A stretch of 64,000 nucleotides of DNA from Flavobacterium urumqiense (lineage in GTDB: Bacteria; Bacteroidota; Bacteroidia; Flavobacteriales; Flavobacteriaceae), in the NCBI RefSeq assembly GCF_900108015.1, contig NZ_FNVP01000013.1, positions 1 through 64,000 of the forward strand, in the 5' to 3' direction. Shown here piece by piece: positions 1 to 64,000 of the stretch; position 1 is the first letter of the stretch; each line of letters opens with the position of its first letter. Position numbers and translations under genes: made by a program. The notes under the pieces are model-generated. The model did not search any database, was not told where the DNA came from, and was given only the letters and a program-made list of their open reading frames with translations.

Positions 1-280
1 CCTCTGGTTTTATTTTTTTTCTCTTTTGAACAAAGGCACTAGATGTGAAATTTTGAACTTTCTGACAATCTAATTTTGAGTTGAGATGTTGTAGAAAATT
101 ATCAATTTCAATTACCATACTTTTCTTTAATAAATTCAGCATAAAAAGCAATACCCGACCAAAAGGCTGCTTACGATTTCTGGTAAAATCTTGTTCCTTC
201 ATCCTATAATCTAATATTATTTCTTTGCTAAAAATTACTTCTCTCAATTGTTTAATGATTAAGATTGAGCTCTTCGACAT
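1..280 (-). CDS. IS4-type transposase, N-terminal part, runs off the left edge
   Basis: Reading leftwards from the ATG at 278-280 gives about 93 uninterrupted codons up to the window edge. The N-terminus MSKSSILIIKQLREVIF and the stretch FTSSAFVQKRKKIKPE match what I recall of the start of IS4-group DDE transposases in Flavobacterium, where this region precedes the catalytic RNase H-like domain. The catalytic Asp/Asp/Glu residues would lie outside the window, so it cannot be judged whether the gene is intact. The end of the insertion sequence should lie between 281 and about 395, but no terminal inverted repeat can be identified without the other end. The family assignment is from memory of the family, not from a search. 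Confidence 0.7.
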   Translation of the reverse strand, partial: MSKSSILIIKQLREVIFSKEIILDYRMKEQDFTRNRKQPFGRVLLFMLNLLKKSMVIEIDNFLQHLNSKLDCQKVQNFTSSAFVQKRKKIKPE

Positions 281-395
281 ATGTTAAACTGTTATATTAC
301 AGCTTAAATATAAGAAATATACTATAAAAAACCTAATTGCAAATACAATAAATAGCTGTAAATCAAAACAATAAAACCTTAACTTAATGACATTG

Positions 396-476
396 AGCGC
401 GAGCGTCCCGCTCGTGCCTATTACAAATTTATAGTAATTTACTTTTCTTAGTGTTCACGAGCGGGACGCTCGCGCT
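396..476. repeat. REPIN-like inverted pair of GC-rich palindromes
   Basis: Two perfect 21-base arms (396-416 and 456-476) are exact reverse complements of each other, separated by 39 AT-rich bases. Each arm is itself a hairpin, CGAGCG-TCC-CGCTCG. This nested arrangement, a palindrome doublet in inverted orientation that can also fold as one long hairpin, is the structure of a REPIN. The GC content is far above that of the flanks. A GC-rich tail (about 477-495, with GCAAG and CTTGC arms nearby) continues to the next gene. REP elements of this kind are usually mobilised by a Y1 (RAYT) transposase, and none is visible in this window. Confidence 0.75.
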
Positions 477-520
477 GGCGGGGGGCAAGCCCAACGAAAC
501 CCTTGCTGTTGTAGCAGTTT

Positions 521-1483
521 TTATTCCACGAATCCTAAACTATCTTTTGAGTTAGGATAAAATATTTTTCTAATTTCGTAGCTTAACTCGTTCACTTCAT
601 ATAAATATTCAGAACCGACATTATAATCTGCTATGATACTATTAATTACGTTCCATTCGTAAACTTTTTCTCCATCAACAGAATTTTCTTTAATGTATCT
701 ATCGCAACTATTTACAATTTTGGTTGTTCCTAACATTATACTTTCTCGGTCATTTATTAATTTATCACTTTTAACTTGCATAACACCTAAAGTGTGACTT
801 TTATCAGAAAATCTATGTTTAATATTTTCGATTAGTCTTATAACTTTTGGACGATTAAAATCCTCATAAATCAGTATTGAGTAAGCAACAGATTCTAATG
901 CTTCGTTTTTAGTTATGTCTTTGATTAACTCTCCGTAAAGATTATTAAAATGTCTATATCTTGATTTTAAATAATTTTCTTTTCTTCTAACAGTTCCATC
1001 TTGTGAAAACCTTATGTTATTGGTTAGTTGAAAAATAAAAATTAGAATTATTATCCAAAGTTCATTCGCAATTGTTGTAAAATCAGGAAGAATATTTTCT
1101 TTTATTCTTATTATTTTATCATAAACGAAATAAGAGATTATTATTATTGTAGACCAATATAATGCTTGTCGATACCAATCTAAAAGCTTTCCTCTACTTG
1201 TAACAAGATTGAAAAGTAAACGAAAAATGATATAATAAATATTTACTAAATATATATTGGTTACATATTTGTCAAGATTGAAATAATAAAGAGCAGATGA
1301 AATTATTATTAAGTATACAATTGGTGTTAGTACACGAATTAAGAAATTTAGAGCTGGAGCTTCTTCGGCTTTTACAAAGATAGATATTCCCCTGTAGCCA
1401 ATAGAGTAGGAATGTTTTCCAATCCAATTAATTAAAAAAAATAAAACAACTCCAAATGTGATTTGTACAAAAAAAATATCCAT
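521..1483 (-). CDS. Five-TM membrane protein with C-terminal lysozyme/transglycosylase-like motifs
   Basis: Function is not established. The 320-residue protein has about five membrane segments (roughly 4-22, 47-66, 76-94, 107-125, 139-152) followed by a soluble part from about 157. In that part, LESVAYSILIYEDFNRP (196-212, with E197 and E207), TLGVMQV (231-237) and ADYNVG (285-290) occur in the order and approximate spacing of the catalytic Glu, GLMQ and AYNxG motifs of lysozyme-fold lytic transglycosylases. The EDF element also resembles the GT51 peptidoglycan glycosyltransferase start. I infer a membrane-anchored, possibly peptidoglycan-acting domain. The family is not one I can name. It stands alone between a REPIN and a structured repeat, which fits an accessory gene. 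Confidence 0.55.
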   Translation of the reverse strand: MDIFFVQITFGVVLFFLINWIGKHSYSIGYRGISIFVKAEEAPALNFLIRVLTPIVYLIIISSALYYFNLDKYVTNIYLVNIYYIIFRLLFNLVTSRGKLLDWYRQALYWSTIIIISYFVYDKIIRIKENILPDFTTIANELWIIILIFIFQLTNNIRFSQDGTVRRKENYLKSRYRHFNNLYGELIKDITKNEALESVAYSILIYEDFNRPKVIRLIENIKHRFSDKSHTLGVMQVKSDKLINDRESIMLGTTKIVNSCDRYIKENSVDGEKVYEWNVINSIIADYNVGSEYLYEVNELSYEIRKIFYPNSKDSLGFVE

Positions 1484-1633
1484 AAAGTTTTTCTAAAATT
1501 TGCTACATACTCATGACAACAGTCATATTATTTTATCTCAAATATATTGTTTTTTTTCTTACAATTCATCTGGCTATTTAAGATTTGTCGGATGAATTTG
1601 CAAAATGACATTATGAAATCAAAAACGCTCTCA

Positions 1634-1745
1634 ATAGCCCCGATAGAAATGAAAAACCTAGTAAGAGCTGGTGTTCAGCTCTTACTAGGTTTGTAATGTA
1701 TAGCGGGAAATGCGTTCTAAAAAAACGAACTCGTTCTGCTCCTAA
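1634..1745. repeat. Structured repeat element, copy A (AGCCCCGATAG ... TATAGCGGGAA)
   Basis: The block starts with AATAGCCCCGATAG, has a perfect 17-bp stem (1654-1670 with 1676-1692, loop GTGTT), and closes with AATGTATAGCGGGAA. CCCG of the left border can pair with CGGG of the right border as an outer stem. A second copy with the same borders but a different inner stem lies at 45285-45370, so the borders are conserved while the inner helix varies. It sits downstream of rhlE (minus strand) and may also end its transcript. I recall similar blocks scattered through flavobacterial genomes, but no named family. Confidence 0.7.
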
Positions 1746-1762
1746 AAAACAATAAAAATTAA

Positions 1763-3052
1763 TTATCTATTAGAACGTCGGTCATTATTTTGACTTGGAC
1801 GTCTTGGACCAAAACTATTATTGCTGCTTCGGTTTGTAGTATCTGTTTTTGGTTTTCGCGGAGTTGAATCGCGTTGTTGTCTTCCTTGACCTTGTTTAAT
1901 TGGTTCTTTGGAAGCGTTAGGATCAGGCTCGAAACCTTTGATGTTTTCTTTAGGCAAATTTAAACCCACTAATTTTTCTATATCATGTAAAAAAACCGTT
2001 TCGTCCGGACTGAATAATGAAATAGCTTCACCACTCGCACCAGCTCTTCCTGTACGACCAATGCGGTGAACGTAATCTTCAGGAATATTAGGCAATTCAA
2101 AATTAATCACATGCGGTAATAACGGGATGTCTAAACCTCGTGCTGCAATATCCGTAGCGACTAAAGCGGTTAGGCTCCCGTCTTTGAAACCTGCCAAGGC
2201 TTTGGTTCGTGCTCCTTGACCTTTGTTACCATGAATGGCAGCTGCTTTAATTCCGGCGCTAATCATGCTTTCCGTCAGTTTATTGGCGCCTTGTTTGGTT
2301 CGGGTAAAAACCAAAATTTGTTTCCAGTTTCCTTCCGTAATAAGTTTAATGATTAGTTCTGTTTTTTTCTCTTTGGCAACAGGATATACTTTTTGAATAA
2401 TAGCATCCACGGTTGTGTTTTCCGGGGTTGCTTCCACATGAACGGGATGGTGCAAAATGCCCATTGCCAATTTCTTAATGTCTTTTGAAAAGGTTGCCGA
2501 AAACATCAAGTTTTGCCTTTTTGAAGGTAATACTTTTATAATGCGCTCAATGTCTCGTACGAAACCCATGTCCAGCATACGATCAGCTTCATCCAAAACT
2601 AAGATTTCAACTTTTGCAAGCGATATTAAACCCTGATTTTGCAAATCTATTAACCGACCTGGAGTGGCAACTAAAATATCGACACCCTGACGCAGTTGTG
2701 TCACTTGTGGATTTTGGTTTACTCCCCCAAAAATAACGGTGCTTTTTAAGTCTAAAAACACACTATATTCTTTTATATTAGCCAATATTTGTGCTGCTAA
2801 TTCTCGTGTTGGAGTTAATATTAGGGCACGAATAGGTCTGTTTCTTAACTGTTGACCTTGTGATAATAATTGTAAAATAGGTAGTGTAAAACCTGCCGTT
2901 TTTCCTGTTCCTGTTTGTGCAGATGCTAATACATCTTTACCTTCTAAAATGGGTGGAATTGCTTTTTGTTGTATTGGAGAAGGTGTAGTATATCCTTTTT
3001 TGCTGATGGCTTTTAGTAAGGCATCAGATAAGCCTAATGAGTTAAATGACAT
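1763..3052 (-). CDS. rhlE: DEAD-box ATP-dependent RNA helicase, RhlE type
   Basis: The 429-residue protein carries the full DEAD-box set in order: Q motif with [10 protein letters not shown], motif I AQTGTGKT, Ia PTRELAAQ, Ib TPGRL, II DEAD, III SAT, then in the second RecA domain [12 protein letters not shown] and the [10 protein letters not shown] motif VI. A short, Arg/Asn/Gln-rich basic tail follows from about residue 375, as in RhlE, which unwinds short duplexes in ribosome assembly and RNA turnover. The [11 protein letters not shown] context and the compact core favour RhlE over DeaD or SrmB. It is monocistronic: a -7 box lies at 3108-3115 and a structured repeat follows the stop codon. 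Confidence 0.93.
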
Positions 3053-3107
3053 AAATGGTGTTTATGAAGCGAACACAATTATTTAGTTTACTTCTTTTAA
3101 GTGGGCG

Positions 3108-3115
3108 CAAAGGTA
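3108..3115 (-). promoter_or_regulatory. Bacteroidota -7 box for rhlE
   Basis: On the minus strand this reads TACCTTTG, an exact match to TAnnTTTG. It lies 55 bases upstream of the rhlE start, leaving a leader of roughly 45-50 nt. No clear -33 TTG was found. Confidence 0.55.
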
Positions 3116-3253
3116 CTGCTAATTTTTCGAAGTGCTTTTGATTGCTTGATTTTGTTTAAATAAAATACAGTACTTCAATTTAATCCGCAGTAAACTAAGA
3201 TAAAATTTACTACTGTAGATATGCTGTAAGAATCACAAAAATATACAAACAAA

Positions 3254-3281
3254 AAAAAATCGGGAATATATCCCGATTTTT
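3254..3281 (-). terminator. Rho-independent terminator after the metallopeptidase gene
   Basis: A perfect stem AAAAATCGGGA / TCCCGATTTTT with loop ATATA lies 20 bases beyond the stop codon of the minus-strand gene ending at 3303. The A and T runs on both sides would let it work in both orientations. Confidence 0.8.
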
Positions 3282-3302
3282 GAGTTCTGATTAAATTCTG
3301 AT

Positions 3303-4163
3303 TTATCTTATTTCATCAAAAGTATTTCCTTGTTTAATATCTCCTGTTTTATACCCTTTCATAAACCAAGCTTTACGTTGTGCGGAAGTTCCATGTGTAA
3401 ACGATTCCGGAACAATATGTCCTTGAATTTTAGCTTGAATAGCATCATCACCTACTGCATGTGCTGCACTTAGCGCTTCATCAATATCGCCTTCTTCCAA
3501 GAAATTGTTCATTTTTTGATTGTAATGCGTCCATACACCAGCATAAAAATCAGCTTGTAATTCTAAAGCTACGGATAATTTATTGGCTTCGGCTTCACTT
3601 TTTCCTTCTTGCATCTGTCTCATTTTATTAGAAGTTCCTAATAAGGTTTGTACATGATGTCCAATCTCGTGGGCAATTACATAAGCGGTAGCAAAATCAC
3701 CCCCTTGAGCACCAAATCTCGTTTTCAGTTCCTCAAAAAATGCCAAGTCCATATATACTTTTTGATCGCTGGGGCAATAAAAAGGTCCCGAAGCCGATGT
3801 AGCATTGCCACAAGCAGTTTCTACAGCATCCGTAAACAATACTAAATTTGGTCTTTTATATTGCATATTGTTTTCCTGAAAAATCTTTGACCAGACATCC
3901 TCAGTATCTACTAATATAGCTTCTATAAACTTGCCTTCCTCAATTTCTGTTGCTGTCAAAGCTCGTTGTTCAGTAGGAGTACCATTTCCTTGGTTCATTT
4001 GTTCTAATATTGGAGAAAGCATTTGGGCATTTTCTCCTCCAAATACATTCAATAACAATATAATAATCCCAATAATTCCTCCTCCAACAATTGTTTTTCC
4101 ACTAGAGGACATTCCTCTTCGGTCTTCGAAATTTTCACTTGAACGCCTGCCACTCCATTTCAT
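3303..4163 (-). CDS. YpfJ/KPN_02809-family zinc metallopeptidase
   Basis: The 286-residue protein starts MKWSGRRSSENFEDRRG, the typical WxGRxxSxNxEDRRG opening of this family. It has one membrane segment at about 24-41 (GGGIIGIIILLLNVFG) and a large exported domain. The HEIGH zinc site is at 165-169, followed by a downstream ELQADFYAGVW element that supplies the third ligand in such gluzincin-like proteins. Cysteines at 118 and 130 could form a disulfide. The family is widespread, annotated as neutral zinc metallopeptidase, and its substrate is unknown. The gene stands alone with its own terminator at 3254-3281. Confidence 0.9.
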   Translation of the reverse strand: MKWSGRRSSENFEDRRGMSSSGKTIVGGGIIGIIILLLNVFGGENAQMLSPILEQMNQGNGTPTEQRALTATEIEEGKFIEAILVDTEDVWSKIFQENNMQYKRPNLVLFTDAVETACGNATSASGPFYCPSDQKVYMDLAFFEELKTRFGAQGGDFATAYVIAHEIGHHVQTLLGTSNKMRQMQEGKSEAEANKLSVALELQADFYAGVWTHYNQKMNNFLEEGDIDEALSAAHAVGDDAIQAKIQGHIVPESFTHGTSAQRKAWFMKGYKTGDIKQGNTFDEIR

Positions 4164-4263
4164 AACATAATGTATTAAGTCATTTGTATTTTTAAAATCA
4201 GTACTAATTTAGATTGTTTTTTTGTAATTGGATTCAATTTTCGCAATAAATAATCTTCATAAG

Positions 4264-7200
4264 TTATTTAATCCATTTCAAAATGGACTCTTCAATAATT
4301 CCTTTTATTATAGGTTTTGCAATATAATCATTCATTCCAGCCGCTATACATTTGTCTTTTTCCTCTTTTTCTGTGCCCGCAGTTATTGCAATTATAGGTA
4401 CATTTTGACCAGATTTTAGATTTCGTATTTTTTTCGCAGCTTCATATCCATTCAAAATTGGCATTTGAATATCCATAAAAATAAGATCCGGGTTTAAAGT
4501 TTCAAATTGATCAACGGCCACTTTTCCATTTGGAATTTCAAAAATTGTCACATTTATAAATAAGTTTTTAATGATAGTTTTAAGTAATAACATGTTAACT
4601 TTATTATCCTCAACAAGCATTATATTTATTTTTTGATAATTTTTAAATGCTATCTCTTTATAGATATCTGGAATAATAATTTCCTTAACCTCATCTGACT
4701 CCACGTTACTGATTTCTAAATCTAAATAAAAATAAAAGGCGCTACCAAATTGAACTGTGCTTTCTAATTGTAAGTGACTATTCATCAAACCTAATAATTG
4801 GTTCGAAATGGTGAGACCTAATCCAGTTCCTCCAAATTTTCTTGTAGTTGAGTTATCTTCCTGAGAAAAGGCTTTAAAAATTTTCCTTTTGTTCTCCTCT
4901 TGTATTCCAACACCAGTATCAATAACAGAAAAAAGTATTTTAGCTCTGGAATCATTTGTTTTTTCAGCAACTGAAACATTTAATTTTATGGAACCTTTTT
5001 CAGTAAATTTCACTGCATTTGATAAAAGATTTAGTAAAATTTGTTTTAAACGTACGCTGTCTGTCCAAAAATATTTAGGAACGTCTGACGCAATATTTAG
5101 TTCTAACGTCAAATTCTTTTGATTTGATTCATATAATATCAAATCAATAATTTGGCTCAAAATTTCCTGGACATCATTTTTTTCCAAATACAGCTCTAAT
5201 TTTCCAGCTTCTATTTTAGAAAAATCAAGAATGTCATTTATAATATCTAATAATGATTTAGCAGACTGATTTATCGTAGTCATGTATTTTTCTTGGGTTT
5301 TACCAAGATTTGTATTCATTAACAAATCAGTAAAACCAATTATTCCATTTAATGGAGTTCTGATTTCGTGACTCATATTGGCAAGAAATTCTGATTTTGC
5401 TTTATTGGAAGCTTCCGCTAATTCCTTTGCTTTAATAAAAGATTCTGTCTGTTTCGTCTCCGTAATATCAATAAAAATCCCTTCAATAAAAGTGATTTTT
5501 CCATCTTTGTATATCACATCCCCAAATTCTTCCACCCAAACAACAGTATTGTTTTTGTTTATAATTCGGTAGGTTAGATGTATCTGTTTTCCGTTTTCTA
5601 TGGCGTTTTGCTGTTCAAGGACGGTTCGCTTTTTGTCTTCCGGATGAATTAAATCGATAAATGAAAGTTTATTATTAAGGAAATCTGATTTTGGATAACC
5701 CGTTAGTTTTTCAATTTGATCGTTGATATAAATTTTAGTAGCATTTTTATCATATTTTGATAAATAAACGGTTCCGGGGATATTATTAGCAAGCAATCGA
5801 AATTTTTCTTCACTTTCATAAATCGCTATTTCATTTGTAATTCGTTCTATTGAGGAAGCAATATTTCTTGATAAAGTTTGCAAAATATTGACTTCATCTT
5901 CATTCCATTTTCTTTCATTATAGGTGTCATCAAAGCCTAAAAAGCCATGAAATTTGTTTTTTACAAAAATGGGAAAAAGAATCAAGGAAGTCACATCTAC
6001 CGCCAATAATTTGTTTTTTAAGGATTCATTTTCAATTTTTGGAATTGTTGCTTCATAAATTTTATTGTTCAACAAAGGAGTTAATAATTCTTCAAAATAG
6101 GCGTAAGGCAAATTTTGTAATTTTGTATTATTCTCGGTTAATCTGTTATTATTAATAATCCACCTGTATTTTTGGCTGATGGATTTTGCATCTGAATCAC
6201 TTTCATAATAATAAGCCCGGTGAGATTTAGTCGCTTTTCCCATTATAACAAGAACATCCGAGAAAATATCGTTGATATCGTTACTGTTTAGGAATTTTTC
6301 AGTGCAAACTGTCATGGCAGATAATAGCTCGCTTTTGTATTCCAATTTTTTCTCCGCTGTAAATCTCATATTTGATATAATCGCTAATGAAATTATATCC
6401 GATATAGTTTTGGCGAAATTAATGTCTTCGTTATCCCAGTTTCTTTGGTTTTTTGTAGTTTCAAAACTTAGCGTACCCACTAATTCTCCATTGGTTAGAA
6501 TAGGAATCTCAAGAAGCGATTTGATGTCGTTTTTTAAAAAATAGGATTTTGTAAATTCCGATACTTCAGATTTATTAAAAACATCAGGTGCGCTAATTTG
6601 TTTTTTTGCTTTTATTGATTCAAAATAAATTGGAAATTTTTCTTTGTCCAATATATTTCCAACACTGTATTTGTCAGTGTCCAAATGGTATAAAATTTCA
6701 CAGATAATTTTATCTTCTGTGTATTTCCAATAGCTGACCCTATTGCATTTTGAAGCTTTTGCTGCAGCTTCGATTATCAATTTTAAACTAGTTTCAAAAT
6801 TTTCATGATTACTAAAATTAGTTGTAGATAATTTTTTGATTGTTTTGTTGTATTGTTCATTTTTTTCTTGAAGTATTTTATTTTTAGCCTCAATATTTTT
6901 AAATGCAGTAGTATCTCTAGCGATACCGGAGTAGCCTAATATTTTGTTGGAGTCATTTTTTCGAATAATAACTTTTTGAGAAATCCATAATATTTCCCCA
7001 AATTTCTTTACCAACGGAATTTCAATTGTAGGAAAATCATTTTCGTTATCTTCTAAGTTTTGATAAAAGCGCATTATTTCTTTGACATAATCTTCTCGTA
7101 TAAATTCAGAATAATTATGGTTTAGAATTTCGTTCTCTTCATACCCTAAAATTTTAATGGTAAAATCATTTACGAAGGTAAAATTCCCATCTTTATCTAC

Positions 7201-8310
7201 TTCATAGATCATGTCCGTCGCTGATTGTATTAAGTTTTTATATTGATTCTGAATATTAATTTCGTTAGTTACATCTTGTCCAATTCCTATTATTAAATCA
7301 TCAGAAAACTTTTTGTCTTTCCATTGAATGTATTTGAATTCACCATTTTTACATTTTATCTTTCTGATAAATAATTGATCTTCGTTAAAATTTAAATGAT
7401 AATTTTCATCAGTAAATCTCGAGTTTTGAATATGTTTCCAATAGCCTGACCCCATAACCTCGCTTACAGAGTAACCTAAAATTGAAGTAACAGTTTCACT
7501 GCAAAATACAATCTCTCCCTTTTTATTTGTTGCAAGTATTAATGAATTTCCTTTATTTATAATTTGATCATTAAAACGAAATTTATCTTTTATATTCAAC
7601 GAGGATATATATCGGATGTAATTTAATATAAAAGTTAATAAAGTGTAATTAAATAATATGATTAAAGTTTTCAATGGTACAAGCGATAATGTCAGAACGC
7701 TAAAAAGGTAAATTAGTACAAAACCAACATAATACCAATACAGTTTAACTGGTTTAAGAATGCTGTAAGAAAAGAAAAAAGTAACCACAAACGCTACCAT
7801 CGGAATAAGATCAGCGTGTGTTAGAATTAGATTTCTACAAATTAAAGCAAAATAGAGAAGATATACAGTTATAAAAATATTTTTAATATTTCTAAATATA
7901 AAACCTGACTTTAAACTAGCAACATAAATAAGTAGCAATGCGATGCCAATTCCTACATTAGTAGCAAGTAAGCTTTTAGGTCTTACCCTAAAAATTTCTA
8001 AATTAATTTCTAATATGGGTAGTACTATTCCTAAAAATAAAAGATAGATCTGATACTCTTTATTCCTTAAATTTTCTTTATAATTTTTTTCTAAGGACTT
8101 ACTATATAAAATTTTTCTAATTTTTGTAAAGCTGTAAATCAATAACGAAAATAATATAACTAGAATAAGGATTATAGCCCAAAAATTAAGAGTGCTGTTA
8201 ATCAGTATTTTAATTAGCGAAAAATTATTTGTTGTTATAAAATTATAAAACCAATTAAGAAAAAACAGATTACTCTTAGTTGAAAATAATGAGCTATAGC
8301 ATAATACCAT
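4264..8310 (-). CDS. Membrane-bound hybrid sensor histidine kinase (PAS-PAS-GAF-GAF-PAS-HisKA-HATPase-REC)
   Basis: The 1348-residue protein has about eight membrane segments in residues 35-240, then PAS modules near 255-350 and 360-475 (PAS plus PAC style, e.g. GYSGIARDTT), two GAF-like domains near 500-645 and 665-825, and a third PAS at about 835-955. The HisKA domain has H981 in MSHEIRTP, the ATPase has FGGTGLGL at about 1159-1166, and the receiver has phospho-acceptor D1280 in MDIQMP and a lysine in AKP. There is no HPt domain and no neighbouring DNA-binding regulator, so its output partner must be encoded elsewhere. The signal is unknown; the many PAS/GAF modules suggest a cytosolic small-molecule, redox or light input. 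The start at 8310 is the longest option and may be too long. Confidence 0.9.
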   Translation of the reverse strand: MVLCYSSLFSTKSNLFFLNWFYNFITTNNFSLIKILINSTLNFWAIILILVILFSLLIYSFTKIRKILYSKSLEKNYKENLRNKEYQIYLLFLGIVLPILEINLEIFRVRPKSLLATNVGIGIALLLIYVASLKSGFIFRNIKNIFITVYLLYFALICRNLILTHADLIPMVAFVVTFFFSYSILKPVKLYWYYVGFVLIYLFSVLTLSLVPLKTLIILFNYTLLTFILNYIRYISSLNIKDKFRFNDQIINKGNSLILATNKKGEIVFCSETVTSILGYSVSEVMGSGYWKHIQNSRFTDENYHLNFNEDQLFIRKIKCKNGEFKYIQWKDKKFSDDLIIGIGQDVTNEINIQNQYKNLIQSATDMIYEVDKDGNFTFVNDFTIKILGYEENEILNHNYSEFIREDYVKEIMRFYQNLEDNENDFPTIEIPLVKKFGEILWISQKVIIRKNDSNKILGYSGIARDTTAFKNIEAKNKILQEKNEQYNKTIKKLSTTNFSNHENFETSLKLIIEAAAKASKCNRVSYWKYTEDKIICEILYHLDTDKYSVGNILDKEKFPIYFESIKAKKQISAPDVFNKSEVSEFTKSYFLKNDIKSLLEIPILTNGELVGTLSFETTKNQRNWDNEDINFAKTISDIISLAIISNMRFTAEKKLEYKSELLSAMTVCTEKFLNSNDINDIFSDVLVIMGKATKSHRAYYYESDSDAKSISQKYRWIINNNRLTENNTKLQNLPYAYFEELLTPLLNNKIYEATIPKIENESLKNKLLAVDVTSLILFPIFVKNKFHGFLGFDDTYNERKWNEDEVNILQTLSRNIASSIERITNEIAIYESEEKFRLLANNIPGTVYLSKYDKNATKIYINDQIEKLTGYPKSDFLNNKLSFIDLIHPEDKKRTVLEQQNAIENGKQIHLTYRIINKNNTVVWVEEFGDVIYKDGKITFIEGIFIDITETKQTESFIKAKELAEASNKAKSEFLANMSHEIRTPLNGIIGFTDLLMNTNLGKTQEKYMTTINQSAKSLLDIINDILDFSKIEAGKLELYLEKNDVQEILSQIIDLILYESNQKNLTLELNIASDVPKYFWTDSVRLKQILLNLLSNAVKFTEKGSIKLNVSVAEKTNDSRAKILFSVIDTGVGIQEENKRKIFKAFSQEDNSTTRKFGGTGLGLTISNQLLGLMNSHLQLESTVQFGSAFYFYLDLEISNVESDEVKEIIIPDIYKEIAFKNYQKINIMLVEDNKVNMLLLKTIIKNLFINVTIFEIPNGKVAVDQFETLNPDLIFMDIQMPILNGYEAAKKIRNLKSGQNVPIIAITAGTEKEEKDKCIAAGMNDYIAKPIIKGIIEESILKWIK

Positions 8311-8390
8311 AGGAATATTTAGATTAGGTTAGAAAGACTAGATTTTTGATCTTATCTTAATTGGTCAGTAATATATAATTTTTTTTAATA

Positions 8391-8425
8391 AAAAACACAA
8401 CCTGAAAAAGATCAGATTGCGTTTT
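8391..8425 (-). terminator. Terminator after the gene ending at 8458
   Basis: On the minus strand AAAACGCAATCTG pairs with CAGGTTGTGTTTT (two G-U pairs), followed by a T run. It lies 33 bases beyond the stop codon at 8458. Confidence 0.65.
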
Positions 8426-8457
8426 CTATAAAAAGTATCTTTTAAAGTTTAGGTTAT

Positions 8458-9228
8458 TTATTCCCACTCATTTTCGGAATCTATTCCTATAATTGAAGTG
8501 TAAATGACATAATACATAGAATATATAAAAGGAATTGTAAAAAATAAACCAATACAGCATCCAATAAAACCGACCAATGAAGCGATACGGCTTACAATTA
8601 TTAATCCCAAAAGCACTAAAGGTTGTTTTGAAACGATTATCATACTTGATTTTAGGGCATCAATAGCTTTTAGATTACCAAAAATAATTAGCGGAATAGT
8701 CAGGAATGTAAAAAAGGAGATTACAGCACTAAGTAATGCACCAATTATTTCGATACCAACAAGCTTTAACATTTCAGATAGACCAATGCTGAAAATCGTA
8801 ATTATAAATGCCGAAATGACGAGTTCCTGAAAATAAGGATTTTTATAATATTGGAAAACTGTAGAAACATGAAATTCTTCATCTTTTTCCGCACTATGAG
8901 CCATTTTAATTAATCCTGCTAAGAATGGAACCAAAAGACAATTAAACAATATTCCCAAAATTAAATATATAGCCAAATGCAGTCCTGTAAAATTTTCGAC
9001 TCTTAAATCATCTAAAATTTTTTGATTTAGTGCAGAAACTCCAAAAGTAGAAATCACTATTCCAGCAGCTAGAAATCCTAAAAGTATTGCAAATACAAAA
9101 ATCATTAGACCGGCATATAAAGCAATTTTTTTATAATTTTCAAATGCATGATTAAAAACATTTCCAAAATCTATTTGGTAACCATTGGTTTTTATTTCTT
9201 CTATTTTCTCTTTTGTAGTTTTCAGCAT
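8458..9228 (-). CDS. Polytopic membrane protein of unknown function
   Basis: The 256-residue protein has a 25-residue soluble N-terminus (NGYQIDFGNVFNHAFENYKK) and then about six hydrophobic segments (near 36-62, 88-112, 138-160, 162-188, 200-222, 225-245). The overall pattern resembles the integral-membrane domain found with some glycerophosphodiester phosphodiesterases and many small Bacteroidota proteins. No catalytic motif is visible. Similar flavobacterial proteins are sometimes labelled beta-carotene monooxygenase, which nothing in this sequence supports. It lies 35 bases downstream of the nitroreductase gene, so it is probably co-transcribed with it, and ends at a terminator. Confidence 0.75.
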   Translation of the reverse strand: MLKTTKEKIEEIKTNGYQIDFGNVFNHAFENYKKIALYAGLMIFVFAILLGFLAAGIVISTFGVSALNQKILDDLRVENFTGLHLAIYLILGILFNCLLVPFLAGLIKMAHSAEKDEEFHVSTVFQYYKNPYFQELVISAFIITIFSIGLSEMLKLVGIEIIGALLSAVISFFTFLTIPLIIFGNLKAIDALKSSMIIVSKQPLVLLGLIIVSRIASLVGFIGCCIGLFFTIPFIYSMYYVIYTSIIGIDSENEWE

Positions 9229-9263
9229 TTAATTTAAGGTTTTATTTGGTTAATTTACGGTTT

Positions 9264-10001
9264 TTATATTTTGTGATACACTTCTTCAAATGGAATTCTG
9301 AAGCGTTCTCCATATATTCCTTGCTCGTCTCTAAGTCCGCATCCAATGATCATATTAATTTCACCAGAAGAGGGTAAATGAAGTATTTTTTTAATTCTGA
9401 CAGAATCAAAACCTTCCATTGGGCATGTATCGTAATTTATGGCTGCCATGCTGATCATGAAATTTTGCGCAGCAAGTCCGGCACTTTTATGTGCCACAAT
9501 TCGCATATCGCTTTGTCTTGCCTGTCTATAAATAGGTTGAAATAATCCAATAATTTGAAAAGCAATAAATTTTATCATTCCAAATATCCCAAAGAAATCA
9601 ATGTAAATTGTAGGGATGATTTTTTTATAATAGTTCATTGCAAATTTTTCCCTCTTAGAATATTCAGCTTCCGGTTTGTTGCCAAATTGGGATTTCAAAA
9701 AAGAGATATTAGCGTGCATTCTTTTTCTCCATAAATCTTTTCTAGCGACAACAATCACTAGTTGTTGAGCAGTTTTAGCCCCATTTTGGTCAAAACTGGC
9801 TGCTGCTATTTCTTTAATACTATCAGGAGATACGATATGATAAAATTCCCAAAGTTGCATATTGCTGCTTGTTGCCGCAAGTGTGGCTAAATGGATGCAA
9901 TCTTTTACTTTTTGCTCATCAATAGGTTCTTTTTTAAAAACCCGAACGGATCGCCTATATTTTATAGCTTCACTTACCGATTTTTCATTGGTTACAGCCA
10001 T
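9264..10001 (-). CDS. Nitroreductase-family flavoprotein
   Basis: The 245-residue protein opens with SVSEAIKYRRSVRVFKKEPI, the RRSVR FMN-phosphate-binding signature. It continues with ATLAATSSNMQLWEFYHI and, near the C-terminus, AAINYDTCPMEGFD and IGCGLRDEQG, as in FMN-dependent NAD(P)H nitroreductases. Such enzymes reduce nitro compounds, quinones or enones; the physiological substrate here is unknown. An insert of about 50 residues (roughly 100-160), with a hydrophobic stretch FGIFGMIKFIAFQIIGLF, is longer than in the minimal family and could sit over the active site. Its start overlaps the end of the aldehyde dehydrogenase gene by 10 bases, so the two are translationally coupled. Confidence 0.88.
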   Translation of the reverse strand: MAVTNEKSVSEAIKYRRSVRVFKKEPIDEQKVKDCIHLATLAATSSNMQLWEFYHIVSPDSIKEIAAASFDQNGAKTAQQLVIVVARKDLWRKRMHANISFLKSQFGNKPEAEYSKREKFAMNYYKKIIPTIYIDFFGIFGMIKFIAFQIIGLFQPIYRQARQSDMRIVAHKSAGLAAQNFMISMAAINYDTCPMEGFDSVRIKKILHLPSSGEINMIIGCGLRDEQGIYGERFRIPFEEVYHKI

Positions 10002-11320
10002 TTTAATAATTTTTGAATGGATTTTAACTTGTCTTTATAAGGTGCATATCGCATCGGTAAATCTAACCAATTTGCTTTTTTTACAATTGCTTTTTTATGT
10101 GAGAAAGTATCAAAACTTAAACGACCATGATAAGCACCAATTCCGCTGTGACCAACTCCACCAAAAGGCAGTCTTTTATTAGAAAAATGTACAACGGTAT
10201 CATTAATGCAGCCTCCTCCGAAAGAATACTTTTTAATTATTTTTTGTGCAAATTTTTTGTCTTCTGTAAATACATATAACGATAATGGTTTTTCGTATTT
10301 AGAGATTATAGTGTTTATTTCGGCATCATTTTCATAGGAGAGAATAGGAAGTAAAGGGCCAAAAATCTCGTCCTGCATAATCAAACTATCCACACCAGTT
10401 TCATCAACAAGTGTAGGAGCGATGTAGCACTCTTCAATGTTAGTATGACCGCCAAAAAACACTTTCTTTTCCTCAATCATATTCGCTAATCGAAGCCAGT
10501 TTTTTTCATTTATAATTCGGGCATAATCTGGGGATAATTTTGGATTTTCTCCATAGGCTTTGATGATTTCCAATTTCATGAATTCCATGAAATGATTTTT
10601 CATGTCTTTTTGAATTAAGATATAATCTGGTGCAATACAGGTTTGACCTGCATTTATAAATTTACCCCAAACAATTCTTTTTGCAGCCAATTTTAAATTG
10701 GCAGTATTGTCAATTATACAAGGGTTTTTACCTCCAAGTTCTAATGTTACGGGCGTTAGATTTTCGGCTGCTGCTTTTGCAACAATTTTTCCCACAGGAA
10801 CACTTCCCGTAAAAAAGATGTAGTCCCAGCGTTGTGACAGCAGTTTTTGAGAAACTTCAACACCACCTTCCATAACTTCAACATGATTAACCAGAAATGT
10901 TTTCGTTATTATTTTTGTGATTATTTCTGATGTTTTTGGAGTAAGTTCAGAGGGTTTTAGTACCACTTGATTTCCTGCAGCTACAGCTGAAATTAAGGGA
11001 CAAAGTGCTAATTGAAAAGGGTAGTTCCAAGGAGCTATTATCAATATTTTACCATAGGGTTCTTTATAGATATAATCCGTGGAGGGAAAATTAAGTATGG
11101 ATGGGAAGACCCTTTTTGGTTTTGCCCATTTGTTCAAATTTTTTATGGTATCTTTTAAGTCGGAAATCACATAATTTGTTTCTGTGAGTACAGCTTCAAA
11201 AGCAGGTTTCCTGAAATCAGAATATAAAGCTTCAATAATTTCATTTTCATGAGTGATAATGACATCTAGTAACTTTATTAAGGCTTCTTTTCTATGAGCT
11301 ATGTTCGTTTTGTAATTCAT
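9992..11320 (-). CDS. Aldehyde dehydrogenase, class 3-like
   Basis: The 442-residue protein is of the short, class 3 / fatty-aldehyde type. The NAD-site LIIAPWNYPFQLAL is at about 93-106, the base E194 is in TLELGGKNP, the nucleophile C228 is in NAGQTCIAPD, and DEIFGPLLPIL lies near 325. It oxidises aldehydes to acids with NAD(P)+; chain-length preference cannot be read from the sequence. The N-terminus is slightly short relative to the family and a stop codon lies a few codons upstream of the ATG, so this start is the only one available. It overlaps the following nitroreductase gene by 10 bases. Together they could detoxify reactive carbonyl or nitro compounds, which is inference. Confidence 0.9.
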   Translation of the reverse strand: MNYKTNIAHRKEALIKLLDVIITHENEIIEALYSDFRKPAFEAVLTETNYVISDLKDTIKNLNKWAKPKRVFPSILNFPSTDYIYKEPYGKILIIAPWNYPFQLALCPLISAVAAGNQVVLKPSELTPKTSEIITKIITKTFLVNHVEVMEGGVEVSQKLLSQRWDYIFFTGSVPVGKIVAKAAAENLTPVTLELGGKNPCIIDNTANLKLAAKRIVWGKFINAGQTCIAPDYILIQKDMKNHFMEFMKLEIIKAYGENPKLSPDYARIINEKNWLRLANMIEEKKVFFGGHTNIEECYIAPTLVDETGVDSLIMQDEIFGPLLPILSYENDAEINTIISKYEKPLSLYVFTEDKKFAQKIIKKYSFGGGCINDTVVHFSNKRLPFGGVGHSGIGAYHGRLSFDTFSHKKAIVKKANWLDLPMRYAPYKDKLKSIQKLLKWL

Positions 11321-11394
11321 CGGATAGAAAATTTATTTAGTGCTATGCAAGTTAATTTTTATAATTTACATAATGATCATTCTTACAAAAAAAA

Positions 11395-12090
11395 TCATAA
11401 TGCATCCCAAATTGAATCAGAAGGGATAGGAGCAATAAGAATTATATTCTCTTTGGTAACGGGATGGGTAAAAACTAATTTTCGCGCATGTAAGTGTATT
11501 CCTCCATTAGGATTGCTTCTGTCAAAACCGTATTTTAAGTCTCCCTTTATCGGCGAACCAATGGCAGAAAGTTGAGCCCTGATTTGATGATGTCTTCCGG
11601 TATGAAGATTAATTTCTAGTGCAAAATAGTTATTTAATTCTTTGAATATTTTATAATCCAAACTGGCTAATTTACTCTCAGGAACTTCTTTAATATGCGC
11701 TTTGGAAGTATTGTTTTTTTCATTTCTCTTTATGAAATGAATCAATTTGTCTTCACTTTTTTCGGGTTTGTTTTTCACAATTGCCCAATACGTTTTTTCC
11801 GTTTCACGAGTGCTGAATAACTCATTCATTCGAGTTAATGCTTTGCTTGTTCTTGCAAAAACCACAATTCCGGTTGTTGGTCTGTCTAAACGGTGAACAA
11901 CTCCAAGAAAAACTTCACCAGGTTTGTTGTATTTATCTTTTATGTATTCTTTTACAACCTCACTCAAAGGTTGATCCCCTGTTTTGTCGCCTTGCACAAT
12001 ATCCCCCACACGTTTATTAACCACTATAAGATGGTTGTCTTCATGAAGGATTTGTAGGTTATTTTTGTTCGAAATTATTTTACTAGACAA
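11395..12090 (-). CDS. RluA-family 23S rRNA/tRNA pseudouridine synthase
   Basis: The 231-residue protein has the family signature VHRLDRPTTGIVVFARTSKAL with catalytic D69, and further on LHTGRHHQIRAQLSAIGSPIKGD, the second conserved RluA block. It begins directly with the catalytic domain (QILHEDNHLIVVNK), with no S4 RNA-binding domain, like the RluA/TruC-type subset rather than RluC or RluD. Which uridine it modifies cannot be decided. It ends 74 bases upstream of the aldehyde dehydrogenase start. No terminator was seen between them. Confidence 0.92.
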   Translation of the reverse strand: MSSKIISNKNNLQILHEDNHLIVVNKRVGDIVQGDKTGDQPLSEVVKEYIKDKYNKPGEVFLGVVHRLDRPTTGIVVFARTSKALTRMNELFSTRETEKTYWAIVKNKPEKSEDKLIHFIKRNEKNNTSKAHIKEVPESKLASLDYKIFKELNNYFALEINLHTGRHHQIRAQLSAIGSPIKGDLKYGFDRSNPNGGIHLHARKLVFTHPVTKENIILIAPIPSDSIWDAL

Positions 12091-12160
12091 GTGTAAAAGG
12101 CTTTAATTAAAATTTTATCGATACTATCGAGAACTGAACACTGCAAATGAATACTAAACA

Positions 12161-12979
12161 CTAATATTGTTCATTCACATTTGGAAAATCACTTGATTTC
12201 ACATCGGCAACATATTGACCAATGGCAGCAGTCATTCCTTCGTATAAATTCATATATCTTCTTAAGAAGCGAGGGCTAAATTCATTGTTCATTCCTAACA
12301 TGTCGTGGATTACAAGAACTTGACCGTCAACCCCACCACCAGCACCAATCCCAATTACAGGAATCGAAATACTTTGCGCTACTTTTTCGGCTAAATGTGC
12401 AGGAATTTTTTCTAAAACTAAGGCAAAACAACCGAGGTTTTCCAATAATTTAGCATCTTCCATCAATTTTTCTGCTTCTTCTTCTTCCTTGGCACGAACA
12501 GTATATGTTCCAAATTTATAAATAGACTGTGGGGTTAAACCCAAATGTCCCATTACTGGAATTCCTGCGTTTAATATTTTCTTGATAGAATCTTTTATTT
12601 CTTTTCCACCTTCTAGTTTTACGGCATGTCCGCCGCTTTCTTTCATGATTCTGATGGCAGAACGCAACGCCTCTTTAGGATCAGATTGATAACTTCCAAA
12701 AGGTAAATCAACCACAACTAAAGCTCGTTCTGTAGCTCTCACTACTGAGGAAGCATGATATATCATTTGGTCTAAAGTAATTGGCAAAGTTGTTTCATGA
12801 CCCGCCATAACATTTGAAGCTGAATCACCTACAAGTATTACATCGATTCCAGCAGTATCAACAATTTTAGCCATTGTATAATCATAAGCAGTCAGCATGG
12901 AAATTTTTTCTCCATTGGCTTTCATTTCAATTAATGACTTTGTTGTAATTCTTTTGTAATCTTTTTTGGCTACAGACAT
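12161..12979 (-). CDS. panB: 3-methyl-2-oxobutanoate hydroxymethyltransferase
   Basis: The 272-residue protein aligns in memory with PanB over its full length. Visible blocks are [14 protein letters not shown], the Mg-site [50 protein letters not shown], and [24 protein letters not shown]. It transfers a hydroxymethyl group from 5,10-methylenetetrahydrofolate to 2-oxoisovalerate to make ketopantoate, the first step of pantothenate and CoA synthesis. No other pan gene is adjacent. It is followed in the same direction by the RluA-type gene, an arrangement I recall in other flavobacteria. A weak hairpin, TCGAT-ACT-ATCGA, lies just after the stop codon. Confidence 0.97.
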
Positions 12980-13150
12980 TGTGGTTTACGATTTTAAGTA
13001 TTAAAAATACGATTTGTGCCCGTAAAAGTAGTGAAATTGAATTATTAAGAGAGTTAGATTGCTTATTTTTTAAGAATCAGGAAAAAAAAATCTTTATAAA
13101 ATCTTTATAACATGTTCTAATATATTATAAAATACTTACAACATATCATT

Positions 13151-13158
13151 TAACTTTG
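13151..13158 (+). promoter_or_regulatory. Possible -7 box touching the kdpD start
   Basis: TAACTTTG matches TAnnTTTG exactly, but its last base is the first base of the GTG start at 13158. If it is a true promoter, transcription would begin near 13165 and translation would have to start later, e.g. at the in-frame GTG at 13182. No convincing -33 element was seen. Confidence 0.4.
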
Positions 13159-14294
13159 TGCTGTTAATAAAAAGTATTCCTGTGCAAAGTATTTTGAGCC
13201 AAATAAAAAGTGAAAACCAATACCTTATATGTGTATTGTCAGTAAGCATAGCAGCTTCATTATGTTTGCTTACCAGAGACTATTTAGATCATATAATCGT
13301 AGGATATTTATTGCTGGTTGTCGTTTCTTTATTAGCTGCATTTTTAGATATTTTGCCGGTATTATTAAGCGCTGTTTTAAGTGCTTTAATCATGAATTTC
13401 TTCTTCCTGAAACCGTATTATACTTTTCATATTAGCAATGCCGAAGATTCTTTATTATTGATTTTGTTTTTCATAATTGCATTGATTAATGGAGTTTTAA
13501 CTCATAAAATTAGAAAAGCCGAAAAAATTTTGCAAGTAAAAGAAGTCAAGGTGAACACAATGAAACTATATAATGCTTTACTGGATTCATTATCACATGA
13601 ATTACGTACTCCAATTTCTACCATTATGGGTTCAATAGATACAATACAAAGTAAAACTATAACTATTTCTGAGGAAAATAAGCAAAAATTATATTTAGAA
13701 ATTGAAAAAGCATCTTTACGACTAAACCATCAAGTCGAGAATTTATTGAATATGTCCAGGTTAGAATCTGGTGTAATACAGCCAAAAATAGATTGGTGTG
13801 ATTTAAAAGAATTGGTTTATAATGTTTTGGATAGCTTAAAAGAGGATTTACATTTTCATAAAATTGTCGTTCATGCTGATGAAAATTTACCGCTTTTCAA
13901 GTTGGATTATGGCTTAACGGAACAAATTATTTACAATTTGGTTTTTAATGCATCACAATACACCCCAAAAGGAGCTAAAATTGAAATCAAAGTGGACTAT
14001 AACCCTAATATTGATTTTGAATATAATCCAGATACACTGATGCCATGCGTAATTACTATTTCCGATGATGGAAACGGTTTTCCTGAAACAGAAATAAATA
14101 AAGTCTTTGATAAATTTTACAGATTGCAAAATTCAAAAACGGGAGGAACTGGATTAGGTTTATCCATTGTAAAAGGTTTTGTCGAAGCCCAAAACGGAAA
14201 AATCACCTTGGAAAATAAAGAGGAAGGTGGTGCCATTTTTAAAATCGATTTCCCAACATTAGTAATGAATACAGCAGCCATTTCAAATGAATAA
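13158..14294 (+). CDS. kdpD: KdpD-type sensor histidine kinase lacking the N-terminal KdpD/USP domains
   Basis: The 378-residue protein begins almost directly with the four-helix DUF4118 membrane domain (about 20-115, including LLTRDYLDHIIVGYLLLVVVSLLAAFLDILPVLLSAVLSALIMNFFFLKP, given here in short: DYLDHIIVG and NFFFLKP). A HisKA follows with H147 in SHELRTP, then an ATPase domain with DDGNGFPE and GGTGLGLSIVKGF. This is the C-terminal half of KdpD; the ATP-binding KdpD and universal-stress domains that precede it in E. coli are absent. It overlaps kdpE by 8 bases and is followed by kup, so it probably senses or responds to potassium status. No ATG is available: the start is GTG at 13158 or GTG at 13182. 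Confidence 0.85.
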   Translation: MLLIKSIPVQSILSQIKSENQYLICVLSVSIAASLCLLTRDYLDHIIVGYLLLVVVSLLAAFLDILPVLLSAVLSALIMNFFFLKPYYTFHISNAEDSLLLILFFIIALINGVLTHKIRKAEKILQVKEVKVNTMKLYNALLDSLSHELRTPISTIMGSIDTIQSKTITISEENKQKLYLEIEKASLRLNHQVENLLNMSRLESGVIQPKIDWCDLKELVYNVLDSLKEDLHFHKIVVHADENLPLFKLDYGLTEQIIYNLVFNASQYTPKGAKIEIKVDYNPNIDFEYNPDTLMPCVITISDDGNGFPETEINKVFDKFYRLQNSKTGGTGLGLSIVKGFVEAQNGKITLENKEEGGAIFKIDFPTLVMNTAAISNE

Positions 14295-14973
14295 CTCAGC
14301 CGAAATATTAATCATAGACGATGAAATTCAGATCAGGAAATTACTCGAAATCGCTTTAGATTCAAACGGGTATAAAACTATTTTCGCTGTAAATGGAAAG
14401 GAAGGTATATCGCTTGCAGCAAATTATCAGCCGGACTTAATCATATTGGATTTAGGTTTACCTGATGAAGATGGACAAGTAGTTTTAAAAAGATTAAGAG
14501 AATGGTATAAAAAGCCTGTTATCATTTTAACCGTAAAAAATACTGAAGAAGAAATTGTAAAAGCACTTGATAATGGTGCCAATGATTATTTGGCAAAACC
14601 ATTCAGAACCCAAGAATTATTGGCTAGAATTCGTACCGCTTTAAGGAATTTAAACCAAAGTGAAAATGAACCAGTAATCGAGTTCGGAGAAATTTCTATT
14701 GATTTTACTTCGAGAATTGTCAAGTTGAAAAACGAAATCCTAAAATTAACAACTACGGAATATAACTTGCTTTCTATTTTGGTTAAAAACCAAGGCAGAG
14801 TGCTCACACATCAGTATTTATTAAAACAAGTTTGGGGAAACAGCTATTCCGATCAAACACAATATTTACGTGTATTTGTGGCACAACTTCGTAAAAAAAT
14901 TGAAGAAGACCCGAACCATCCTAAATTTATAATCACAGAATCCGGAGTTGGTTATCGCTTCAACACCAGCTAA
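14287..14973 (+). CDS. kdpE: KdpE-type response regulator
   Basis: The 228-residue OmpR-family regulator has a receiver domain with acidic residues D11/D12, phospho-acceptor D55 in LIILDLGLPDEDG and K in AKPF. A winged-helix DNA-binding domain spans about 130-228 (LTTTEYNLLSILVKNQGRVLTHQYL in part, ending ITESGVGYRF). The QLRKKIEEDPNHPKFIITE ending is typical of KdpE. The start overlaps the end of the kinase gene by 8 bases, indicating coupled translation. The likely target is the kup gene 144 bases downstream, because kdpFABC is not present here; this is inference from position. Confidence 0.9.
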   Translation: MNNSAEILIIDDEIQIRKLLEIALDSNGYKTIFAVNGKEGISLAANYQPDLIILDLGLPDEDGQVVLKRLREWYKKPVIILTVKNTEEEIVKALDNGANDYLAKPFRTQELLARIRTALRNLNQSENEPVIEFGEISIDFTSRIVKLKNEILKLTTTEYNLLSILVKNQGRVLTHQYLLKQVWGNSYSDQTQYLRVFVAQLRKKIEEDPNHPKFIITESGVGYRFNTS

Positions 14974-15117
14974 AATCAGAATGCTTTGAGTATTAAACTT
15001 TAAGCAATAACCCCAAAAAGGCAAAAATAAACAACGCATTGTATGTTCTAAACATTACGATTCAAGTTTTCTATTGTCTAATTATTACGCTTTACAATCT
15101 TAAAAATTTAAATTAAA

Positions 15118-17058
15118 ATGAATAAATCAACTATCCAAAAAGTAAGTGCCGCATCGCTTTTAGTGGCATTAGGAATTATTTATGGTGACATAGGAACCAG
15201 TCCCTTGTACGTGATGAAAGCCATTATTGGGAAAAGAGAAATATCTAAATTGCTTGTTTATGGCGGTATTTCCTGCATCTTCTGGACGCTTACATTTCAA
15301 ACTACATTCAAATATATTTTATTAACACTTTCGGCAGACAATCATGGAGAAGGAGGTGTTTTTTCACTTTACGCATTGGTCAAACGGTTTGGTAAAGGAA
15401 AATTGGTAATTCCTACCATTCTTGGAGCAACGACACTTTTGGCCGATGGAATTATTACTCCTCCCATTTCCGTGGCTTCTGCTGTTGAAGGATTAGGAGA
15501 TGTAGTTCCTGGTATTTCAACTCTTCCCATTGTGATTGTAATTTTATCGGGATTGTTCTTTTTTCAACGATTCGGAACCCAGAAAGTAGGTTTCTTCTTT
15601 GGACCTGCTATGGTAGTTTGGTTTTCGATGCTTTTTGTTTTAGGATTTGTACAAATATTAGATCATCCCGGTATTTTGAGCGCATTAAACCCAATGTATG
15701 CCTACGAACTATTAGTTGAATATCCTCATGGATTCTGGCTGCTGGGAGCGGTGTTTTTATGTACAACCGGGGCCGAGGCATTGTATTCGGATTTAGGACA
15801 TTGCGGAAAAAAGAATATCAGAATTACATGGATTTTTGTCAAAATCGCATTAGTTGTGAATTATTTAGGCCAAGCATCTTGGCTAATGACGCAAGGAAAT
15901 AGATTTCTTGAAGGAAGAAATCCTTTTTACACCATTATGCCACAATGGTTTCTTTTTTCGGGAGTAATCATTGCCACGTTTGCTGCAATTATTGCTTCTC
16001 AAGCTTTAATAAGCGGGTCTTATACTTTAATAAATGAAGCAATGTCTCTTAACTTTTGGCCAAGGGTGTCTATGCGAAATCCAACTAATTTGAAGGGACA
16101 AATTTATATTCCTTCGGTAAATACAATTCTTTGGGCGGGCTGTGTTTTAATGATTTTATATTTTAAAAACTCGTCAAACATGGAAGCGGCCTATGGTTTT
16201 TCGATTACCATTGCAATGCTAATGACCACTGTGCTTTTAAATTATTACTTGCTTTATATAAAAAAAATGAACAAGGTTTTGATAACCTTAATTATTACCG
16301 TTTTTGGTATTATTGAAATTGCCTTTTTTATTGCCAACATTGTAAAAATAAAAGAGCGTTGGATGTTCTTGTTCTTCGAACTATTCATTTTCATGACGAT
16401 GTATGTTTGGTTTTACGCAAGAAAAATTAATAATAAATTTATAAAATTCACTAATTTATCTGAACACACCCAACAACTTCAGGATTTAAGTAACGACATC
16501 AGTATTCCAAAGTACTCCACTCATTTAATTTATCTGTCCAAAGCGGATAGAAATTATGAAATTGAGGAAAAAATATTAAAATCCATTTTTTCCAAAAAAC
16601 CAAAAAGAGCTGATGTGTATTGGTTTTTTCATATCAACAGAACCAATGATCCTTTTACTCTAAATTATGAAGTAATTGAATTATTAGATGATAAGGTGAT
16701 TAAAATTGTGCTGAATATTGGTTTCCGAATCCAACCCAAAGTTGAATTATATTTTAAAAAAATTGTTCAAAATTTGGTCCAAAAGAAGGAGTTAAATTTG
16801 CATATTCGCCCAGATGGTTCCACAAAATACAACGCTGAACCTGATTTTAAATTCATTATTTTGGAGAAATTCCTTTCAGTCGAAAATGAATTTACTGTTG
16901 AAGATGCTTTTCTGTTGAATTCCTATTATATGCTTAAAAACTGGTCACTTTCTGACACTAAAGCATTTGGATTGGATAAAAGCGATGTTGAAATTGAAGA
17001 GGTAGCTTTCGTATACCAACCTATTATAAAATTAGAATTAGAAAGAAAAAAGATTTAA
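15118..17058 (+). CDS. kup: Kup-family potassium uptake permease
   Basis: The 646-residue protein starts its first membrane helix with LGIIYGDIGTSPLYVMKAI, the Kup/HAK/KT signature GDIGTSPLY. It has about 12 membrane segments up to about residue 435, with the conserved GEGGVFSLYAL and TPPISVASAVEGL blocks, then a cytosolic C-terminal domain of some 200 residues. It is a proton-coupled, constitutive low-affinity K+ importer in the family. Its position directly after kdpDE is notable, because in most bacteria Kup is not under KdpDE. A strong terminator follows at 17112-17148. Confidence 0.95.
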   Translation: MNKSTIQKVSAASLLVALGIIYGDIGTSPLYVMKAIIGKREISKLLVYGGISCIFWTLTFQTTFKYILLTLSADNHGEGGVFSLYALVKRFGKGKLVIPTILGATTLLADGIITPPISVASAVEGLGDVVPGISTLPIVIVILSGLFFFQRFGTQKVGFFFGPAMVVWFSMLFVLGFVQILDHPGILSALNPMYAYELLVEYPHGFWLLGAVFLCTTGAEALYSDLGHCGKKNIRITWIFVKIALVVNYLGQASWLMTQGNRFLEGRNPFYTIMPQWFLFSGVIIATFAAIIASQALISGSYTLINEAMSLNFWPRVSMRNPTNLKGQIYIPSVNTILWAGCVLMILYFKNSSNMEAAYGFSITIAMLMTTVLLNYYLLYIKKMNKVLITLIITVFGIIEIAFFIANIVKIKERWMFLFFELFIFMTMYVWFYARKINNKFIKFTNLSEHTQQLQDLSNDISIPKYSTHLIYLSKADRNYEIEEKILKSIFSKKPKRADVYWFFHINRTNDPFTLNYEVIELLDDKVIKIVLNIGFRIQPKVELYFKKIVQNLVQKKELNLHIRPDGSTKYNAEPDFKFIILEKFLSVENEFTVEDAFLLNSYYMLKNWSLSDTKAFGLDKSDVEIEEVAFVYQPIIKLELERKKI

Positions 17059-17111
17059 AAACTGATTTCAGATTTAGTTTATAATAAGCATAAAATCAGT
17101 AGTTTTCAAAT

Positions 17112-17148
17112 AAAAAAATGGACTTGATTTATTTCAAGTCCATTTTTT
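17112..17148 (+). terminator. Terminator after kup
   Basis: AAAAATGGACTTGA pairs with TTCAAGTCCATTTTT around loop TTTAT and is followed by a T run. It starts 54 bases after the kup stop codon and would also block transcription from the opposite side. Confidence 0.85.
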
Positions 17149-17188
17149 ATATTTTTAAACACGATAATTTTAAAAGAAAGTTCCCACT

Positions 17189-17791
17189 TTATCTAAGATG
17201 TTTTTTTATCCATTCTCTTTCAAGTGCGGCTTATAATTTCAAGCAAATGTAAGCAAGCGCAACACACGATAATAAAACTAATAAACTCATCTGAAATGCT
17301 TTACTAAATGATGTTTTATTATCTGCTACCCATGGTATATATAGTATTACATAATGAGTAATGCTTATCGGATATGAGATATAACCAAAAAATTTACAAA
17401 CACGTGAAGAAAATTTACTTTTAATCTCTCCGCTTGGCGTCAATAAAATAATTAGTGTGAAAAATAAAATTACAACTGCTGAATAATAAACACCATTCAT
17501 ATGTAAATGTTCGTCTGCACCAATTTTGGGCCTAGCTAAGATCAATATCACAAGCAAACTACAACAAAAAAATGCGTTTTTTAAGTGAAATAAATTTTCC
17601 ATACGAAAATTAACAATCCTGCACAAAAAGGGATACATCATACGTACAAAACCAATTAAATCATAAAAGGTAAATCCGTTACGGGTGATTATTTGATTGG
17701 GTGTGGTCTCTTTTATTTCTAAGGTTTTTGCCCAAGAAATTCCAGAAAGGACTAATATTGAAAATAGCGACGTCTTTGCTATATTTGAAAT
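17189..17791 (-). pseudogene. Remnant of an acyltransferase-3 (OafA-like) membrane protein
   Basis: The reading frame is open from about 17791 to 17234 and encodes only the C-terminal half of a multi-pass acyltransferase-3 protein: GISWAKTLEIKETT, GFTFYDLIGFVRMMYPFL, and FGYISYPISITHYVILY. Two defects are visible. There is no N-terminal half with the catalytic His region, since a stop codon precedes residue ISNIA and no start or matching frame is found upstream. An in-frame TAA (17231-17233) interrupts the tail, after which REWIKKHLR, the expected last helix of such proteins, continues in frame to a TAA at 17189-17191. It lies between the kup terminator and the NUDIX gene. Intact members O-acylate surface sugars. 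Confidence 0.75.
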
Positions 17792-17929
17792 TTAGTTGTT
17801 CTTTATTTGGTAAACAACTTTTTATTTCTTCATTATAAAGCGATGTAAAATATTTTTTTAATATTTGCAAAAAAAGAGCGTTTATTTTTTGATTATCAGT
17901 TTTTAAAGCAAAAATTATAATCAATTTTG

Positions 17930-17937
17930 TATTTTTG
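17930..17937 (+). promoter_or_regulatory. -7 box for the NUDIX-type regulator
   Basis: TATTTTTG matches TAnnTTTG and lies 17 bases before the ATG at 17954. This rules out the earlier possible start at 17927, which would lie upstream of transcription. The leader would be only about 10 nt. Confidence 0.5.
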
Positions 17938-17953
17938 CAATCAATATAAAACA

Positions 17954-18700
17954 ATGGAATTTAATAAAATAATAGAGGAAAAATCAGCAGAAGCTTGGGA
18001 AGTATACATTCCAAATTTATCAGTGGATTGTGTCGTTTTTGGGTTTCATGACACTACCTTAAAAGTATTGGTAACCAGACTAAAAGATAAAGATATTTGG
18101 GCAATTCCAGGAGGTTATGTTTTAAAAACAGAAAATCTTAAAGAGGCGGCCAATAGAATTTTATTTACCAGAACAGGGGCTGAAAATATCTATTTAGAGG
18201 AATTCAAAGTTTTTAGTAATTTGAATCGAAATGATGGTGTTTTTGATGAATTTCCAGATACATTATGGAATAAACAACGATTTCTTTCTGTTGGGTTTTA
18301 TGCGCTAGTCGATTTTCATCAAGTAAATCTTGTTATGGACGATATTTCTGATGCTTGCGAATGGAAAGCAATTGATGAATTGCCTGATTTTATGATGGAT
18401 CACAGAAGTATTTTTGATATCGCGCTAATTACTCTTCGAAAACAATTGAATGACAAACCGATTGGGTATAATTTACTTCCAGAAAAATTTACTATGCCCG
18501 AACTTCAAAAATTATATGAAATTATTTTAGCGAAGAAATTAAATCGTGGTAATTTTTACAGAAAAATGTTGCGGTATGATATTCTTATTAAATTGGACGA
18601 AAGCAGAAAAGGTGGTGCACATAAAGCTCCGGACCTCTACCAATTTGATGTGGAAAAATATGAAAAAGCACTAAAAGAAGGATTAAATAACGGTTGGTAA
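17954..18700 (+). CDS. NrtR-like NUDIX-domain transcriptional regulator with a degenerate Nudix box
   Basis: The 248-residue protein has a NUDIX fold (about 20-160) and a C-terminal winged-helix region (about 170-245, with FTMPELQKLYEIILAKKLN and NFYRKML). In the Nudix box, G54 and E60 remain and R68 is present, but the three following catalytic acids of RExxEE are replaced (RILFTR), so hydrolysis is unlikely. This is the pattern of NrtR/AraR-type regulators, common in Bacteroidota, that bind a nucleotide sugar, ADP-ribose or pentose effector and control NAD or sugar genes. Its operon is not adjacent, so the effector and targets are unknown. I chose ATG 17954 because the -7 box at 17930 precedes it. 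Confidence 0.85.
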   Translation: MEFNKIIEEKSAEAWEVYIPNLSVDCVVFGFHDTTLKVLVTRLKDKDIWAIPGGYVLKTENLKEAANRILFTRTGAENIYLEEFKVFSNLNRNDGVFDEFPDTLWNKQRFLSVGFYALVDFHQVNLVMDDISDACEWKAIDELPDFMMDHRSIFDIALITLRKQLNDKPIGYNLLPEKFTMPELQKLYEIILAKKLNRGNFYRKMLRYDILIKLDESRKGGAHKAPDLYQFDVEKYEKALKEGLNNGW

Positions 18701-18704
18701 TAAA

Positions 18705-18742
18705 AACCAAAAAAAGAAGCTGTTTAGCTTCTTTTTTTGGTT
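18705..18742. terminator. Bidirectional terminator between NUDIX regulator and GT9 gene
   Basis: A perfect 17-bp stem (18705-18721 with 18726-18742, core AGAAGCT / AGCTTCT, loop GTTT) flanked by A and T runs sits between two convergent genes ending at 18700 and 18772. Confidence 0.85.
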
Positions 18743-18771
18743 AAAGGATTTTTCGCCTTTATGTTTTTCAA

Positions 18772-19818
18772 CTATTTTTTTAGAATTTGATCCAATATTT
18801 TAATCCAATCATCAATACTGTTAGTATTAGTATCTATCGCAACACTATCCTTATTATAAGGAGCATACATCTTTATATTCGTAACTGAAAATAAACCAAC
18901 AGTAGGAGCTGGTGATGCGCTGGCTAAATGCATAATTCCACTATCGGCACCAATAAAAACTTCTGTATTGGTAATTAGCGATCCCATTTCACGAATATCT
19001 TTACTGTAAAATGTCGGCGCTTTAAATCCTATTTGTGAAACATTTTCAACAGGTAAAACTTCAATTATATTGTAATTTGGATACTCTGTTTTTAATCTTT
19101 GGTAAAATGCTTCCCACCAAGACTCTGAATAACATTTTTCACCCGTTGCAAAAGTAAAAATGCAAATTGTTTTTTTGTCATTTTTTACAATGTCTTGCAG
19201 TACTTTTTGCCCTTCAGCAATTTCAGAAGGACTTAGCATTAGATTTAAAAAAGGAATTGGTTTGTCATTTTCCTTTAATCCCAGTTTGGTTAGATAATAT
19301 CTAAAGTTGTAGACTGGCTGTTTAGCGATGTGTTTGTAATCTTCATATTTAAGTTGAAGTTCATCAATATCATCTCCAAAAAACGTATATTTTGAATTGG
19401 CAAACTGCGCTGACAATCTCCCTGATGAGGAACTTTCAACCACATTAATCACAATATCATAACTATGTTTTTTAAGAGCCATCCATCCTTTAAAGTATTT
19501 GATTAACTCTTTAAATGGTTTTCGTGGCAGTTGAATTATACGCGTAACATTTTTATAATTTTTAAATACAATTGGCGCTAAACCACCATTTACAAATAAA
19601 TCAATTTCACATTCCGGAAAAGTGGCAATGACTTCCTGAACAAGTGGAGTGATTAATAATTGATTTCCTAATCTGGGATTTGGCCTGCAAATTAAAATTT
19701 TTTTAATGATTACTTTAGTGAAATCTGTATTTGGGTCAAAATGGGAAGTTCCAATGTTTTTAGTTAAACTGCGCATTAATGTTCTTCTTAATGCATTGAT
19801 GTCTCTTTTTATATTCAT
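18772..19818 (-). CDS. Glycosyltransferase family 9 (heptosyltransferase-like)
   Basis: The 348-residue protein has the GT9/GT-B layout: an N-terminal Rossmann half beginning KILICRPNPRLGNQLLITPLVQEV at about 39 (the RxxRLGDxLLxTPxxxxL motif of heptosyltransferases) and a C-terminal half with FIGADSGIMHLASA, the nucleotide-sugar binding region. A 35-residue basic N-terminus precedes it. The family adds heptose or related sugars to lipopolysaccharide core on the cytosolic face. The sugar here is not known, as Bacteroidota lipid cores vary. It is a single gene, convergent with the NUDIX gene, with no other polysaccharide genes nearby apart from the acyltransferase remnant. Confidence 0.88.
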   Translation of the reverse strand: MNIKRDINALRRTLMRSLTKNIGTSHFDPNTDFTKVIIKKILICRPNPRLGNQLLITPLVQEVIATFPECEIDLFVNGGLAPIVFKNYKNVTRIIQLPRKPFKELIKYFKGWMALKKHSYDIVINVVESSSSGRLSAQFANSKYTFFGDDIDELQLKYEDYKHIAKQPVYNFRYYLTKLGLKENDKPIPFLNLMLSPSEIAEGQKVLQDIVKNDKKTICIFTFATGEKCYSESWWEAFYQRLKTEYPNYNIIEVLPVENVSQIGFKAPTFYSKDIREMGSLITNTEVFIGADSGIMHLASASPAPTVGLFSVTNIKMYAPYNKDSVAIDTNTNSIDDWIKILDQILKK

Positions 19819-20256
19819 ACTTTTTAAAATATTTTTTTGATCTGGGAACTTTAACAGAAATTATAATTTACACAAATGAGGTACTCAATTTTATTTTTAC
19901 ATTCTAGCATTTGTAATATTGTTCAAAGAAACGATTTTTTTATACAATCTGTATTGTCAGATATTGAAATTTAAAGTCACTTTTAATCGTAATATTATAA
20001 ATTTTTCGATTGCATTTTGATCAAGAATAGCAAATTGTGGTTTTAATTAATTTATAATAGCCGTTATAGATTTCAAAGCGTTGCGATGCTGTTTTCAAAA
20101 CAGTTTTATACCTGCAGTCAATATTTTTTAGTACCCTAAATGGAGAATAAATAAAGTTATTTTCAGGATTTACAAAAACTATTTTTTTTGGCATGTATTT
20201 TGTTTTACAGAAAAATATTATTTCAATTTCAAACCATTAAAAAAAAGTCAAGAAAT
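19819..20256. other. Gene-free stretch between GT9 and a small secreted protein
   Basis: About 440 AT-rich bases between divergent genes. The only structure seen is a short perfect palindrome CTGTTTT-C-AAAACAG at 20089-20103 followed by TTTTA. No exact TAnnTTTG box was found on either strand, and no short reading frame with family resemblance. Confidence 0.5.
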
Positions 20257-20634
20257 ATGAAAAAAATAATTCTAATGGCATTGCTAACTGCTGGTAGTGC
20301 GTATTCTCAGGAACATGTATTTAATGTTCAGCGTTATTGCGTAGATGAATTGCCTTTCAAGAATGGAGAATGTGATATTTCAGGAAATGAATATTCGTTT
20401 GTTTTCTTGGACACTCAAAAAAATGACGTCGTCTTCTTTTTCACGGACATGAAATTGGTCTATAAAATAGTTAATTCGATGGTCTATTCTCCCGATCCTG
20501 ATTACATGCTCTATACTTTAGAAAATAAACGTGGCCAAGTAGAGATGAGAGTAAATAAAAAGAATACTAAGATGGAATTTCTGTATCCAAACAACCATAT
20601 TTATTTGACAGTAGGTAAATCTACAAAATTATAA
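20257..20634 (+). CDS. Small secreted protein of unknown function
   Basis: The 125-residue protein has a clear signal peptide (MKKIILMALLTAGSAYSQ, cleavage after SYS/AYS-Q at about residue 17) and a mature part of about 108 residues with two cysteines (YCVDELPFKNGECD) that may form a disulfide. It is not recognised. The earlier in-frame ATG at 20188 would put 23 basic and aromatic residues in front of a normal signal peptide, so the start at 20257 is preferred. The gene stands alone and is closed by a hairpin at 20655-20688. Confidence 0.65.
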   Translation: MKKIILMALLTAGSAYSQEHVFNVQRYCVDELPFKNGECDISGNEYSFVFLDTQKNDVVFFFTDMKLVYKIVNSMVYSPDPDYMLYTLENKRGQVEMRVNKKNTKMEFLYPNNHIYLTVGKSTKL

Positions 20635-20654
20635 ATAGAGCTACTATTGTTAAG

Positions 20655-20688
20655 CTGAGCTAAAAAAATCGCTTTTTTTTAAGCTCAG
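20655..20688. terminator. Terminator between the small secreted protein and sdaA
   Basis: CTGAGCTAAAAAAA pairs with the T run plus AAGCTCAG around a short loop (TCGC). It lies between convergent genes ending at 20634 and 20734 and could serve both. Confidence 0.65.
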
Positions 20689-20733
20689 TTCCTCTAAAGG
20701 GCTACAAAAGTTAGTAAGATAAAATGAATTCTT

Positions 20734-22161
20734 TTAACAATCAGCCATATTCACTGCGATTGCAAGGCCACCTTCTGAAGTTTCTTTATATTTATTATTC
20801 ATATCCTTAGCGGTTTGCCACATGGTATCAACTACTTTGTCTAAAGGAACTTTTGCATTTTTTGGGTCAGTTGATAAGGCTAATTCGGCAGCATTAATGG
20901 CTTTTATGGCACCCATAGTATTGCGTTCGATACACGGAATCTGAACCAATCCACCAACAGGGTCGCAGGTTAAACCTAAATGATGCTCCATGGCGATTTC
21001 GGCAGCCATTAAAACCTGTTCCGGTGTTCCTCCCATTAATTCGCATAAAGCAGCCGCCGCCATGGAAGAAGAAACGCCTATCTCAGCTTGACAGCCGCCC
21101 ATAGCTGCTGAAATTGTGGACCCTTTTTTGAAAATACTGCCTATTTCTCCGGCAACCAGCAAGAATTGTTTGATTTCTTTTTCACCGGCATCATGATTTT
21201 CAATAACTAAATAATACATTAAAACGGCAGGAATAACACCCGCACTTCCATTAGTTGGTGCGGTAACTACACGTCCTAAGGCGGCATTAACTTCATTTAC
21301 TGCAAGTGCGAAACAGCTTACCCATTGAAGGATTTGGCGAAATTTTACTTCCGTTTTTCTTATTTCCTCAAGCCATGTTTGAGGTGTATTATAGTTGGCT
21401 AATCCTATAAGATTTTGGTGCATGTCAAATGCTCTTCGGCGTACATTCAGTCCCCCGGGAAGAATCCCTTCAGAATGGCAACCAATGTAAATGCATTCTA
21501 GCATCGTGTGCCAAATACGCATTAATTCGGTATCAATAACTTCCTCGGAACGCATTGATTTCTCGTTTTCATAAACGATTTCAGATATTTTTTTATTTTC
21601 AGTACTAGTGTAATTCAGTAATTCTTCGGCTTTGTCAATTGGAAATGGGAATGCACATTTTATGGCAATTTTCTTCTTGGCATTGATGCGTTCTTCTTTC
21701 ACCACAAATCCACCTCCGATGGAGTAGTAGGTTCCCGAATACTCTTGGCCATCAGTTGTGTAAGCTTTAAAAGTCAACCCATTGGCATGAAAGGGAAGGA
21801 AATTTTTATTGAAAACAATGTCTTGTAAAAAATCGAATGGAATCAGTACGCGGTTTCCCAAATTGATTTCATTTTCATCTTTAATTGATTTTATAATCCC
21901 AGCGATATTTTCAATAGGAATAATTTCAGGATCTTGTCCGCTTAAACCCAGCATTAACGCTAAATCGGTGGCATGGCCTTTACCAGTAAGGGAGAGGGAA
22001 CCGTATAAATCTACTTTTACTCTGTTGACAGTATCTATTAAGTTTTTAGTTCGTAATTCTTCCAAAAAACGTTCTGCAGCACGCCAAGGTCCAAGTGTGT
22101 GAGAACTAGATGGTCCAACACCAATTTTAAGCATATCAAAAACAGAAATACATTCTTCCAT
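20734..22161 (-). CDS. sdaA: L-serine ammonia-lyase, iron-sulfur dependent, single chain
   Basis: The 475-residue protein joins both domains of the enzyme. The N-terminal beta domain starts [20 protein letters not shown], and the alpha domain contains [32 protein letters not shown] and [16 protein letters not shown]. Cysteines in these blocks ligate the 4Fe-4S cluster. It converts L-serine to pyruvate and ammonia. Length and layout match the single-chain SdaA of Gram-negative bacteria rather than the two-subunit Bacillus type. An exact -7 box lies just upstream at 22187-22194, giving a short leader, and the gene is monocistronic. Confidence 0.96.
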
Positions 22162-22186
22162 AATTTATCAGTAGGTTTACTTAAAA

Positions 22187-22194
22187 CAAAGATA
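22187..22194 (-). promoter_or_regulatory. -7 box for sdaA
   Basis: On the minus strand this reads TATCTTTG, an exact TAnnTTTG match 25 bases before the ATG at 22161. No clear -33 element was seen. Confidence 0.55.
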
Positions 22195-22367
22195 ATAGAA
22201 TGTAGCAATGATGAGGTTTAAAAAAGGAGATTTATTAAATATTTGGCAATTTATTACGTCATATTCTGATCATTTAACAAAGTGAGTAAATAGGAGTTAT
22301 TGAAATCACTTAAATTTAATTTAAAAACAGAATTAGAATAGATTTTAGCTTTATTTTTACATTACCT

Positions 22368-23048
22368 ATGAAAATACTACTAATAGAAGACGAACCAGAA
22401 TTGCAAAAAAGCATTGAGCAATATCTTGAAATGGAAGGGAATATTGTTGAAATTTCTCCTGATTTCTCTCATGCTCAACAGAAAATTTCGATTTATGATT
22501 ATGATTGTATTTTAGTAGATATTACTTTGCCAAACGGCTCTGGTTTAGATTTACTCAGAGAAATTAAACTAAAAAAATCTAAAGCAGGTGTTATAATAAT
22601 TTCAGCCAAAAATTCACTTGATGATAAAGTAAATGGTTTAGACCTTGGAGCAGATGATTATTTGCCAAAACCATTTCATTTGTCTGAACTTAATTCACGA
22701 ATAAAAGCTGTGATTCGAAGAAAAAGTTTTGATGGAAATTTGGAAATTAGTGTCAATGAAATAAAAATTTTGCCTCACGAAAGACGTGTTTTAATTCATA
22801 ATCAAGATGTAATTTTGACGTCAAAAGAATATGATTTATTGCTTTATTTTATATCTAATAAAAATAGAGTAGTGAGTAAAAGTGCGCTTGCAGAGCATCT
22901 TTGGGGTGATAATTCGGATAGATTAGATAACTTTGATTTTATATACAATCATGTGAAAAATCTGCGTAAAAAATTATTAGAAAAAGAATGCGAAGATTAT
23001 TTGCAAACTATTTATGGAATAGGTTACAATTTTAAAACGCAAGAATGA
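22368..23048 (+). CDS. OmpR-family response regulator
   Basis: The 226-residue protein has a receiver domain (acidic pocket E7/D8, phospho-acceptor D51 in CILVDITLPNGSG, K in PKPFHLSEL) and a winged-helix domain (about 128-226, with LTSKEYDLLLYFISNKNRVV and YGIGYNFK). It overlaps the kinase gene that follows by the four bases ATGA, so the two form a translationally coupled pair. Downstream in the same direction are a serine-hydrolase lipoprotein, a PepSY-like protein and an RND efflux operon, which are plausible targets. The near-consensus box TAGCTTTA upstream at about 22347 may be its promoter. Confidence 0.92.
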   Translation: MKILLIEDEPELQKSIEQYLEMEGNIVEISPDFSHAQQKISIYDYDCILVDITLPNGSGLDLLREIKLKKSKAGVIIISAKNSLDDKVNGLDLGADDYLPKPFHLSELNSRIKAVIRRKSFDGNLEISVNEIKILPHERRVLIHNQDVILTSKEYDLLLYFISNKNRVVSKSALAEHLWGDNSDRLDNFDFIYNHVKNLRKKLLEKECEDYLQTIYGIGYNFKTQE

Positions 23049-24313
23049 AATTATTAGCTAAAACAAGTTTGTATTATTTGATTTTGAGTATCCCGATATT
23101 AATTCTATCAGGATTTATTTGTTTTCATATCATTACAAGAGAGGTTAGAGAAAGTAATAATGAACTATTGCTAAATCGCAATGAAGTAATTGAAAATTAT
23201 TTAAAAGAAAAGGACACGATTTCTCTGAAAATAATCACTAAAAGCAGTGAAGCTACAATCAAAAAAATAGCTATAATAAATAATTTCAAAATTCCTGTAC
23301 CTATTTTTTCGGACACTTTAATTTTTGATAAAAAAGAAAATGAACTAGCGGAAAACAGATTGCTTTCTTCTGTTTTTAAAGTTGGAAATGCTAATTATTC
23401 TATTAAGATATGGAGAAGTACATTAGAATATAACGAATTGTTCAGAGGTATTTTTACTTCTTTTGTTGTTTTATTGATTTTGCTTTTTGTGACCTACTTG
23501 GTCATAAATTTTTGGATTTCAAAAACAGTATGGAAACCCTTTTATCGAACGGTATCCAATTTAAAGAAATTTCGTGTAATTGATAATGTAATTCCATGTT
23601 TTGAAAATACTTCGGTAACAGAATTTGATGAATTAAATCGTTCCTTAAACGTTATGATGCAGAAAATGATTGTTGATTTTAATAGCCAAAAGAAATTCAC
23701 TGAAAATGCTTCGCACGAAATCCAAACGCCATTAGCTGTTATAAGGTCGAAAATTGATTTACTTATTCAATCTGAAAATTTGAAAGAAAATGATGTAAAA
23801 TTAATCATTGCGATTGATGACGCTTGCTCTAAAATAATTCGATTGAACAAATCATTTTTATTACTCACCAAAATTGAAAACAGACAATTTAATGTTACAG
23901 AAAATGTATCTTTTGAAAATACAGTTGATAACTCCTTAGTTTTTTTTGAAGAACACATTCAAGCCAATAAAATTGAGGTAATAAAAAATATTGAAAGCGA
24001 TTTTTGTGTTTTAATGAATGCTGATTTGAGTTTAGTACTGATTAATAATTTATTACAAAATGCAATCAGACATAATATTAATAATGGGAATATTGAAATT
24101 TTTATAGCAAAAAATAAAATTACAATCTCAAATTTGGGGCTTGATAATCCAATTGATAGTCAGTTGTTTGAGCGCTTTCATAAAGACTCTACTTCACAAG
24201 AGTCCTTAGGACTTGGATTGTCTATCGTAAAAGAAATTGCAGAGGTAAGCGGATTGGTATTTGATTATAAATTTACTGCCGGAAAGCACGATTTTATTTT
24301 GACAAAAAAATAG
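23045..24313 (+). CDS. Sensor histidine kinase, cognate to the OmpR-type regulator
   Basis: The 422-residue protein has membrane helices at about 9-31 and 136-157 enclosing a periplasmic sensor of about 105 residues, a HAMP-like linker, then HisKA with H224 in NASHEIQTP. The ATPase domain has N-box LLQNAIRHN and LGLGLSIVKEIAE. The first G box reads ISNLGLDNP rather than DxGxG, a shortened form that I recall as common among Bacteroidota kinases of this type and not in itself a sign of inactivity. The stimulus is unknown. The gap to the next gene is 27 bases, so the serine-hydrolase gene is probably in the same transcript. Confidence 0.92.
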   Translation: MKLLAKTSLYYLILSIPILILSGFICFHIITREVRESNNELLLNRNEVIENYLKEKDTISLKIITKSSEATIKKIAIINNFKIPVPIFSDTLIFDKKENELAENRLLSSVFKVGNANYSIKIWRSTLEYNELFRGIFTSFVVLLILLFVTYLVINFWISKTVWKPFYRTVSNLKKFRVIDNVIPCFENTSVTEFDELNRSLNVMMQKMIVDFNSQKKFTENASHEIQTPLAVIRSKIDLLIQSENLKENDVKLIIAIDDACSKIIRLNKSFLLLTKIENRQFNVTENVSFENTVDNSLVFFEEHIQANKIEVIKNIESDFCVLMNADLSLVLINNLLQNAIRHNINNGNIEIFIAKNKITISNLGLDNPIDSQLFERFHKDSTSQESLGLGLSIVKEIAEVSGLVFDYKFTAGKHDFILTKK

Positions 24314-24340
24314 GACCAGAAAATTAAAACCAGTTAGTTT

Positions 24341-25486
24341 ATGAAATTAAAACAGTTATTTAAATATTTTTTTATACCGCTATTGCTTTGTAGCTTAATC
24401 TCTTGTGATGTATTGCGATCGTTGCGATATGGTGGGATTCCAAGTCAAAGTGATTACAGACATTTTCCGCACAGAGTAGTTAATAATGAAGGTCCTGTTT
24501 ATAATTTTTATAAATCCAATAAAGATTCTCAGTTAGGAACAAAAGTAGGAGTAATCAATAGGGATTTTAATTCTACAAATGTCAACTTGGATAGTTTTAC
24601 GACATTACATAAAACGGTAACATTTTTAATTATTCGCAATGACACAATTGTTTATGAAAAATATAATAAAGGGTATACATCAAATTCAGTTGTTTCTTCC
24701 TTTTCGATGGCTAAACCATTTGTTTCAACATTAATAGGAATAGCAATTGATGAAGGAAAAATAAAAAGTGAGAATGACTTCATTATTGATTATTTACCTG
24801 AATTTAAAGGTAAAATTGGTTGGGAAAAAATTACCATAAAAAATTTATTACAACATACATCAGGGATACGATTTACTGATAACGAATTAGATCCTGCATC
24901 TGATAATGCAGCGTTTTACTGGGGCGATAATTTAAGAGAGAGAATGCTCAATTTAACTCTTGAATGTCCGCCCAATACTAAATTTAGATATAGCAGCGAG
25001 AACACATTACTTTTAGGATATATTATAGAGAAGGTGACTGGAGGTACAATTTCAAAATATTTTGAAGATAAAATTTGGAAACCATTAGGGATGGAGGCAC
25101 CAGCATCATGGAGTTTGGATCGAAAAGATGATAAAGCAATTGAAAAATCATTTTGTTGTTTAGAAGCAAGAGCCATTGACTTTGCTAAGTTAGGTAGACT
25201 TTATCTAAACGATGGGAATTGGAATGGGAAGCAAATTGTATCTAAAAAATGGGTAGAATTATCTACTCATTCAGATCCATCGGGAAATAATAAACACTTT
25301 TATAATAATAATTGGGGAATAGGACCTTTGAAATATGGCAGTTATTTTGCTGTGGGATTATTTGGTCAATATCTTTATATGTATCCCGAGAAAAATATTA
25401 TTATAGTCCGCTTTGGCGATACCGAAACCTCGTATCATCCAAATTATTGGCAGGAAGTATTTTTGCAAATAATCGACCAAATGTAA
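24341..25486 (+). CDS. Serine-hydrolase (beta-lactamase/PBP-like) lipoprotein
   Basis: The 381-residue protein has a lipoprotein signal ending LISC with C22 as the lipidated residue, so it is probably anchored in the envelope. The class C beta-lactamase-like domain shows the SxxK nucleophile motif S122-M-A-K125, followed by LLQHTSGI, the conserved LL.HTSG block. RYSSENTLLLGYIIEK holds the tyrosine motif (YSS in place of the YAN/YSN form). It may act as a D,D-peptidase or esterase; resistance to beta-lactams should not be assumed. It lies 27 bases after the kinase gene, which suggests the two-component system responds to a cell-wall signal. Confidence 0.88.
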   Translation: MKLKQLFKYFFIPLLLCSLISCDVLRSLRYGGIPSQSDYRHFPHRVVNNEGPVYNFYKSNKDSQLGTKVGVINRDFNSTNVNLDSFTTLHKTVTFLIIRNDTIVYEKYNKGYTSNSVVSSFSMAKPFVSTLIGIAIDEGKIKSENDFIIDYLPEFKGKIGWEKITIKNLLQHTSGIRFTDNELDPASDNAAFYWGDNLRERMLNLTLECPPNTKFRYSSENTLLLGYIIEKVTGGTISKYFEDKIWKPLGMEAPASWSLDRKDDKAIEKSFCCLEARAIDFAKLGRLYLNDGNWNGKQIVSKKWVELSTHSDPSGNNKHFYNNNWGIGPLKYGSYFAVGLFGQYLYMYPEKNIIIVRFGDTETSYHPNYWQEVFLQIIDQM

Positions 25487-25613
25487 CAACGAGTTTGACT
25501 TTATGCGCGTTATGAAAAACTGAATTGCTACTCTCTTAGCATAGAATTAAAATAGAATTGTATTTGATATTTGTACTATAAAATTTTTACAATTAACTTT
25601 TAACTTTTAAAAA

Positions 25614-26033
25614 ATGAAAAAATTAGTAATGATTATGTCAATTGTATTCATTTGCAGTTGTGCGTTTGCCGGAACTCCACCGGATGCAGTAAAAAAAGCC
25701 TTCGCTAAAAAATTTCCTGCTGCAACAAAAGTGAGTTGGGGAGTTGAAGGTCCAAAAGAATGGGAAGCAGAATTTACATTGGAAGGAAACAAGATTTCTG
25801 CTAATTTCTCAGAAGATGGAACTTGGCTGGAAACGGAAAGAGAAATTAAAGTTGTCAATTTACCAAAAGCAATTTTAACAGCTGTAAAATCGAAATACAG
25901 TGATTGGAAAATTGCAGAAGCGGACAAAACAGAAAGTTCAAAACATGGAACTATCTATGAAGTAGATTTAAAAAAAGGTATGAAGAGTAAAAGCCTTGCT
26001 TTTAAAGAAAATGGTATGTCGATAAAAGAATAA
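25614..26033 (+). CDS. Secreted PepSY-like domain protein
   Basis: The 139-residue protein has a signal peptide (to about residue 19, CAFA-G) and two repeats of the PepSY-like (putative beta-lactamase-inhibitor-like) pattern: PPDAVKKAFAKKFPAATKVSWGVEG and LPKAILTAVKSKYSDWKIAEADK, each followed by strands such as WEAEFTLEG and IYEVDLKKG. These periplasmic proteins are frequently encoded beside two-component systems in Bacteroidota; their ligand is unknown. A strong terminator at 26061-26088 ends the transcript, separating it from the efflux operon. Confidence 0.85.
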   Translation: MKKLVMIMSIVFICSCAFAGTPPDAVKKAFAKKFPAATKVSWGVEGPKEWEAEFTLEGNKISANFSEDGTWLETEREIKVVNLPKAILTAVKSKYSDWKIAEADKTESSKHGTIYEVDLKKGMKSKSLAFKENGMSIKE

Positions 26034-26060
26034 TTTTCGATTTTTTTAATTAATATACAT

Positions 26061-26088
26061 AAAGAGTTGGTTTTACATCCGACTCTTT
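26061..26088 (+). terminator. Terminator between the PepSY-like gene and the efflux operon
   Basis: AAAGAGTTGG pairs with CCGACTCTTT (one G-U pair) around TTTTACAT and is followed by a T run. Confidence 0.8.
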
Positions 26089-26188
26089 TTTATGATGTAA
26101 AAAGTGGTGTCTGCATAAAGTGCAAATAGATCGGACAAGCTATTTGTCTTACAAAAAAGGTTAAAATTAATTTTTAAAGTTTTTTAAA

Positions 26189-27211
26189 ATGAAAAAAATA
26201 CTACTGTCCGTAATAATTTTTGCTTCTATTTTTAATAGTTACAGTCAAACCTATAAATTATCTAAAAAGATCAGCACTTCTGGTAATGACGGCTGGGATT
26301 ATCTTGCTGTTGATGATGTGGCGCAACATTTATTTGTTTCACACGGAAACATGGTCAATGTGATTGATTTAAAATCAGATAAAACAATAGCAACTATTCC
26401 AGATACAAAAGGAGTTCATGGAATTGCAGTTGCCAATGATCTCAATAAAGCATTTATTAGCAACGGAAAAGACAATTCTATTACAATTGTCAATTTGAAA
26501 ACATTTGAATTACTTGAAAAAGTAAAAATTACAGGAGTTAAACCAGATGCCATTTTAAACGATCAATTTTCTCGAAAAGTGTTTATTTACAATGCAGAAA
26601 GTAATGATGCTACGGTTATTGATGCCAATACAAACAAAGTGGTGAAAACAATTCCATTGGGTGGAAAACCAGAGTTCTCAGTTACCAATACTAAGGGATT
26701 AATTTATGTGAATATTGAAAATAAAAACGAAATAAAAACGATAAACGCTTCAACACTAAAAGTAACAAATACTTGGAGTATTGTTCCTGGAGATGAACCA
26801 TCAGGACTGGCAATTGACTTAGTTACTAATAGACTGTTTTCTGTTTGCAGTAATAATTTAATGATAATTGTTAATGCTAAAAATGGAAAAATTATAAAGA
26901 CACTACCAATTGGTGATGGTTGTGACGGCGTTGTTTTTGATGCCAAAAAGAAGCTTATTTTCGCTTCTAATGGCGAAGGAACGATTACGGTTGTAAAAGA
27001 GAGTAACGCAAATACTTTTTCAATTCTTGAAACTGTAAAGTCTCAAAAAGGAGCCAGAACCATTGCACTGAACAAAACTACAAATCAACTGTATTTACCT
27101 TCGGCAGATTTTGGTTTAAAACCAGAACCAACAACAGAAAACCCAAAACCACGAGCAGGAATAGTACCTAATTCGTTCGTTGTTCTAGTTGTTGAACCAA
27201 TTTCTAAATAG
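26189..27211 (+). CDS. Periplasmic YncE-like beta-propeller protein
   Basis: The 340-residue protein has a signal peptide (MKKILLSVIIFASIFNSYSQ) and about seven propeller-type repeats built around phrases such as VNVIDLKSDKTIATIP, ITIVNLKTFELLEKVK, ATVIDANTNKVVKTIPLGGKP and MIIVNAKNGKIIKTLPIGDG. This is the YVTN/YncE layout. It probably binds a partner or substrate in the periplasm rather than catalysing a reaction. It is the first gene of an operon with tolC-, adaptor- and RND-type genes (28-base gap to the next), an unusual companion for an efflux pump. A terminator directly upstream implies that the operon has its own promoter, but no exact -7 box was found. Confidence 0.85.
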   Translation: MKKILLSVIIFASIFNSYSQTYKLSKKISTSGNDGWDYLAVDDVAQHLFVSHGNMVNVIDLKSDKTIATIPDTKGVHGIAVANDLNKAFISNGKDNSITIVNLKTFELLEKVKITGVKPDAILNDQFSRKVFIYNAESNDATVIDANTNKVVKTIPLGGKPEFSVTNTKGLIYVNIENKNEIKTINASTLKVTNTWSIVPGDEPSGLAIDLVTNRLFSVCSNNLMIIVNAKNGKIIKTLPIGDGCDGVVFDAKKKLIFASNGEGTITVVKESNANTFSILETVKSQKGARTIALNKTTNQLYLPSADFGLKPEPTTENPKPRAGIVPNSFVVLVVEPISK

Positions 27212-27239
27212 TTTAATTCTTTTTATCTAAATTTATCCA

Positions 27240-28475
27240 ATGAAATGGAAGCTTTTATTATTATTTTTTATTTGTTTCAAATCTTTTTCGCAAGAAAAAG
27301 ATTTGAATTACTTTATTGCTAAAGCACAAAATAATTCTCCTTTACTTAAAGATTATAGCAATCAAATAAAATCCGCGACACTAGATAGTTTATTGAATCG
27401 CGCAGTTTATAAACCACAAGTTACTGGAAATCTTAATGCTAATTACGCACCTGTAATTAGTGGTTTTGGTTATGATACCGCATTGAGTAACGGACAATCT
27501 GTTGCGGGTTTGGTCGGAGTTAACCAAAAAATAATTGGAAAAAAAAGAATCAATTCGCAATCTGATTCGTTTCAATTGATAAAAGAAGCTTTGGTTTTAA
27601 ATCAAAAAATTACCTTAAGAGATTTAAACAAAACCATTATTGCTCAATATATTTTGGCTTCAGCAAGTTCAGAACAAATTGGTTTCAACCAAAAAATTGC
27701 AACTCTTTTAAAACAGGAAACAAGCATCCTAAAAAAATTAACTCAAAATGCAGTTTACAAACAAACAGATTATTTGATTTTTAGCGCAACTGTGAAGCAA
27801 CAGGATTTAGTATTGTTACAATTAAAACAACAATATCAAAATGATTTGGCTTTGTTGAATTACCTTTCAGGAGAAACCGATACGACTTTTATTAATTTAA
27901 AAAAGCCTGAAATTACTTTGAAAAATAGTCGGTCTTCGGATAAAATAGTTTTTTTGAAACAATTTGAGGTGGACAGCTTAAAACTTCAGAATCAAAATAA
28001 ATTCATTGATTACAGTTATAGACCTTCCTTGTCTTTATTAGGAGATGCAGGTTACAATTCCAGTTTTGCCTATCAGGCTTATAAAAATTTCGGATTTAGT
28101 GTGGGTTTGGGTTTGTCAATTCCTATTTATGATGGTAATCAACGCACTTTGCAGCATCAAAAAAATGATGCGGCATTAGCTACTAATTTAGCTTATAAAA
28201 ACAATTTCAATAAACAATACCAACAACAATTATTAATGTTGAATTTGAAACGGAAACAATCAGCAGCTGTAGAAAATCAGTTGCAATTACAGCTTCTTAT
28301 CGCTGATGCATTAATTGAAGCAAATAAAAAATTATTGCTTACCGGAGATGCACAAATTACCGAATATATTATTGCTGTTGGTAATTTAATAGCCATCAAA
28401 AATGCCATTTCCCAAAATAATAGCAACAAACTTCAAATTATAAATGAAATTAATTATTGGAGTTTTAATGACTAA
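27240..28475 (+). CDS. TolC-family outer membrane efflux protein
   Basis: The 411-residue protein has a signal peptide (to about residue 18, SFSQ) and two related halves of long helices and short strands, as in TolC: KDLNYFIAKAQNNSPLLKD with the opening helix, and RPSLSLLGDAGYNSSF plus FGFSVGLGLSIPIYDGNQR in the second half, the GLSIPI(Y/F)DG strand being characteristic. It is on the short side for the family (usually about 420-480). It forms the outer-membrane exit duct for the RND pump encoded two genes on. The end overlaps the start of the adaptor gene. Confidence 0.9.
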   Translation: MKWKLLLLFFICFKSFSQEKDLNYFIAKAQNNSPLLKDYSNQIKSATLDSLLNRAVYKPQVTGNLNANYAPVISGFGYDTALSNGQSVAGLVGVNQKIIGKKRINSQSDSFQLIKEALVLNQKITLRDLNKTIIAQYILASASSEQIGFNQKIATLLKQETSILKKLTQNAVYKQTDYLIFSATVKQQDLVLLQLKQQYQNDLALLNYLSGETDTTFINLKKPEITLKNSRSSDKIVFLKQFEVDSLKLQNQNKFIDYSYRPSLSLLGDAGYNSSFAYQAYKNFGFSVGLGLSIPIYDGNQRTLQHQKNDAALATNLAYKNNFNKQYQQQLLMLNLKRKQSAAVENQLQLQLLIADALIEANKKLLLTGDAQITEYIIAVGNLIAIKNAISQNNSNKLQIINEINYWSFND

Positions 28476-29397
28476 TTCTATGAAGAAATCCATTCTGTTT
28501 TTTATCGTGATAGCGCTTTTTTTTATTTCCTGTAAAAATAATAATGAAGCCGAAAAAGTAATTGACGCGAGTGTTCCTGTGACCTTAACGACGATTGAAA
28601 CCAGTTCAATTCAAAGTTTTATTGACCTGAATGCTACAGCAACTTATTTGGTCAAAAATGTTATAAAAGCAAATGCTACAGGTTATTTGAATTCAGTTAA
28701 CGTGGTTTCCAATGATTATGTTTCTAAAGGGGCGGCATTATTTTCGATAAAAACCCGTGAGGCAAAAGTGTTAGGGAATACGATTAATAAAATTGACCCT
28801 AGTTTAAATTTTGGCGGAGCCATAAAAGTCAGAGCAAATACTAATGGCTTTGTAACTTCAGTAAATGTGCAACAAGGTGATTATGTTCAGGATGGTGATC
28901 CATTAGTTTCTATTAATGACTCCGGAAGTTTTGCCATAGTTTTGAGTTTGCCTTACGAGTTCAAAAAATATGTTTCAATCAATGAAGAACTAACGGTGAT
29001 TTTACCAGATAGTACTTTGGTAAAAGTGAAAGTTCAAAAATACATGCCTTCCGTTGATGCCACTTCACAAACACAAAGTGTGATTTTAAAAGTCATTGGT
29101 AAACACGACATTCCAGAGAATTTAATTGTAAAAGTCAGAATTAATAAAAGTTCAAATTCAAAAACTGTTTCATTACCAAAAGCAGCCGTTTTAAGTAATG
29201 AAACGGAAACTGATTTTTGGATTATGAAAATGATTAATAACAATACTGCCATAAAAATCCCGATAAAAAAAGGAGTAGAAACGCCTGATAAAGTAGAAAT
29301 TCTAACACCTATTTTAACTTCTGAAGATAAAATTTTACTTTCAGGAAATTATGGTGTTGCAGATACCATTAAAGTAAAAGTGATAAAACCGGATTAA
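28468..29397 (+). CDS. Short RND/HlyD-type periplasmic adaptor lipoprotein
   Basis: The protein is about 309 residues from ATG 28468, with a lipoprotein signal ending FFISC (C22). The barrel-sandwich (lipoyl) halves are TGYLNSVNVVSNDYVSKGAALFSI and TNGFVTSVNVQQGDYVQDGDPLVSI. Between them are only about 30 residues (KTREAKVLGNTINKIDPSLNFGG region), where most adaptors carry a helical hairpin of 60 residues or more that meets TolC. A beta-barrel and membrane-proximal region follow. Starts at 28444, 28468 and 28480 are all in frame; 28468 overlaps the tolC stop codon and gives a good signal peptide, and 28480 is equally plausible. Confidence 0.85.
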   Translation: MTNSMKKSILFFIVIALFFISCKNNNEAEKVIDASVPVTLTTIETSSIQSFIDLNATATYLVKNVIKANATGYLNSVNVVSNDYVSKGAALFSIKTREAKVLGNTINKIDPSLNFGGAIKVRANTNGFVTSVNVQQGDYVQDGDPLVSINDSGSFAIVLSLPYEFKKYVSINEELTVILPDSTLVKVKVQKYMPSVDATSQTQSVILKVIGKHDIPENLIVKVRINKSSNSKTVSLPKAAVLSNETETDFWIMKMINNNTAIKIPIKKGVETPDKVEILTPILTSEDKILLSGNYGVADTIKVKVIKPD

Positions 29398-29398
29398 A

Positions 29399-32300
29399 AT
29401 GAATAATTTTTTTGTCAAACATAAAAACGGATTGAGTGCCATAATTTTTCTAATTATTTTGGGAGGTTTTTTTGCGTATTCTAAAATGCAAACCAGTTTA
29501 TTTCCGGAGATTACTTTCCCTAAAATAAAAATCATTGCAGATGCCGGACAACAGCCGATTGATAAAATGATGATTACGGTTACAAAACCGTTAGAGAATG
29601 CCATTAAAAAAGTACAGGATTTAAAAACGGTCAGAAGTACAACCAGTAGAGGAAGTTGCGAAATTTCGGCATTCATGGATTGGAAATCGGATATCGATTT
29701 GAGCAAAACCCGGATAGAAGAGCAAATTAATCAGATAAAAAATAATCTTCCGCCTGATACTCAAATTTCAGTCGAGAAAATGAATCCTTCTATTCTTCCG
29801 GTTATTGGATATGCTATAGAAGGAAAAGGAATCTCGCCTATTGAACTTAAAAAAATAGCCAATTATACCATAAAACCTTTCCTTTCTCAAATTGATGGTG
29901 TTTCTGAGATTAGGATTATTGGCGGAAAAGAAAAAGAATATTGGTTGTCACTTGATTTCACTAAAATGACAGCATTGGGAATTACGCCAGATGCTATCAC
30001 GCAAGTTTTAAGTCAAACCAATTTTATTAAATCCAATGGGTATTTGTCGGATTATCGTTATTTATATCTCACAATTGCAGATGCCCAGGTTAATAAAAAG
30101 GACGAACTGGAAAATTTGGTTATTCGCAATAACGGAAAAGCAATTGTAACCTTAGAAGATATTGCTGCTGTTGAAATTCGAGAAGCTAAAGAGTACATAA
30201 AAGTAAATGCGAATGGTAAAGAAAGTATTCTTATCGCCGTTCTCAAGCAACCCAATTCAAATTTGATTTCATTATCTGAGGCGATGCATGATAAACTGGA
30301 ATCATTAAAAAAAATCCTTCCGAAAAATATAATAATAACGCCATTTTATGAGCAGGCCAGTTTTGTAAATGATGCTGTAAAAAGTGTAACGGATAGTTTG
30401 TTGATAGGGCTTTTGTTAGCGATTATTGTTGCTGTTTTATTTTTAAAATCAGTGAAAGCCAGCGTTACAATTTTGGTTGTTATTCCCGTTACTTTGGGGT
30501 TAACATTGATTGTGTTGTACGTAACCGGACAAACGTTTAATATCATGACCCTAGGCGCGATTGCAGCGGCTTTAGGATTAATTATTGATGATGCGATTGT
30601 AGTTGTAGAACAAATTCACAGAACTTATGAGGAACATCCTGATGAGCCCACTGTTTCGCTTTTGCAAAAAGCGATTCACTATTTATTTCCGGCAATGGTA
30701 GGTTCATCCATAAGTACGATTGTGATTTTTATTCCTTTTGTATTAATGAGCGGTGTTGCGGGTTCGTATTTTAAAGTGTTAACAGATACCATGATAATCA
30801 CTTTAGTTTGTTCTTTTTTTGTGACTTGGTTGTTGCTTCCGGTCGTTTATTTATTGCTTTCCAAAAAAGAAAATAATTCTGAAGTTAAAAAAGAACTTGA
30901 AATTCACGATGTAAAAACACAGACTTGGGTAGCTTATTTTATTGGAAAACCTATAATTAGTATTTCATTTTGTATCGTTCTGGTGCTATCTATTTTTATT
31001 ATTCTGCCTAATTTAGAAACTGGTTTTTTACCAGAAATGGATGAAGGAAGTATCATTTTGGATTATGAAAGCCCCCCAGGAACTTCACTTGAAGAGACTG
31101 ACAGAATGCTGAAAGAAGTGGAAAAGATAATTATAAAAATTCCTGAAGTAGAAGCGTACAGTCGCCGAACAGGAACCCAAATGGGATTTTTTATAACGGA
31201 ACCCAATCGCGGGGATTATTTGATTCAATTAAAAAAGGACCGAAGTAAAACCAGCAATGCTATTATTGATGAAATTAGACAAAAAGTAGAAGCGACTCAG
31301 CCCGCTTTACGCATTGATTTTGGTCAGGTAATAGGGGATATGTTGGGTGACTTAATGAGTTCTGTTTCGCCGATTGAAGTAAAAATATTTGGGAACAATC
31401 AAGCAGAATTACAAAAAATAGCCAAGAAAGTAAATGCAATAGTCGAAAAAGTAAAAGGTACTGCTGATGTATTTGACGGTATTGTTTTGGCTGGGCCATC
31501 CATAAATATAGTGCCTAATTATAGTCAGTTAGCGCAATACGGAATTACTCCAGCCGACTTGCAATTTCAATTGCAAACTGCCCTTGAAGGGAATGTTATT
31601 GGGAATTTATTAGAAAATGAACGTGTAACTCCCATTCGGTTAATTTATAAAAATTCAGAAAAAAGAAGTCTAGAAGAAATTAAAAAATTGCAACTGTTTT
31701 TACCAAATGGACAATCCATTCCTATCTCCAGTTTGGTTAGTATTGAAGCTCAAAAAGGAGTAGCGGAAATAGAACGTGAAAATCTTCAAATTATAAGTGT
31801 GGTTACGGGAAGGCTTGATAATAGGGATTTAGGAAGTGTGATGAAGGATATTCGATCTCAAATTTCAGAAAATATTCATTTACCCAGTGGCTATTATATT
31901 GAATACGCAGGTGCTTATAAAGAGCAGCAACAATCGTTCAAGGAGTTGTTGATGATATTAATCGCTTCTTCCTTATTGGTTTTTGGTGTCATTTTATTTT
32001 TATTTAGAGATTTTAGAGTAGCATTGGTAATCTTAATAATTTCTGTTTTAGGAATTGCAGGAAGCTATATTTTGCTTTTTCTAACAGGAACGCCATTAAA
32101 CGTGGGAAGTTACACAGGAATTATTATGATAGTAGGAATAATAAGTGAGAATGCTATTTTTACATTTCTGCAATTCAGGGAAACTTTTAAATTGACACGG
32201 AATGTAAATGAATCTATAATTTATTCAATATCCACTAGGTTGCGCCCCAAATTAATGACTGCGTTTGGAGCAATCATAGCCTTATTTCCACTAGCAATAG

Positions 32301-32449
32301 GAATTGGAACTGGATCAGAATTGCATCAGCCACTAGCGATTGCTGTGATTGGAGGATTTATCATTGCGATGCCTTTACTTTTGATTGTATTGCCTACTTT
32401 ATTGTGTTTAGTTTTCAAGAATGAAAAACATTTTACTTACTTTAATTAA
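29399..32449 (+). CDS. RND efflux transporter permease (AcrB-like)
   Basis: The 1016-residue protein has the RND layout: an N-terminal membrane helix with SLFPEITFPKIKI after it, two large periplasmic loops (about 35-330 and 545-850), and membrane helices 2-6 and 8-12. Helix 4 contains GLIIDDAIVVVEQIHR with the paired aspartates of proton-driven HAE-type pumps, distinct from the single-Asp metal exporters. The equivalent helix-10 region reads IVGIISENAIFTFLQF. It begins one base after the adaptor stop codon. With the TolC and adaptor genes it forms a tripartite exporter whose substrate cannot be predicted. Confidence 0.93.
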   Translation: MNNFFVKHKNGLSAIIFLIILGGFFAYSKMQTSLFPEITFPKIKIIADAGQQPIDKMMITVTKPLENAIKKVQDLKTVRSTTSRGSCEISAFMDWKSDIDLSKTRIEEQINQIKNNLPPDTQISVEKMNPSILPVIGYAIEGKGISPIELKKIANYTIKPFLSQIDGVSEIRIIGGKEKEYWLSLDFTKMTALGITPDAITQVLSQTNFIKSNGYLSDYRYLYLTIADAQVNKKDELENLVIRNNGKAIVTLEDIAAVEIREAKEYIKVNANGKESILIAVLKQPNSNLISLSEAMHDKLESLKKILPKNIIITPFYEQASFVNDAVKSVTDSLLIGLLLAIIVAVLFLKSVKASVTILVVIPVTLGLTLIVLYVTGQTFNIMTLGAIAAALGLIIDDAIVVVEQIHRTYEEHPDEPTVSLLQKAIHYLFPAMVGSSISTIVIFIPFVLMSGVAGSYFKVLTDTMIITLVCSFFVTWLLLPVVYLLLSKKENNSEVKKELEIHDVKTQTWVAYFIGKPIISISFCIVLVLSIFIILPNLETGFLPEMDEGSIILDYESPPGTSLEETDRMLKEVEKIIIKIPEVEAYSRRTGTQMGFFITEPNRGDYLIQLKKDRSKTSNAIIDEIRQKVEATQPALRIDFGQVIGDMLGDLMSSVSPIEVKIFGNNQAELQKIAKKVNAIVEKVKGTADVFDGIVLAGPSINIVPNYSQLAQYGITPADLQFQLQTALEGNVIGNLLENERVTPIRLIYKNSEKRSLEEIKKLQLFLPNGQSIPISSLVSIEAQKGVAEIERENLQIISVVTGRLDNRDLGSVMKDIRSQISENIHLPSGYYIEYAGAYKEQQQSFKELLMILIASSLLVFGVILFLFRDFRVALVILIISVLGIAGSYILLFLTGTPLNVGSYTGIIMIVGIISENAIFTFLQFRETFKLTRNVNESIIYSISTRLRPKLMTAFGAIIALFPLAIGIGTGSELHQPLAIAVIGGFIIAMPLLLIVLPTLLCLVFKNEKHFTYFN

Positions 32450-32624
32450 TTTAATTTTTTATTTAGATTGTTCATTTTTAAATAAATACAAATCATATTT
32501 TAAATAAAATATATAGCTTTGATAAAAAAGTAAGGTAAATTAAATGCTTTTTATTTAGTGGTACTTCCGGATGTTCCAAATAAATTTGTTAAAAGTGTTT
32601 AAATTTTAAACTAAAAATTAATGG

Positions 32625-32643
32625 AACTTTTTTCTAAAAAGTT
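32625..32643. terminator. Weak AT-rich hairpin between convergent genes
   Basis: AACTTTTT pairs with AAAAAGTT around a TCT loop, between the RND gene (ends 32449) and tamL (ends 32664). The stem has only two G-C pairs, so it may be chance. Confidence 0.3.
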
Positions 32644-32663
32644 TTGATTGCCTTAATTTCTGC

Positions 32664-34955
32664 CTAAAAAGGATATCCAATAGCCAAATTGAAAACTAAA
32701 TTTTCTTTTCTCCACATGCCACTTCCAAAATTGATTTGATCTAAAACCCAGCGTTGCCCATCAGGCAAATAAGGTTTCCGAATAGGGAAGGCGAGGTCTG
32801 TTCTAAGAATTAGAAAAGAAAAATCAAAACGTAATCCCGCCCCAGCACCAACAGCTAATTCGTTCATGAAATTTTTAGAAAATTGGGCCCCTGGTTTTTC
32901 AGGATTATCTTTCAACAGCCATATATTTCCTGCATCTAGGAATAAAGCTCCTTTTACCAAACCATAAATTTTAGCTCGGTATTCTGTATTGAATTCCAGT
33001 TTTAAATCTCCTGACTGATCTGCTAAAAAACTACTTGCCGTAGCATTACCATCATAGGTTCCAGGACCAATGGATCGCGCACGAAATGCTCTTAAACTAT
33101 TGGTTCCACCAATAAAAAACTGCTTAATAAATGGTAACTCATTCGAATTTCCGTAAGCAAATCCTGCGCCTACAATAATTCTGCTGGCAAGCTGTGAATC
33201 TGGACCTAATTTCAAATAATGTCTAAAATCGTTTTCGACTTTTATAAATTGGCTAAAAGGAACATTAAACAGTTTGATGGTATCTCCTTTTTTTATGTTT
33301 GCTCCTGTAGCTAATCCGGTTATGTTTCCGGCTAAATCTAAAGACCCTTTATAATAAAATGTATTTTTCCTTCTTTTCTCTACTGTATTGGTGTAAGTAT
33401 AAGAATAGGTTGGACCAAAAATTAATTGTTTTTCTATTACTTTACTTAGTGATGGATTGGCTAAAATTTGTTCTTGATACAAAGGAGTTATATTTTGAGG
33501 GCTTGCATAAGTGATTTCAGTAACATTTAATAAATGCTCTTTTTTCTCGCTCGCTTTCCATAAATAACCAAACGAGCCTTTGAATGTTTGCAACGAATAC
33601 AATTTGGTTCGGTTTTGAAATTCATATCCTAATGTAGCTTTTGTTTTGGGCACAAAACCACTAGAAGATCGAAGCTTTAATGGGGAAACAAATCTTGGCC
33701 AAACTAAATTAGCTTCGGTTCCAACCCGGTACACATTAAATCCGTTATTTTGTCCGGAAACCTGTACTTCAACACCTCCAAAAGCAGATATTGTTAGTAA
33801 TTCAGCACCTCTAAAAGCGTTTCGATTACTCCAGTTTAAATTGAGTTCGGTTCCGGTATAATTAGCAGAATTGGTTTTTGCCAAAACTTCCAAACGAAGG
33901 GATTTTTTAGGTAGAGGCGTAAGATAATAATAGGCGTCTAAATAATTTCCTAAGGTATCAGAAGGTTTAAATTGATTTTTAACGAATTTGAAAGTACCCA
34001 AATTCACTAATCGATTCAAAGATAAATTATGATTGGTCCGATTGTATAGATCTTCTTTTTTAAAATATAAAGCGCGGTCAAAAATCCGTGGTTTGAATAA
34101 ATTATCCGGATCTATAATGGTAAAATCATTGTATTTTTTGATGGAATTATAATCGGGTTTCAAACTATCAGAACCAATAGAATAGTTAGGATAAACAATA
34201 ATTTTATTAATCTTGAAAGGCGTCTCCGCCAGTTTTGGAGTTTCATCTTTTACTTTTACAATAAGATCCACCTGATGATCTGCAACGGTACTGTCCACTT
34301 GCACTTTAAGATAATCAGGGTTAAAATAAAAAAATCCTTTTTCCTTTAGTCGGGCGTCAATACGAACTCTTTCTTCTTTAATAATATCAAGACTGTAGCC
34401 ATTATCTTTTTTTAATAAACTTCTGCTGCTTGTTCTACGAACCGCACTGGAGATGACGGAGGAATCCGTTGGGAATTTTACTTCTCTGATTTTATATCGT
34501 TTTAATGGTTTTACAATATATTCCGCGGTTGCTTTTTTGCCATGGCGGGTTGAATCCGCTTCAGTTTTAGTGTTGAAATAACCACTGTTTTCGGAGAAAT
34601 TCTGTAAGACACTTTTGCTGTATTCTAGATCTACTTGACTGAATAAAACAGGAGGTTCACCAACTTTGGTTTTCAACCAGTAGCGCCATCCTTTTTCTTT
34701 TTTTGGTGTTCCCGCTAAATTATAGATGAATAATTTAGGACGTAATCCCAAAAATGAAGAATTTGGTTTTGGTCTAAGAGTACTTTTTAATGCCGTTTTT
34801 AATGCTTTCTTCTCTTTATTAGATATTTCTTTTCCTTCTACTTTCACTGTTGCACCAATGTATAGGAGTTCTCCTTCGGGTAAAAATTTTGTATTGCTGC
34901 AGGAAGCGGCAAACAAAACTAGAAAAAGGAAGTATAGTAAATGATTTTTATTCAT
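32664..34955 (-). CDS. tamL: TamL: lipid-anchored BamA/TamA-like outer membrane assembly protein
   Basis: The 763-residue protein has a lipoprotein signal ending FAASC (C19), then KFLPEGELLYIGATVKVEG, the typical start of Bacteroidota TamL. POTRA-like segments follow (to about 330), then an Omp85 barrel with GGTNSLRAFRARSIGPG, the counterpart of the RGF/RGY substrate-exit motif, and a C-terminal strand FNLAIGYPF. TamA-type proteins work with the inner-membrane TamB to insert outer membrane proteins or move lipids; the lipid anchor is the Bacteroidota variant. It lies 105 bases downstream of tamB on the same strand. Confidence 0.92.
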   Translation of the reverse strand: MNKNHLLYFLFLVLFAASCSNTKFLPEGELLYIGATVKVEGKEISNKEKKALKTALKSTLRPKPNSSFLGLRPKLFIYNLAGTPKKEKGWRYWLKTKVGEPPVLFSQVDLEYSKSVLQNFSENSGYFNTKTEADSTRHGKKATAEYIVKPLKRYKIREVKFPTDSSVISSAVRRTSSRSLLKKDNGYSLDIIKEERVRIDARLKEKGFFYFNPDYLKVQVDSTVADHQVDLIVKVKDETPKLAETPFKINKIIVYPNYSIGSDSLKPDYNSIKKYNDFTIIDPDNLFKPRIFDRALYFKKEDLYNRTNHNLSLNRLVNLGTFKFVKNQFKPSDTLGNYLDAYYYLTPLPKKSLRLEVLAKTNSANYTGTELNLNWSNRNAFRGAELLTISAFGGVEVQVSGQNNGFNVYRVGTEANLVWPRFVSPLKLRSSSGFVPKTKATLGYEFQNRTKLYSLQTFKGSFGYLWKASEKKEHLLNVTEITYASPQNITPLYQEQILANPSLSKVIEKQLIFGPTYSYTYTNTVEKRRKNTFYYKGSLDLAGNITGLATGANIKKGDTIKLFNVPFSQFIKVENDFRHYLKLGPDSQLASRIIVGAGFAYGNSNELPFIKQFFIGGTNSLRAFRARSIGPGTYDGNATASSFLADQSGDLKLEFNTEYRAKIYGLVKGALFLDAGNIWLLKDNPEKPGAQFSKNFMNELAVGAGAGLRFDFSFLILRTDLAFPIRKPYLPDGQRWVLDQINFGSGMWRKENLVFNLAIGYPF

Positions 34956-35060
34956 CTGATTTTTTTGATGTGATTAAAAAGAAATTAAACAGTAAGGAAT
35001 TAAGTTTTATTAAGAAAAATCAACTCAGTAATTTTCTTAATTTCTTAATAGTTCAAAATT

Positions 35061-38000
35061 TTATTTGTTTTTTTTAGTTGCTTTTTTAATTTTGCTTTTA
35101 TTAAATAATTCCTTGAATTTATTGTAATCCAAAGTGATTATAAAAGCAATTCCAGTTTCTACGACTTCACCTTGAAGCGCCACTTGATATTTATTGAGAC
35201 GGTACGCTCTGATTTTATACCTACCATCTTTCGAAAGTTGGTAATCCAAAGAAACATCACCGGCTATATTGTTTGCATTTTGATTGACTTGTTGCGGTCC
35301 TTCAATTCCAAAACTACTTCCAACGGTAACTTTCAATCGGTCGTTCAGCAGTTTTTTAGATATACCTACATTCAAATCGGTTTTGTTTGCTCGCTGACCC
35401 GTTGTATAATCGTCAGAAGTATTTAAATCAAAATTAAATTCTACACCGCTGATTAAGTCGCCTGCCAAATTATTCAGTTGTTGTGATAAAATTTTGCTCA
35501 CACTTTCTCTTGCTAATGAAGAAACATTTGCTCTTCCTGCTTCACTCGCAAATGGATTTTCTCCAATAAAACGATTTAATAAAAGTAAGGCAAAAACCTG
35601 TTTGTTCAATTCATCTGGCTGTTGACGTAATTGAGCCAATTTGGCTTGCGTAGTATTAATAATTTCTGTCGAAACACTGTTATTTCCTTCTGGCAAAACG
35701 ATGTCAAACGAAATGGTAGGTTTCATTATTTCTCCAGTCATTTTTAATCTGGTTTCAAAAGGAATTCTTTGCTTGTATGTATTTCTCACTTCGGCAGTTA
35801 CAGTTCCTAATTGATCATTTACTAAATCAATTGGCGCTGCATCTGTTTTATAAATTGCTGTAATACTAATGTCAGCGGTGGTTGGTTCTCCCGTCCAAAG
35901 AATATAACTTCCTGGTTTGATGTCGAATTTTCTTTTAATGGAATTGAAATTCATTTCATAACTTCCTTCGGATAATTCATATCGACCGGTCAGCGTCGTT
36001 TTTCCGGAAGGATCAATTCCACCGTTCAATTGTGCTTCTCCTTTTAATTTTAGAAAATCCCCATTGGCTTTGTCAATCACCAGAGATAATTCGGCCTCTT
36101 TATCAATCTCAATATTTACCGAAGCATTGACTCCTTTTATAGCTGATTCACTAGTAAATTCTTCTAAAGCAATTTCTCCCAATAATTGCGGATTGTCCTG
36201 ATCAATGAATTCTACAATTCCTTCTCTATCAGCAATTGATGGGTCAGATTGCGGGATGACCACAGTGAATTTGGTGTCTTTGTTAATTTTTATATTTCCT
36301 TCCACAACAGGATTATCAAAATTGCCTGATATTTTTAAATGATTGTCTAAATACAATTCGCCATAGTACATTGCATTGTCTTTGGCTTTAGAATTAATGG
36401 CTTTAAAATTATCTGCATCCAAGGCTAAATCAAAACCAAAATTCCTAAAATTGGCACTGTTAATTTTTCCATTAATGGTCAAAGGATTGTCTTTTTCATC
36501 TTTTATAATGAAATTATCAAAAAGAATAGCATCGCTTGTAAATACAATTTTATCATTTGCAGACTTAAAAGATGAATTGAGTTTCGTCGCTTTGAAACCA
36601 ATTTCATTAAATTGCAATTCTCCAATTACTTTGGGTTGAGTTGTATTCCCCGTAATTTTAAAATTTCCAGTAAAAAATCCTGTACTTTCTTTTAGATTAT
36701 CCAAAGTAAAACCTTGAATACTTTTCAAATTCAGTTTTTCAATAGCCAGATTCATATTAAAACTGCTGTCAGTTGTTTTGTAATTTCCATCTAAATTGAC
36801 TTGGTTCCCTTGACCTGTAATCGAAATTACTGCATCATATCTATTTGCAAATGCATTATTTACTTTTATAATAACGTTACCGACAGTATCTTTTTTGAAA
36901 GTAAAATTTTCAATAGTTAAATCCGAAGTGAAAAGGGGTGACGTATTTACATTTTTAACCAATGATTTTCCATTGATTTTACCGCTCATCTGCAAATCCT
37001 GTTTTTCAACTACACTAGTAATAGTTTTGATGTCAAAATCTTTGAAATCAATTGCGATTGGTGCATTTCTGTTACTAGATTCAGATTGTATTCTAATACT
37101 ACTTCCATCTTTGCTCAATTCAAAATTATCAGCATAAATTCCATTTTTACCAAAACGAATTAAATTATCTTGCTTTATTTTCCAAGATTCGTAATTGAGC
37201 AATAGATTATTTGGATCAAAACTTACTTCGTTATTTCCGTTCGTTGCTTGCAGAGTTCCACTTATCAAGTATCTTTCTTTGTCTTTTACGTCTTTTAATT
37301 GCAGTGTGTAATCCAGAATATTGTTTTGCACTTTCCCCGAAATATTGGTGTAAGGCAACTGAATTTGCTTATTTTGAATGTCGTCAATAATTAAACTATA
37401 AACGAGCGCTTTATCTTTGGTATCAACTTTAAGTACGGCATTTGTGATCGTATTTTCTCCGTAAGTTAATTTAGGAATTGTGCCGTTTAGAACAATAGAA
37501 TCGTTAACAGAGTTGTATCTTCCACTAATATTAATTGGTTCCAGACTTTTCAAATCAGGAATGAGATTCAATAGAATTGGACTGTCTTTTACGCCAATTT
37601 TAAAAACAAATTGTTGTTTTTCGACAGGGATTTTTCTTCTATTTGGTTTGCTGTCATAATACTTTGCAACAGAATTAGATAAAGCGGTGGCTATTTTTGA
37701 TAACTTGTATTTCCCGTTTACCTCCCCATCCATAAATGGAGATTTAAATACTAATGTGTTCTTTTGAGAGGTAGATGTTGCCACTACGCTGATTGAATCA
37801 ATTAAAAATTGTTCTTTCGCATTTGCAATGGTAATATTATATGCATTTACGGTTCCATTAAGATAATCTAAATTAGCAGATTGAATATCAGCATTTATAA
37901 CACCTCTAATTTTCATAGGACCAGCATGCAGATTCAGTTTTTCTAAATCAGCGATATCAATATTCAATTTTAATTTTCCTGTTGGATATTTGTCTCTAAA

Positions 38001-40034
38001 GCTTCCACTACTGACCAAATCAAATTTGAGATTAGGATCTTTTGCGAAAGCAGTTGCATTGAAATTTCCGTTGCGAATATTTCCTTTTATACTCAAATTT
38101 TTATACGTATATTTATTATAATACGCTTTTAGAATAGTTCCGTTCAGTGAAACCATAGCTGTTTTTAGGTTGGAACCACTCCCTTTTATATTGGCTTTCA
38201 AAGTTACTTTTCCAATAGAATCGTTTTTGATAAACTTCCCTAAATCAAAATTAGTTAGCTCTGTTTGGGCATCATATTTCTCTTTATTTTTTACACTGCG
38301 GTCGTATGTGCCTTTGATTTTTGCCTTTCCAAAACTACTTACCAAATTCATATTGGTATTAAAATTAGTAATAGTTCCTTTGAAAGTTCCAACGGCGCTG
38401 AATTTCGACGGAAGCTGAATCGAATTTGGAATCGTTTTTGGAGGTAAGATTCCATTAAAATCTTTAGAACTGGATTGTAAGTCTTTAACATTCAAATCAA
38501 AGAAAGCTTTATTGGCATCTGGTAAACCTATAATTTTTCCGCTTGCAACCACTTTTGTAGTTCCAATACCGCTGATTTCTATGTCTGGAAATGAAAAATT
38601 CTTTAATTTCCCCGAAACTTTACCATTTACCAGTAGTATCGCGTTGCGATTGCTCATGAAAGGATTCGTTTTTATTAAAATGGGAGCAAAAAGCAAAATA
38701 TCTTTAATACCCAATTTACTTTTCTTCAAATTAGCTGTAATCCCTAATTCCCCTGGATTTTTGACTAATGATTGGATCGAAGGATAACCTATTAAAATTT
38801 CATCTCTTAATTCTGTTTGAGGTGTTTTTAAATATAATTTTTTAAGAAAAGCATTCTTTTTACCATAGAAAAATTCAGCATTAAACGACTGAATATTTAA
38901 ACCGCTTTTGTCTTTAAATGTTAACGAATTCGCATCTCCGGAAATGTTTTCTGGATTGTAGTAAAAGGCATCAAGTTGTAGATTTAATTTAGTAAAGTCT
39001 AAATGATTGTAATCAATACCTTCCTTTATTCTGTCAATATTATTATTGTCATAACGGAAGTTTACTCGCTTAAACTCGGTTTTGGTTATTTTTACTTCCC
39101 AATTGTTTGGTGCACCATTTGATTCTTTTTTTGCATTTGTTGGGTCAAGTTTACCAAAAGCCAATTCGCCTTCAGCACCAGTCAAATCAATACTGTCAAA
39201 TAATAATAACTGATTATTAAGATCAATTTTATCAATTTTAGCTAACAGTTTTTTTAAATAAAATTTAGTTGATAATTTGGTTTCGTCACTTTGGTAATCT
39301 ACATCAATTTTGGCAAAATCAACTTCTCCGAGTTTTAATTTTAAGATGGATTCCGGCGCATTTTTTATAGCAGCAACTTTAGTTTTATTGGATATTTGAA
39401 CCAAACCTTGTTTTAACTTAAACCGTAAGCCATTAACTTTAACTTTTGGAATTTCAAAAATCATTTGATCTAAATCAAACGTTTTTACAGTCGTTTCAAA
39501 ATGATTTAGATTTGCATTTAAATCGTTTTTTGTAACCGCATCATTATAATTAAATTTTATACGGTCCAGTTTAATATCGGCTACAGAAAATTGCATAGGA
39601 GGAGAATCACTTTTTTGCTTTTCTGGCGAAGCAAAAGCCTTAAAGATATATTCAAAATTAAAAACTGCTTTTGAATCTCTATTTAAATTGGCAGTAATTC
39701 CTTCAAGTTCCAAGGAGTTGATTTCGATTTTGTTATTCATCAATTGCAACATACTAATATCAGCCGATAATTTTTCTCCAGCTAAAAGAGTGTCTTTTTT
39801 TTGATCCTGAAAATAAACACCTTTGAGTATTATCTTTTCTGGAAATCCAATTTGTAAGGTGTCAATAGAAACTTTAGTCTTAATTTTTCCTTCAAGATAG
39901 GTTACCGCTTTCTCTTTAGCATAGTTTTGGACGGAGGGAATTTGAATAATGGCTATTAGCAATAGAAACAATAGTATGATTGCTCCTAATGTCCAAAGGA
40001 AAATTTTAGAAATTTTCTTTAAATAGTTTTTCAA
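35061..40034 (-). CDS. tamB: TamB: translocation and assembly module protein
   Basis: The 1657-residue protein has a single N-terminal membrane helix (about 10-30, LWTLGAIILLFLLLIAIIQ in short) and then a very long run of short beta-strand repeats, the AsmA/TamB beta-taco. A C-terminal DUF490/TamB domain is recognisable by GEAQLNGGIDPSGKTTLTGRYEL and FALLLLNRFIG, with the ending NVGISKKLLNDRLKVTVGSSFG. It spans the periplasm and partners TamL, encoded next. It is longer than the E. coli protein (1259), as usual in Bacteroidota. The start is TTG: an in-frame stop lies five codons upstream and no ATG occurs before the membrane helix. Confidence 0.92.
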   Translation of the reverse strand: MKNYLKKISKIFLWTLGAIILLFLLLIAIIQIPSVQNYAKEKAVTYLEGKIKTKVSIDTLQIGFPEKIILKGVYFQDQKKDTLLAGEKLSADISMLQLMNNKIEINSLELEGITANLNRDSKAVFNFEYIFKAFASPEKQKSDSPPMQFSVADIKLDRIKFNYNDAVTKNDLNANLNHFETTVKTFDLDQMIFEIPKVKVNGLRFKLKQGLVQISNKTKVAAIKNAPESILKLKLGEVDFAKIDVDYQSDETKLSTKFYLKKLLAKIDKIDLNNQLLLFDSIDLTGAEGELAFGKLDPTNAKKESNGAPNNWEVKITKTEFKRVNFRYDNNNIDRIKEGIDYNHLDFTKLNLQLDAFYYNPENISGDANSLTFKDKSGLNIQSFNAEFFYGKKNAFLKKLYLKTPQTELRDEILIGYPSIQSLVKNPGELGITANLKKSKLGIKDILLFAPILIKTNPFMSNRNAILLVNGKVSGKLKNFSFPDIEISGIGTTKVVASGKIIGLPDANKAFFDLNVKDLQSSSKDFNGILPPKTIPNSIQLPSKFSAVGTFKGTITNFNTNMNLVSSFGKAKIKGTYDRSVKNKEKYDAQTELTNFDLGKFIKNDSIGKVTLKANIKGSGSNLKTAMVSLNGTILKAYYNKYTYKNLSIKGNIRNGNFNATAFAKDPNLKFDLVSSGSFRDKYPTGKLKLNIDIADLEKLNLHAGPMKIRGVINADIQSANLDYLNGTVNAYNITIANAKEQFLIDSISVVATSTSQKNTLVFKSPFMDGEVNGKYKLSKIATALSNSVAKYYDSKPNRRKIPVEKQQFVFKIGVKDSPILLNLIPDLKSLEPINISGRYNSVNDSIVLNGTIPKLTYGENTITNAVLKVDTKDKALVYSLIIDDIQNKQIQLPYTNISGKVQNNILDYTLQLKDVKDKERYLISGTLQATNGNNEVSFDPNNLLLNYESWKIKQDNLIRFGKNGIYADNFELSKDGSSIRIQSESSNRNAPIAIDFKDFDIKTITSVVEKQDLQMSGKINGKSLVKNVNTSPLFTSDLTIENFTFKKDTVGNVIIKVNNAFANRYDAVISITGQGNQVNLDGNYKTTDSSFNMNLAIEKLNLKSIQGFTLDNLKESTGFFTGNFKITGNTTQPKVIGELQFNEIGFKATKLNSSFKSANDKIVFTSDAILFDNFIIKDEKDNPLTINGKINSANFRNFGFDLALDADNFKAINSKAKDNAMYYGELYLDNHLKISGNFDNPVVEGNIKINKDTKFTVVIPQSDPSIADREGIVEFIDQDNPQLLGEIALEEFTSESAIKGVNASVNIEIDKEAELSLVIDKANGDFLKLKGEAQLNGGIDPSGKTTLTGRYELSEGSYEMNFNSIKRKFDIKPGSYILWTGEPTTADISITAIYKTDAAPIDLVNDQLGTVTAEVRNTYKQRIPFETRLKMTGEIMKPTISFDIVLPEGNNSVSTEIINTTQAKLAQLRQQPDELNKQVFALLLLNRFIGENPFASEAGRANVSSLARESVSKILSQQLNNLAGDLISGVEFNFDLNTSDDYTTGQRANKTDLNVGISKKLLNDRLKVTVGSSFGIEGPQQVNQNANNIAGDVSLDYQLSKDGRYKIRAYRLNKYQVALQGEVVETGIAFIITLDYNKFKELFNKSKIKKATKKNK

Positions 40035-40262
40035 ATGAAGTGTTTTTTAAGGTTTAAAAATAACCAATTTAAACCAGATTAACAATTGTAATCCAAAATG
40101 GAATAATCTACAAATATCTAAATTTTAAATAGAAAAACCTTATGAATTTAAGGGTAAATATTGTAAAATTTTTGGATTTGAATTAAACAAAGTGCAATTT
40201 ATAAATAATTTAAGTGTTCGATATTTAATAGCTTATGTTCAAGTAAAAATATACATATTAAT

Positions 40263-41945
40263 TTATGTTTTATAAATGGGAATTTCATTAAAGTATTCAG
40301 CTTGTTTTTCTTCTAATATAATTTCTTTTAAAGCCATAAGCATTGCTTTATTTGAAGTAAATAATTCTCGATTAAAGTTAATAACAGTGGTTATGTCGAT
40401 TTTTTCAATAGGTGCATTTACCGCTTCGGTATAAAAATTATTTAAAGCGGTGCTATAATTATTTTGTATCGAATCAAATAAATGTTGCAGTTCTTCAAAG
40501 CTTGCTTTTTTATCCTGAATAAGGAATGCATTCAATTCAAAATACAGATTTTCAGTTTCTTTTTTATGGTGTGTAAAAAAATTGTACTTAATATCTTTTG
40601 ACGAATTTCTGAGGTCTGAAATATTAGTGCCAATGTCTTTCACACTTTTTACCGAGTGCATGGAACTCCGTACTGAAGAAATCAGTTGGTTGAGTTCAGC
40701 CTGCTTTTCTCCTTTTAATTTTGTTCGTAAGTCTAAGTAAAACGATTGTATTTCCCCTTGTAATTGTTTGAGGAATTCATATTTCTCTTCTATCGTTTTT
40801 GAAAAGAAATTTCTTTTTTCATTAATCCTTTTAAAGTCAGTATTTTCTCGAAGTTGTACGGTATCAATTTTGAATAATTCCAGATTGAATAACATTGAAT
40901 TATAGAAGAAGTATTTTGTTTCTCTACGGAGTAAATCAAGAGCGGTTTCAGGTTCATTGATTGCTGCATGACTAATAAAAGCCACTGTAGCGGCATCAGT
41001 ATCTTTGAAAAAGAGTTCCAAAAGCTTTGTGAAAGGGTTGAGTATTGGAAAAAAAATCACAATGGCTAAAAAATTAATCAGACTGGAAAAAGTGGCCAAC
41101 CCAATTAACGGATCTTTTATATGTAAAATATCAGTAATCAGGAAAAGAATTGGGGTCAGAAAAACAAAGGCCAGTGCTGTAATAAAAATATTAAAAAATA
41201 AATTACCCAGAACGATTCGTTTTTTTGAAGCATTGCCGCCTATCGCTCCAAGTACGATTTTAATAATCGTACCCGTTTCTGATCCCAATGCAATTATAGC
41301 TGCTATAGGAAAACTGATTGCCCCAGCGTGCAGCGCACTAAGTGTGAGGGCCATGGTTACAGAGCTTGATTGTACAATAAGGGTTATGAGGAAACCGATG
41401 AATATAAAAACGATTTTTGGCATTTCAACATAATGTGAAAAATCAAAATCCTGTACTTGCGATTCCATTGCGGTTTTCATAAAAGAAAGGCCAATGAATA
41501 ACAATCCAAAACCAAAAAGGAAATAGGCTAGATGTTTCATTGTCTTGCGATTACCAAAAAGAATTAGAAATATACCTCCTAAGCATACGGCAGGATAGGC
41601 AATTATTTCAATATCCATTTTAAAACCAAGACTTGCAATTAGCCAACCGTTAACTGTTGTTCCCAAATTTGCGCCCAAGATAATTGCCATTGAATTTCGC
41701 ATACTGAAAACCCCTGCACCTACAAAAGCAAGTAGCATCAGTGTAACCATAGAGCTACTTTGTAGAATACCTGTTATGATTACACCACCTGCAACAGCGC
41801 CAAATTTATTTTTGGTAATGCGTTGCAGAAAAAGTTTGAAATTTCGTCCTGATAGATTTTTTAAGGATTCCTCCAATAAATACATAGCAAAAAGGAATAA
41901 ACCAATCCCAGCCGCAAGTTTCAAGAAATGATTAAGGTTTTCCAT
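40263..41945 (-). CDS. Na+/phosphate symporter family protein with PhoU-like tail
   Basis: The 560-residue protein has two Na/Pi-cotransporter repeats, each with a QSSS motif (TGILQSSSMVTLML near 60 and LIVQSSSVTMALTL near 190) and the GANLGTTVNGW element. This gives about nine membrane helices up to about 305. The remaining 250 residues are helical and charged and fit a PhoU-like domain, the common fusion in bacterial NptA-type proteins. It likely imports phosphate with sodium, with the tail monitoring phosphate. The gene is monocistronic. A near-consensus -7 box (TATCTTTA on the minus strand) lies at about 41950-41957, directly before the ATG. Confidence 0.9.
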   Translation of the reverse strand: MENLNHFLKLAAGIGLFLFAMYLLEESLKNLSGRNFKLFLQRITKNKFGAVAGGVIITGILQSSSMVTLMLLAFVGAGVFSMRNSMAIILGANLGTTVNGWLIASLGFKMDIEIIAYPAVCLGGIFLILFGNRKTMKHLAYFLFGFGLLFIGLSFMKTAMESQVQDFDFSHYVEMPKIVFIFIGFLITLIVQSSSVTMALTLSALHAGAISFPIAAIIALGSETGTIIKIVLGAIGGNASKKRIVLGNLFFNIFITALAFVFLTPILFLITDILHIKDPLIGLATFSSLINFLAIVIFFPILNPFTKLLELFFKDTDAATVAFISHAAINEPETALDLLRRETKYFFYNSMLFNLELFKIDTVQLRENTDFKRINEKRNFFSKTIEEKYEFLKQLQGEIQSFYLDLRTKLKGEKQAELNQLISSVRSSMHSVKSVKDIGTNISDLRNSSKDIKYNFFTHHKKETENLYFELNAFLIQDKKASFEELQHLFDSIQNNYSTALNNFYTEAVNAPIEKIDITTVINFNRELFTSNKAMLMALKEIILEEKQAEYFNEIPIYKT

Positions 41946-42038
41946 AGCTTTAAAGATACTTAAATTTACTTATATAATTTTTCTGAAAATGTGTATTTCT
42001 TTCTTTAAAATTGTGTGTTATAGTTCTTAAAATAAAAA

Positions 42039-42065
42039 ACCACAACTTTTTTAGAGTTGTAGTTC
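42039..42065 (-). terminator. Terminator after the NIPSNAP gene
   Basis: On the minus strand AACTACAACT pairs with AGTTGTGGTT (one G-U pair) and is followed by TTTTT. It lies about 80 bases after the stop codon at 42143. Confidence 0.65.
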
Positions 42066-42142
42066 TATACGTAACAATTAGAAGTCTTTTTTGTAAAACT
42101 GCGGTTTAGGGGTAATGATTTTTAGGTTTTTGTATAAATAAT

Positions 42143-42943
42143 CTAATAATCAGAATAGTCCGTTGGATATAAAAAAGTAATGTCCATATGGGAAATGTTG
42201 TTTTTATATTTTTCCAAGGCTATTAATTCTTTCCATTCCGGAGAATCTGAAAATGCTTTCCAGTGCGCATCTCTACTTTCCTGATTAGCAAAAGTGGTCA
42301 TATACATCAGGTTTGGCATTTTGGCTCCCGAAATTACTTCGCCATAAAAAGCGGGATTAAATGCAAGGCGGTCAAAGAGTTTAATTTCCCCACCAGCTTT
42401 AAACATATCGACTTTATTGCTGTAAATCGCTTCGGTTGCTGATTCATAACTTCTTAATTCATACACTCTATTTGCTCTTGGACTATTCAAAACAGGAATT
42501 GTCAAAATGGGATGATCAGCAAATGCTTTTAATAAAACAGATTCGATACGGGAATAAGGCGCTTGCTTATAAGTCGCATTCAAATACTGCGCTCCGGTAG
42601 CCAAATAGGTTTTATCTTTAGCCAGTTTTTCTTCCAATGCAAGAAATTGTGAGAGGGACTTAAAAGGAATTAATACTATGATTTTTTTTAACGTGTCAGT
42701 AGCATTTGGTTTTAGTTTAAAAACCCCAATATTTTTAATTCCCAGTTTTTTTAGTGCCGGTAAATAGGCTTCTTTTAAATATTTATCTGTGGTTTGAACT
42801 TGTTGTTCTGAATTTAAAACGTAGGTTTTGAGTTGGTAGAACTCTCTGGATTGAACTACGATTTTAGAATCTGCCGTAACTATTGTAAAGCTGGTAATGG
42901 CTGAGGCGATAATCATTAGGAATAGTAATTTTGTTGCTTTCAT
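42143..42943 (-). CDS. Secreted NIPSNAP-family protein
   Basis: The 266-residue protein has a signal peptide (about 1-24) and two tandem ferredoxin-like (dimeric alpha/beta barrel) NIPSNAP domains. The first begins REFYQLKTYVLNSEQQ, and the second RVYELRSYESATEAIYSNKVDMFK, with PNLMYMTTFANQESRDAHWKAF. In the second domain the YELRxYE start and the FxxxxxRDAHWKAF end are family hallmarks. The biochemical role of bacterial exported NIPSNAP proteins is not established. It is a single gene with its own terminator. Confidence 0.9.
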   Translation of the reverse strand: MKATKLLFLMIIASAITSFTIVTADSKIVVQSREFYQLKTYVLNSEQQVQTTDKYLKEAYLPALKKLGIKNIGVFKLKPNATDTLKKIIVLIPFKSLSQFLALEEKLAKDKTYLATGAQYLNATYKQAPYSRIESVLLKAFADHPILTIPVLNSPRANRVYELRSYESATEAIYSNKVDMFKAGGEIKLFDRLAFNPAFYGEVISGAKMPNLMYMTTFANQESRDAHWKAFSDSPEWKELIALEKYKNNISHMDITFLYPTDYSDY

Positions 42944-43355
42944 TTTTTGGTTTTCTGATTAGGAATTAAATAGCATTCAGTTTATAAAAGTATGAAAAAA
43001 GTAATACATTTTCGAACTACTCAAATTGATTCGATGAGATTTGAAAATTTGTTTAAAAGTGAAGCTCTAAGAATAATTATAACAATCGTTTAGTAAGACC
43101 GTTAGTCTTTTCTCTAATTTATTTTTAATGGACAGATAATAAAACTGACTAATTTTTATTTATTGCGTTTCATGTTTGAAAAAAGGAGATAAAAAAAAGG
43201 TTTTTAAGTTTAGCGCGCAGTTCTATTATAAATTAACTTAAGTGTCTGAAATATAATAATATATGTAAAATATTTTATTTTTTTAAACAGAAAAATGCTA
43301 CCTTTATGTTTGATTTTTACTAAAATAGTCTTTTAACAATTTAAATTAATTAATT
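42944..43355. other. Gene-free stretch between divergent genes
   Basis: About 410 AT-rich bases. It holds a near-consensus -7 box at 43299-43306 for the plus-strand gene. No other repeated, paired or coding structure was recognised. Confidence 0.5.
43299..43306 (+). promoter_or_regulatory. Near-consensus -7 box for the GlsB/YeaQ-type gene
   Basis: TACCTTTA differs from TAnnTTTG only in the last base and lies 50 bases before the ATG at 43356. No -33 element was found. Confidence 0.35.
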
Positions 43356-43631
43356 ATGTCAACAGAAAATTTTTTAGTTTGGTTACTTTTAGGAGTAGTC
43401 GCAGGGTGGTTAGCTGGTCAAATTATGAAAGGTAGTGGCTTTGGCATTATCGGAAACATAATTGTTGGAATTTTAGGAAGTTTTTTAGGAGGCTGGTTAG
43501 GGACCAGACTCGGTATAGGAGGTACTCAAACTGGTGGTTTTAATTTAGCCAGCATACTAACTGCGGTTTTAGGTGCTGTTGTTCTTTTATTTATTGTTGG
43601 GCTGTTTAATAGAAGCAGAACTAATTTGTAG
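43356..43631 (+). CDS. GlsB/YeaQ/YmgE-family small membrane protein
   Basis: The 91-residue protein has three hydrophobic segments (about 7-24, 29-46, 63-84) with the glycine-zipper pattern GVVAGWLAGQIMKGSGFGIIGNIIVGILGSFLGGWLG (shown in part: GWLAGQIMKGSGFG and GILGSFLGGW) of the transglycosylase-associated/GlsB family. Members are abundant under stress in many bacteria, but the molecular role is unknown. It is a single gene with a strong terminator at 43653-43688. Confidence 0.92.
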   Translation: MSTENFLVWLLLGVVAGWLAGQIMKGSGFGIIGNIIVGILGSFLGGWLGTRLGIGGTQTGGFNLASILTAVLGAVVLLFIVGLFNRSRTNL

Positions 43632-43652
43632 TAAAGAATATTTAATGAACGC

Positions 43653-43688
43653 AAAAAAGTCAGTAGAACATTTTCTACTGACTTTTTT
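43653..43688 (+). terminator. Terminator after the GlsB/YeaQ-type gene
   Basis: AAAAAAGTCAGTAGAA pairs with TTCTACTGACTTTTTT around CATT, a perfect stem. It starts 22 bases after the stop codon and also faces the minus-strand gene ending at 43722. Confidence 0.85.
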
Positions 43689-43721
43689 GTATTCTTGATT
43701 TACAATTTTTTTGATTTTTCG

Positions 43722-44036
43722 TTACTTTAGCACTCGCACTGTCATATGATTAACGCCTGCAACTTTAAAAACATCGCCTTTCACTTGTATAGTTTCTCCA
43801 GTTGAAATCTCCTTATATTGTGTTGGATCTAATAAATTGGCACGACTTATAGTTACTAAATAAATTGAATTGTTGGTTGCTGCTAATTTGGCTGTATACC
43901 CGTCTTTGCCAAACAGGATTTCCTGCACTTTTCCAGTGGTAAAATCAGTAGTGTTTGCATTAATCAGCGGACTGCAACTTACAGCCAGTGCGATTACGAT
44001 TAATAAGCAGCTGGCAATTTTATAAAATTGTTTCAT
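43722..44036 (-). CDS. Small lipoprotein of unknown function
   Basis: The 104-residue protein has a lipoprotein signal with C21 (ALAVSC). The mature part is about 83 residues, mostly beta-strand by appearance, ending VKGDVFKVAGVNHMTVRVLK. It resembles no family I can name; the strand pattern could fit a small OB-like or SH3-like barrel. It starts five bases after the thioesterase stop codon, so the two are co-transcribed. Confidence 0.7.
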   Translation of the reverse strand: MKQFYKIASCLLIVIALAVSCSPLINANTTDFTTGKVQEILFGKDGYTAKLAATNNSIYLVTISRANLLDPTQYKEISTGETIQVKGDVFKVAGVNHMTVRVLK

Positions 44037-44040
44037 AAAT

Positions 44041-44478
44041 TTAAAGTTCTAGAAAATCATTGGATTTTGGAAAATTACGAATAGCGTCCATCGCGATTTC
44101 AGGTGTTGGGTTGGCTATTTTGCGCAGTTTGGTATCCATCCAGGCACCATCAACAGTTATTATGGCACAAAGTTTATTTTCGTCATTGATAAATTCGTGT
44201 ACAATAGACCAGCGCGAAGCATCGGGTCTCATTTTAGATATTTTAGTATGAATAGTTATTTTATCCGAAAGCAGTATTTCTTTTTTGAAAACGCATTCTT
44301 CCCTGAATAATATAGGACCAAAATTTTGTGATCGCAAAACTTTCATAGTTAAACCCAAGCTTTCTAAAATCTCAATACGATGTTGCGCGCCAAAATCATA
44401 ATAAGCGCTGTGTCGTACATGAAAATTAGGGTCAAGATCTGACCATCGAAAAGATAATTCTTTGCTAAATGCTGTCAT
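44041..44478 (-). CDS. Hotdog-fold acyl-CoA thioesterase (4HBT/YbgC-like)
   Basis: The 145-residue protein has the hotdog layout with RWSDLDPNFHVRHSAYYDFGAQHR near the start. The DxDxxxHVxxxxYxxxxxxxR pattern is that of the FcbC/YbgC thioesterases, with the aspartate of WSDLD in the catalytic position. Later strands include FKKEILLSDKITIHTKISKM and ITVDGAWMDTKLRKIANP. It hydrolyses acyl-CoA thioesters; chain length is not predictable. It is the first gene of a two-gene transcript with the small lipoprotein, and a -7 box sits at 44537-44544. Confidence 0.85.
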   Translation of the reverse strand: MTAFSKELSFRWSDLDPNFHVRHSAYYDFGAQHRIEILESLGLTMKVLRSQNFGPILFREECVFKKEILLSDKITIHTKISKMRPDASRWSIVHEFINDENKLCAIITVDGAWMDTKLRKIANPTPEIAMDAIRNFPKSNDFLEL

Positions 44479-44536
44479 TGTTTTTTATATTAGTTAATGT
44501 CGCTTCCTTTCGATTTAAATTAATACGAAAGAAGGG

Positions 44537-44544
44537 CAAATTTA
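44537..44544 (-). promoter_or_regulatory. -7 box for the thioesterase gene
   Basis: On the minus strand this reads TAAATTTG, an exact TAnnTTTG match 58 bases before the ATG at 44478. It overlaps the last codons of the TPR remnant. Confidence 0.45.
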
Positions 44545-44743
44545 TGATTTTGAAATGTCTTTTAATACTTTTTTTCCACTTTCATTACTTGAATCAAGTT
44601 CTACTGATTTTTTATAATTCAAAATGGGAAGCTTTTTATCTCCATTTTTCAAATAAGCTTCTCCCAAACTAGCCTATCCATTCCCTGATTGATGAAACGT
44701 TTTAGTATTTAGCTGGAAAACTTCTATTGGGCATATAGTTTCT
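44542..44743 (-). pseudogene. C-terminal remnant of a TPR-containing protein
   Basis: The minus-strand frame reads CPIEVFQLNTKTFHQSGNG-stop-ASLGEAYLKNGDKK, then LPILNYKKSVELDSSNESG and KKVLKDISKS with a normal stop at 44542-44544. This is the typical last TPR unit (SLGEAYLKNGD...AxxNYKKSxELDxxN) found at the end of Bacteroidota serine-hydrolase or other TPR proteins. The TAG at 44674-44676 stands where Trp (TGG) or another residue is expected, i.e. a nonsense mutation. Nothing upstream of about 44743 continues the frame: there the sequence switches to an unrelated, oppositely oriented remnant. Confidence 0.75.
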
Positions 44744-45252
44744 GTTGATATTGATTTGTTTACTGATGCCGATATGGCACCATCGATTTTAAGGAGATAA
44801 GAAGTTTTCTTGAGAATAAATATTCGTTTTTTAGTTCAAGAAATCTTAATAATGTTGCGTTTATAACTTATTTTGAAGTGGGAAATTCAAAAGAGGATTT
44901 TGTAAAAATAGACTTGTATTATACGGATGATTTTATTTTTGATGCAGTTTCTAAAGATACTATTAGAATGACTTCTGAAAATGAAATTATTGCAATGAAA
45001 TTATATATTATTTTGAGGTGCAGCAGAAAAAAATATTTTTGGGACTTAGATTATTATCTTGATAAAGTAAGTATTGACGAAATGATTTCGTTTAATGAAC
45101 AGCGGTAACCTTGTAACGATTGCACCAATATTAAAAGTCAATTTGTAAATTTTGAATTGGCTGATGCTGATTTTGACCCGTTACGTTTACTTAAAAAATC
45201 TTGGGAGTTTATAAAATTGGATTTTTTTGAAAGTGTCAATAAAAATTCCTAA
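44741..45252 (+). pseudogene. Broken AbiEii/AbiGii-like nucleotidyltransferase gene
   Basis: Read across two defects, the plus strand encodes SVDIDLFTDAD, then (after a one-base loss at about 44774) GTIDFKEIRSFLENKYSF, VKIDLYYTDDF, TIRMTSENEIIAMKLYIILR and KKYFWDLDYYLDKVSIDEM, then a TAA at 45106-45108 where TAT (Tyr) is expected, then PLRLLKKSWEFIKLDFFESV to the real stop at 45250-45252. DIDLFTD and the DIAAMKL-like block are the nucleotidyltransferase signatures of AbiEii-type toxins (abortive-infection or toxin-antitoxin systems). The N-terminus is missing at the junction with the TPR remnant. No antitoxin gene is left. Confidence 0.75.
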
Positions 45253-45284
45253 TTCCAAAAAAAGGCATTGAAACCCAAATTCCC

Positions 45285-45370
45285 TTAGCCCCGATAGCAG
45301 TGAAAATCCTTTTTATTCGCCTTTTTGGAGGATAAAAAGATTGCAATGTATAGCGGGAATAGCTCCAGAA
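45285..45370. repeat. Structured repeat element, copy B
   Basis: It has the same borders as the copy at 1634-1745: TTAGCCCCGATAG with TGAAAA on the left and TTGCAATGTATAGCGGGAA on the right. The inner stem differs in sequence (AATC-C-TTTTTAT with ATAAAAA-GATT, 45306-45342) but keeps the helix, and CCCG/CGGG can again close an outer stem. It follows the dead AbiEii-like gene by about 30 bases. Right of it, 45371-45581 is AT-rich with no recognised feature before the receptor gene. Confidence 0.7.
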
Positions 45371-45581
45371 AACTGAAGAACTTGACCCCTAAAGTAGCGA
45401 TTATTCAGCTGTTTGTACAAGTGTGGCACTAATCAAAATAATAGCGGGTGGTTCAATTTATAAAAAGCTATTTTTGTAAGATTTTTCAATTAAAAATGTA
45501 TTGTTGATAATTTTTTTAATAAAAACATAATATTTTTAAGATTATTTTAACAAAAATACATAGGTTTGCTATCTTCACTAT

Positions 45582-48224
45582 ATGAAATTATCAAAAAAAC
45601 TATTTATGAGAATTAACCGTTTTGTTTTAGGTGTATTATTTATGTTAATAATGCCCGCAGTTATGAATGCCCAAACAATCAAAGGGATTGTGACGGACGA
45701 GAATGGGCAATCTTTGCCTTATTCTAATGTTATAGATAAAGAAACATCCAATGGTGTAACCACGGACGGAAACGGTAATTTTGAAATTAAGGTAAAAGGA
45801 TTGCCCGCTACATTGACTGCCAAATATGTGGGTTATCAAAATCAAAATGTTGAGGTGGCAAATGATACCGCCCCCATTACTTTTAAGCTACTGCCTAATA
45901 ATAGTTTAGATGAGGTTGTTGTTACAGGAAACAGATCAAAAGTGCGTAGTGTACTAAATTCTGCTGTTCCGATCGATAAGATTTACTCAGAAGATCTTAA
46001 ATCTAGCGGTCAGGTTACATTTGATAAAATGTTGGCCTACAAAATCCCTTCCTTTAATTCTAGCAGTCAGGCTATTTCTGATGCTACAGCCCATTTTGAC
46101 CCGGCAGATTTGCGTGGTTTAGGACCCAGTCGTACCTTAGTTTTAGTGAATGGAAAAAGAAAAAATCAAAGTGCATTAGTGTATATCAATGATACTCCTG
46201 GAAAAGGTGAGGTAGGAACAGATATGAAAAGTATTCCGTTTTCTGCAATCGAAAGAGTAGAAGTACTTCGTGATGGAGCGTCTTCTCAATACGGTTCTGA
46301 TGCTATTGCAGGGGTAGTGAATATTATCCTTAAAAAGCAAACCAACTTTACTGAAGTAACTCTTACTTCAGGAGTAACTTCACTGGGAGATGGTTTTAAT
46401 TTTGGAGCTGATCTAAACTCGGGATTTAAAATTGCTGATAAAGGCTTTGTAAATTTCAACCTTTCTTATTTGGACCAAAATAAAACCAATAGAGCTGGAA
46501 AGCCAGGAAAAGATGATTTGTTTGGGGTAGCTGCAAATGACCCGCAATGGGGAGATTGGTTAAGTAGAAATCCTGACTTAGGAATGACTATCGGACAACC
46601 AGATTCTAAAATGGGTGCTTTGGTTTTCAATGCTGAATATCCTCTTTCGGACAAAACAACGCTTTATACTTTTGGAGATATCAATATAAGAAAAGGAACG
46701 AGTTTTGCATTATATAGAGCTCCTTATTGGGTTTCAGATCCTAACAATTTATTGCACGCAGCTGGTACAACTTATAATGGTTTCCAACCTACATTCAATA
46801 CAGATGTGTTCGATAATCTAGGAAGTGTTGGGTTAAGATCTACTTTGTTTGGTTTTAATTCGGATTTCAGTTTTACAGCGGGTTCTAATACGGTTGATTA
46901 TACTGTAAAAAACTCATTAAACGTTTCTTTGGGGGCTAAAAGTCCAACTGAATTTAAAACGGGTGGATATACTTTTAGTCAGTTTGTAGGAAATGCCGAT
47001 TTTAGCAGAACTTTTGATAAAGTGACTTTCGGTTTTGGTACAGAAATAAGAAAAGAGCAATTTGAAGCGAGAGCGGGTCAAGTGGAGTCGTATGTCGGTG
47101 GAGGCGCACAATCTTTTCCTGGATTGCAACCGGCAAATGCGTTAAAAAAAGACCGTAATAACATCGGTGTTTATACTACCTTAGATTATGATGTGAATGA
47201 GGCTTTCTTGATAGGAGGATCTTTACGATATGAGAACTATTCTGATTTTGGTGATAATTTTTCTTGGAAAGTAAATTCTCGTTACAAACTGAATAACGAT
47301 ATTGCCGTTCGTGCTTCTTACAGCACTGGATTTAGAGCTCCTGCATTGCACCAGATTTATTTGAGTAATATTCAAACGCTTGTATCTGGAGGTACAATTT
47401 CTAATCAAGGGACTTTTAACAATGTAGATCCTGCGGTTATAGGACTTGGAGTTCCTCAATTGCATGCGGAGAAATCTCAAAATATATCGACAGGGATTAC
47501 TTTTAGATCAGGTGCTAATTTTTCTGCTTCGGTTGATTTCTACCAGATCAAAGTAAAAGACCGTGTTTTGTTTTCTGGGGCGATTGAATTTGATGGCGAT
47601 AACAAAACAACTAACCCGGTTGAACAAGTATTAATTGACAATGATATAACAAGTATGAAGTTTTTTATCAATGCAGTTAATACAATAACCAAAGGTGTTG
47701 ATGTTGTTTTGAACTACAAAAATCTAGCGGTTGGAAATGGGAAACTAGGATTTAGTTTGGCATCTAATATTTCTAATACTAAAATTGATGGGCAAATTGC
47801 TACGCCCGCTATTTTAAAAGCAAATGGGTATGATATTTTTAACCGTAAAGAGCAAGGCAGAATATTAAATGCGAGACCTAATACAAAAGTATTGTTAGGA
47901 GCTAATTATGATATTAATAAAATGAGTGTTATTTTTAACAATACTTATTTTGGTGAAGTTACTTGGCAACATGCTACTGATGTTGCAAAAGATCAAACTT
48001 TTGCTGGAAAAGTGATTACAGATTTAGGTCTTTCTTATAAATTTACAAATACTATATCTGCCAATGTGATGGTAAACAACTTACTAAATGTCTACCCTGA
48101 CAAATTAGATACTAAAGGAGATGTTGTTACTGATTTGGGAGGTCGTTTTAAATACGCATGGGAAGTAAACCAATTTGGTTTTAGCGGTACCACATTTACA
48201 GCGGGATTAAACTTTAAATTTTAA
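45582..48224 (+). CDS. TonB-dependent outer membrane receptor
   Basis: The 880-residue protein has a signal peptide (hydrophobic MRINRFVLGVLFMLIMPAVM, cleaved before QTIKG). It continues with a CarboxypepD_reg-like domain (GIVTDENGQSLPYSNVIDKET to VGYQNQNVEV), a plug domain (DEVVVTGNRSK to VEVLRDGASSQYGSDAIAGVVNIILK) and a 22-strand-type barrel ending FTAGLNFKF with the terminal Phe. The substrate is unknown; there is no SusD partner, and barrel features such as YRLDNDIAVRASYSTGFRAPALHQIYLS resemble siderophore or vitamin receptors rather than SusC. ATG 45582 or 45606 could both serve. A terminator follows. Confidence 0.92.
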   Translation: MKLSKKLFMRINRFVLGVLFMLIMPAVMNAQTIKGIVTDENGQSLPYSNVIDKETSNGVTTDGNGNFEIKVKGLPATLTAKYVGYQNQNVEVANDTAPITFKLLPNNSLDEVVVTGNRSKVRSVLNSAVPIDKIYSEDLKSSGQVTFDKMLAYKIPSFNSSSQAISDATAHFDPADLRGLGPSRTLVLVNGKRKNQSALVYINDTPGKGEVGTDMKSIPFSAIERVEVLRDGASSQYGSDAIAGVVNIILKKQTNFTEVTLTSGVTSLGDGFNFGADLNSGFKIADKGFVNFNLSYLDQNKTNRAGKPGKDDLFGVAANDPQWGDWLSRNPDLGMTIGQPDSKMGALVFNAEYPLSDKTTLYTFGDINIRKGTSFALYRAPYWVSDPNNLLHAAGTTYNGFQPTFNTDVFDNLGSVGLRSTLFGFNSDFSFTAGSNTVDYTVKNSLNVSLGAKSPTEFKTGGYTFSQFVGNADFSRTFDKVTFGFGTEIRKEQFEARAGQVESYVGGGAQSFPGLQPANALKKDRNNIGVYTTLDYDVNEAFLIGGSLRYENYSDFGDNFSWKVNSRYKLNNDIAVRASYSTGFRAPALHQIYLSNIQTLVSGGTISNQGTFNNVDPAVIGLGVPQLHAEKSQNISTGITFRSGANFSASVDFYQIKVKDRVLFSGAIEFDGDNKTTNPVEQVLIDNDITSMKFFINAVNTITKGVDVVLNYKNLAVGNGKLGFSLASNISNTKIDGQIATPAILKANGYDIFNRKEQGRILNARPNTKVLLGANYDINKMSVIFNNTYFGEVTWQHATDVAKDQTFAGKVITDLGLSYKFTNTISANVMVNNLLNVYPDKLDTKGDVVTDLGGRFKYAWEVNQFGFSGTTFTAGLNFKF

Positions 48225-48247
48225 AGGAGAATTATAGGACAATTATT

Positions 48248-48271
48248 AAAACGGGATTTATTCCCGTTTTT
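48248..48271 (+). terminator. Terminator after the TonB-dependent receptor gene
   Basis: AAACGGGA pairs with TCCCGTTT around a TTTAT loop and is followed by TTTT. It starts about 24 bases after the stop codon. Confidence 0.8.
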
Positions 48272-48373
48272 TTATGTAAATATTTTTTTGAAGGGACACA
48301 ATTTAATAGGATTATCCGTAATGGAGGTCAAATAAGTTTTTAAATAATAAATTTGAATTAATATCATAAAGAA

Positions 48374-48401
48374 ATATAAGTTCCGAGAAGCGAACTTATA
48401 T
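48374..48401. repeat. Perfect inverted repeat in the receptor-dnaK spacer
   Basis: ATATAAGTTC at 48374-48383 is the exact reverse complement of GAACTTATAT at 48392-48401, with spacer CGAGAAGC. No T run follows, so an operator or RNA structure is more likely than a terminator. Related TATAAG fragments recur just downstream (CTCTTATATG at about 48402 and GTATATAAG near 48458). The remaining 48272-48576 shows nothing else. Confidence 0.6.
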
Positions 48402-48576
48402 CTCTTATATGGTAAAAAAAACGTTCCATTATTTCGATATGAATTCTATTTACTTTGTATATAAGTTTGGGTCCGTGCTATGACAGTCATACATTGTAAA
48501 AACGAATTTAAATCATTGTTTTCTTGTGTTTGTGACTTTGCTCTCAAAAGGAATGCTGTTTTGTTTTATAGAAGTA

Positions 48577-48643
48577 ATGACAGCATGCCTAAAATGTCAT
48601 ATTGTCAGATTAATTTACGACAATTTTAACAAAAACTGACAAT
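48577..48643. promoter_or_regulatory. Cluster of TGACA/TGTCA half-sites upstream of dnaK
   Basis: Within 67 bases there are ATGACA (48577), TGTCAT (48595), TTGTCAG (48602), ACGACA (48617) and CTGACAAT (48636). ATTGTCAG at 48601-48608 and CTGACAAT at 48636-48643 are exact inverted copies 27 bases apart. ATGACA and TGTCAT form another inverted pair. This looks like a multi-site binding region for a regulator of dnaK; the protein is unknown. Confidence 0.5.
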
Positions 48644-48662
48644 TTACTGGACCCTTTTGCAT

Positions 48663-48677
48663 TGGCATAATGATTGA
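48663..48677 (+). promoter_or_regulatory. Sigma-54-like promoter element before dnaK
   Basis: TGGCATAATGATTGA places GG and G with the spacing of the sigma-54 pattern TGGCACG-N4-TTGCA, but has GA instead of GC at -12. It is 56 bases before the dnaK ATG and just downstream of the half-site cluster, where an activator would act. No TAnnTTTG box was found in this spacer. Confidence 0.4.
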
Positions 48678-48732
48678 CTTAAGCACCATGAGCCGTTAAA
48701 ATAAGTATACATTATAATTAAATATAAATAAA

Positions 48733-50619
48733 ATGGGTAAAATAATCGGAATTGATTTAGGTACGACAAACTCTTGTGTTTCTGTAATGGAAGGTAATGA
48801 AGCAGTTGTTATTCCTAACGCAGAAGGAAAAAGAACAACACCATCTATCATCGCTTTTGTTGAAGGTGGAGAAATTAAAGTAGGGGATCCTGCGAAGAGA
48901 CAAGCGGTAACTAATCCAACTAAGACTATTGCTTCTATCAAACGTTTTATGGGTCATTCTTTTTCAGAAGTTTCGGCTGAAGCAAAAAGAGTTTCTTACA
49001 AAGTAGTAAAAGGGGACAACAATACACCACGTGTTGATATTGATGGACGTTTATACTCTGCACAAGAATTGTCAGCTATGACACTTCAAAAAATGAAAAA
49101 AACTGCTGAAGACTATTTAGGTCAAACAGTTACTGAAGCAGTTATTACTGTTCCTGCTTACTTTAATGATGCACAACGTCAGGCTACAAAAGAAGCTGGT
49201 GAAATTGCAGGTCTTAAAGTAATGCGTATTATCAACGAACCAACAGCAGCAGCGCTTGCTTACGGTCTTGATAAAAAAGGTAAAGATCAAAAAATTGCTG
49301 TTTACGATTTAGGTGGAGGTACATTTGATATTTCTGTTCTTGAATTAGGAGACGGAGTTTTTGAAGTATTGTCTACAAACGGAGATACTCACTTAGGTGG
49401 GGATGATTTTGACCACGAAATTATTGACTGGTTAGCTGCTGAATTTTTGACTGAAGAAGGTATTGATTTACGTTTAGATCCAATGTCTTTGCAACGTTTG
49501 AAAGAAGCTGCTGAGAAAGCAAAAATTGAATTGTCTTCTTCTGCTGAAACTGAAATTAACTTACCTTATGTAACTGCTACAGCTTCAGGACCAAAACACT
49601 TAGTTAAAAAATTAACTAGAGCACAATTTGAAAAATTAACTGATTCTTTAGTAAAACGTTCAATGGCACCAGTTGCTAAAGCGCTTAAAGATGCAGGTTT
49701 AACTGTTTCTGATATTGACGAAGTTATCTTGGTTGGAGGTTCTACTCGTATGCCAAGAATTGCTGAAGAAGTGGAGAAATTCTTTGGTAAAAAAGCGTCT
49801 AAAGGAGTTAACCCTGATGAGGTTGTTGCAATTGGAGCAGCTATTCAAGGTGGAGTTCTTTCTGGAGATGTAAAAGATGTATTGTTACTTGACGTTACTC
49901 CTTTATCTTTAGGTATCGAAACTATGGGTGGTGTTATGACAACTCTTATTGAGCCTAACACAACTATTCCAACTAAAAAATCTCAGGTTTTCTCTACTGC
50001 TGCAGATTCTCAACCAACAGTTGAAATCCACGTTTTACAAGGAGCTAGAGCAATGGCTGCTGATAACAAAACTATCGGTCGTTTCCATTTAGATGGTATT
50101 CCACCAGCACCAAGAGGAGTTCCACAAATTGAAGTAACTTTTGATATTGATGCTAATGGTATCATTAAAGTTTCGGCAACTGATAAAGGAACTGGTAAAT
50201 CTCATGATATTCGTATCGAAGCTTCTTCTGGATTAACAGCTGAAGAAATCGAAAGAATGAAAAAAGATGCAGAAGCTAATGCTGATGCTGACAAAATTGC
50301 AAGAGAAAGAGCTGAAAAATTGAACGAGGCGGATGGAATGATCTTCCAAACTGAAACTCAATTGAAAGAATTAGGTTCTAAATTATCTGATGAAAACAAA
50401 GTTGCTGTAGAATATGCATTAACTGAATTGAGAATGGCGCACCAATCTCAAGACATTCCTGCAATTCAAACGGCTCTTGACAACATCAACGCAGCTTGGA
50501 AAAAAGCAACTGAAGCGATGTATGCTCAAGGAGAACAAGGTCAAGGTGAAGCACAACCTCAAGGGGATGCTGCTCAAGGAGACAATGTTGAAGACGTTGA
50601 ATTTGAAGAAGTAAAATAA
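48733..50619 (+). CDS. dnaK: Hsp70 chaperone DnaK
   Basis: The 628-residue protein is a full-length Dna[22 protein letters not shown] at the start, the nucleotide-binding domain with [31 protein letters not shown] and [13 protein letters not shown], linker [16 protein letters not shown], substrate-binding beta domain, and a helical lid ending in a Gln/Gly-rich tail with the [11 protein letters not shown]-terminus. It folds and protects proteins with DnaJ and GrpE, whose genes are not in the window. Codon choice is strongly biased towards a small codon set, as expected for a highly expressed gene. Its upstream region has unusual regulatory features. Confidence 0.99.
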
Positions 50620-50668
50620 TAATTTCCTTAGAGACACGATTTATGTCGTCTTTACTGTTGATTTAGAA

Positions 50669-50694
50669 AACCGTTTGCCTTTGGTGAACGGTTT
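50669..50694 (+). terminator. Terminator after dnaK
   Basis: AACCGTT pairs with AACGGTT across an 11-base loop and is followed by TTTTTT. It begins 50 bases after the dnaK stop codon; convergent blh ends at 50718. Confidence 0.75.
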
Positions 50695-50717
50695 TTTTTA
50701 TTGTTATTAATTCCGAT

Positions 50718-51611
50718 TCAGTCTTGTTTTTTGCCACTAAACATTTTTGTAATAACTAAGGCATGGGGAAATGTTATGGCAGCAAGAAAGGAAAAAAATA
50801 ACGCATTGAATAATTGTTCCTGCTTAAATACATAATAAAGAACTGAAATTCCCAATATGGATATTCCCCAATATAAAACTGCCGACCTGCAATAGGTAAC
50901 AAAAAGCGGGAAGGAGTAATTTCCATGAAGGAATTTTATTTGATCAATTATTGAGGGTATACTATGCCATAAAACGAAGTATAATGCAAATCCCCATATT
51001 AAACTTGAGGATTTGAAAATAATAATAAATAGCAGTAAATAAAATGTTTCTGTTAAAAGTTGTTTTCTTGCTATTTCAAATTTCCAATACAAATAAGTCC
51101 CTAATATTGTTAAAATAACACTAATTATTTTCAGAACTGTTGCAATATAATGGATATCAATTGAAATTTTTATTATCTGAAATACAATGTTCTGGACTTC
51201 ATTAACATGAAAGGCAAATAGGAGAAACAAGATGGTTGCACCATAGAAAAATTGAAATAGTATTGTAAACCATTTTGACACTAGCTGCTTTAAATTCTGC
51301 CATTGCTGTTCTCCAAAATGATATGCGCTTACAATAAGAAATAGTAATAATGCTAACCAAGGTATTAAATAAAATAAAAGTGCACCAACCAAAACTACAA
51401 GTAAATAATAAGCTATTATTTTAAAGTAAGGAATCACCTGTTTTCTAGTGCTGATATTTTCGATTAGCAATAGATCATTTGCCCCATGTAAAATTCCAAA
51501 GGAAAATATCAATAAAAATCCAATGATAATTTGAACTTGATGTGAAAAAAAAGAATCAATCCATAATCCAAAAAAGCTAACTACAATTGCGATATTCAAA
51601 TATTTTGACAT
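50718..51611 (-). CDS. blh: Brp/Blh-family beta-carotene 15,15'-dioxygenase
   Basis: The 297-residue membrane protein has about eight to nine hydrophobic helices and the four conserved histidines of Blh: H42 in GILHGANDLLL, H98 in AYHFGEQQW, H216 in VLWHSIPSI, and H283 in FPHALVITKMF. These bind the iron that cleaves beta-carotene into two retinal molecules. It lies next to and divergent from the rhodopsin gene, 110 bases apart, so it supplies the chromophore. Its own -7 box could not be identified. The carotenoid synthesis genes (crtE, crtB, crtI, crtY) are not in the window. Confidence 0.95.
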   Translation of the reverse strand: MSKYLNIAIVVSFFGLWIDSFFSHQVQIIIGFLLIFSFGILHGANDLLLIENISTRKQVIPYFKIIAYYLLVVLVGALLFYLIPWLALLLFLIVSAYHFGEQQWQNLKQLVSKWFTILFQFFYGATILFLLFAFHVNEVQNIVFQIIKISIDIHYIATVLKIISVILTILGTYLYWKFEIARKQLLTETFYLLLFIIIFKSSSLIWGFALYFVLWHSIPSIIDQIKFLHGNYSFPLFVTYCRSAVLYWGISILGISVLYYVFKQEQLFNALFFSFLAAITFPHALVITKMFSGKKQD

Positions 51612-51682
51612 TAAATTTATATTTTGTTTAAAATTAATACAAAAAAAATAAACAAAACGTATTTTTATTATTTAACTTTTCA

Positions 51683-51690
51683 TATATTTG
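51683..51690 (+). promoter_or_regulatory. -7 box for the rhodopsin gene
   Basis: TATATTTG matches TAnnTTTG exactly, 31 bases before the ATG at 51722, giving a leader of about 25 nt. No clear -33 element was found. Confidence 0.6.
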
Positions 51691-51721
51691 AATTAACAAA
51701 TTCACTTAACCTCAATTATTT

Positions 51722-52450
51722 ATGACAAACTTTATGTTTATTCCAGGATTAGTTGCAAGATTATCTCCTACTGATTATGTAGGATTTACCTTTTTTGTTG
51801 GCTGCATGGCTATGATGGCTGCGTCGGCTTTTTTCTTTTTATCATTAAATCAATTTGATAAAAAATGGCGAACTTCAGTATTAGTTTCAGGTTTAATTAC
51901 TTTCATTGCTGCTGTACATTATTTTTACATGAGAGATTATTGGGCTACGTTCCAGGAATCGCCTACATTTTTTCGTTATGTCGATTGGACGTTAACAGTT
52001 CCGTTGATGTGTGTTGAGTTTTTCTTAATTTTGAAAGTTGCTGGTGCCAAGCAATCATTGATGTGGAAAATGATAATTTTATCATTAGTGATGCTCCTTA
52101 CAGGCTATTTCGGAGAAGCAGTAGATCGTCCTAATGCATGGATATGGGGATTAATCTCAGGTATCGCTTACTTTGTGATTGTTTATGAAATCTGGCTTGG
52201 TAATGCTTCTAAATTAGCCGCCGCAGCAGGTGGAAATGTTTTGGCTGCCCATAAAATATTATGTTGGTTTGTACTAGTTGGATGGTCAATTTATCCATTG
52301 GGATATATGTTAGGAACTGACGGTTGGTACAACGGTATACATGGTTTAGGACTTAATATTGATGTTGTGTACAATATTGCGGATGCCATTAATAAAATTG
52401 GATTTGGACTTGTAGTTTACAATTTAGCTTTAAAATCACAAACCACTTAA
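51722..52450 (+). CDS. Proteorhodopsin, light-driven proton pump
   Basis: The 242-residue seven-helix protein carries the proteorhodopsin residues: H66 in HYFYMR, R85-Y-V-D88 as the Schiff-base counter-ion, T92 and E99 (DTE motif, proton donor E), D221 and the retinal lysine K225 in ADAINKIGFG. The DTE triad indicates a proton pump rather than the NDQ sodium pump or NTQ chloride pump also found in flavobacteria. The spectral-tuning position (eight residues after D88) is M96, typical of green-absorbing flavobacterial pumps. It is divergent from blh, which makes its retinal, and has its own -7 box and terminator. Confidence 0.97.
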   Translation: MTNFMFIPGLVARLSPTDYVGFTFFVGCMAMMAASAFFFLSLNQFDKKWRTSVLVSGLITFIAAVHYFYMRDYWATFQESPTFFRYVDWTLTVPLMCVEFFLILKVAGAKQSLMWKMIILSLVMLLTGYFGEAVDRPNAWIWGLISGIAYFVIVYEIWLGNASKLAAAAGGNVLAAHKILCWFVLVGWSIYPLGYMLGTDGWYNGIHGLGLNIDVVYNIADAINKIGFGLVVYNLALKSQTT

Positions 52451-52470
52451 TTTTAATTTCCTTTGTTTTT

Positions 52471-52500
52471 AAAAACCGAACTTGTGATAGCTCGGTTTTT
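52471..52500 (+). terminator. Terminator after the rhodopsin gene
   Basis: AAAAACCGA pairs with TCGGTTTTT across a 12-base loop and is followed by more T. It starts 20 bases after the stop codon. Confidence 0.8.
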
Positions 52501-52592
52501 TTATGGAATTTATTTTTTGTTTAAAAAGAGATGAGCTCCTTTTGTATGAAATATTATTGTACTTTTCAATACATTTAAAATCGAAAGCAACT

Positions 52593-53195
52593 ATGAAAAA
52601 AACAATCTTACTTCTTGTCCTGTCATCTTTTAGTACTGTTATTTTCAGCCAAAGCAATAAAGCAGTAAAAAAAACAGGATCTGCATCTATTTTTGCGAAA
52701 TCAGATAATGTTTTGGCAGAAATGAGTAAGAATAAATTTTATTTGTTAGTCACCAATAAAGGAGCCAAGAAAGACACGATTTTAATGAAAAGTTTTGAGG
52801 TAGATAAATTGCCTTTAGAATGCAAAATTGAACCCTTTACCACCAAGGGAATTACTTTGCATAAAATAACTTGGCTAGAAAAAAAGACCATGCAAACTAA
52901 ATTAAAAACGGAGGCTGCTGTAACTACCGTTTCTGTAATTTGTGATATAGCTTCAAAAATAAAACTGCTGACCAATGAACAAATTACTACAAAAATAACT
53001 GAAGTACACTTTTTAGATGATAAGCAAACTGTTTCTGAAACAATAGACCGAATTAGAAATGAAGGTTTTGAATGTATAGTAAATAAACAAGGAGATGTGG
53101 TATTGAAAAATAAAGCAAAGGAAAATAAAATGATTTATGTTCCGGCGGATAAAAAATTTGTATTAACTTCTGCCGGATCATCGAAGAAGAAATAA
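52593..53195 (+). CDS. Secreted protein of unknown function
   Basis: The 200-residue protein has a signal peptide (MKKTILLLVLSSFSTVIFSQ). The mature part is rich in lysine, with mixed helix and strand, segments such as KKDTILMKSFEVDKLPLECKI and SETIDRIRNEGFECIVNKQGDVVLKNK, and a basic end (SSKKK). No family was recognised. The in-frame ATG at 52503 lies inside the T run of the rhodopsin terminator and would put a hydrophobic non-signal peptide first, so the start at 52593 is chosen. It is closed by its own terminator. Confidence 0.7.
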   Translation: MKKTILLLVLSSFSTVIFSQSNKAVKKTGSASIFAKSDNVLAEMSKNKFYLLVTNKGAKKDTILMKSFEVDKLPLECKIEPFTTKGITLHKITWLEKKTMQTKLKTEAAVTTVSVICDIASKIKLLTNEQITTKITEVHFLDDKQTVSETIDRIRNEGFECIVNKQGDVVLKNKAKENKMIYVPADKKFVLTSAGSSKKK

Positions 53196-53220
53196 CTAAT
53201 TTAGTTTTTAAATAAAAGTA

Positions 53221-53250
53221 AGCCCGACCCGTTTCAAAAAGGAGTCGGGT
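53221..53250 (+). terminator. Terminator after the secreted protein gene
   Basis: CCCGAC pairs with GTCGGG around a loop containing CCGTTTCAAAAAGGA and is followed by T-rich sequence. It starts 26 bases after the stop codon. Confidence 0.75.
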
Positions 53251-53327
53251 TTTGTTTTTATATAGAAATAAATGTTTTTAATAAGTCTTAAATGATTAAT
53301 CTCATATTAAGAATTATTATTTCTGAT

Positions 53328-53335
53328 TATCTTTG
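53328..53335 (+). promoter_or_regulatory. -7 box for corA
   Basis: TATCTTTG matches TAnnTTTG exactly, 81 bases before the corA ATG, giving a leader of about 75 nt with no obvious fold. Confidence 0.5.
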
Positions 53336-53416
53336 TTTTTTATGAATGTCAAATTCCATAAGTAGCCATTCATTTATAAAAGATTTTCGTACTATTACCA
53401 GATAAAAAAATTTTGG

Positions 53417-54487
53417 ATGAGAAAAATTAAATACAAGAAAGGCAGAAAACTGCAACCTTACAATCTGGAATATACCGGGGTGCATCAAAGCCACGAGTCA
53501 GAAATGCAGTTATTTGTTTTTGACAATTTTGATTTGACAGAATATGAGGATTTTAAAGTTTCGGATCTGGATAAATATATTAATATTCAAAAAACCAATT
53601 GGTTGAATATACATGGTTTAAATAATATTGAATTAATAAAGTCCATTGGAAACTATTTTAATATCGATAATTTTATGCTTGCCGATATTTTAAATACTAC
53701 CAAGAGAACAAAACTAGAAGAATTGTCAGATACTTTATTTTTTAATATAAAATCACTTTTGCCGGCCGGAGATTCAGATAATATTAGTGTCGAGCAAATC
53801 AGTTTTCTGATAAAAGATGGTATTTTGATTTCTTTTCAGGAAAAACGAAGTGATTTTTTCTTACATATTCGGGAACGAATTCGGACGAATTCTGGAATTG
53901 TAAGGACAAAAAAAGCGGATTATCTTTTGTACATCCTTTTAGATGCCATTATGCAAAATTTCTATATAACCATAGAGAATGAAGAAGATAAAGTAGAAGA
54001 ACTGATTAACCTTTCTAAAAACAGTGCTGACCCAAAAATTCTGGAAAGAATTGAAAAACATCGCGATAATTTCAATTTTCTGAAGCGATCAATTATTCCT
54101 TTAAGAGATTCTTTGTACGATATTAAAAGCATAAAAGACGATAACGTGTTCAATTCAATTGAAACAGATAATTTTAGTTTTTTTATTCGATTGCATCAAA
54201 AAAGTTTGGAGCTCCTGGAACAAATTGAATCCGATATGGGTTCACTGGAAAGTGCTTCTAATTTCTTTTTTTCGGCGCAAACGCATAAGATGAATGAGAT
54301 TATGAAAACACTGACTATTGTGTCGGCTATCTTTATTCCGCTCACATTTATTGTGGGAGTTTATGGTATGAATTTTGAAAATTTACCTGAACTAAAATAT
54401 CAATATGGCTATCATACTGTAATGGGAATTATGTTTTTGATTGTAATTGGAATGATAATTTATTTTAAAAAACGTCGTTGGTTTTAG
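53417..54487 (+). CDS. corA: CorA-family magnesium/cobalt channel
   Basis: The 356-residue protein has the CorA layout: a large cytosolic N-terminal domain with long helices (about 1-290) and two C-terminal membrane helices. The first is followed by YGMNFENLPEL with the GMN signature at 317-319, the selectivity-loop motif of Mg2+ channels, and the protein ends IIYFKKRRWF, the typical basic C-terminus. It imports Mg2+ (and Co2+ or Ni2+). The gap to pta is 54 bases with no terminator seen, so read-through into pta-ackA is possible. Confidence 0.95.
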   Translation: MRKIKYKKGRKLQPYNLEYTGVHQSHESEMQLFVFDNFDLTEYEDFKVSDLDKYINIQKTNWLNIHGLNNIELIKSIGNYFNIDNFMLADILNTTKRTKLEELSDTLFFNIKSLLPAGDSDNISVEQISFLIKDGILISFQEKRSDFFLHIRERIRTNSGIVRTKKADYLLYILLDAIMQNFYITIENEEDKVEELINLSKNSADPKILERIEKHRDNFNFLKRSIIPLRDSLYDIKSIKDDNVFNSIETDNFSFFIRLHQKSLELLEQIESDMGSLESASNFFFSAQTHKMNEIMKTLTIVSAIFIPLTFIVGVYGMNFENLPELKYQYGYHTVMGIMFLIVIGMIIYFKKRRWF

Positions 54488-54541
54488 TAATAAAAAAGTA
54501 ATAGATCCAATTCTATTTGGAATTAAATATAAAAATAAAAA

Positions 54542-56635
54542 ATGAACAAGGCCATATATATAGCAACAAGCGAACAGAATAGTGGTAAGTCAATTATAAC
54601 TTTAGGGTTGATGAGTATGCTTATTGGCAAGACTGCCAAAGTAGGTTATTTTAGACCCATTGTAGAAGATTTTGAAGAGGGAGGATTTGACAATCATATT
54701 GAAACGGTGATTGGTCATTTTGGGTTAGACATTCAATTTGAAGATGCCTACGCTATTACAAAAAGTAAACTAATCAAAAAGAAGAACAAAGGAAAAATAG
54801 GAGAGGTCCTTGATTTGATTATTGAAAAATATAAGAAATTAGAAGAACGTTTCGATTTTGTTTTGGTTGAAGGAACTAGTTTTACAGGAGAAGGAACTGT
54901 TATAGAATTAGATATGAATGTTCTAATTGCTAAAAATCTGGGGATTCCAACTATTATTGTTGGCTCCGGAGTAGGGAAAACATTAGAGGAATTAATTGAT
55001 AGTCTTTACCTAGCATACGATTCATTCAAAGTAAAAGAAGTAGAGGTTTTGGCTGTAATCGCTAATAAAGTCCAAAGGGAGAATATAGAATTGGTAACTA
55101 CAGGATTGAAAAAAAGTTTGCCGGAGAGCGTATTAGTGAATTCAATTCCTTTAATTTCTAATTTGAATAATCCCACAATTCAAGAAATTGTAAACAAATT
55201 AGAAGCTAAAGTTTTATTTGGGTCTGCTTATTTAAACAATCAAACCGGTAATTTCAGCGTGGGTGCCATGCAACTTTGTAATTACCTATTGCACTTGAAA
55301 GAAAATAGTCTGGTAATAACTCCAGGTGACAGAGCTGATATTATTCTTGGTGCGTTACAAGCAAATGAATCAGTTAATTATCCGACAATTTCAGGAATTC
55401 TTCTTACCGGTAATATATTGCCTGAAGTGAGCATCTTAAAATTAATTGAAGGACTTTCTCCGGTTGTTCCAATTTTTGCTGTTGAAGAAGGAACGTATTA
55501 TATTACCAATAAAATAGGTTCAATTAAGTCCAAAATTTACGCGGATAACAAGCAAAAAATTGAGACCTCTATCCTAACGTTCGAAAAATATGTAGACTTA
55601 GATAATTTGGCTGAAAAGCTAATTACTTTTGAAGCCGAGGGAATGACTCCAAAAATGTTTCAATATAATTTGGTAAAAAGAGCCAGAAAACATAGGAAAC
55701 ACATTGTTTTGCCAGAAGGAAACGATGAAAGAATCATTATTGCGGCTTCTCGATTACTAGCAATGGATGTGGTTGATATTACGATTATTGGTAACAAAAA
55801 ACAAATAGAAAGCAAAGTCTCAGAACTAGGTTTAGAGTTCGATTTCTCAAAAGTTGACATCATTAATCCAATAGAATCTAAATATTATGATGATTATGTA
55901 AACACGTATTTTGAGCTGCGAAAAGCAAAAAACGTAACTGTAGGAATGGCGAAAGATTTGATGGATGATGTTTCGTATTTTGGTACAATGATGGTTTACA
56001 AAGGACATGCTGACGGAATGGTTTCCGGTGCCGCACATACGACGCAACATACCATTTTACCCGCGTTACAATTCATTAAAACAAAACCCAATTCATCAGT
56101 GGTTTCCTCGATATTTTTCATGTGTTTAGAGGATAGGGTTTCTGTTTTTGGAGATTGCGCTATTAATCCAAATCCTACTGCGGAGCAATTGGCTGAAATT
56201 GCCATTTCTTCTGCCGATTCCAGTTTGGCTTTTGGTATTGAACCAAAAATTGCGATGCTTTCCTACTCATCCGGTTCATCCGGAAAAGGAGATGAAGTGG
56301 ATAAAGTGCGAACAGCGACTGAAATAGTGAGAAAAAAACGTCCCGACTTAAAAATTGAAGGGCCTATACAATATGATGCTGCCGTCGATATGGATGTGGG
56401 GAAAAGTAAAATGCCAAATTCGGAAGTGGCAGGACAAGCGAGTGTTTTGATTTTTCCGGATTTAAATACAGGAAATAATACGTATAAAGCAGTGCAAAGA
56501 GAAACGGGTGCGTTAGCAATTGGACCAATGTTACAAGGACTGAACAAACCCGTAAATGATTTAAGCCGCGGTTGTACGGTTGATGATATCATAAATACTG
56601 TCGTGATTACAGCGATTCAAGCACAAGGATTATAA
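54542..56635 (+). CDS. pta: Phosphate acetyltransferase, long form
   Basis: The 697-residue protein has the three-part long Pta. An N-terminal BioD-like P-loop domain starts IATSEQNSGKSIITLGL, a middle DRTGG domain has PGDRADIILGAL, and the catalytic PTA_PTB domain from about 380 includes VLPEGNDERIIIAASRLL, GMVSGAAHTTQHTILPALQ and SYSSGSSGKGDEVDKVRTAT. It interconverts acetyl-CoA and acetyl phosphate. The ackA ATG begins one base after its stop codon, so the two genes form an acetate-forming operon. Confidence 0.98.
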   Translation: MNKAIYIATSEQNSGKSIITLGLMSMLIGKTAKVGYFRPIVEDFEEGGFDNHIETVIGHFGLDIQFEDAYAITKSKLIKKKNKGKIGEVLDLIIEKYKKLEERFDFVLVEGTSFTGEGTVIELDMNVLIAKNLGIPTIIVGSGVGKTLEELIDSLYLAYDSFKVKEVEVLAVIANKVQRENIELVTTGLKKSLPESVLVNSIPLISNLNNPTIQEIVNKLEAKVLFGSAYLNNQTGNFSVGAMQLCNYLLHLKENSLVITPGDRADIILGALQANESVNYPTISGILLTGNILPEVSILKLIEGLSPVVPIFAVEEGTYYITNKIGSIKSKIYADNKQKIETSILTFEKYVDLDNLAEKLITFEAEGMTPKMFQYNLVKRARKHRKHIVLPEGNDERIIIAASRLLAMDVVDITIIGNKKQIESKVSELGLEFDFSKVDIINPIESKYYDDYVNTYFELRKAKNVTVGMAKDLMDDVSYFGTMMVYKGHADGMVSGAAHTTQHTILPALQFIKTKPNSSVVSSIFFMCLEDRVSVFGDCAINPNPTAEQLAEIAISSADSSLAFGIEPKIAMLSYSSGSSGKGDEVDKVRTATEIVRKKRPDLKIEGPIQYDAAVDMDVGKSKMPNSEVAGQASVLIFPDLNTGNNTYKAVQRETGALAIGPMLQGLNKPVNDLSRGCTVDDIINTVVITAIQAQGL

Positions 56636-56636
56636 A

Positions 56637-57836
56637 ATGAAAATATTAATTGTAAACTCAGGAAGTTCCTCTATAAAATACCAATTAATCAATATGCCCG
56701 CGAATGAAGTCATTTGTTCGGGGATGATTGACCGAATAGGATTGGAAACTTCAAATCTAACGTATGTTACGAATACTACTAAATTAGAAGAAACTTTGCC
56801 TATCGCAAACCATAAAATAGGTTTGGAGAAAATTGCCAAATTACTGATGGACGAAATAGTAGGAGTGATTAAAAGTACGGATGAAATTGAAGCGGTCGGA
56901 CATCGTGTGGTGCATGGTGGAAGCGCTTTTTCGAATACCGTAATTATTACCAGTGAGGTAAAAGACAAAATCAGACAACTTTTTGATTTAGCACCCTTGC
57001 ATAATCCAGCGAATTTGGAAGGAATAAATGTGGCCGAGGGAATTTTCAATTCGGCAATACAAGTAGCTGTTTTTGATACTGCATTCCATCAAACGATTCC
57101 AGTTGTGGCGCACAAATATGCATTGCCGAATTCCCTTTTAACAGAGAATAAAATTCGTGTTTATGGATTTCACGGAACGAGTCATAAGTATGTTTCAGAA
57201 AATGCGATTCATTATTTGAAACAGAATTCTATAAATAAAGGCTCGAAAATTATTACGATACATTTAGGAAATGGATGTAGCATGACAGCCATAAAAGAAG
57301 GAAAAAGCATTGACCATACGCTTGGTTTTGGTCCTATGAATGGTTTGATAATGGGAACCCGAAGCGGAGATGTAGATCAATCCGTGATTTTTTATCTAGT
57401 TAACTCTTTGGGTTATACGCTTGATGAAGTCAATACGATGTTACAGAAACAAAGTGGAATGCTTGGTCTTACCGGCTACAGCGATTTGAGGGATGTTGAA
57501 GCGAATGCAGCGAAAGGAAATGTTGATTGCCAGTTGGCTTTAGATATGAATGCCTATCGAATTAAAAAACATATTGGTTCGTATACGGCAGTTTTAAATG
57601 GACTTGATGCTATTGTTTTTACGGCAGGAATAGGAGAGAATTCCTCTTATATTCGAAAACTGGTATGTACAGATATGGATTATTTCGGAATAGAATTAGA
57701 CGATTCCAAAAATGAAATTCGTTCAAATGAAATTCGGGAAATCAATACACCCGAATCGAAAACTAAAATATTAGTTATTCCTACCAATGAAGAAATTGAA
57801 ATAGCAAATCAGGTATTTGAATTACTGACGAACTAA
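56637..57836 (+). CDS. ackA: Acetate kinase
   Basis: The 399-residue protein shows both acetokinase signatures: ILIVNSGSSSIKYQL at the start, and IRVYGFHGTSHKYVS near 180. It also has HLGNGCSMTAIKEGKSIDHTLGFGPMNGLIMGTRSGD and FTAGIGENS. It forms ATP and acetate from acetyl phosphate. It is the second gene of the pta-ackA operon, ended by a terminator at 57853-57882. Confidence 0.98.
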   Translation: MKILIVNSGSSSIKYQLINMPANEVICSGMIDRIGLETSNLTYVTNTTKLEETLPIANHKIGLEKIAKLLMDEIVGVIKSTDEIEAVGHRVVHGGSAFSNTVIITSEVKDKIRQLFDLAPLHNPANLEGINVAEGIFNSAIQVAVFDTAFHQTIPVVAHKYALPNSLLTENKIRVYGFHGTSHKYVSENAIHYLKQNSINKGSKIITIHLGNGCSMTAIKEGKSIDHTLGFGPMNGLIMGTRSGDVDQSVIFYLVNSLGYTLDEVNTMLQKQSGMLGLTGYSDLRDVEANAAKGNVDCQLALDMNAYRIKKHIGSYTAVLNGLDAIVFTAGIGENSSYIRKLVCTDMDYFGIELDDSKNEIRSNEIREINTPESKTKILVIPTNEEIEIANQVFELLTN

Positions 57837-57852
57837 GAAAATAATCAATTTG

Positions 57853-57882
57853 AAAAAAGCTTCTGTAAACAGAGGCTTTTTT
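57853..57882 (+). terminator. Terminator after ackA
   Basis: AAAAAAGCTTCTG pairs with CAGAGGCTTTTTT (one mismatched position) around TAAA and is followed by T. It starts 17 bases after the stop codon. Confidence 0.8.
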
Positions 57883-57908
57883 TATACCTTTTATTTGAGA
57901 AATCTAAT

Positions 57909-57916
57909 TATATTTG
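57909..57916 (+). promoter_or_regulatory. -7 box for the propeller-LuxR regulator
   Basis: TATATTTG matches TAnnTTTG exactly. It covers the possible TTG start at 57914, so translation is more likely to begin at the in-frame TTG at 57935, about 13 bases after the expected transcription start. Confidence 0.5.
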
Positions 57917-57934
57917 GATATAAAACGCCACATT

Positions 57935-60679
57935 TTGAAAGCAAGAATTACAGTATTAATCCTATTATATTTTTTTTCGTTTCAACTTTATTCTCAAGAG
58001 TTGCTACCTTTTGTTGAGAATTACAGCAAGTCTAATTATCAAGGGGACAATCAGATTTGGAATCTGGCACAAGGAAATGATAATGCCATGTATTTTGCAA
58101 ATAATTATTATTTATTGCGATACGATGGTGTAAAATGGGAGAAATATACGTTGCCTAACAAAACGATAATTCGTTCCATAATGGTGGATGGAGATAAAAT
58201 TTATTCCGGTTCTTACAAGGAATTTGGTTATTGGTACCGAAAAAATGGAAAGATGTTTTATGTTTCTATTTCTGATAAAACTAAGGTTTTTGATGAGAAT
58301 GATAATGAGGAAATTTGGAAGATATTTAAATTTAAAGGCAAAATTTACTTTCAATCTTTTAATGGAATTTTTCTGTATGATGGAAAAATAATCAAGAAAA
58401 ATAAGTTTGATTTTTTGGTTTCTTATTGCTTTCCGGTTGGCAATGAATTATTTGTTGCTACAGTAGAAAAAGGAATTTTCAAGATGAATAATTCCACGTT
58501 TGAAAAAGTAAAAGGTTGGGACATTTTAGAAAATAATGTAATTCATGCGATTGAAAAATTTCAAAACAAAACGTATATTTTTACTAAAAAAAACGGCGTT
58601 TATGTTGATGATAAAGGTGTTTTAAGTCCCTGGAAAAATCCTTTAAACGATATTTTAAAAATGGCTAATATTAATGTGGCCAAATTCATTAAAAACAATA
58701 AATTAATCATTGGTACAGCAAGTAAAGGTGTTTATGTTTTTGATTTAAACACCAATTCCTATAAAAACATCAATAGAAATAATGTCTTGATGAACAATTC
58801 TATTTTGAGTGTGGGTCTGGACAAAGAAAATGATTTATGGCTTGGTCTGGATAATGGAATTGCACATATAGAGGTCAATTCTCCAATATCTATTTTCTAT
58901 GATAACTCGGGAGTTTTAGGCTCTGTCTATTCTGTCGCTACAATTGATAAAGGTTATCTGATGGCGTCCAATCATGGTATTTTTAAATTAGAAGACAATC
59001 AATTTACTATAGTTCCAAATACCGAAGGTCAGGCATGGAATATCAGCAAAATAAATAACAAATACCTGATAGGTCACAACGAAGGCACTTTTGTTTACGA
59101 TAGCGGATTGTTCTATAAATTAAGTGCTGTACACGGGGGGTGGAATGTAGCAAAAAGCAATATCAATAATTCGTATTTGCAAGCAACATATAGCGGTGTA
59201 ATTATTTATAATGATATTGAAGATTTGAATCAAAAGAAAAGTATTAAAGGATTAGTAAAACCAATTAAATATGTAGCTCAAAATAGGAAAAATGAAATAT
59301 GGGCTGCTGATAACAATAGAGGTTTGTATCGCATTCTGTATAATGATGCCTATGGAACTACTGCGATTGAAAATGTTACCCAACGCAGCAAAATCAGTAA
59401 TGATTTTGGAGTAAAAATATTTGAGTTTAGAAACGAAATACTTTTTTTGATTAATAAATCCTGGTATACTTACAATTCAATCAGCAATCAACTGGAAGAA
59501 AATGAATTGTTTAATACTAATTTTAAAAATGTATCAAATATTGTTTCTATTGATGAAAATTACTTTCTGATACTTCAAGAAGGCCTTTTGTACCATATTT
59601 ATGCCAATGGCAATAAATTTGTCCGTACTGTTATTCAAGAGAAATATTACAAGGGGAAAATTATAAATGATAATTTAAAAGTTTTCAAAAACAAAGATAA
59701 GTATCTGTTAAATCTCGATGATGGTTTTATCTCATTGCAATTAAAGTACACGAACAAGAGGGAATCAAATGTAAAAATGGAAGCTTTTGTTAATGATAAT
59801 TTGGTCAACAATAAAGCAACAATACCTTACAATTCAGAACTTCGTGTAGATGTAATCTCAGGTGCTTTTGGTGCAGCAAGACCGAATTTATTTTACAAAA
59901 TTAATGGAACTAAAGAATATATACCTGTAAATGAAGGTCTGATTGTCTTGAATAACTTGAATAGTGGTTCTAATGAGATTACCGTTTATCTTCATGATGG
60001 ACTGAATTATGATAAAATTTCCAATTTTCAATTTTTTGTCGCTAAACCGTGGTATTTTTCTATTTGGATGATTTTATTGTACTTTGTTGTAGTTGGAGGA
60101 ATATTGTATTTGTATTACAAATGGAATAAAATGCGCTACCTGCAGAAACTGGAATTACGAGACGAAGAGCTTAAACATCAAAAGAAAATTCTGGAGATAG
60201 AATTAAAGACCGAAAACGAATTAAATCTTCAGGAATATGAAAAACATATTTTAGAACTCGAATTGCAATCGAAGTCTTCAGAGGTTGCAGGCAAATCGCT
60301 TTCAATTGCGAAACAAGGTGAAATGATTGAAAATATTCAAAGTATCCTGGATTCCGATGTGGATTTTAATAAACTGAAAAGTGAAATTAAAAAAGTTATA
60401 AAAATTAATGCCGTTAACAAGCATGAATGGGAAACCTTTGAAACAAATTTGAATCAGATTCACAATGAATTTATAATTAACCTTTCTAAAAAATATCCGC
60501 ACCTAACTTCGAAGGATATTAAGCTCTGCATCTACTTAAAAATGAATCTTTCGTCGAAAGAAATTGCACCTCTGATAAATATATCTTTCAGAGGTGTAGA
60601 ACTACATCGTTATCGTTTAAGAAAGAAATTAAACTTAGTTCAGGAAGAAAACCTCTCTAAATTTTTATTAACAATATAA
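57935..60679 (+). CDS. Membrane-spanning two-component-like regulator: beta-propeller sensor, Y_Y_Y domain, LuxR-type HTH
   Basis: The protein is about 914 residues from TTG 57935. It has a signal peptide (LKARITVLILLYFFSFQLYSQ in part) and a periplasmic sensor of repeated propeller units (about 25-620, with IWNLAQGNDNAMYFANNYYLLRYDG, LWLGLDNGIAHIE and IWAADNNRGLYRI). A Y_Y_Y-type domain follows (about 640-700), then a membrane helix (IWMILLYFVVVGGILYLYY), a coiled coil, and a cytosolic C-terminal helix-turn-helix (LTSKDIKLCIYLKMNLSSKEIAPLINISFRGVELHRYRLRKKL in part). Sensor and DNA-binding domain are fused with no kinase, the layout of SusR-like regulators. It directly precedes a SusC/SusD pair, its likely target. 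Confidence 0.88.
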   Translation: MKARITVLILLYFFSFQLYSQELLPFVENYSKSNYQGDNQIWNLAQGNDNAMYFANNYYLLRYDGVKWEKYTLPNKTIIRSIMVDGDKIYSGSYKEFGYWYRKNGKMFYVSISDKTKVFDENDNEEIWKIFKFKGKIYFQSFNGIFLYDGKIIKKNKFDFLVSYCFPVGNELFVATVEKGIFKMNNSTFEKVKGWDILENNVIHAIEKFQNKTYIFTKKNGVYVDDKGVLSPWKNPLNDILKMANINVAKFIKNNKLIIGTASKGVYVFDLNTNSYKNINRNNVLMNNSILSVGLDKENDLWLGLDNGIAHIEVNSPISIFYDNSGVLGSVYSVATIDKGYLMASNHGIFKLEDNQFTIVPNTEGQAWNISKINNKYLIGHNEGTFVYDSGLFYKLSAVHGGWNVAKSNINNSYLQATYSGVIIYNDIEDLNQKKSIKGLVKPIKYVAQNRKNEIWAADNNRGLYRILYNDAYGTTAIENVTQRSKISNDFGVKIFEFRNEILFLINKSWYTYNSISNQLEENELFNTNFKNVSNIVSIDENYFLILQEGLLYHIYANGNKFVRTVIQEKYYKGKIINDNLKVFKNKDKYLLNLDDGFISLQLKYTNKRESNVKMEAFVNDNLVNNKATIPYNSELRVDVISGAFGAARPNLFYKINGTKEYIPVNEGLIVLNNLNSGSNEITVYLHDGLNYDKISNFQFFVAKPWYFSIWMILLYFVVVGGILYLYYKWNKMRYLQKLELRDEELKHQKKILEIELKTENELNLQEYEKHILELELQSKSSEVAGKSLSIAKQGEMIENIQSILDSDVDFNKLKSEIKKVIKINAVNKHEWETFETNLNQIHNEFIINLSKKYPHLTSKDIKLCIYLKMNLSSKEIAPLINISFRGVELHRYRLRKKLNLVQEENLSKFLLTI

Positions 60680-60738
60680 AAAAAGAGTTATTTTTATAGA
60701 TATTACACTATTTAACCTCTTTTATTAAGGAATCAGAG

Positions 60739-60776
60739 TACATCATTACTACATCATTTAGATGTAGTGTAATGTA
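60739..60776. promoter_or_regulatory. Near-perfect dyad upstream of susC, candidate operator
   Basis: TACATCATTACTACATC (60739-60755) faces GATGTAGTGTAATGTA (60761-60776), an inverted repeat of about 16 bases with few mismatches. A further TGTAGTAAT half-site lies at 60845-60853, 22 bases before the TTG of the promoter. It could bind the LuxR-type regulator encoded upstream. Because TTTTTT follows, it might instead serve as a terminator for that gene. Confidence 0.5.
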
Positions 60777-60874
60777 TTTTTTACCTTTCGTAGCTATTGT
60801 AAAATAGTGATTTTGTGTGCTAAATCAGCATTTTGATGTATTCATGTAGTAATTCCGTTGTATCAACTATAACG

Positions 60875-60907
60875 TTGTAATTATCTAATTTGGCCTTACT
60901 AACTTTA
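60875..60907 (+). promoter_or_regulatory. Probable susC promoter
   Basis: TTG at 60875-60877 and TAACTTTA at 60900-60907 are separated by 22 bases, close to the Bacteroidota -33/-7 arrangement; the last base differs from TAnnTTTG. It is 15 bases before the ATG. Confidence 0.45.
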
Positions 60908-60922
60908 ACAAATTATTAATAT

Positions 60923-63904
60923 ATGAGAAATTTTATTTTTAGCTTTTTAGCACTCATTCTACTTCCGGCATACATGTCTGGTCAAGTAATTAAGGGAAAG
61001 GTAACGGATCGAAGCGGAATTGGTGTTCCAGGAGCAATTGTAATTGCAGTTGATTCTAGAACTTCTGCCGATACTGATTTTGACGGAAACTTTAATATTA
61101 ATGCCAAAGTAGGCGAAATGTTAAAGATTAGCATGGTAGGTTTTGATGCTGTATCAGTAACCGCAACTGGAGGTGAAATGACTGTAACGCTAAACGAATC
61201 GAAAGACACTGAATTAAAAGAGGTGGTTATCATAGGATATGGTTCTAGAAAAAAATCAGACAATACAGGATCAATATCACAACTATCTGCGACAGACATC
61301 ACCAAAACTAAAGTGTTGAATGCCACACAAGCAATTCAGGGAAAAGCAGCTGGTGTTCAGGTTATTGGAACAGATGTTCCGGGAAGTTCTCCTTCGCTAA
61401 TCATAAGAGGTATTGGTACGTATGGTGCTGACAGAACTCCTTTATATGTAGTTGATGGTATTCCGACCAAAAACATAAATAATTTGAACTCCAATGATAT
61501 TGCATCTTTTGATATTTTAAAAGATGCATCATCTTTAGCAATTTATGGAAATCAAGCGGCTAATGGAGTTGTAATTATTACCACCAAAAAAGGAAAAGGA
61601 GACAAGACTACCGTTGAATATGATGGTTTTTTTGGAGTTCGTACTCCGTTAAGAACAGTTAAAATGGCAGGCTCAAATCGTTTTGCTTATTATTCTGATG
61701 TTGCTGAACAAAACACCAGATTTTCAACCGATCAACGTTATAATACGAACTGGTTTGATGAAATTACCAGATTAGGAATGTATTCTTCGAACAACTTATC
61801 GATTTCTGGTGCTTCTGAAAAGATCAATTATCTATTCAGTTTAAACTACTATGATGAAAAAGGTGTTTTAGACGGATTAGATTTTAATCGTTTTACTTTT
61901 AGAAATAACAACGATTACAAACTTTCGGATAAAGTAAAAATTACGCAAACGTTAAGTGGTTCAATTTCAAAGTCTACACCTAAACCTTTATCTGCTTTTA
62001 CTTCAGCGTACAAACAATCGCCTTTAGTACCAGTTAAATATGACAATGGACGATGGGGAATGCCAATTATTGGTGCGGATGGACAAGCCTCTACGACTGG
62101 ATCTTTGTTTAACAACGTAGGTAATCCTGTAGCTCAGTTGGCTTACTTTACTGAGGAACAAAAAAACATATTATTACAAGGAAGTCTTGGATTGGAATAT
62201 AAAATTTTTGATGAATTAAAATTCACATCAAGAGTGGGATTGGAATACAACACCTTCAAAAAGTTTTCTTACACACCTACACGTGAATTGTGGTTAGCGG
62301 CAGATCCTTCAAGAGAAACAGCTAATTACTCCGCTTCAGAACCAATAAATGAATTGGTAACTGGAAGAAGTGATTACTTTAACTGGAACTTTGATAATTT
62401 CTTGACGTACAATAAAAAGTTTGCCGATATTCATGATGTTGAAGTAACTTTAGGTATGTCAGCTCAACAATTTGGCAGCCGTGAAGAATTAGAAGTAAGA
62501 GGTAGAAACGTACCTGAAAATTCGAACTATTGGAGTTTAAATCAATCTACTGCTCCTTCAAATAATCTTGTAACACGACACGTAATTGGAAATCAAAGAA
62601 ATTTAATTGGATATTTTGCACGATTCCAATATACATTGAGGGAAAAATACCTTTTCACGGGTACGATTCGTAGAGATGGTTCTTCACAATTTGGTTCCAA
62701 TAACAAATGGGGTAATTTTCCATCATTTGGTTTGGGATGGGTACTTTCTAAAGAAGATTTCTTAGCGGAAAGTAAAACAATCAGTTTCCTAAAACTACGT
62801 GGTGGTTGGGGAAGATTAGGAAATCAAAATGTTCCTATAAACCAACAAACATTCAATTCAGGAGCAGGTTTAGGATATGATTTTGGGGGTTCACTGTATT
62901 CTGGAACTACTATTGGTGCATTTATTGACCCTACTTTGGGTTGGGAAATTACTGAAGAGACCTCAGTTGGTTTAGACTTTAAAGCATTAGAAAATAAATT
63001 ATCAGGATCTTTGGATTGGTATGATAAGAACACTATTAATGTTATTCTGAATGTTACTCCGCCGCTTACAGTGGGAACAGGAGCAACTCCTGCTCATGCA
63101 GGTGAAATATCCAACACTGGATTTGAAGTTGCTTTGCGTTGGGATGATAACATCAATGATGATTTAAAATATTGGATTGGTGCTAATTATTCGAATAATA
63201 AAAATGAAGTTTCAAAAGTATTTAATCCATTAGCAATCAGACAAAATGGTGGTTTCATTAACAACGGACAGTTTACAAAACGATTGGAAGTAGGACAACC
63301 TTTAGGAAGTTTCTATTTATTTGAAGTAGCAGGTTATGATGCGAATGGGAATTTTACTTATTTTGATAAAGATGGTGGAATTACTTCGAATCCGGTTGAA
63401 ACAGATAGAAAATTCTTCGGATCTTCACTACCAACTTATTATTACGGTATGAATTTAGGTTTCGAATACAGAAACATTGATTTTTCAGTGGATGCTTATG
63501 GCGTAGGTGGAAACAAAGTGTATAACGGTAAAAAAGCGCAACGTTTTGGTAACGAAAATATTGAAGCAAGTATTGCTACGGATTTTTGGACACCATCAAA
63601 TACAAATGCAGGAAATCCGGCACCGTTTAATTCAGTTCCGTTATCTTCAGATTATTATTTAGAATCAGGAGCTTTTCTTAGAGTAAACAACATTACTTTA
63701 GGATACACATTGCCTAAAATGACAACATCTGTTTCTTCAGTTCGTATTTATGCAAGTGCAATAAATCCATTTATATCTCAAAAGTTCACTGGATATTCTC
63801 CAGAATTGAATAATGATGGTGATCCAATGGGACTGCAAGGAATTGAGTTAGATGCTTATCCTACTTTAAGTTCATTCATTATTGGTGCTAACGTAAAATT
63901 TTAA
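60923..63904 (+). CDS. susC: SusC/RagA-family TonB-linked outer membrane transporter
   Basis: The 993-residue protein has a signal peptide (to about residue 20, MSGQ) and a CarboxypepD_reg-like domain (VIKGKVTDRSGIGVPGAIVI, FDGNFNINA). The SusC signature ELKEVVIIGYGSRKKSDNTGSIS leads into the plug, with IRGIGTYGADRTPLYVVDGIP and ASSLAIYGNQAANGVVIITTKKG. The barrel runs to the terminal SFIIGANVKF. Such transporters import oligosaccharides or peptides together with a SusD lipoprotein, encoded four bases downstream. The upstream membrane-spanning regulator and the dyad suggest inducible expression. The substrate is not predictable, because no glycoside hydrolase lies inside the window. Confidence 0.96.
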   Translation: MRNFIFSFLALILLPAYMSGQVIKGKVTDRSGIGVPGAIVIAVDSRTSADTDFDGNFNINAKVGEMLKISMVGFDAVSVTATGGEMTVTLNESKDTELKEVVIIGYGSRKKSDNTGSISQLSATDITKTKVLNATQAIQGKAAGVQVIGTDVPGSSPSLIIRGIGTYGADRTPLYVVDGIPTKNINNLNSNDIASFDILKDASSLAIYGNQAANGVVIITTKKGKGDKTTVEYDGFFGVRTPLRTVKMAGSNRFAYYSDVAEQNTRFSTDQRYNTNWFDEITRLGMYSSNNLSISGASEKINYLFSLNYYDEKGVLDGLDFNRFTFRNNNDYKLSDKVKITQTLSGSISKSTPKPLSAFTSAYKQSPLVPVKYDNGRWGMPIIGADGQASTTGSLFNNVGNPVAQLAYFTEEQKNILLQGSLGLEYKIFDELKFTSRVGLEYNTFKKFSYTPTRELWLAADPSRETANYSASEPINELVTGRSDYFNWNFDNFLTYNKKFADIHDVEVTLGMSAQQFGSREELEVRGRNVPENSNYWSLNQSTAPSNNLVTRHVIGNQRNLIGYFARFQYTLREKYLFTGTIRRDGSSQFGSNNKWGNFPSFGLGWVLSKEDFLAESKTISFLKLRGGWGRLGNQNVPINQQTFNSGAGLGYDFGGSLYSGTTIGAFIDPTLGWEITEETSVGLDFKALENKLSGSLDWYDKNTINVILNVTPPLTVGTGATPAHAGEISNTGFEVALRWDDNINDDLKYWIGANYSNNKNEVSKVFNPLAIRQNGGFINNGQFTKRLEVGQPLGSFYLFEVAGYDANGNFTYFDKDGGITSNPVETDRKFFGSSLPTYYYGMNLGFEYRNIDFSVDAYGVGGNKVYNGKKAQRFGNENIEASIATDFWTPSNTNAGNPAPFNSVPLSSDYYLESGAFLRVNNITLGYTLPKMTTSVSSVRIYASAINPFISQKFTGYSPELNNDGDPMGLQGIELDAYPTLSSFIIGANVKF

Positions 63905-63908
63905 TAAG

Positions 63909-64000
63909 ATGAAAAAAATATTTATACCCATAGCTTTAGTGGCGGTTGCGCTGCTTGCTACTAATTGTTCAAATGAATTTATAGAAGTAGCTCCGACAGA
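63909..64000 (+). CDS. susD: SusD/RagB-family lipoprotein, N-terminus only, cut by the window edge
   Basis: ATG at 63909, four bases after the susC stop codon. The first 30 codons read MKKIFIPIALVAVALLATNC then SNEFIEVAPT, a lipoprotein signal with C20, followed by the NEFIEVAPT-type start seen in SusD proteins. The rest lies beyond 64000. SusD caps the SusC channel and binds the substrate at the cell surface. Confidence 0.85.
   Translation, partial: MKKIFIPIALVAVALLATNCSNEFIEVAPT

What the first reader, a model, noticed from the sequence alone, without database searches (positions are those of the whole stretch)
1634..1745. Two copies of a structured element with constant borders and a variable stem (1634-1745 and 45285-45370)
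Both copies share AGCCCCGATAG...TGAAAA(A) on the left and AATGTATAGCGGGAA on the right. The inner hairpins have different sequences but both are well paired (17 perfect bp in copy A, interrupted stem in copy B). Borders can pair through CCCG/CGGG. Conserved flanks with a helix preserved despite sequence change suggest selection on RNA or DNA structure: a small non-coding RNA, a mobile palindromic element, or an unusual terminator. I recall comparable blocks elsewhere in flavobacteria, with no named family.
Basis: partly seen in the sequence, partly recalled or inferred. Interest (0 to 1): 0.7.

Follow-up and report, generated by a model that had tools for sequence, protein, structure and literature searches.

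The report
Two copies of Flavo-1 repeat
Both stretches are copies of Flavo-1, a folded repeat already catalogued in 2010 that occurs about 90 times in this Flavobacterium-type genome; its job is unknown, and the copies keep their places between species while their inner hairpins are swapped, which looks more like a mobile DNA repeat than a small-RNA gene.

Summary
Both blocks are Rfam RF01705 (Flavo-1): 58 and 73.5 bits against a cut-off of 42. The genome holds at least 91 copies over the cut-off, and 112 of 121 congeners have it. Covariation is strong among 38 copies of this one genome (98.9% of cells paired, 41 two-sided changes, 0/500 shuffles). The Rfam model is short: a second class (16 copies here) shows an outer stem with compensatory changes and a side hairpin, making a three-way junction. 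Nothing points to a sRNA gene or a terminator: no fixed promoter, no T-run in either direction, either orientation to genes. Copies keep site and orientation between species, yet the inner hairpin is often exchanged as a block (copy A site: flanks 93% identical, arm 52%). A 47-bp palindrome is found essentially only inside Flavo-1, at GATT|G. Near-identical copies lie at unrelated loci, and nine genomes have none. Best reading: a REP-like, non-autonomous interspersed repeat acting as folded single-stranded nucleic acid. The enzyme is unknown: Y1/RAYT transposases and reverse transcriptases were tested and not linked. Known family; informative behaviour.

The parts
1635..1742 (+). Flavo-1 copy A, class 1 with a longer side-hairpin region: 5' border TAGCCCCGATAG, long arm with 17-bp stem, 3' border ATAGCGGGAA ... 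TGCTCC
   Evidence: RF01705 at 1632-1714, 58 bits; 3' extension by comparison with other copies and with orthologues
1654..1692 (+). variable arm of copy A (AAACCTAGTAAGAGCTG-GTGTT-CAGCTCTTACTAGGTTT), exchanged as a block in congeners
   Evidence: fold; orthologous sites L170-L199
45286..45366 (+). Flavo-1 copy B, class 1 with minimal side hairpin: TAGCCCCGATAG ... ATAGCGGGAATAGCTCC
   Evidence: RF01705 at 45283-45364, 73.5 bits
45304..45344 (+). variable arm of copy B, interrupted stem
1763..3052 (-). neighbour: DEAD-box RNA helicase gene whose 3' end faces copy A (element lies antisense to it); context only
   Evidence: Pfam PF00270, PF00271
45582..48224 (+). neighbour: TonB-dependent receptor gene downstream of copy B; context only
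   Evidence: Pfam PF00593, PF07715

Best explanation
Both blocks are Flavo-1 (RF01705). Flavo-1 most likely is not a set of small-RNA genes but a non-autonomous, REP-like interspersed repeat of Flavobacteriales. SHOWN: about 90 copies in this genome; a strand-specific, strictly maintained fold (long arm with two purine-rich internal loops; in class 2 also an outer stem and a side hairpin, so a three-way junction); intergenic sites in either orientation to genes; sites inherited vertically while interiors are replaced in blocks; look-alike copies at unrelated loci; its own site-specific nested palindrome. INFERRED: the folded single strand (DNA exposed in replication or repair, or less likely a transcript) is recognised by a trans-acting enzyme that copies or overwrites elements, so that structure persists only in lineages where that system is alive. 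The enzyme is not identified.
For: Family. Covariation within one genome, from anchors not fitted to the structure: pair CCC[N]GAT / AGC[N]GG takes all four Watson-Crick types; 98.9% cells paired, 41 two-sided changes, 0/500 shuffles, slid controls at most 43%. Class 2 outer stem compensations GCGTGA/TCACGC, GCGTTA/TAACGC, GCGTAA/TTACGC plus hairpin GACC..GGTC. Orientation to codirectional genes 22 sense, 34 antisense, p 0.14. No fixed promoter and no T-run. Site and orientation shared in 19 of 30 sampled copies of two congeners, but the orthologue is the closest own copy in only 6 of 26 pairs, with median identity 0.71 against 0.66 for random paralogues. Block exchange at the copy A site, flank 0.93 and arm 0.52. 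Look-alikes at unrelated loci, 97% and 96%. Occupied against empty site L209/L294. Zero copies in 9 of 121 congeners and mostly weak, decayed copies in many low-copy genomes. Nested palindrome at GATT|G.
Against: No transposition event with exact ends or target-site signature was caught; look-alike copies could also arise by gene conversion into old copies. Site conservation at 75-87% flank identity is unusual for a mobile repeat and fits a host function as well. Fast compensatory evolution could mimic replacement in the more diverged pairs. No mobilising enzyme was found: 0 of 30 Y1 transposase loci carry Flavo-1, and a genome with at least 88 copies has no Y1 match. No replication-strand bias. 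Absent by pattern or BLAST from viral contigs, phages and plasmids.
Confidence: 0.55

Rival explanations
1. A host-useful structured site, kept by selection at each place (mRNA stabiliser between genes, protein-binding or chromosome-organising site), with no mobility today.
For: Sites and orientation conserved across species; compensatory changes in stems; intergenic gaps often consist of little but the element.
Against: Either orientation to genes; 9 of 121 congeners have none; interiors exchanged as blocks; look-alike copies at unrelated sites.
Confidence: 0.25
2. A dispersed small-RNA gene family, as Rfam's type line (Gene; sRNA) implies.
For: Covariation fits a folded single strand; Weinberg 2010 rated it 'probably RNA', not cis-regulatory (PMC2864571).
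Against: No promoter at a fixed distance and no terminator; in F. psychrophilum RNA-seq, Flavo-1 hits lay indistinctly sense or antisense of transcripts and many lay in none (PMC9723704).
Confidence: 0.1
3. REPIN-type element of a RAYT (REP-associated tyrosine transposase, subclass 2.6 / group 5), whose genes in Bacteroidetes are reported to be flanked by atypical secondary structures.
For: Analogy and the report on subclass 2.6 (PMC6006769).
Against: 0 of 30 Y1_Tnp loci within 1.5 kb carry Flavo-1; no correlation with copy number, e.g. G004 and G011 have many copies and no Y1 match; no GTAG/GTGG foot.
Confidence: 0.05
4. Intrinsic or bidirectional transcription terminator.
For: Stable hairpin in intergenic space.
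Against: Sense downstream 25 nt hold T5 in only 5 of 91 copies but A5 in 52; the upstream side has T-runs, i.e. A-runs on the other strand; convergent gene pairs are the rarest context, 7 against 18 divergent.
Confidence: 0.04

Closest known systems
Flavo-1 RNA motif, Rfam RF01705 (Weinberg et al. 2010, PMC2864571)
   Same: Same family: sequence borders, long arm with symmetric internal loops, Bacteroidetes; both copies exceed the gathering score
   Different: Rfam's 76-nt model lacks the conserved 3' extension (ATAGCTCCTAAAAA), the outer stem and the side hairpin; class 2 (GCGTGAGGGAT ... AGCCCGACC ... GGTCACGCCC) is not described in the papers read here
REP / REPIN elements with RAYT transposases
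   Same: Works like: high-copy, intergenic, folded single-strand repeat, either orientation, lineage-wise loss
   Different: No GTAG/GTGG foot, no link to Y1 transposases, much longer and more elaborate fold, sites conserved between species
Palindromic elements without known transposase (Correia elements, YPAL, ERIC, RSA; from memory)
   Same: Interspersed palindromes of unknown mover, some with nested insertions
   Different: Flavo-1 keeps conserved non-Watson-Crick internal loops and exchanges its arm in place

Membership tests
Flavo-1 (RF01705) | covariance-model score at or above gathering threshold, 42 bits | tested here: met
   58 and 73.5 bits, full length 1-76
Flavo-1 (RF01705) | found in Bacteroidetes | tested here: met
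   112 of 121 congeners; named records are mainly Flavobacterium, Chryseobacterium, Halpernia and Flavobacteriaceae MAGs
Flavo-1 (RF01705) | is expressed as a small RNA (Rfam type line) | not testable with these tools
   published RNA-seq speaks against a consistent transcript (PMC9723704); no promoter signature here
REP/REPIN of RAYT | cognate tyrosine transposase gene flanked by the repeat | tested here: not met
   0 of 30 Y1_Tnp loci carry Flavo-1
REP/REPIN of RAYT | GTAG or GTGG tetranucleotide at the foot of the hairpin | tested here: not met
   border is TAGCCCNGAT or GCGTGAGGGAT in nearly all of 91 copies
REP/REPIN of RAYT | high copy, intergenic, dispersed | tested here: met
Intrinsic terminator | G+C-rich hairpin followed by a T-run | tested here: not met
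   T5 within 25 nt in 5 of 91 copies; A5 in 52

The most novel reading that the evidence does not exclude
Flavo-1 is kept alive by an unknown enzyme that recognises the folded single strand and overwrites resident copies with new hairpins (concerted evolution in place), with a satellite palindrome that inserts only at its GATT|G loops: a new kind of self-maintaining, nested palindromic element system.
Probability: 0.25. Interest if true: 0.75.

Novelty: new member of a known kind. Interest (0 to 1): 0.45.

Why it matters
Flavo-1 is one of the most numerous 'small RNA' families in bacterial databases (PMC9029176 lists it among the most abundant) and has had no function since 2010. If it is an interspersed, self-maintaining repeat, the sRNA label in Flavobacteria annotation misleads, and the fixed-site, swapped-interior behaviour gives a direct way to look for the enzyme. 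The extended three-way-junction model would also find the class 2 copies that Rfam scores poorly.

Tried and rejected
RAYT link: Y1_Tnp loci show no Flavo-1, and copy number does not follow Y1 genes. Reverse transcriptase link: RVT_1 is present in 10 of 12 copy-rich and 9 of 14 copy-poor genomes, no clear discrimination. Replication-strand bias: none seen in two closed genomes, with noisy GC skew. Outward pairing TTTT/AAAA of class 1 borders: not supported, since CCC-flanked copies keep the A-run. Phage or plasmid carriage: none found. Donor of the copy A arm in G375: no second copy of that palindrome in the genome. A hand-typed class 2 alignment was dropped in favour of scripted extraction. 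Scripts (alignment part), 61 and 74 failed or were too strict and were redone; the slice printed for L193 was off and was re-read.

Full report
WHAT IS THERE. Both blocks exist as described. A scan of the window against Rfam 15 gives exactly two hits, both Flavo-1 RF01705 on the plus strand: 1632-1714 (58 bits, E 5e-10) and 45283-45364 (73.5 bits, E 2.7e-14), gathering score 42. Copy A lies 3' of a DEAD-box helicase gene and antisense to it; copy B lies upstream of a TonB-dependent receptor gene.

COPY NUMBER AND RANGE. The assembly holds 98 matches, 91 over the cut-off; this is a lower bound because only 150 candidates were scored. Among 40 relatives, 26 have matches, mainly in the genus and in a few other families of the order. 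Of 121 genomes of the genus, 112 have it; most reach the scoring cap with best E near 1e-18, nine have none, and several low-copy genomes hold only weak, decayed copies. No match in viral contigs, phages or plasmids at the sensitivity used.

STRUCTURE. In 61 copies of this one genome, read from conserved anchors and not from a structural fit, the pair CCC[N]GAT / AGC[N]GG appears as T-A 28, C-G 17, A-T 9 and G-C 1 plus wobbles, and the pair GAT[N] / A[N]AGC as A-T 31, G-C 15, T-A 10, C-G 2. In 38 gap-free copies, 98.9% of cells are paired, 41 cells have two-sided changes (mean of shuffles 8.4, 0/500 reach it), and slid controls drop to at most 43% paired. The short stems are separated by symmetric 3x3 purine-rich internal loops whose G and A letters are conserved; their complement would be pyrimidine-rich, so the folded strand is the Rfam strand (inference). 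Copy A folds far better than shuffles on either strand because of its 17-bp stem; copy B folds better than shuffles only on the plus strand.

THE RFAM MODEL IS SHORT. Class 1 (66 of 91 copies by regular expression) continues 3' with a conserved ATAGCTCC(T)AAAAA, sometimes with an extra hairpin between GGGA and GCTCC. Sixteen copies form a second class, GCGTGAGGGAT ... AGCCCGACC-hairpin-GGTCACGCCC. There the outer 6-bp stem shows compensatory changes (GCGTGA/TCACGC, GCGTTA/TAACGC, GCGTAA/TTACGC, GCATGA/GCATGT, GCACGA/GCGTGC), the inner triplet also covaries (GGG/CC, AGG/CT, GAG/TC, GTG/AC), and a GACC..GGTC side hairpin of variable length closes a three-way junction. For class 1 the corresponding outer stem, AGC/GCT, is invariant and so only inferred.

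CONTEXT. With a crude ORF call, 56 copies lie between codirectional genes (22 sense, 34 antisense, p 0.14), 18 between divergent and 7 between convergent genes, 9 overlap some called ORF, and one has no left gene. No promoter-like TANNTTTG stands at a fixed distance upstream (13 copies against 6.4 expected, scattered), and T-runs do not follow the hairpin in either direction. This agrees with RNA-seq of F. psychrophilum, where Flavo-1 hits were indistinctly sense or antisense of transcripts and many were in none (PMC9723704). No replication-strand bias was visible in two closed genomes.

SITES STAY, INTERIORS CHANGE. At the helicase site the element is at the same spot in 26 of 29 congeners; L186, L193 and L198 lack it. 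Of 30 high-scoring copies of two congeners, 19 share both flanks with an own copy, in the same orientation, at 75-87% flank identity (my count from the table). Yet in 26 orthologous pairs the orthologue is the closest own copy in only 6, and median identity is 0.71 against 0.66 for random paralogues. At the copy A site, where immediate non-coding flanks are 0.90-0.93 identical, the arm is either compensatorily changed (CTAGTAAGAGCT to CTTCTTAGAGCT with its partner strand) or replaced by an unrelated palindrome (L171 against L177, arm 0.52). So real block exchange occurs; for the more diverged pairs fast compensatory drift remains possible. The copy B site in the closest genome is occupied too, with an extra side hairpin, and homology on the left ends right at the element.

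GAIN, LOSS AND NESTING. Near-identical copies at unrelated loci (L118/L131 97%, L115/L119 96%) agree only from TAGC to about AGCTC. One site is occupied in a congener and empty here, another is decayed here. A 47-bp palindrome, ACTTCACTT...GGAGTTCAGTGAACTTCGTTT, was searched in four genomes: by eye all but one or two decayed cases of the 30 loci read lie inside Flavo-1, after GATT and before G, in the 5' arm, the 3' arm or both, with no target duplication. Some of those copies (for example L308, L316) are not in the Rfam hit list, so nesting also hides copies.

WHO MOVES IT. The REP/RAYT idea was the obvious one, since RAYT subclass 2.6 genes in Bacteroidetes are said to be flanked by atypical structures (PMC6006769). 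It failed here: 0 of 30 Y1_Tnp loci carry Flavo-1, and genomes without Y1 matches are rich in it. Reverse transcriptases do not discriminate either. The trans factor, if there is one, is unidentified.

VERDICT. A known family; the two copies themselves are ordinary members. What is new to me, and not in the papers read, is the second class with its three-way junction, the fixed-site but exchanged-interior evolution, and the Flavo-1-specific nested palindrome. Together they favour a REP-like interspersed repeat over a small-RNA gene family, at moderate confidence.

Noticed in passing
L173, L175, L179, L188, L189, L195, L305-L334 (around position 1500): 47-bp palindrome ACTTCACTT...GGAGTTCAGTGAACTTCGTTT found essentially only inside Flavo-1, at GATT|G of either arm; both arms in L332
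   Followed up: partly
L044, L311, L314, L322, L324 (3' side of Flavo-1): recurrent side-hairpin module ACACGAGCGNAGCGAACTGACGAAGTAAATAGCTCC between GGG and GCTCC
   Followed up: no
L029, L041, L045, L115, L119, L129, L148, L165 (arm tips): another dispersed palindrome, CTGAACTTGTTTCAGGATCCTGAAACAAGTTCAG, sits at the tip of many Flavo-1 arms; TCATTGCGAGGAACGAAGCAAT does the same in L118 and L131
   Followed up: no
window 45000-45285 against L269: left flank of copy B is unrelated in the closest genome while the right flank stays similar, so a rearrangement breakpoint falls at the element's 5' border; the left flank here looks like a decayed gene
   Followed up: partly
G000:C11:142894-143136: the only Y1-transposase match of this genome (RAYT-like, 196-codon frame); a class 2 Flavo-1 lies about 2.2 kb away, not flanking it
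   Followed up: partly
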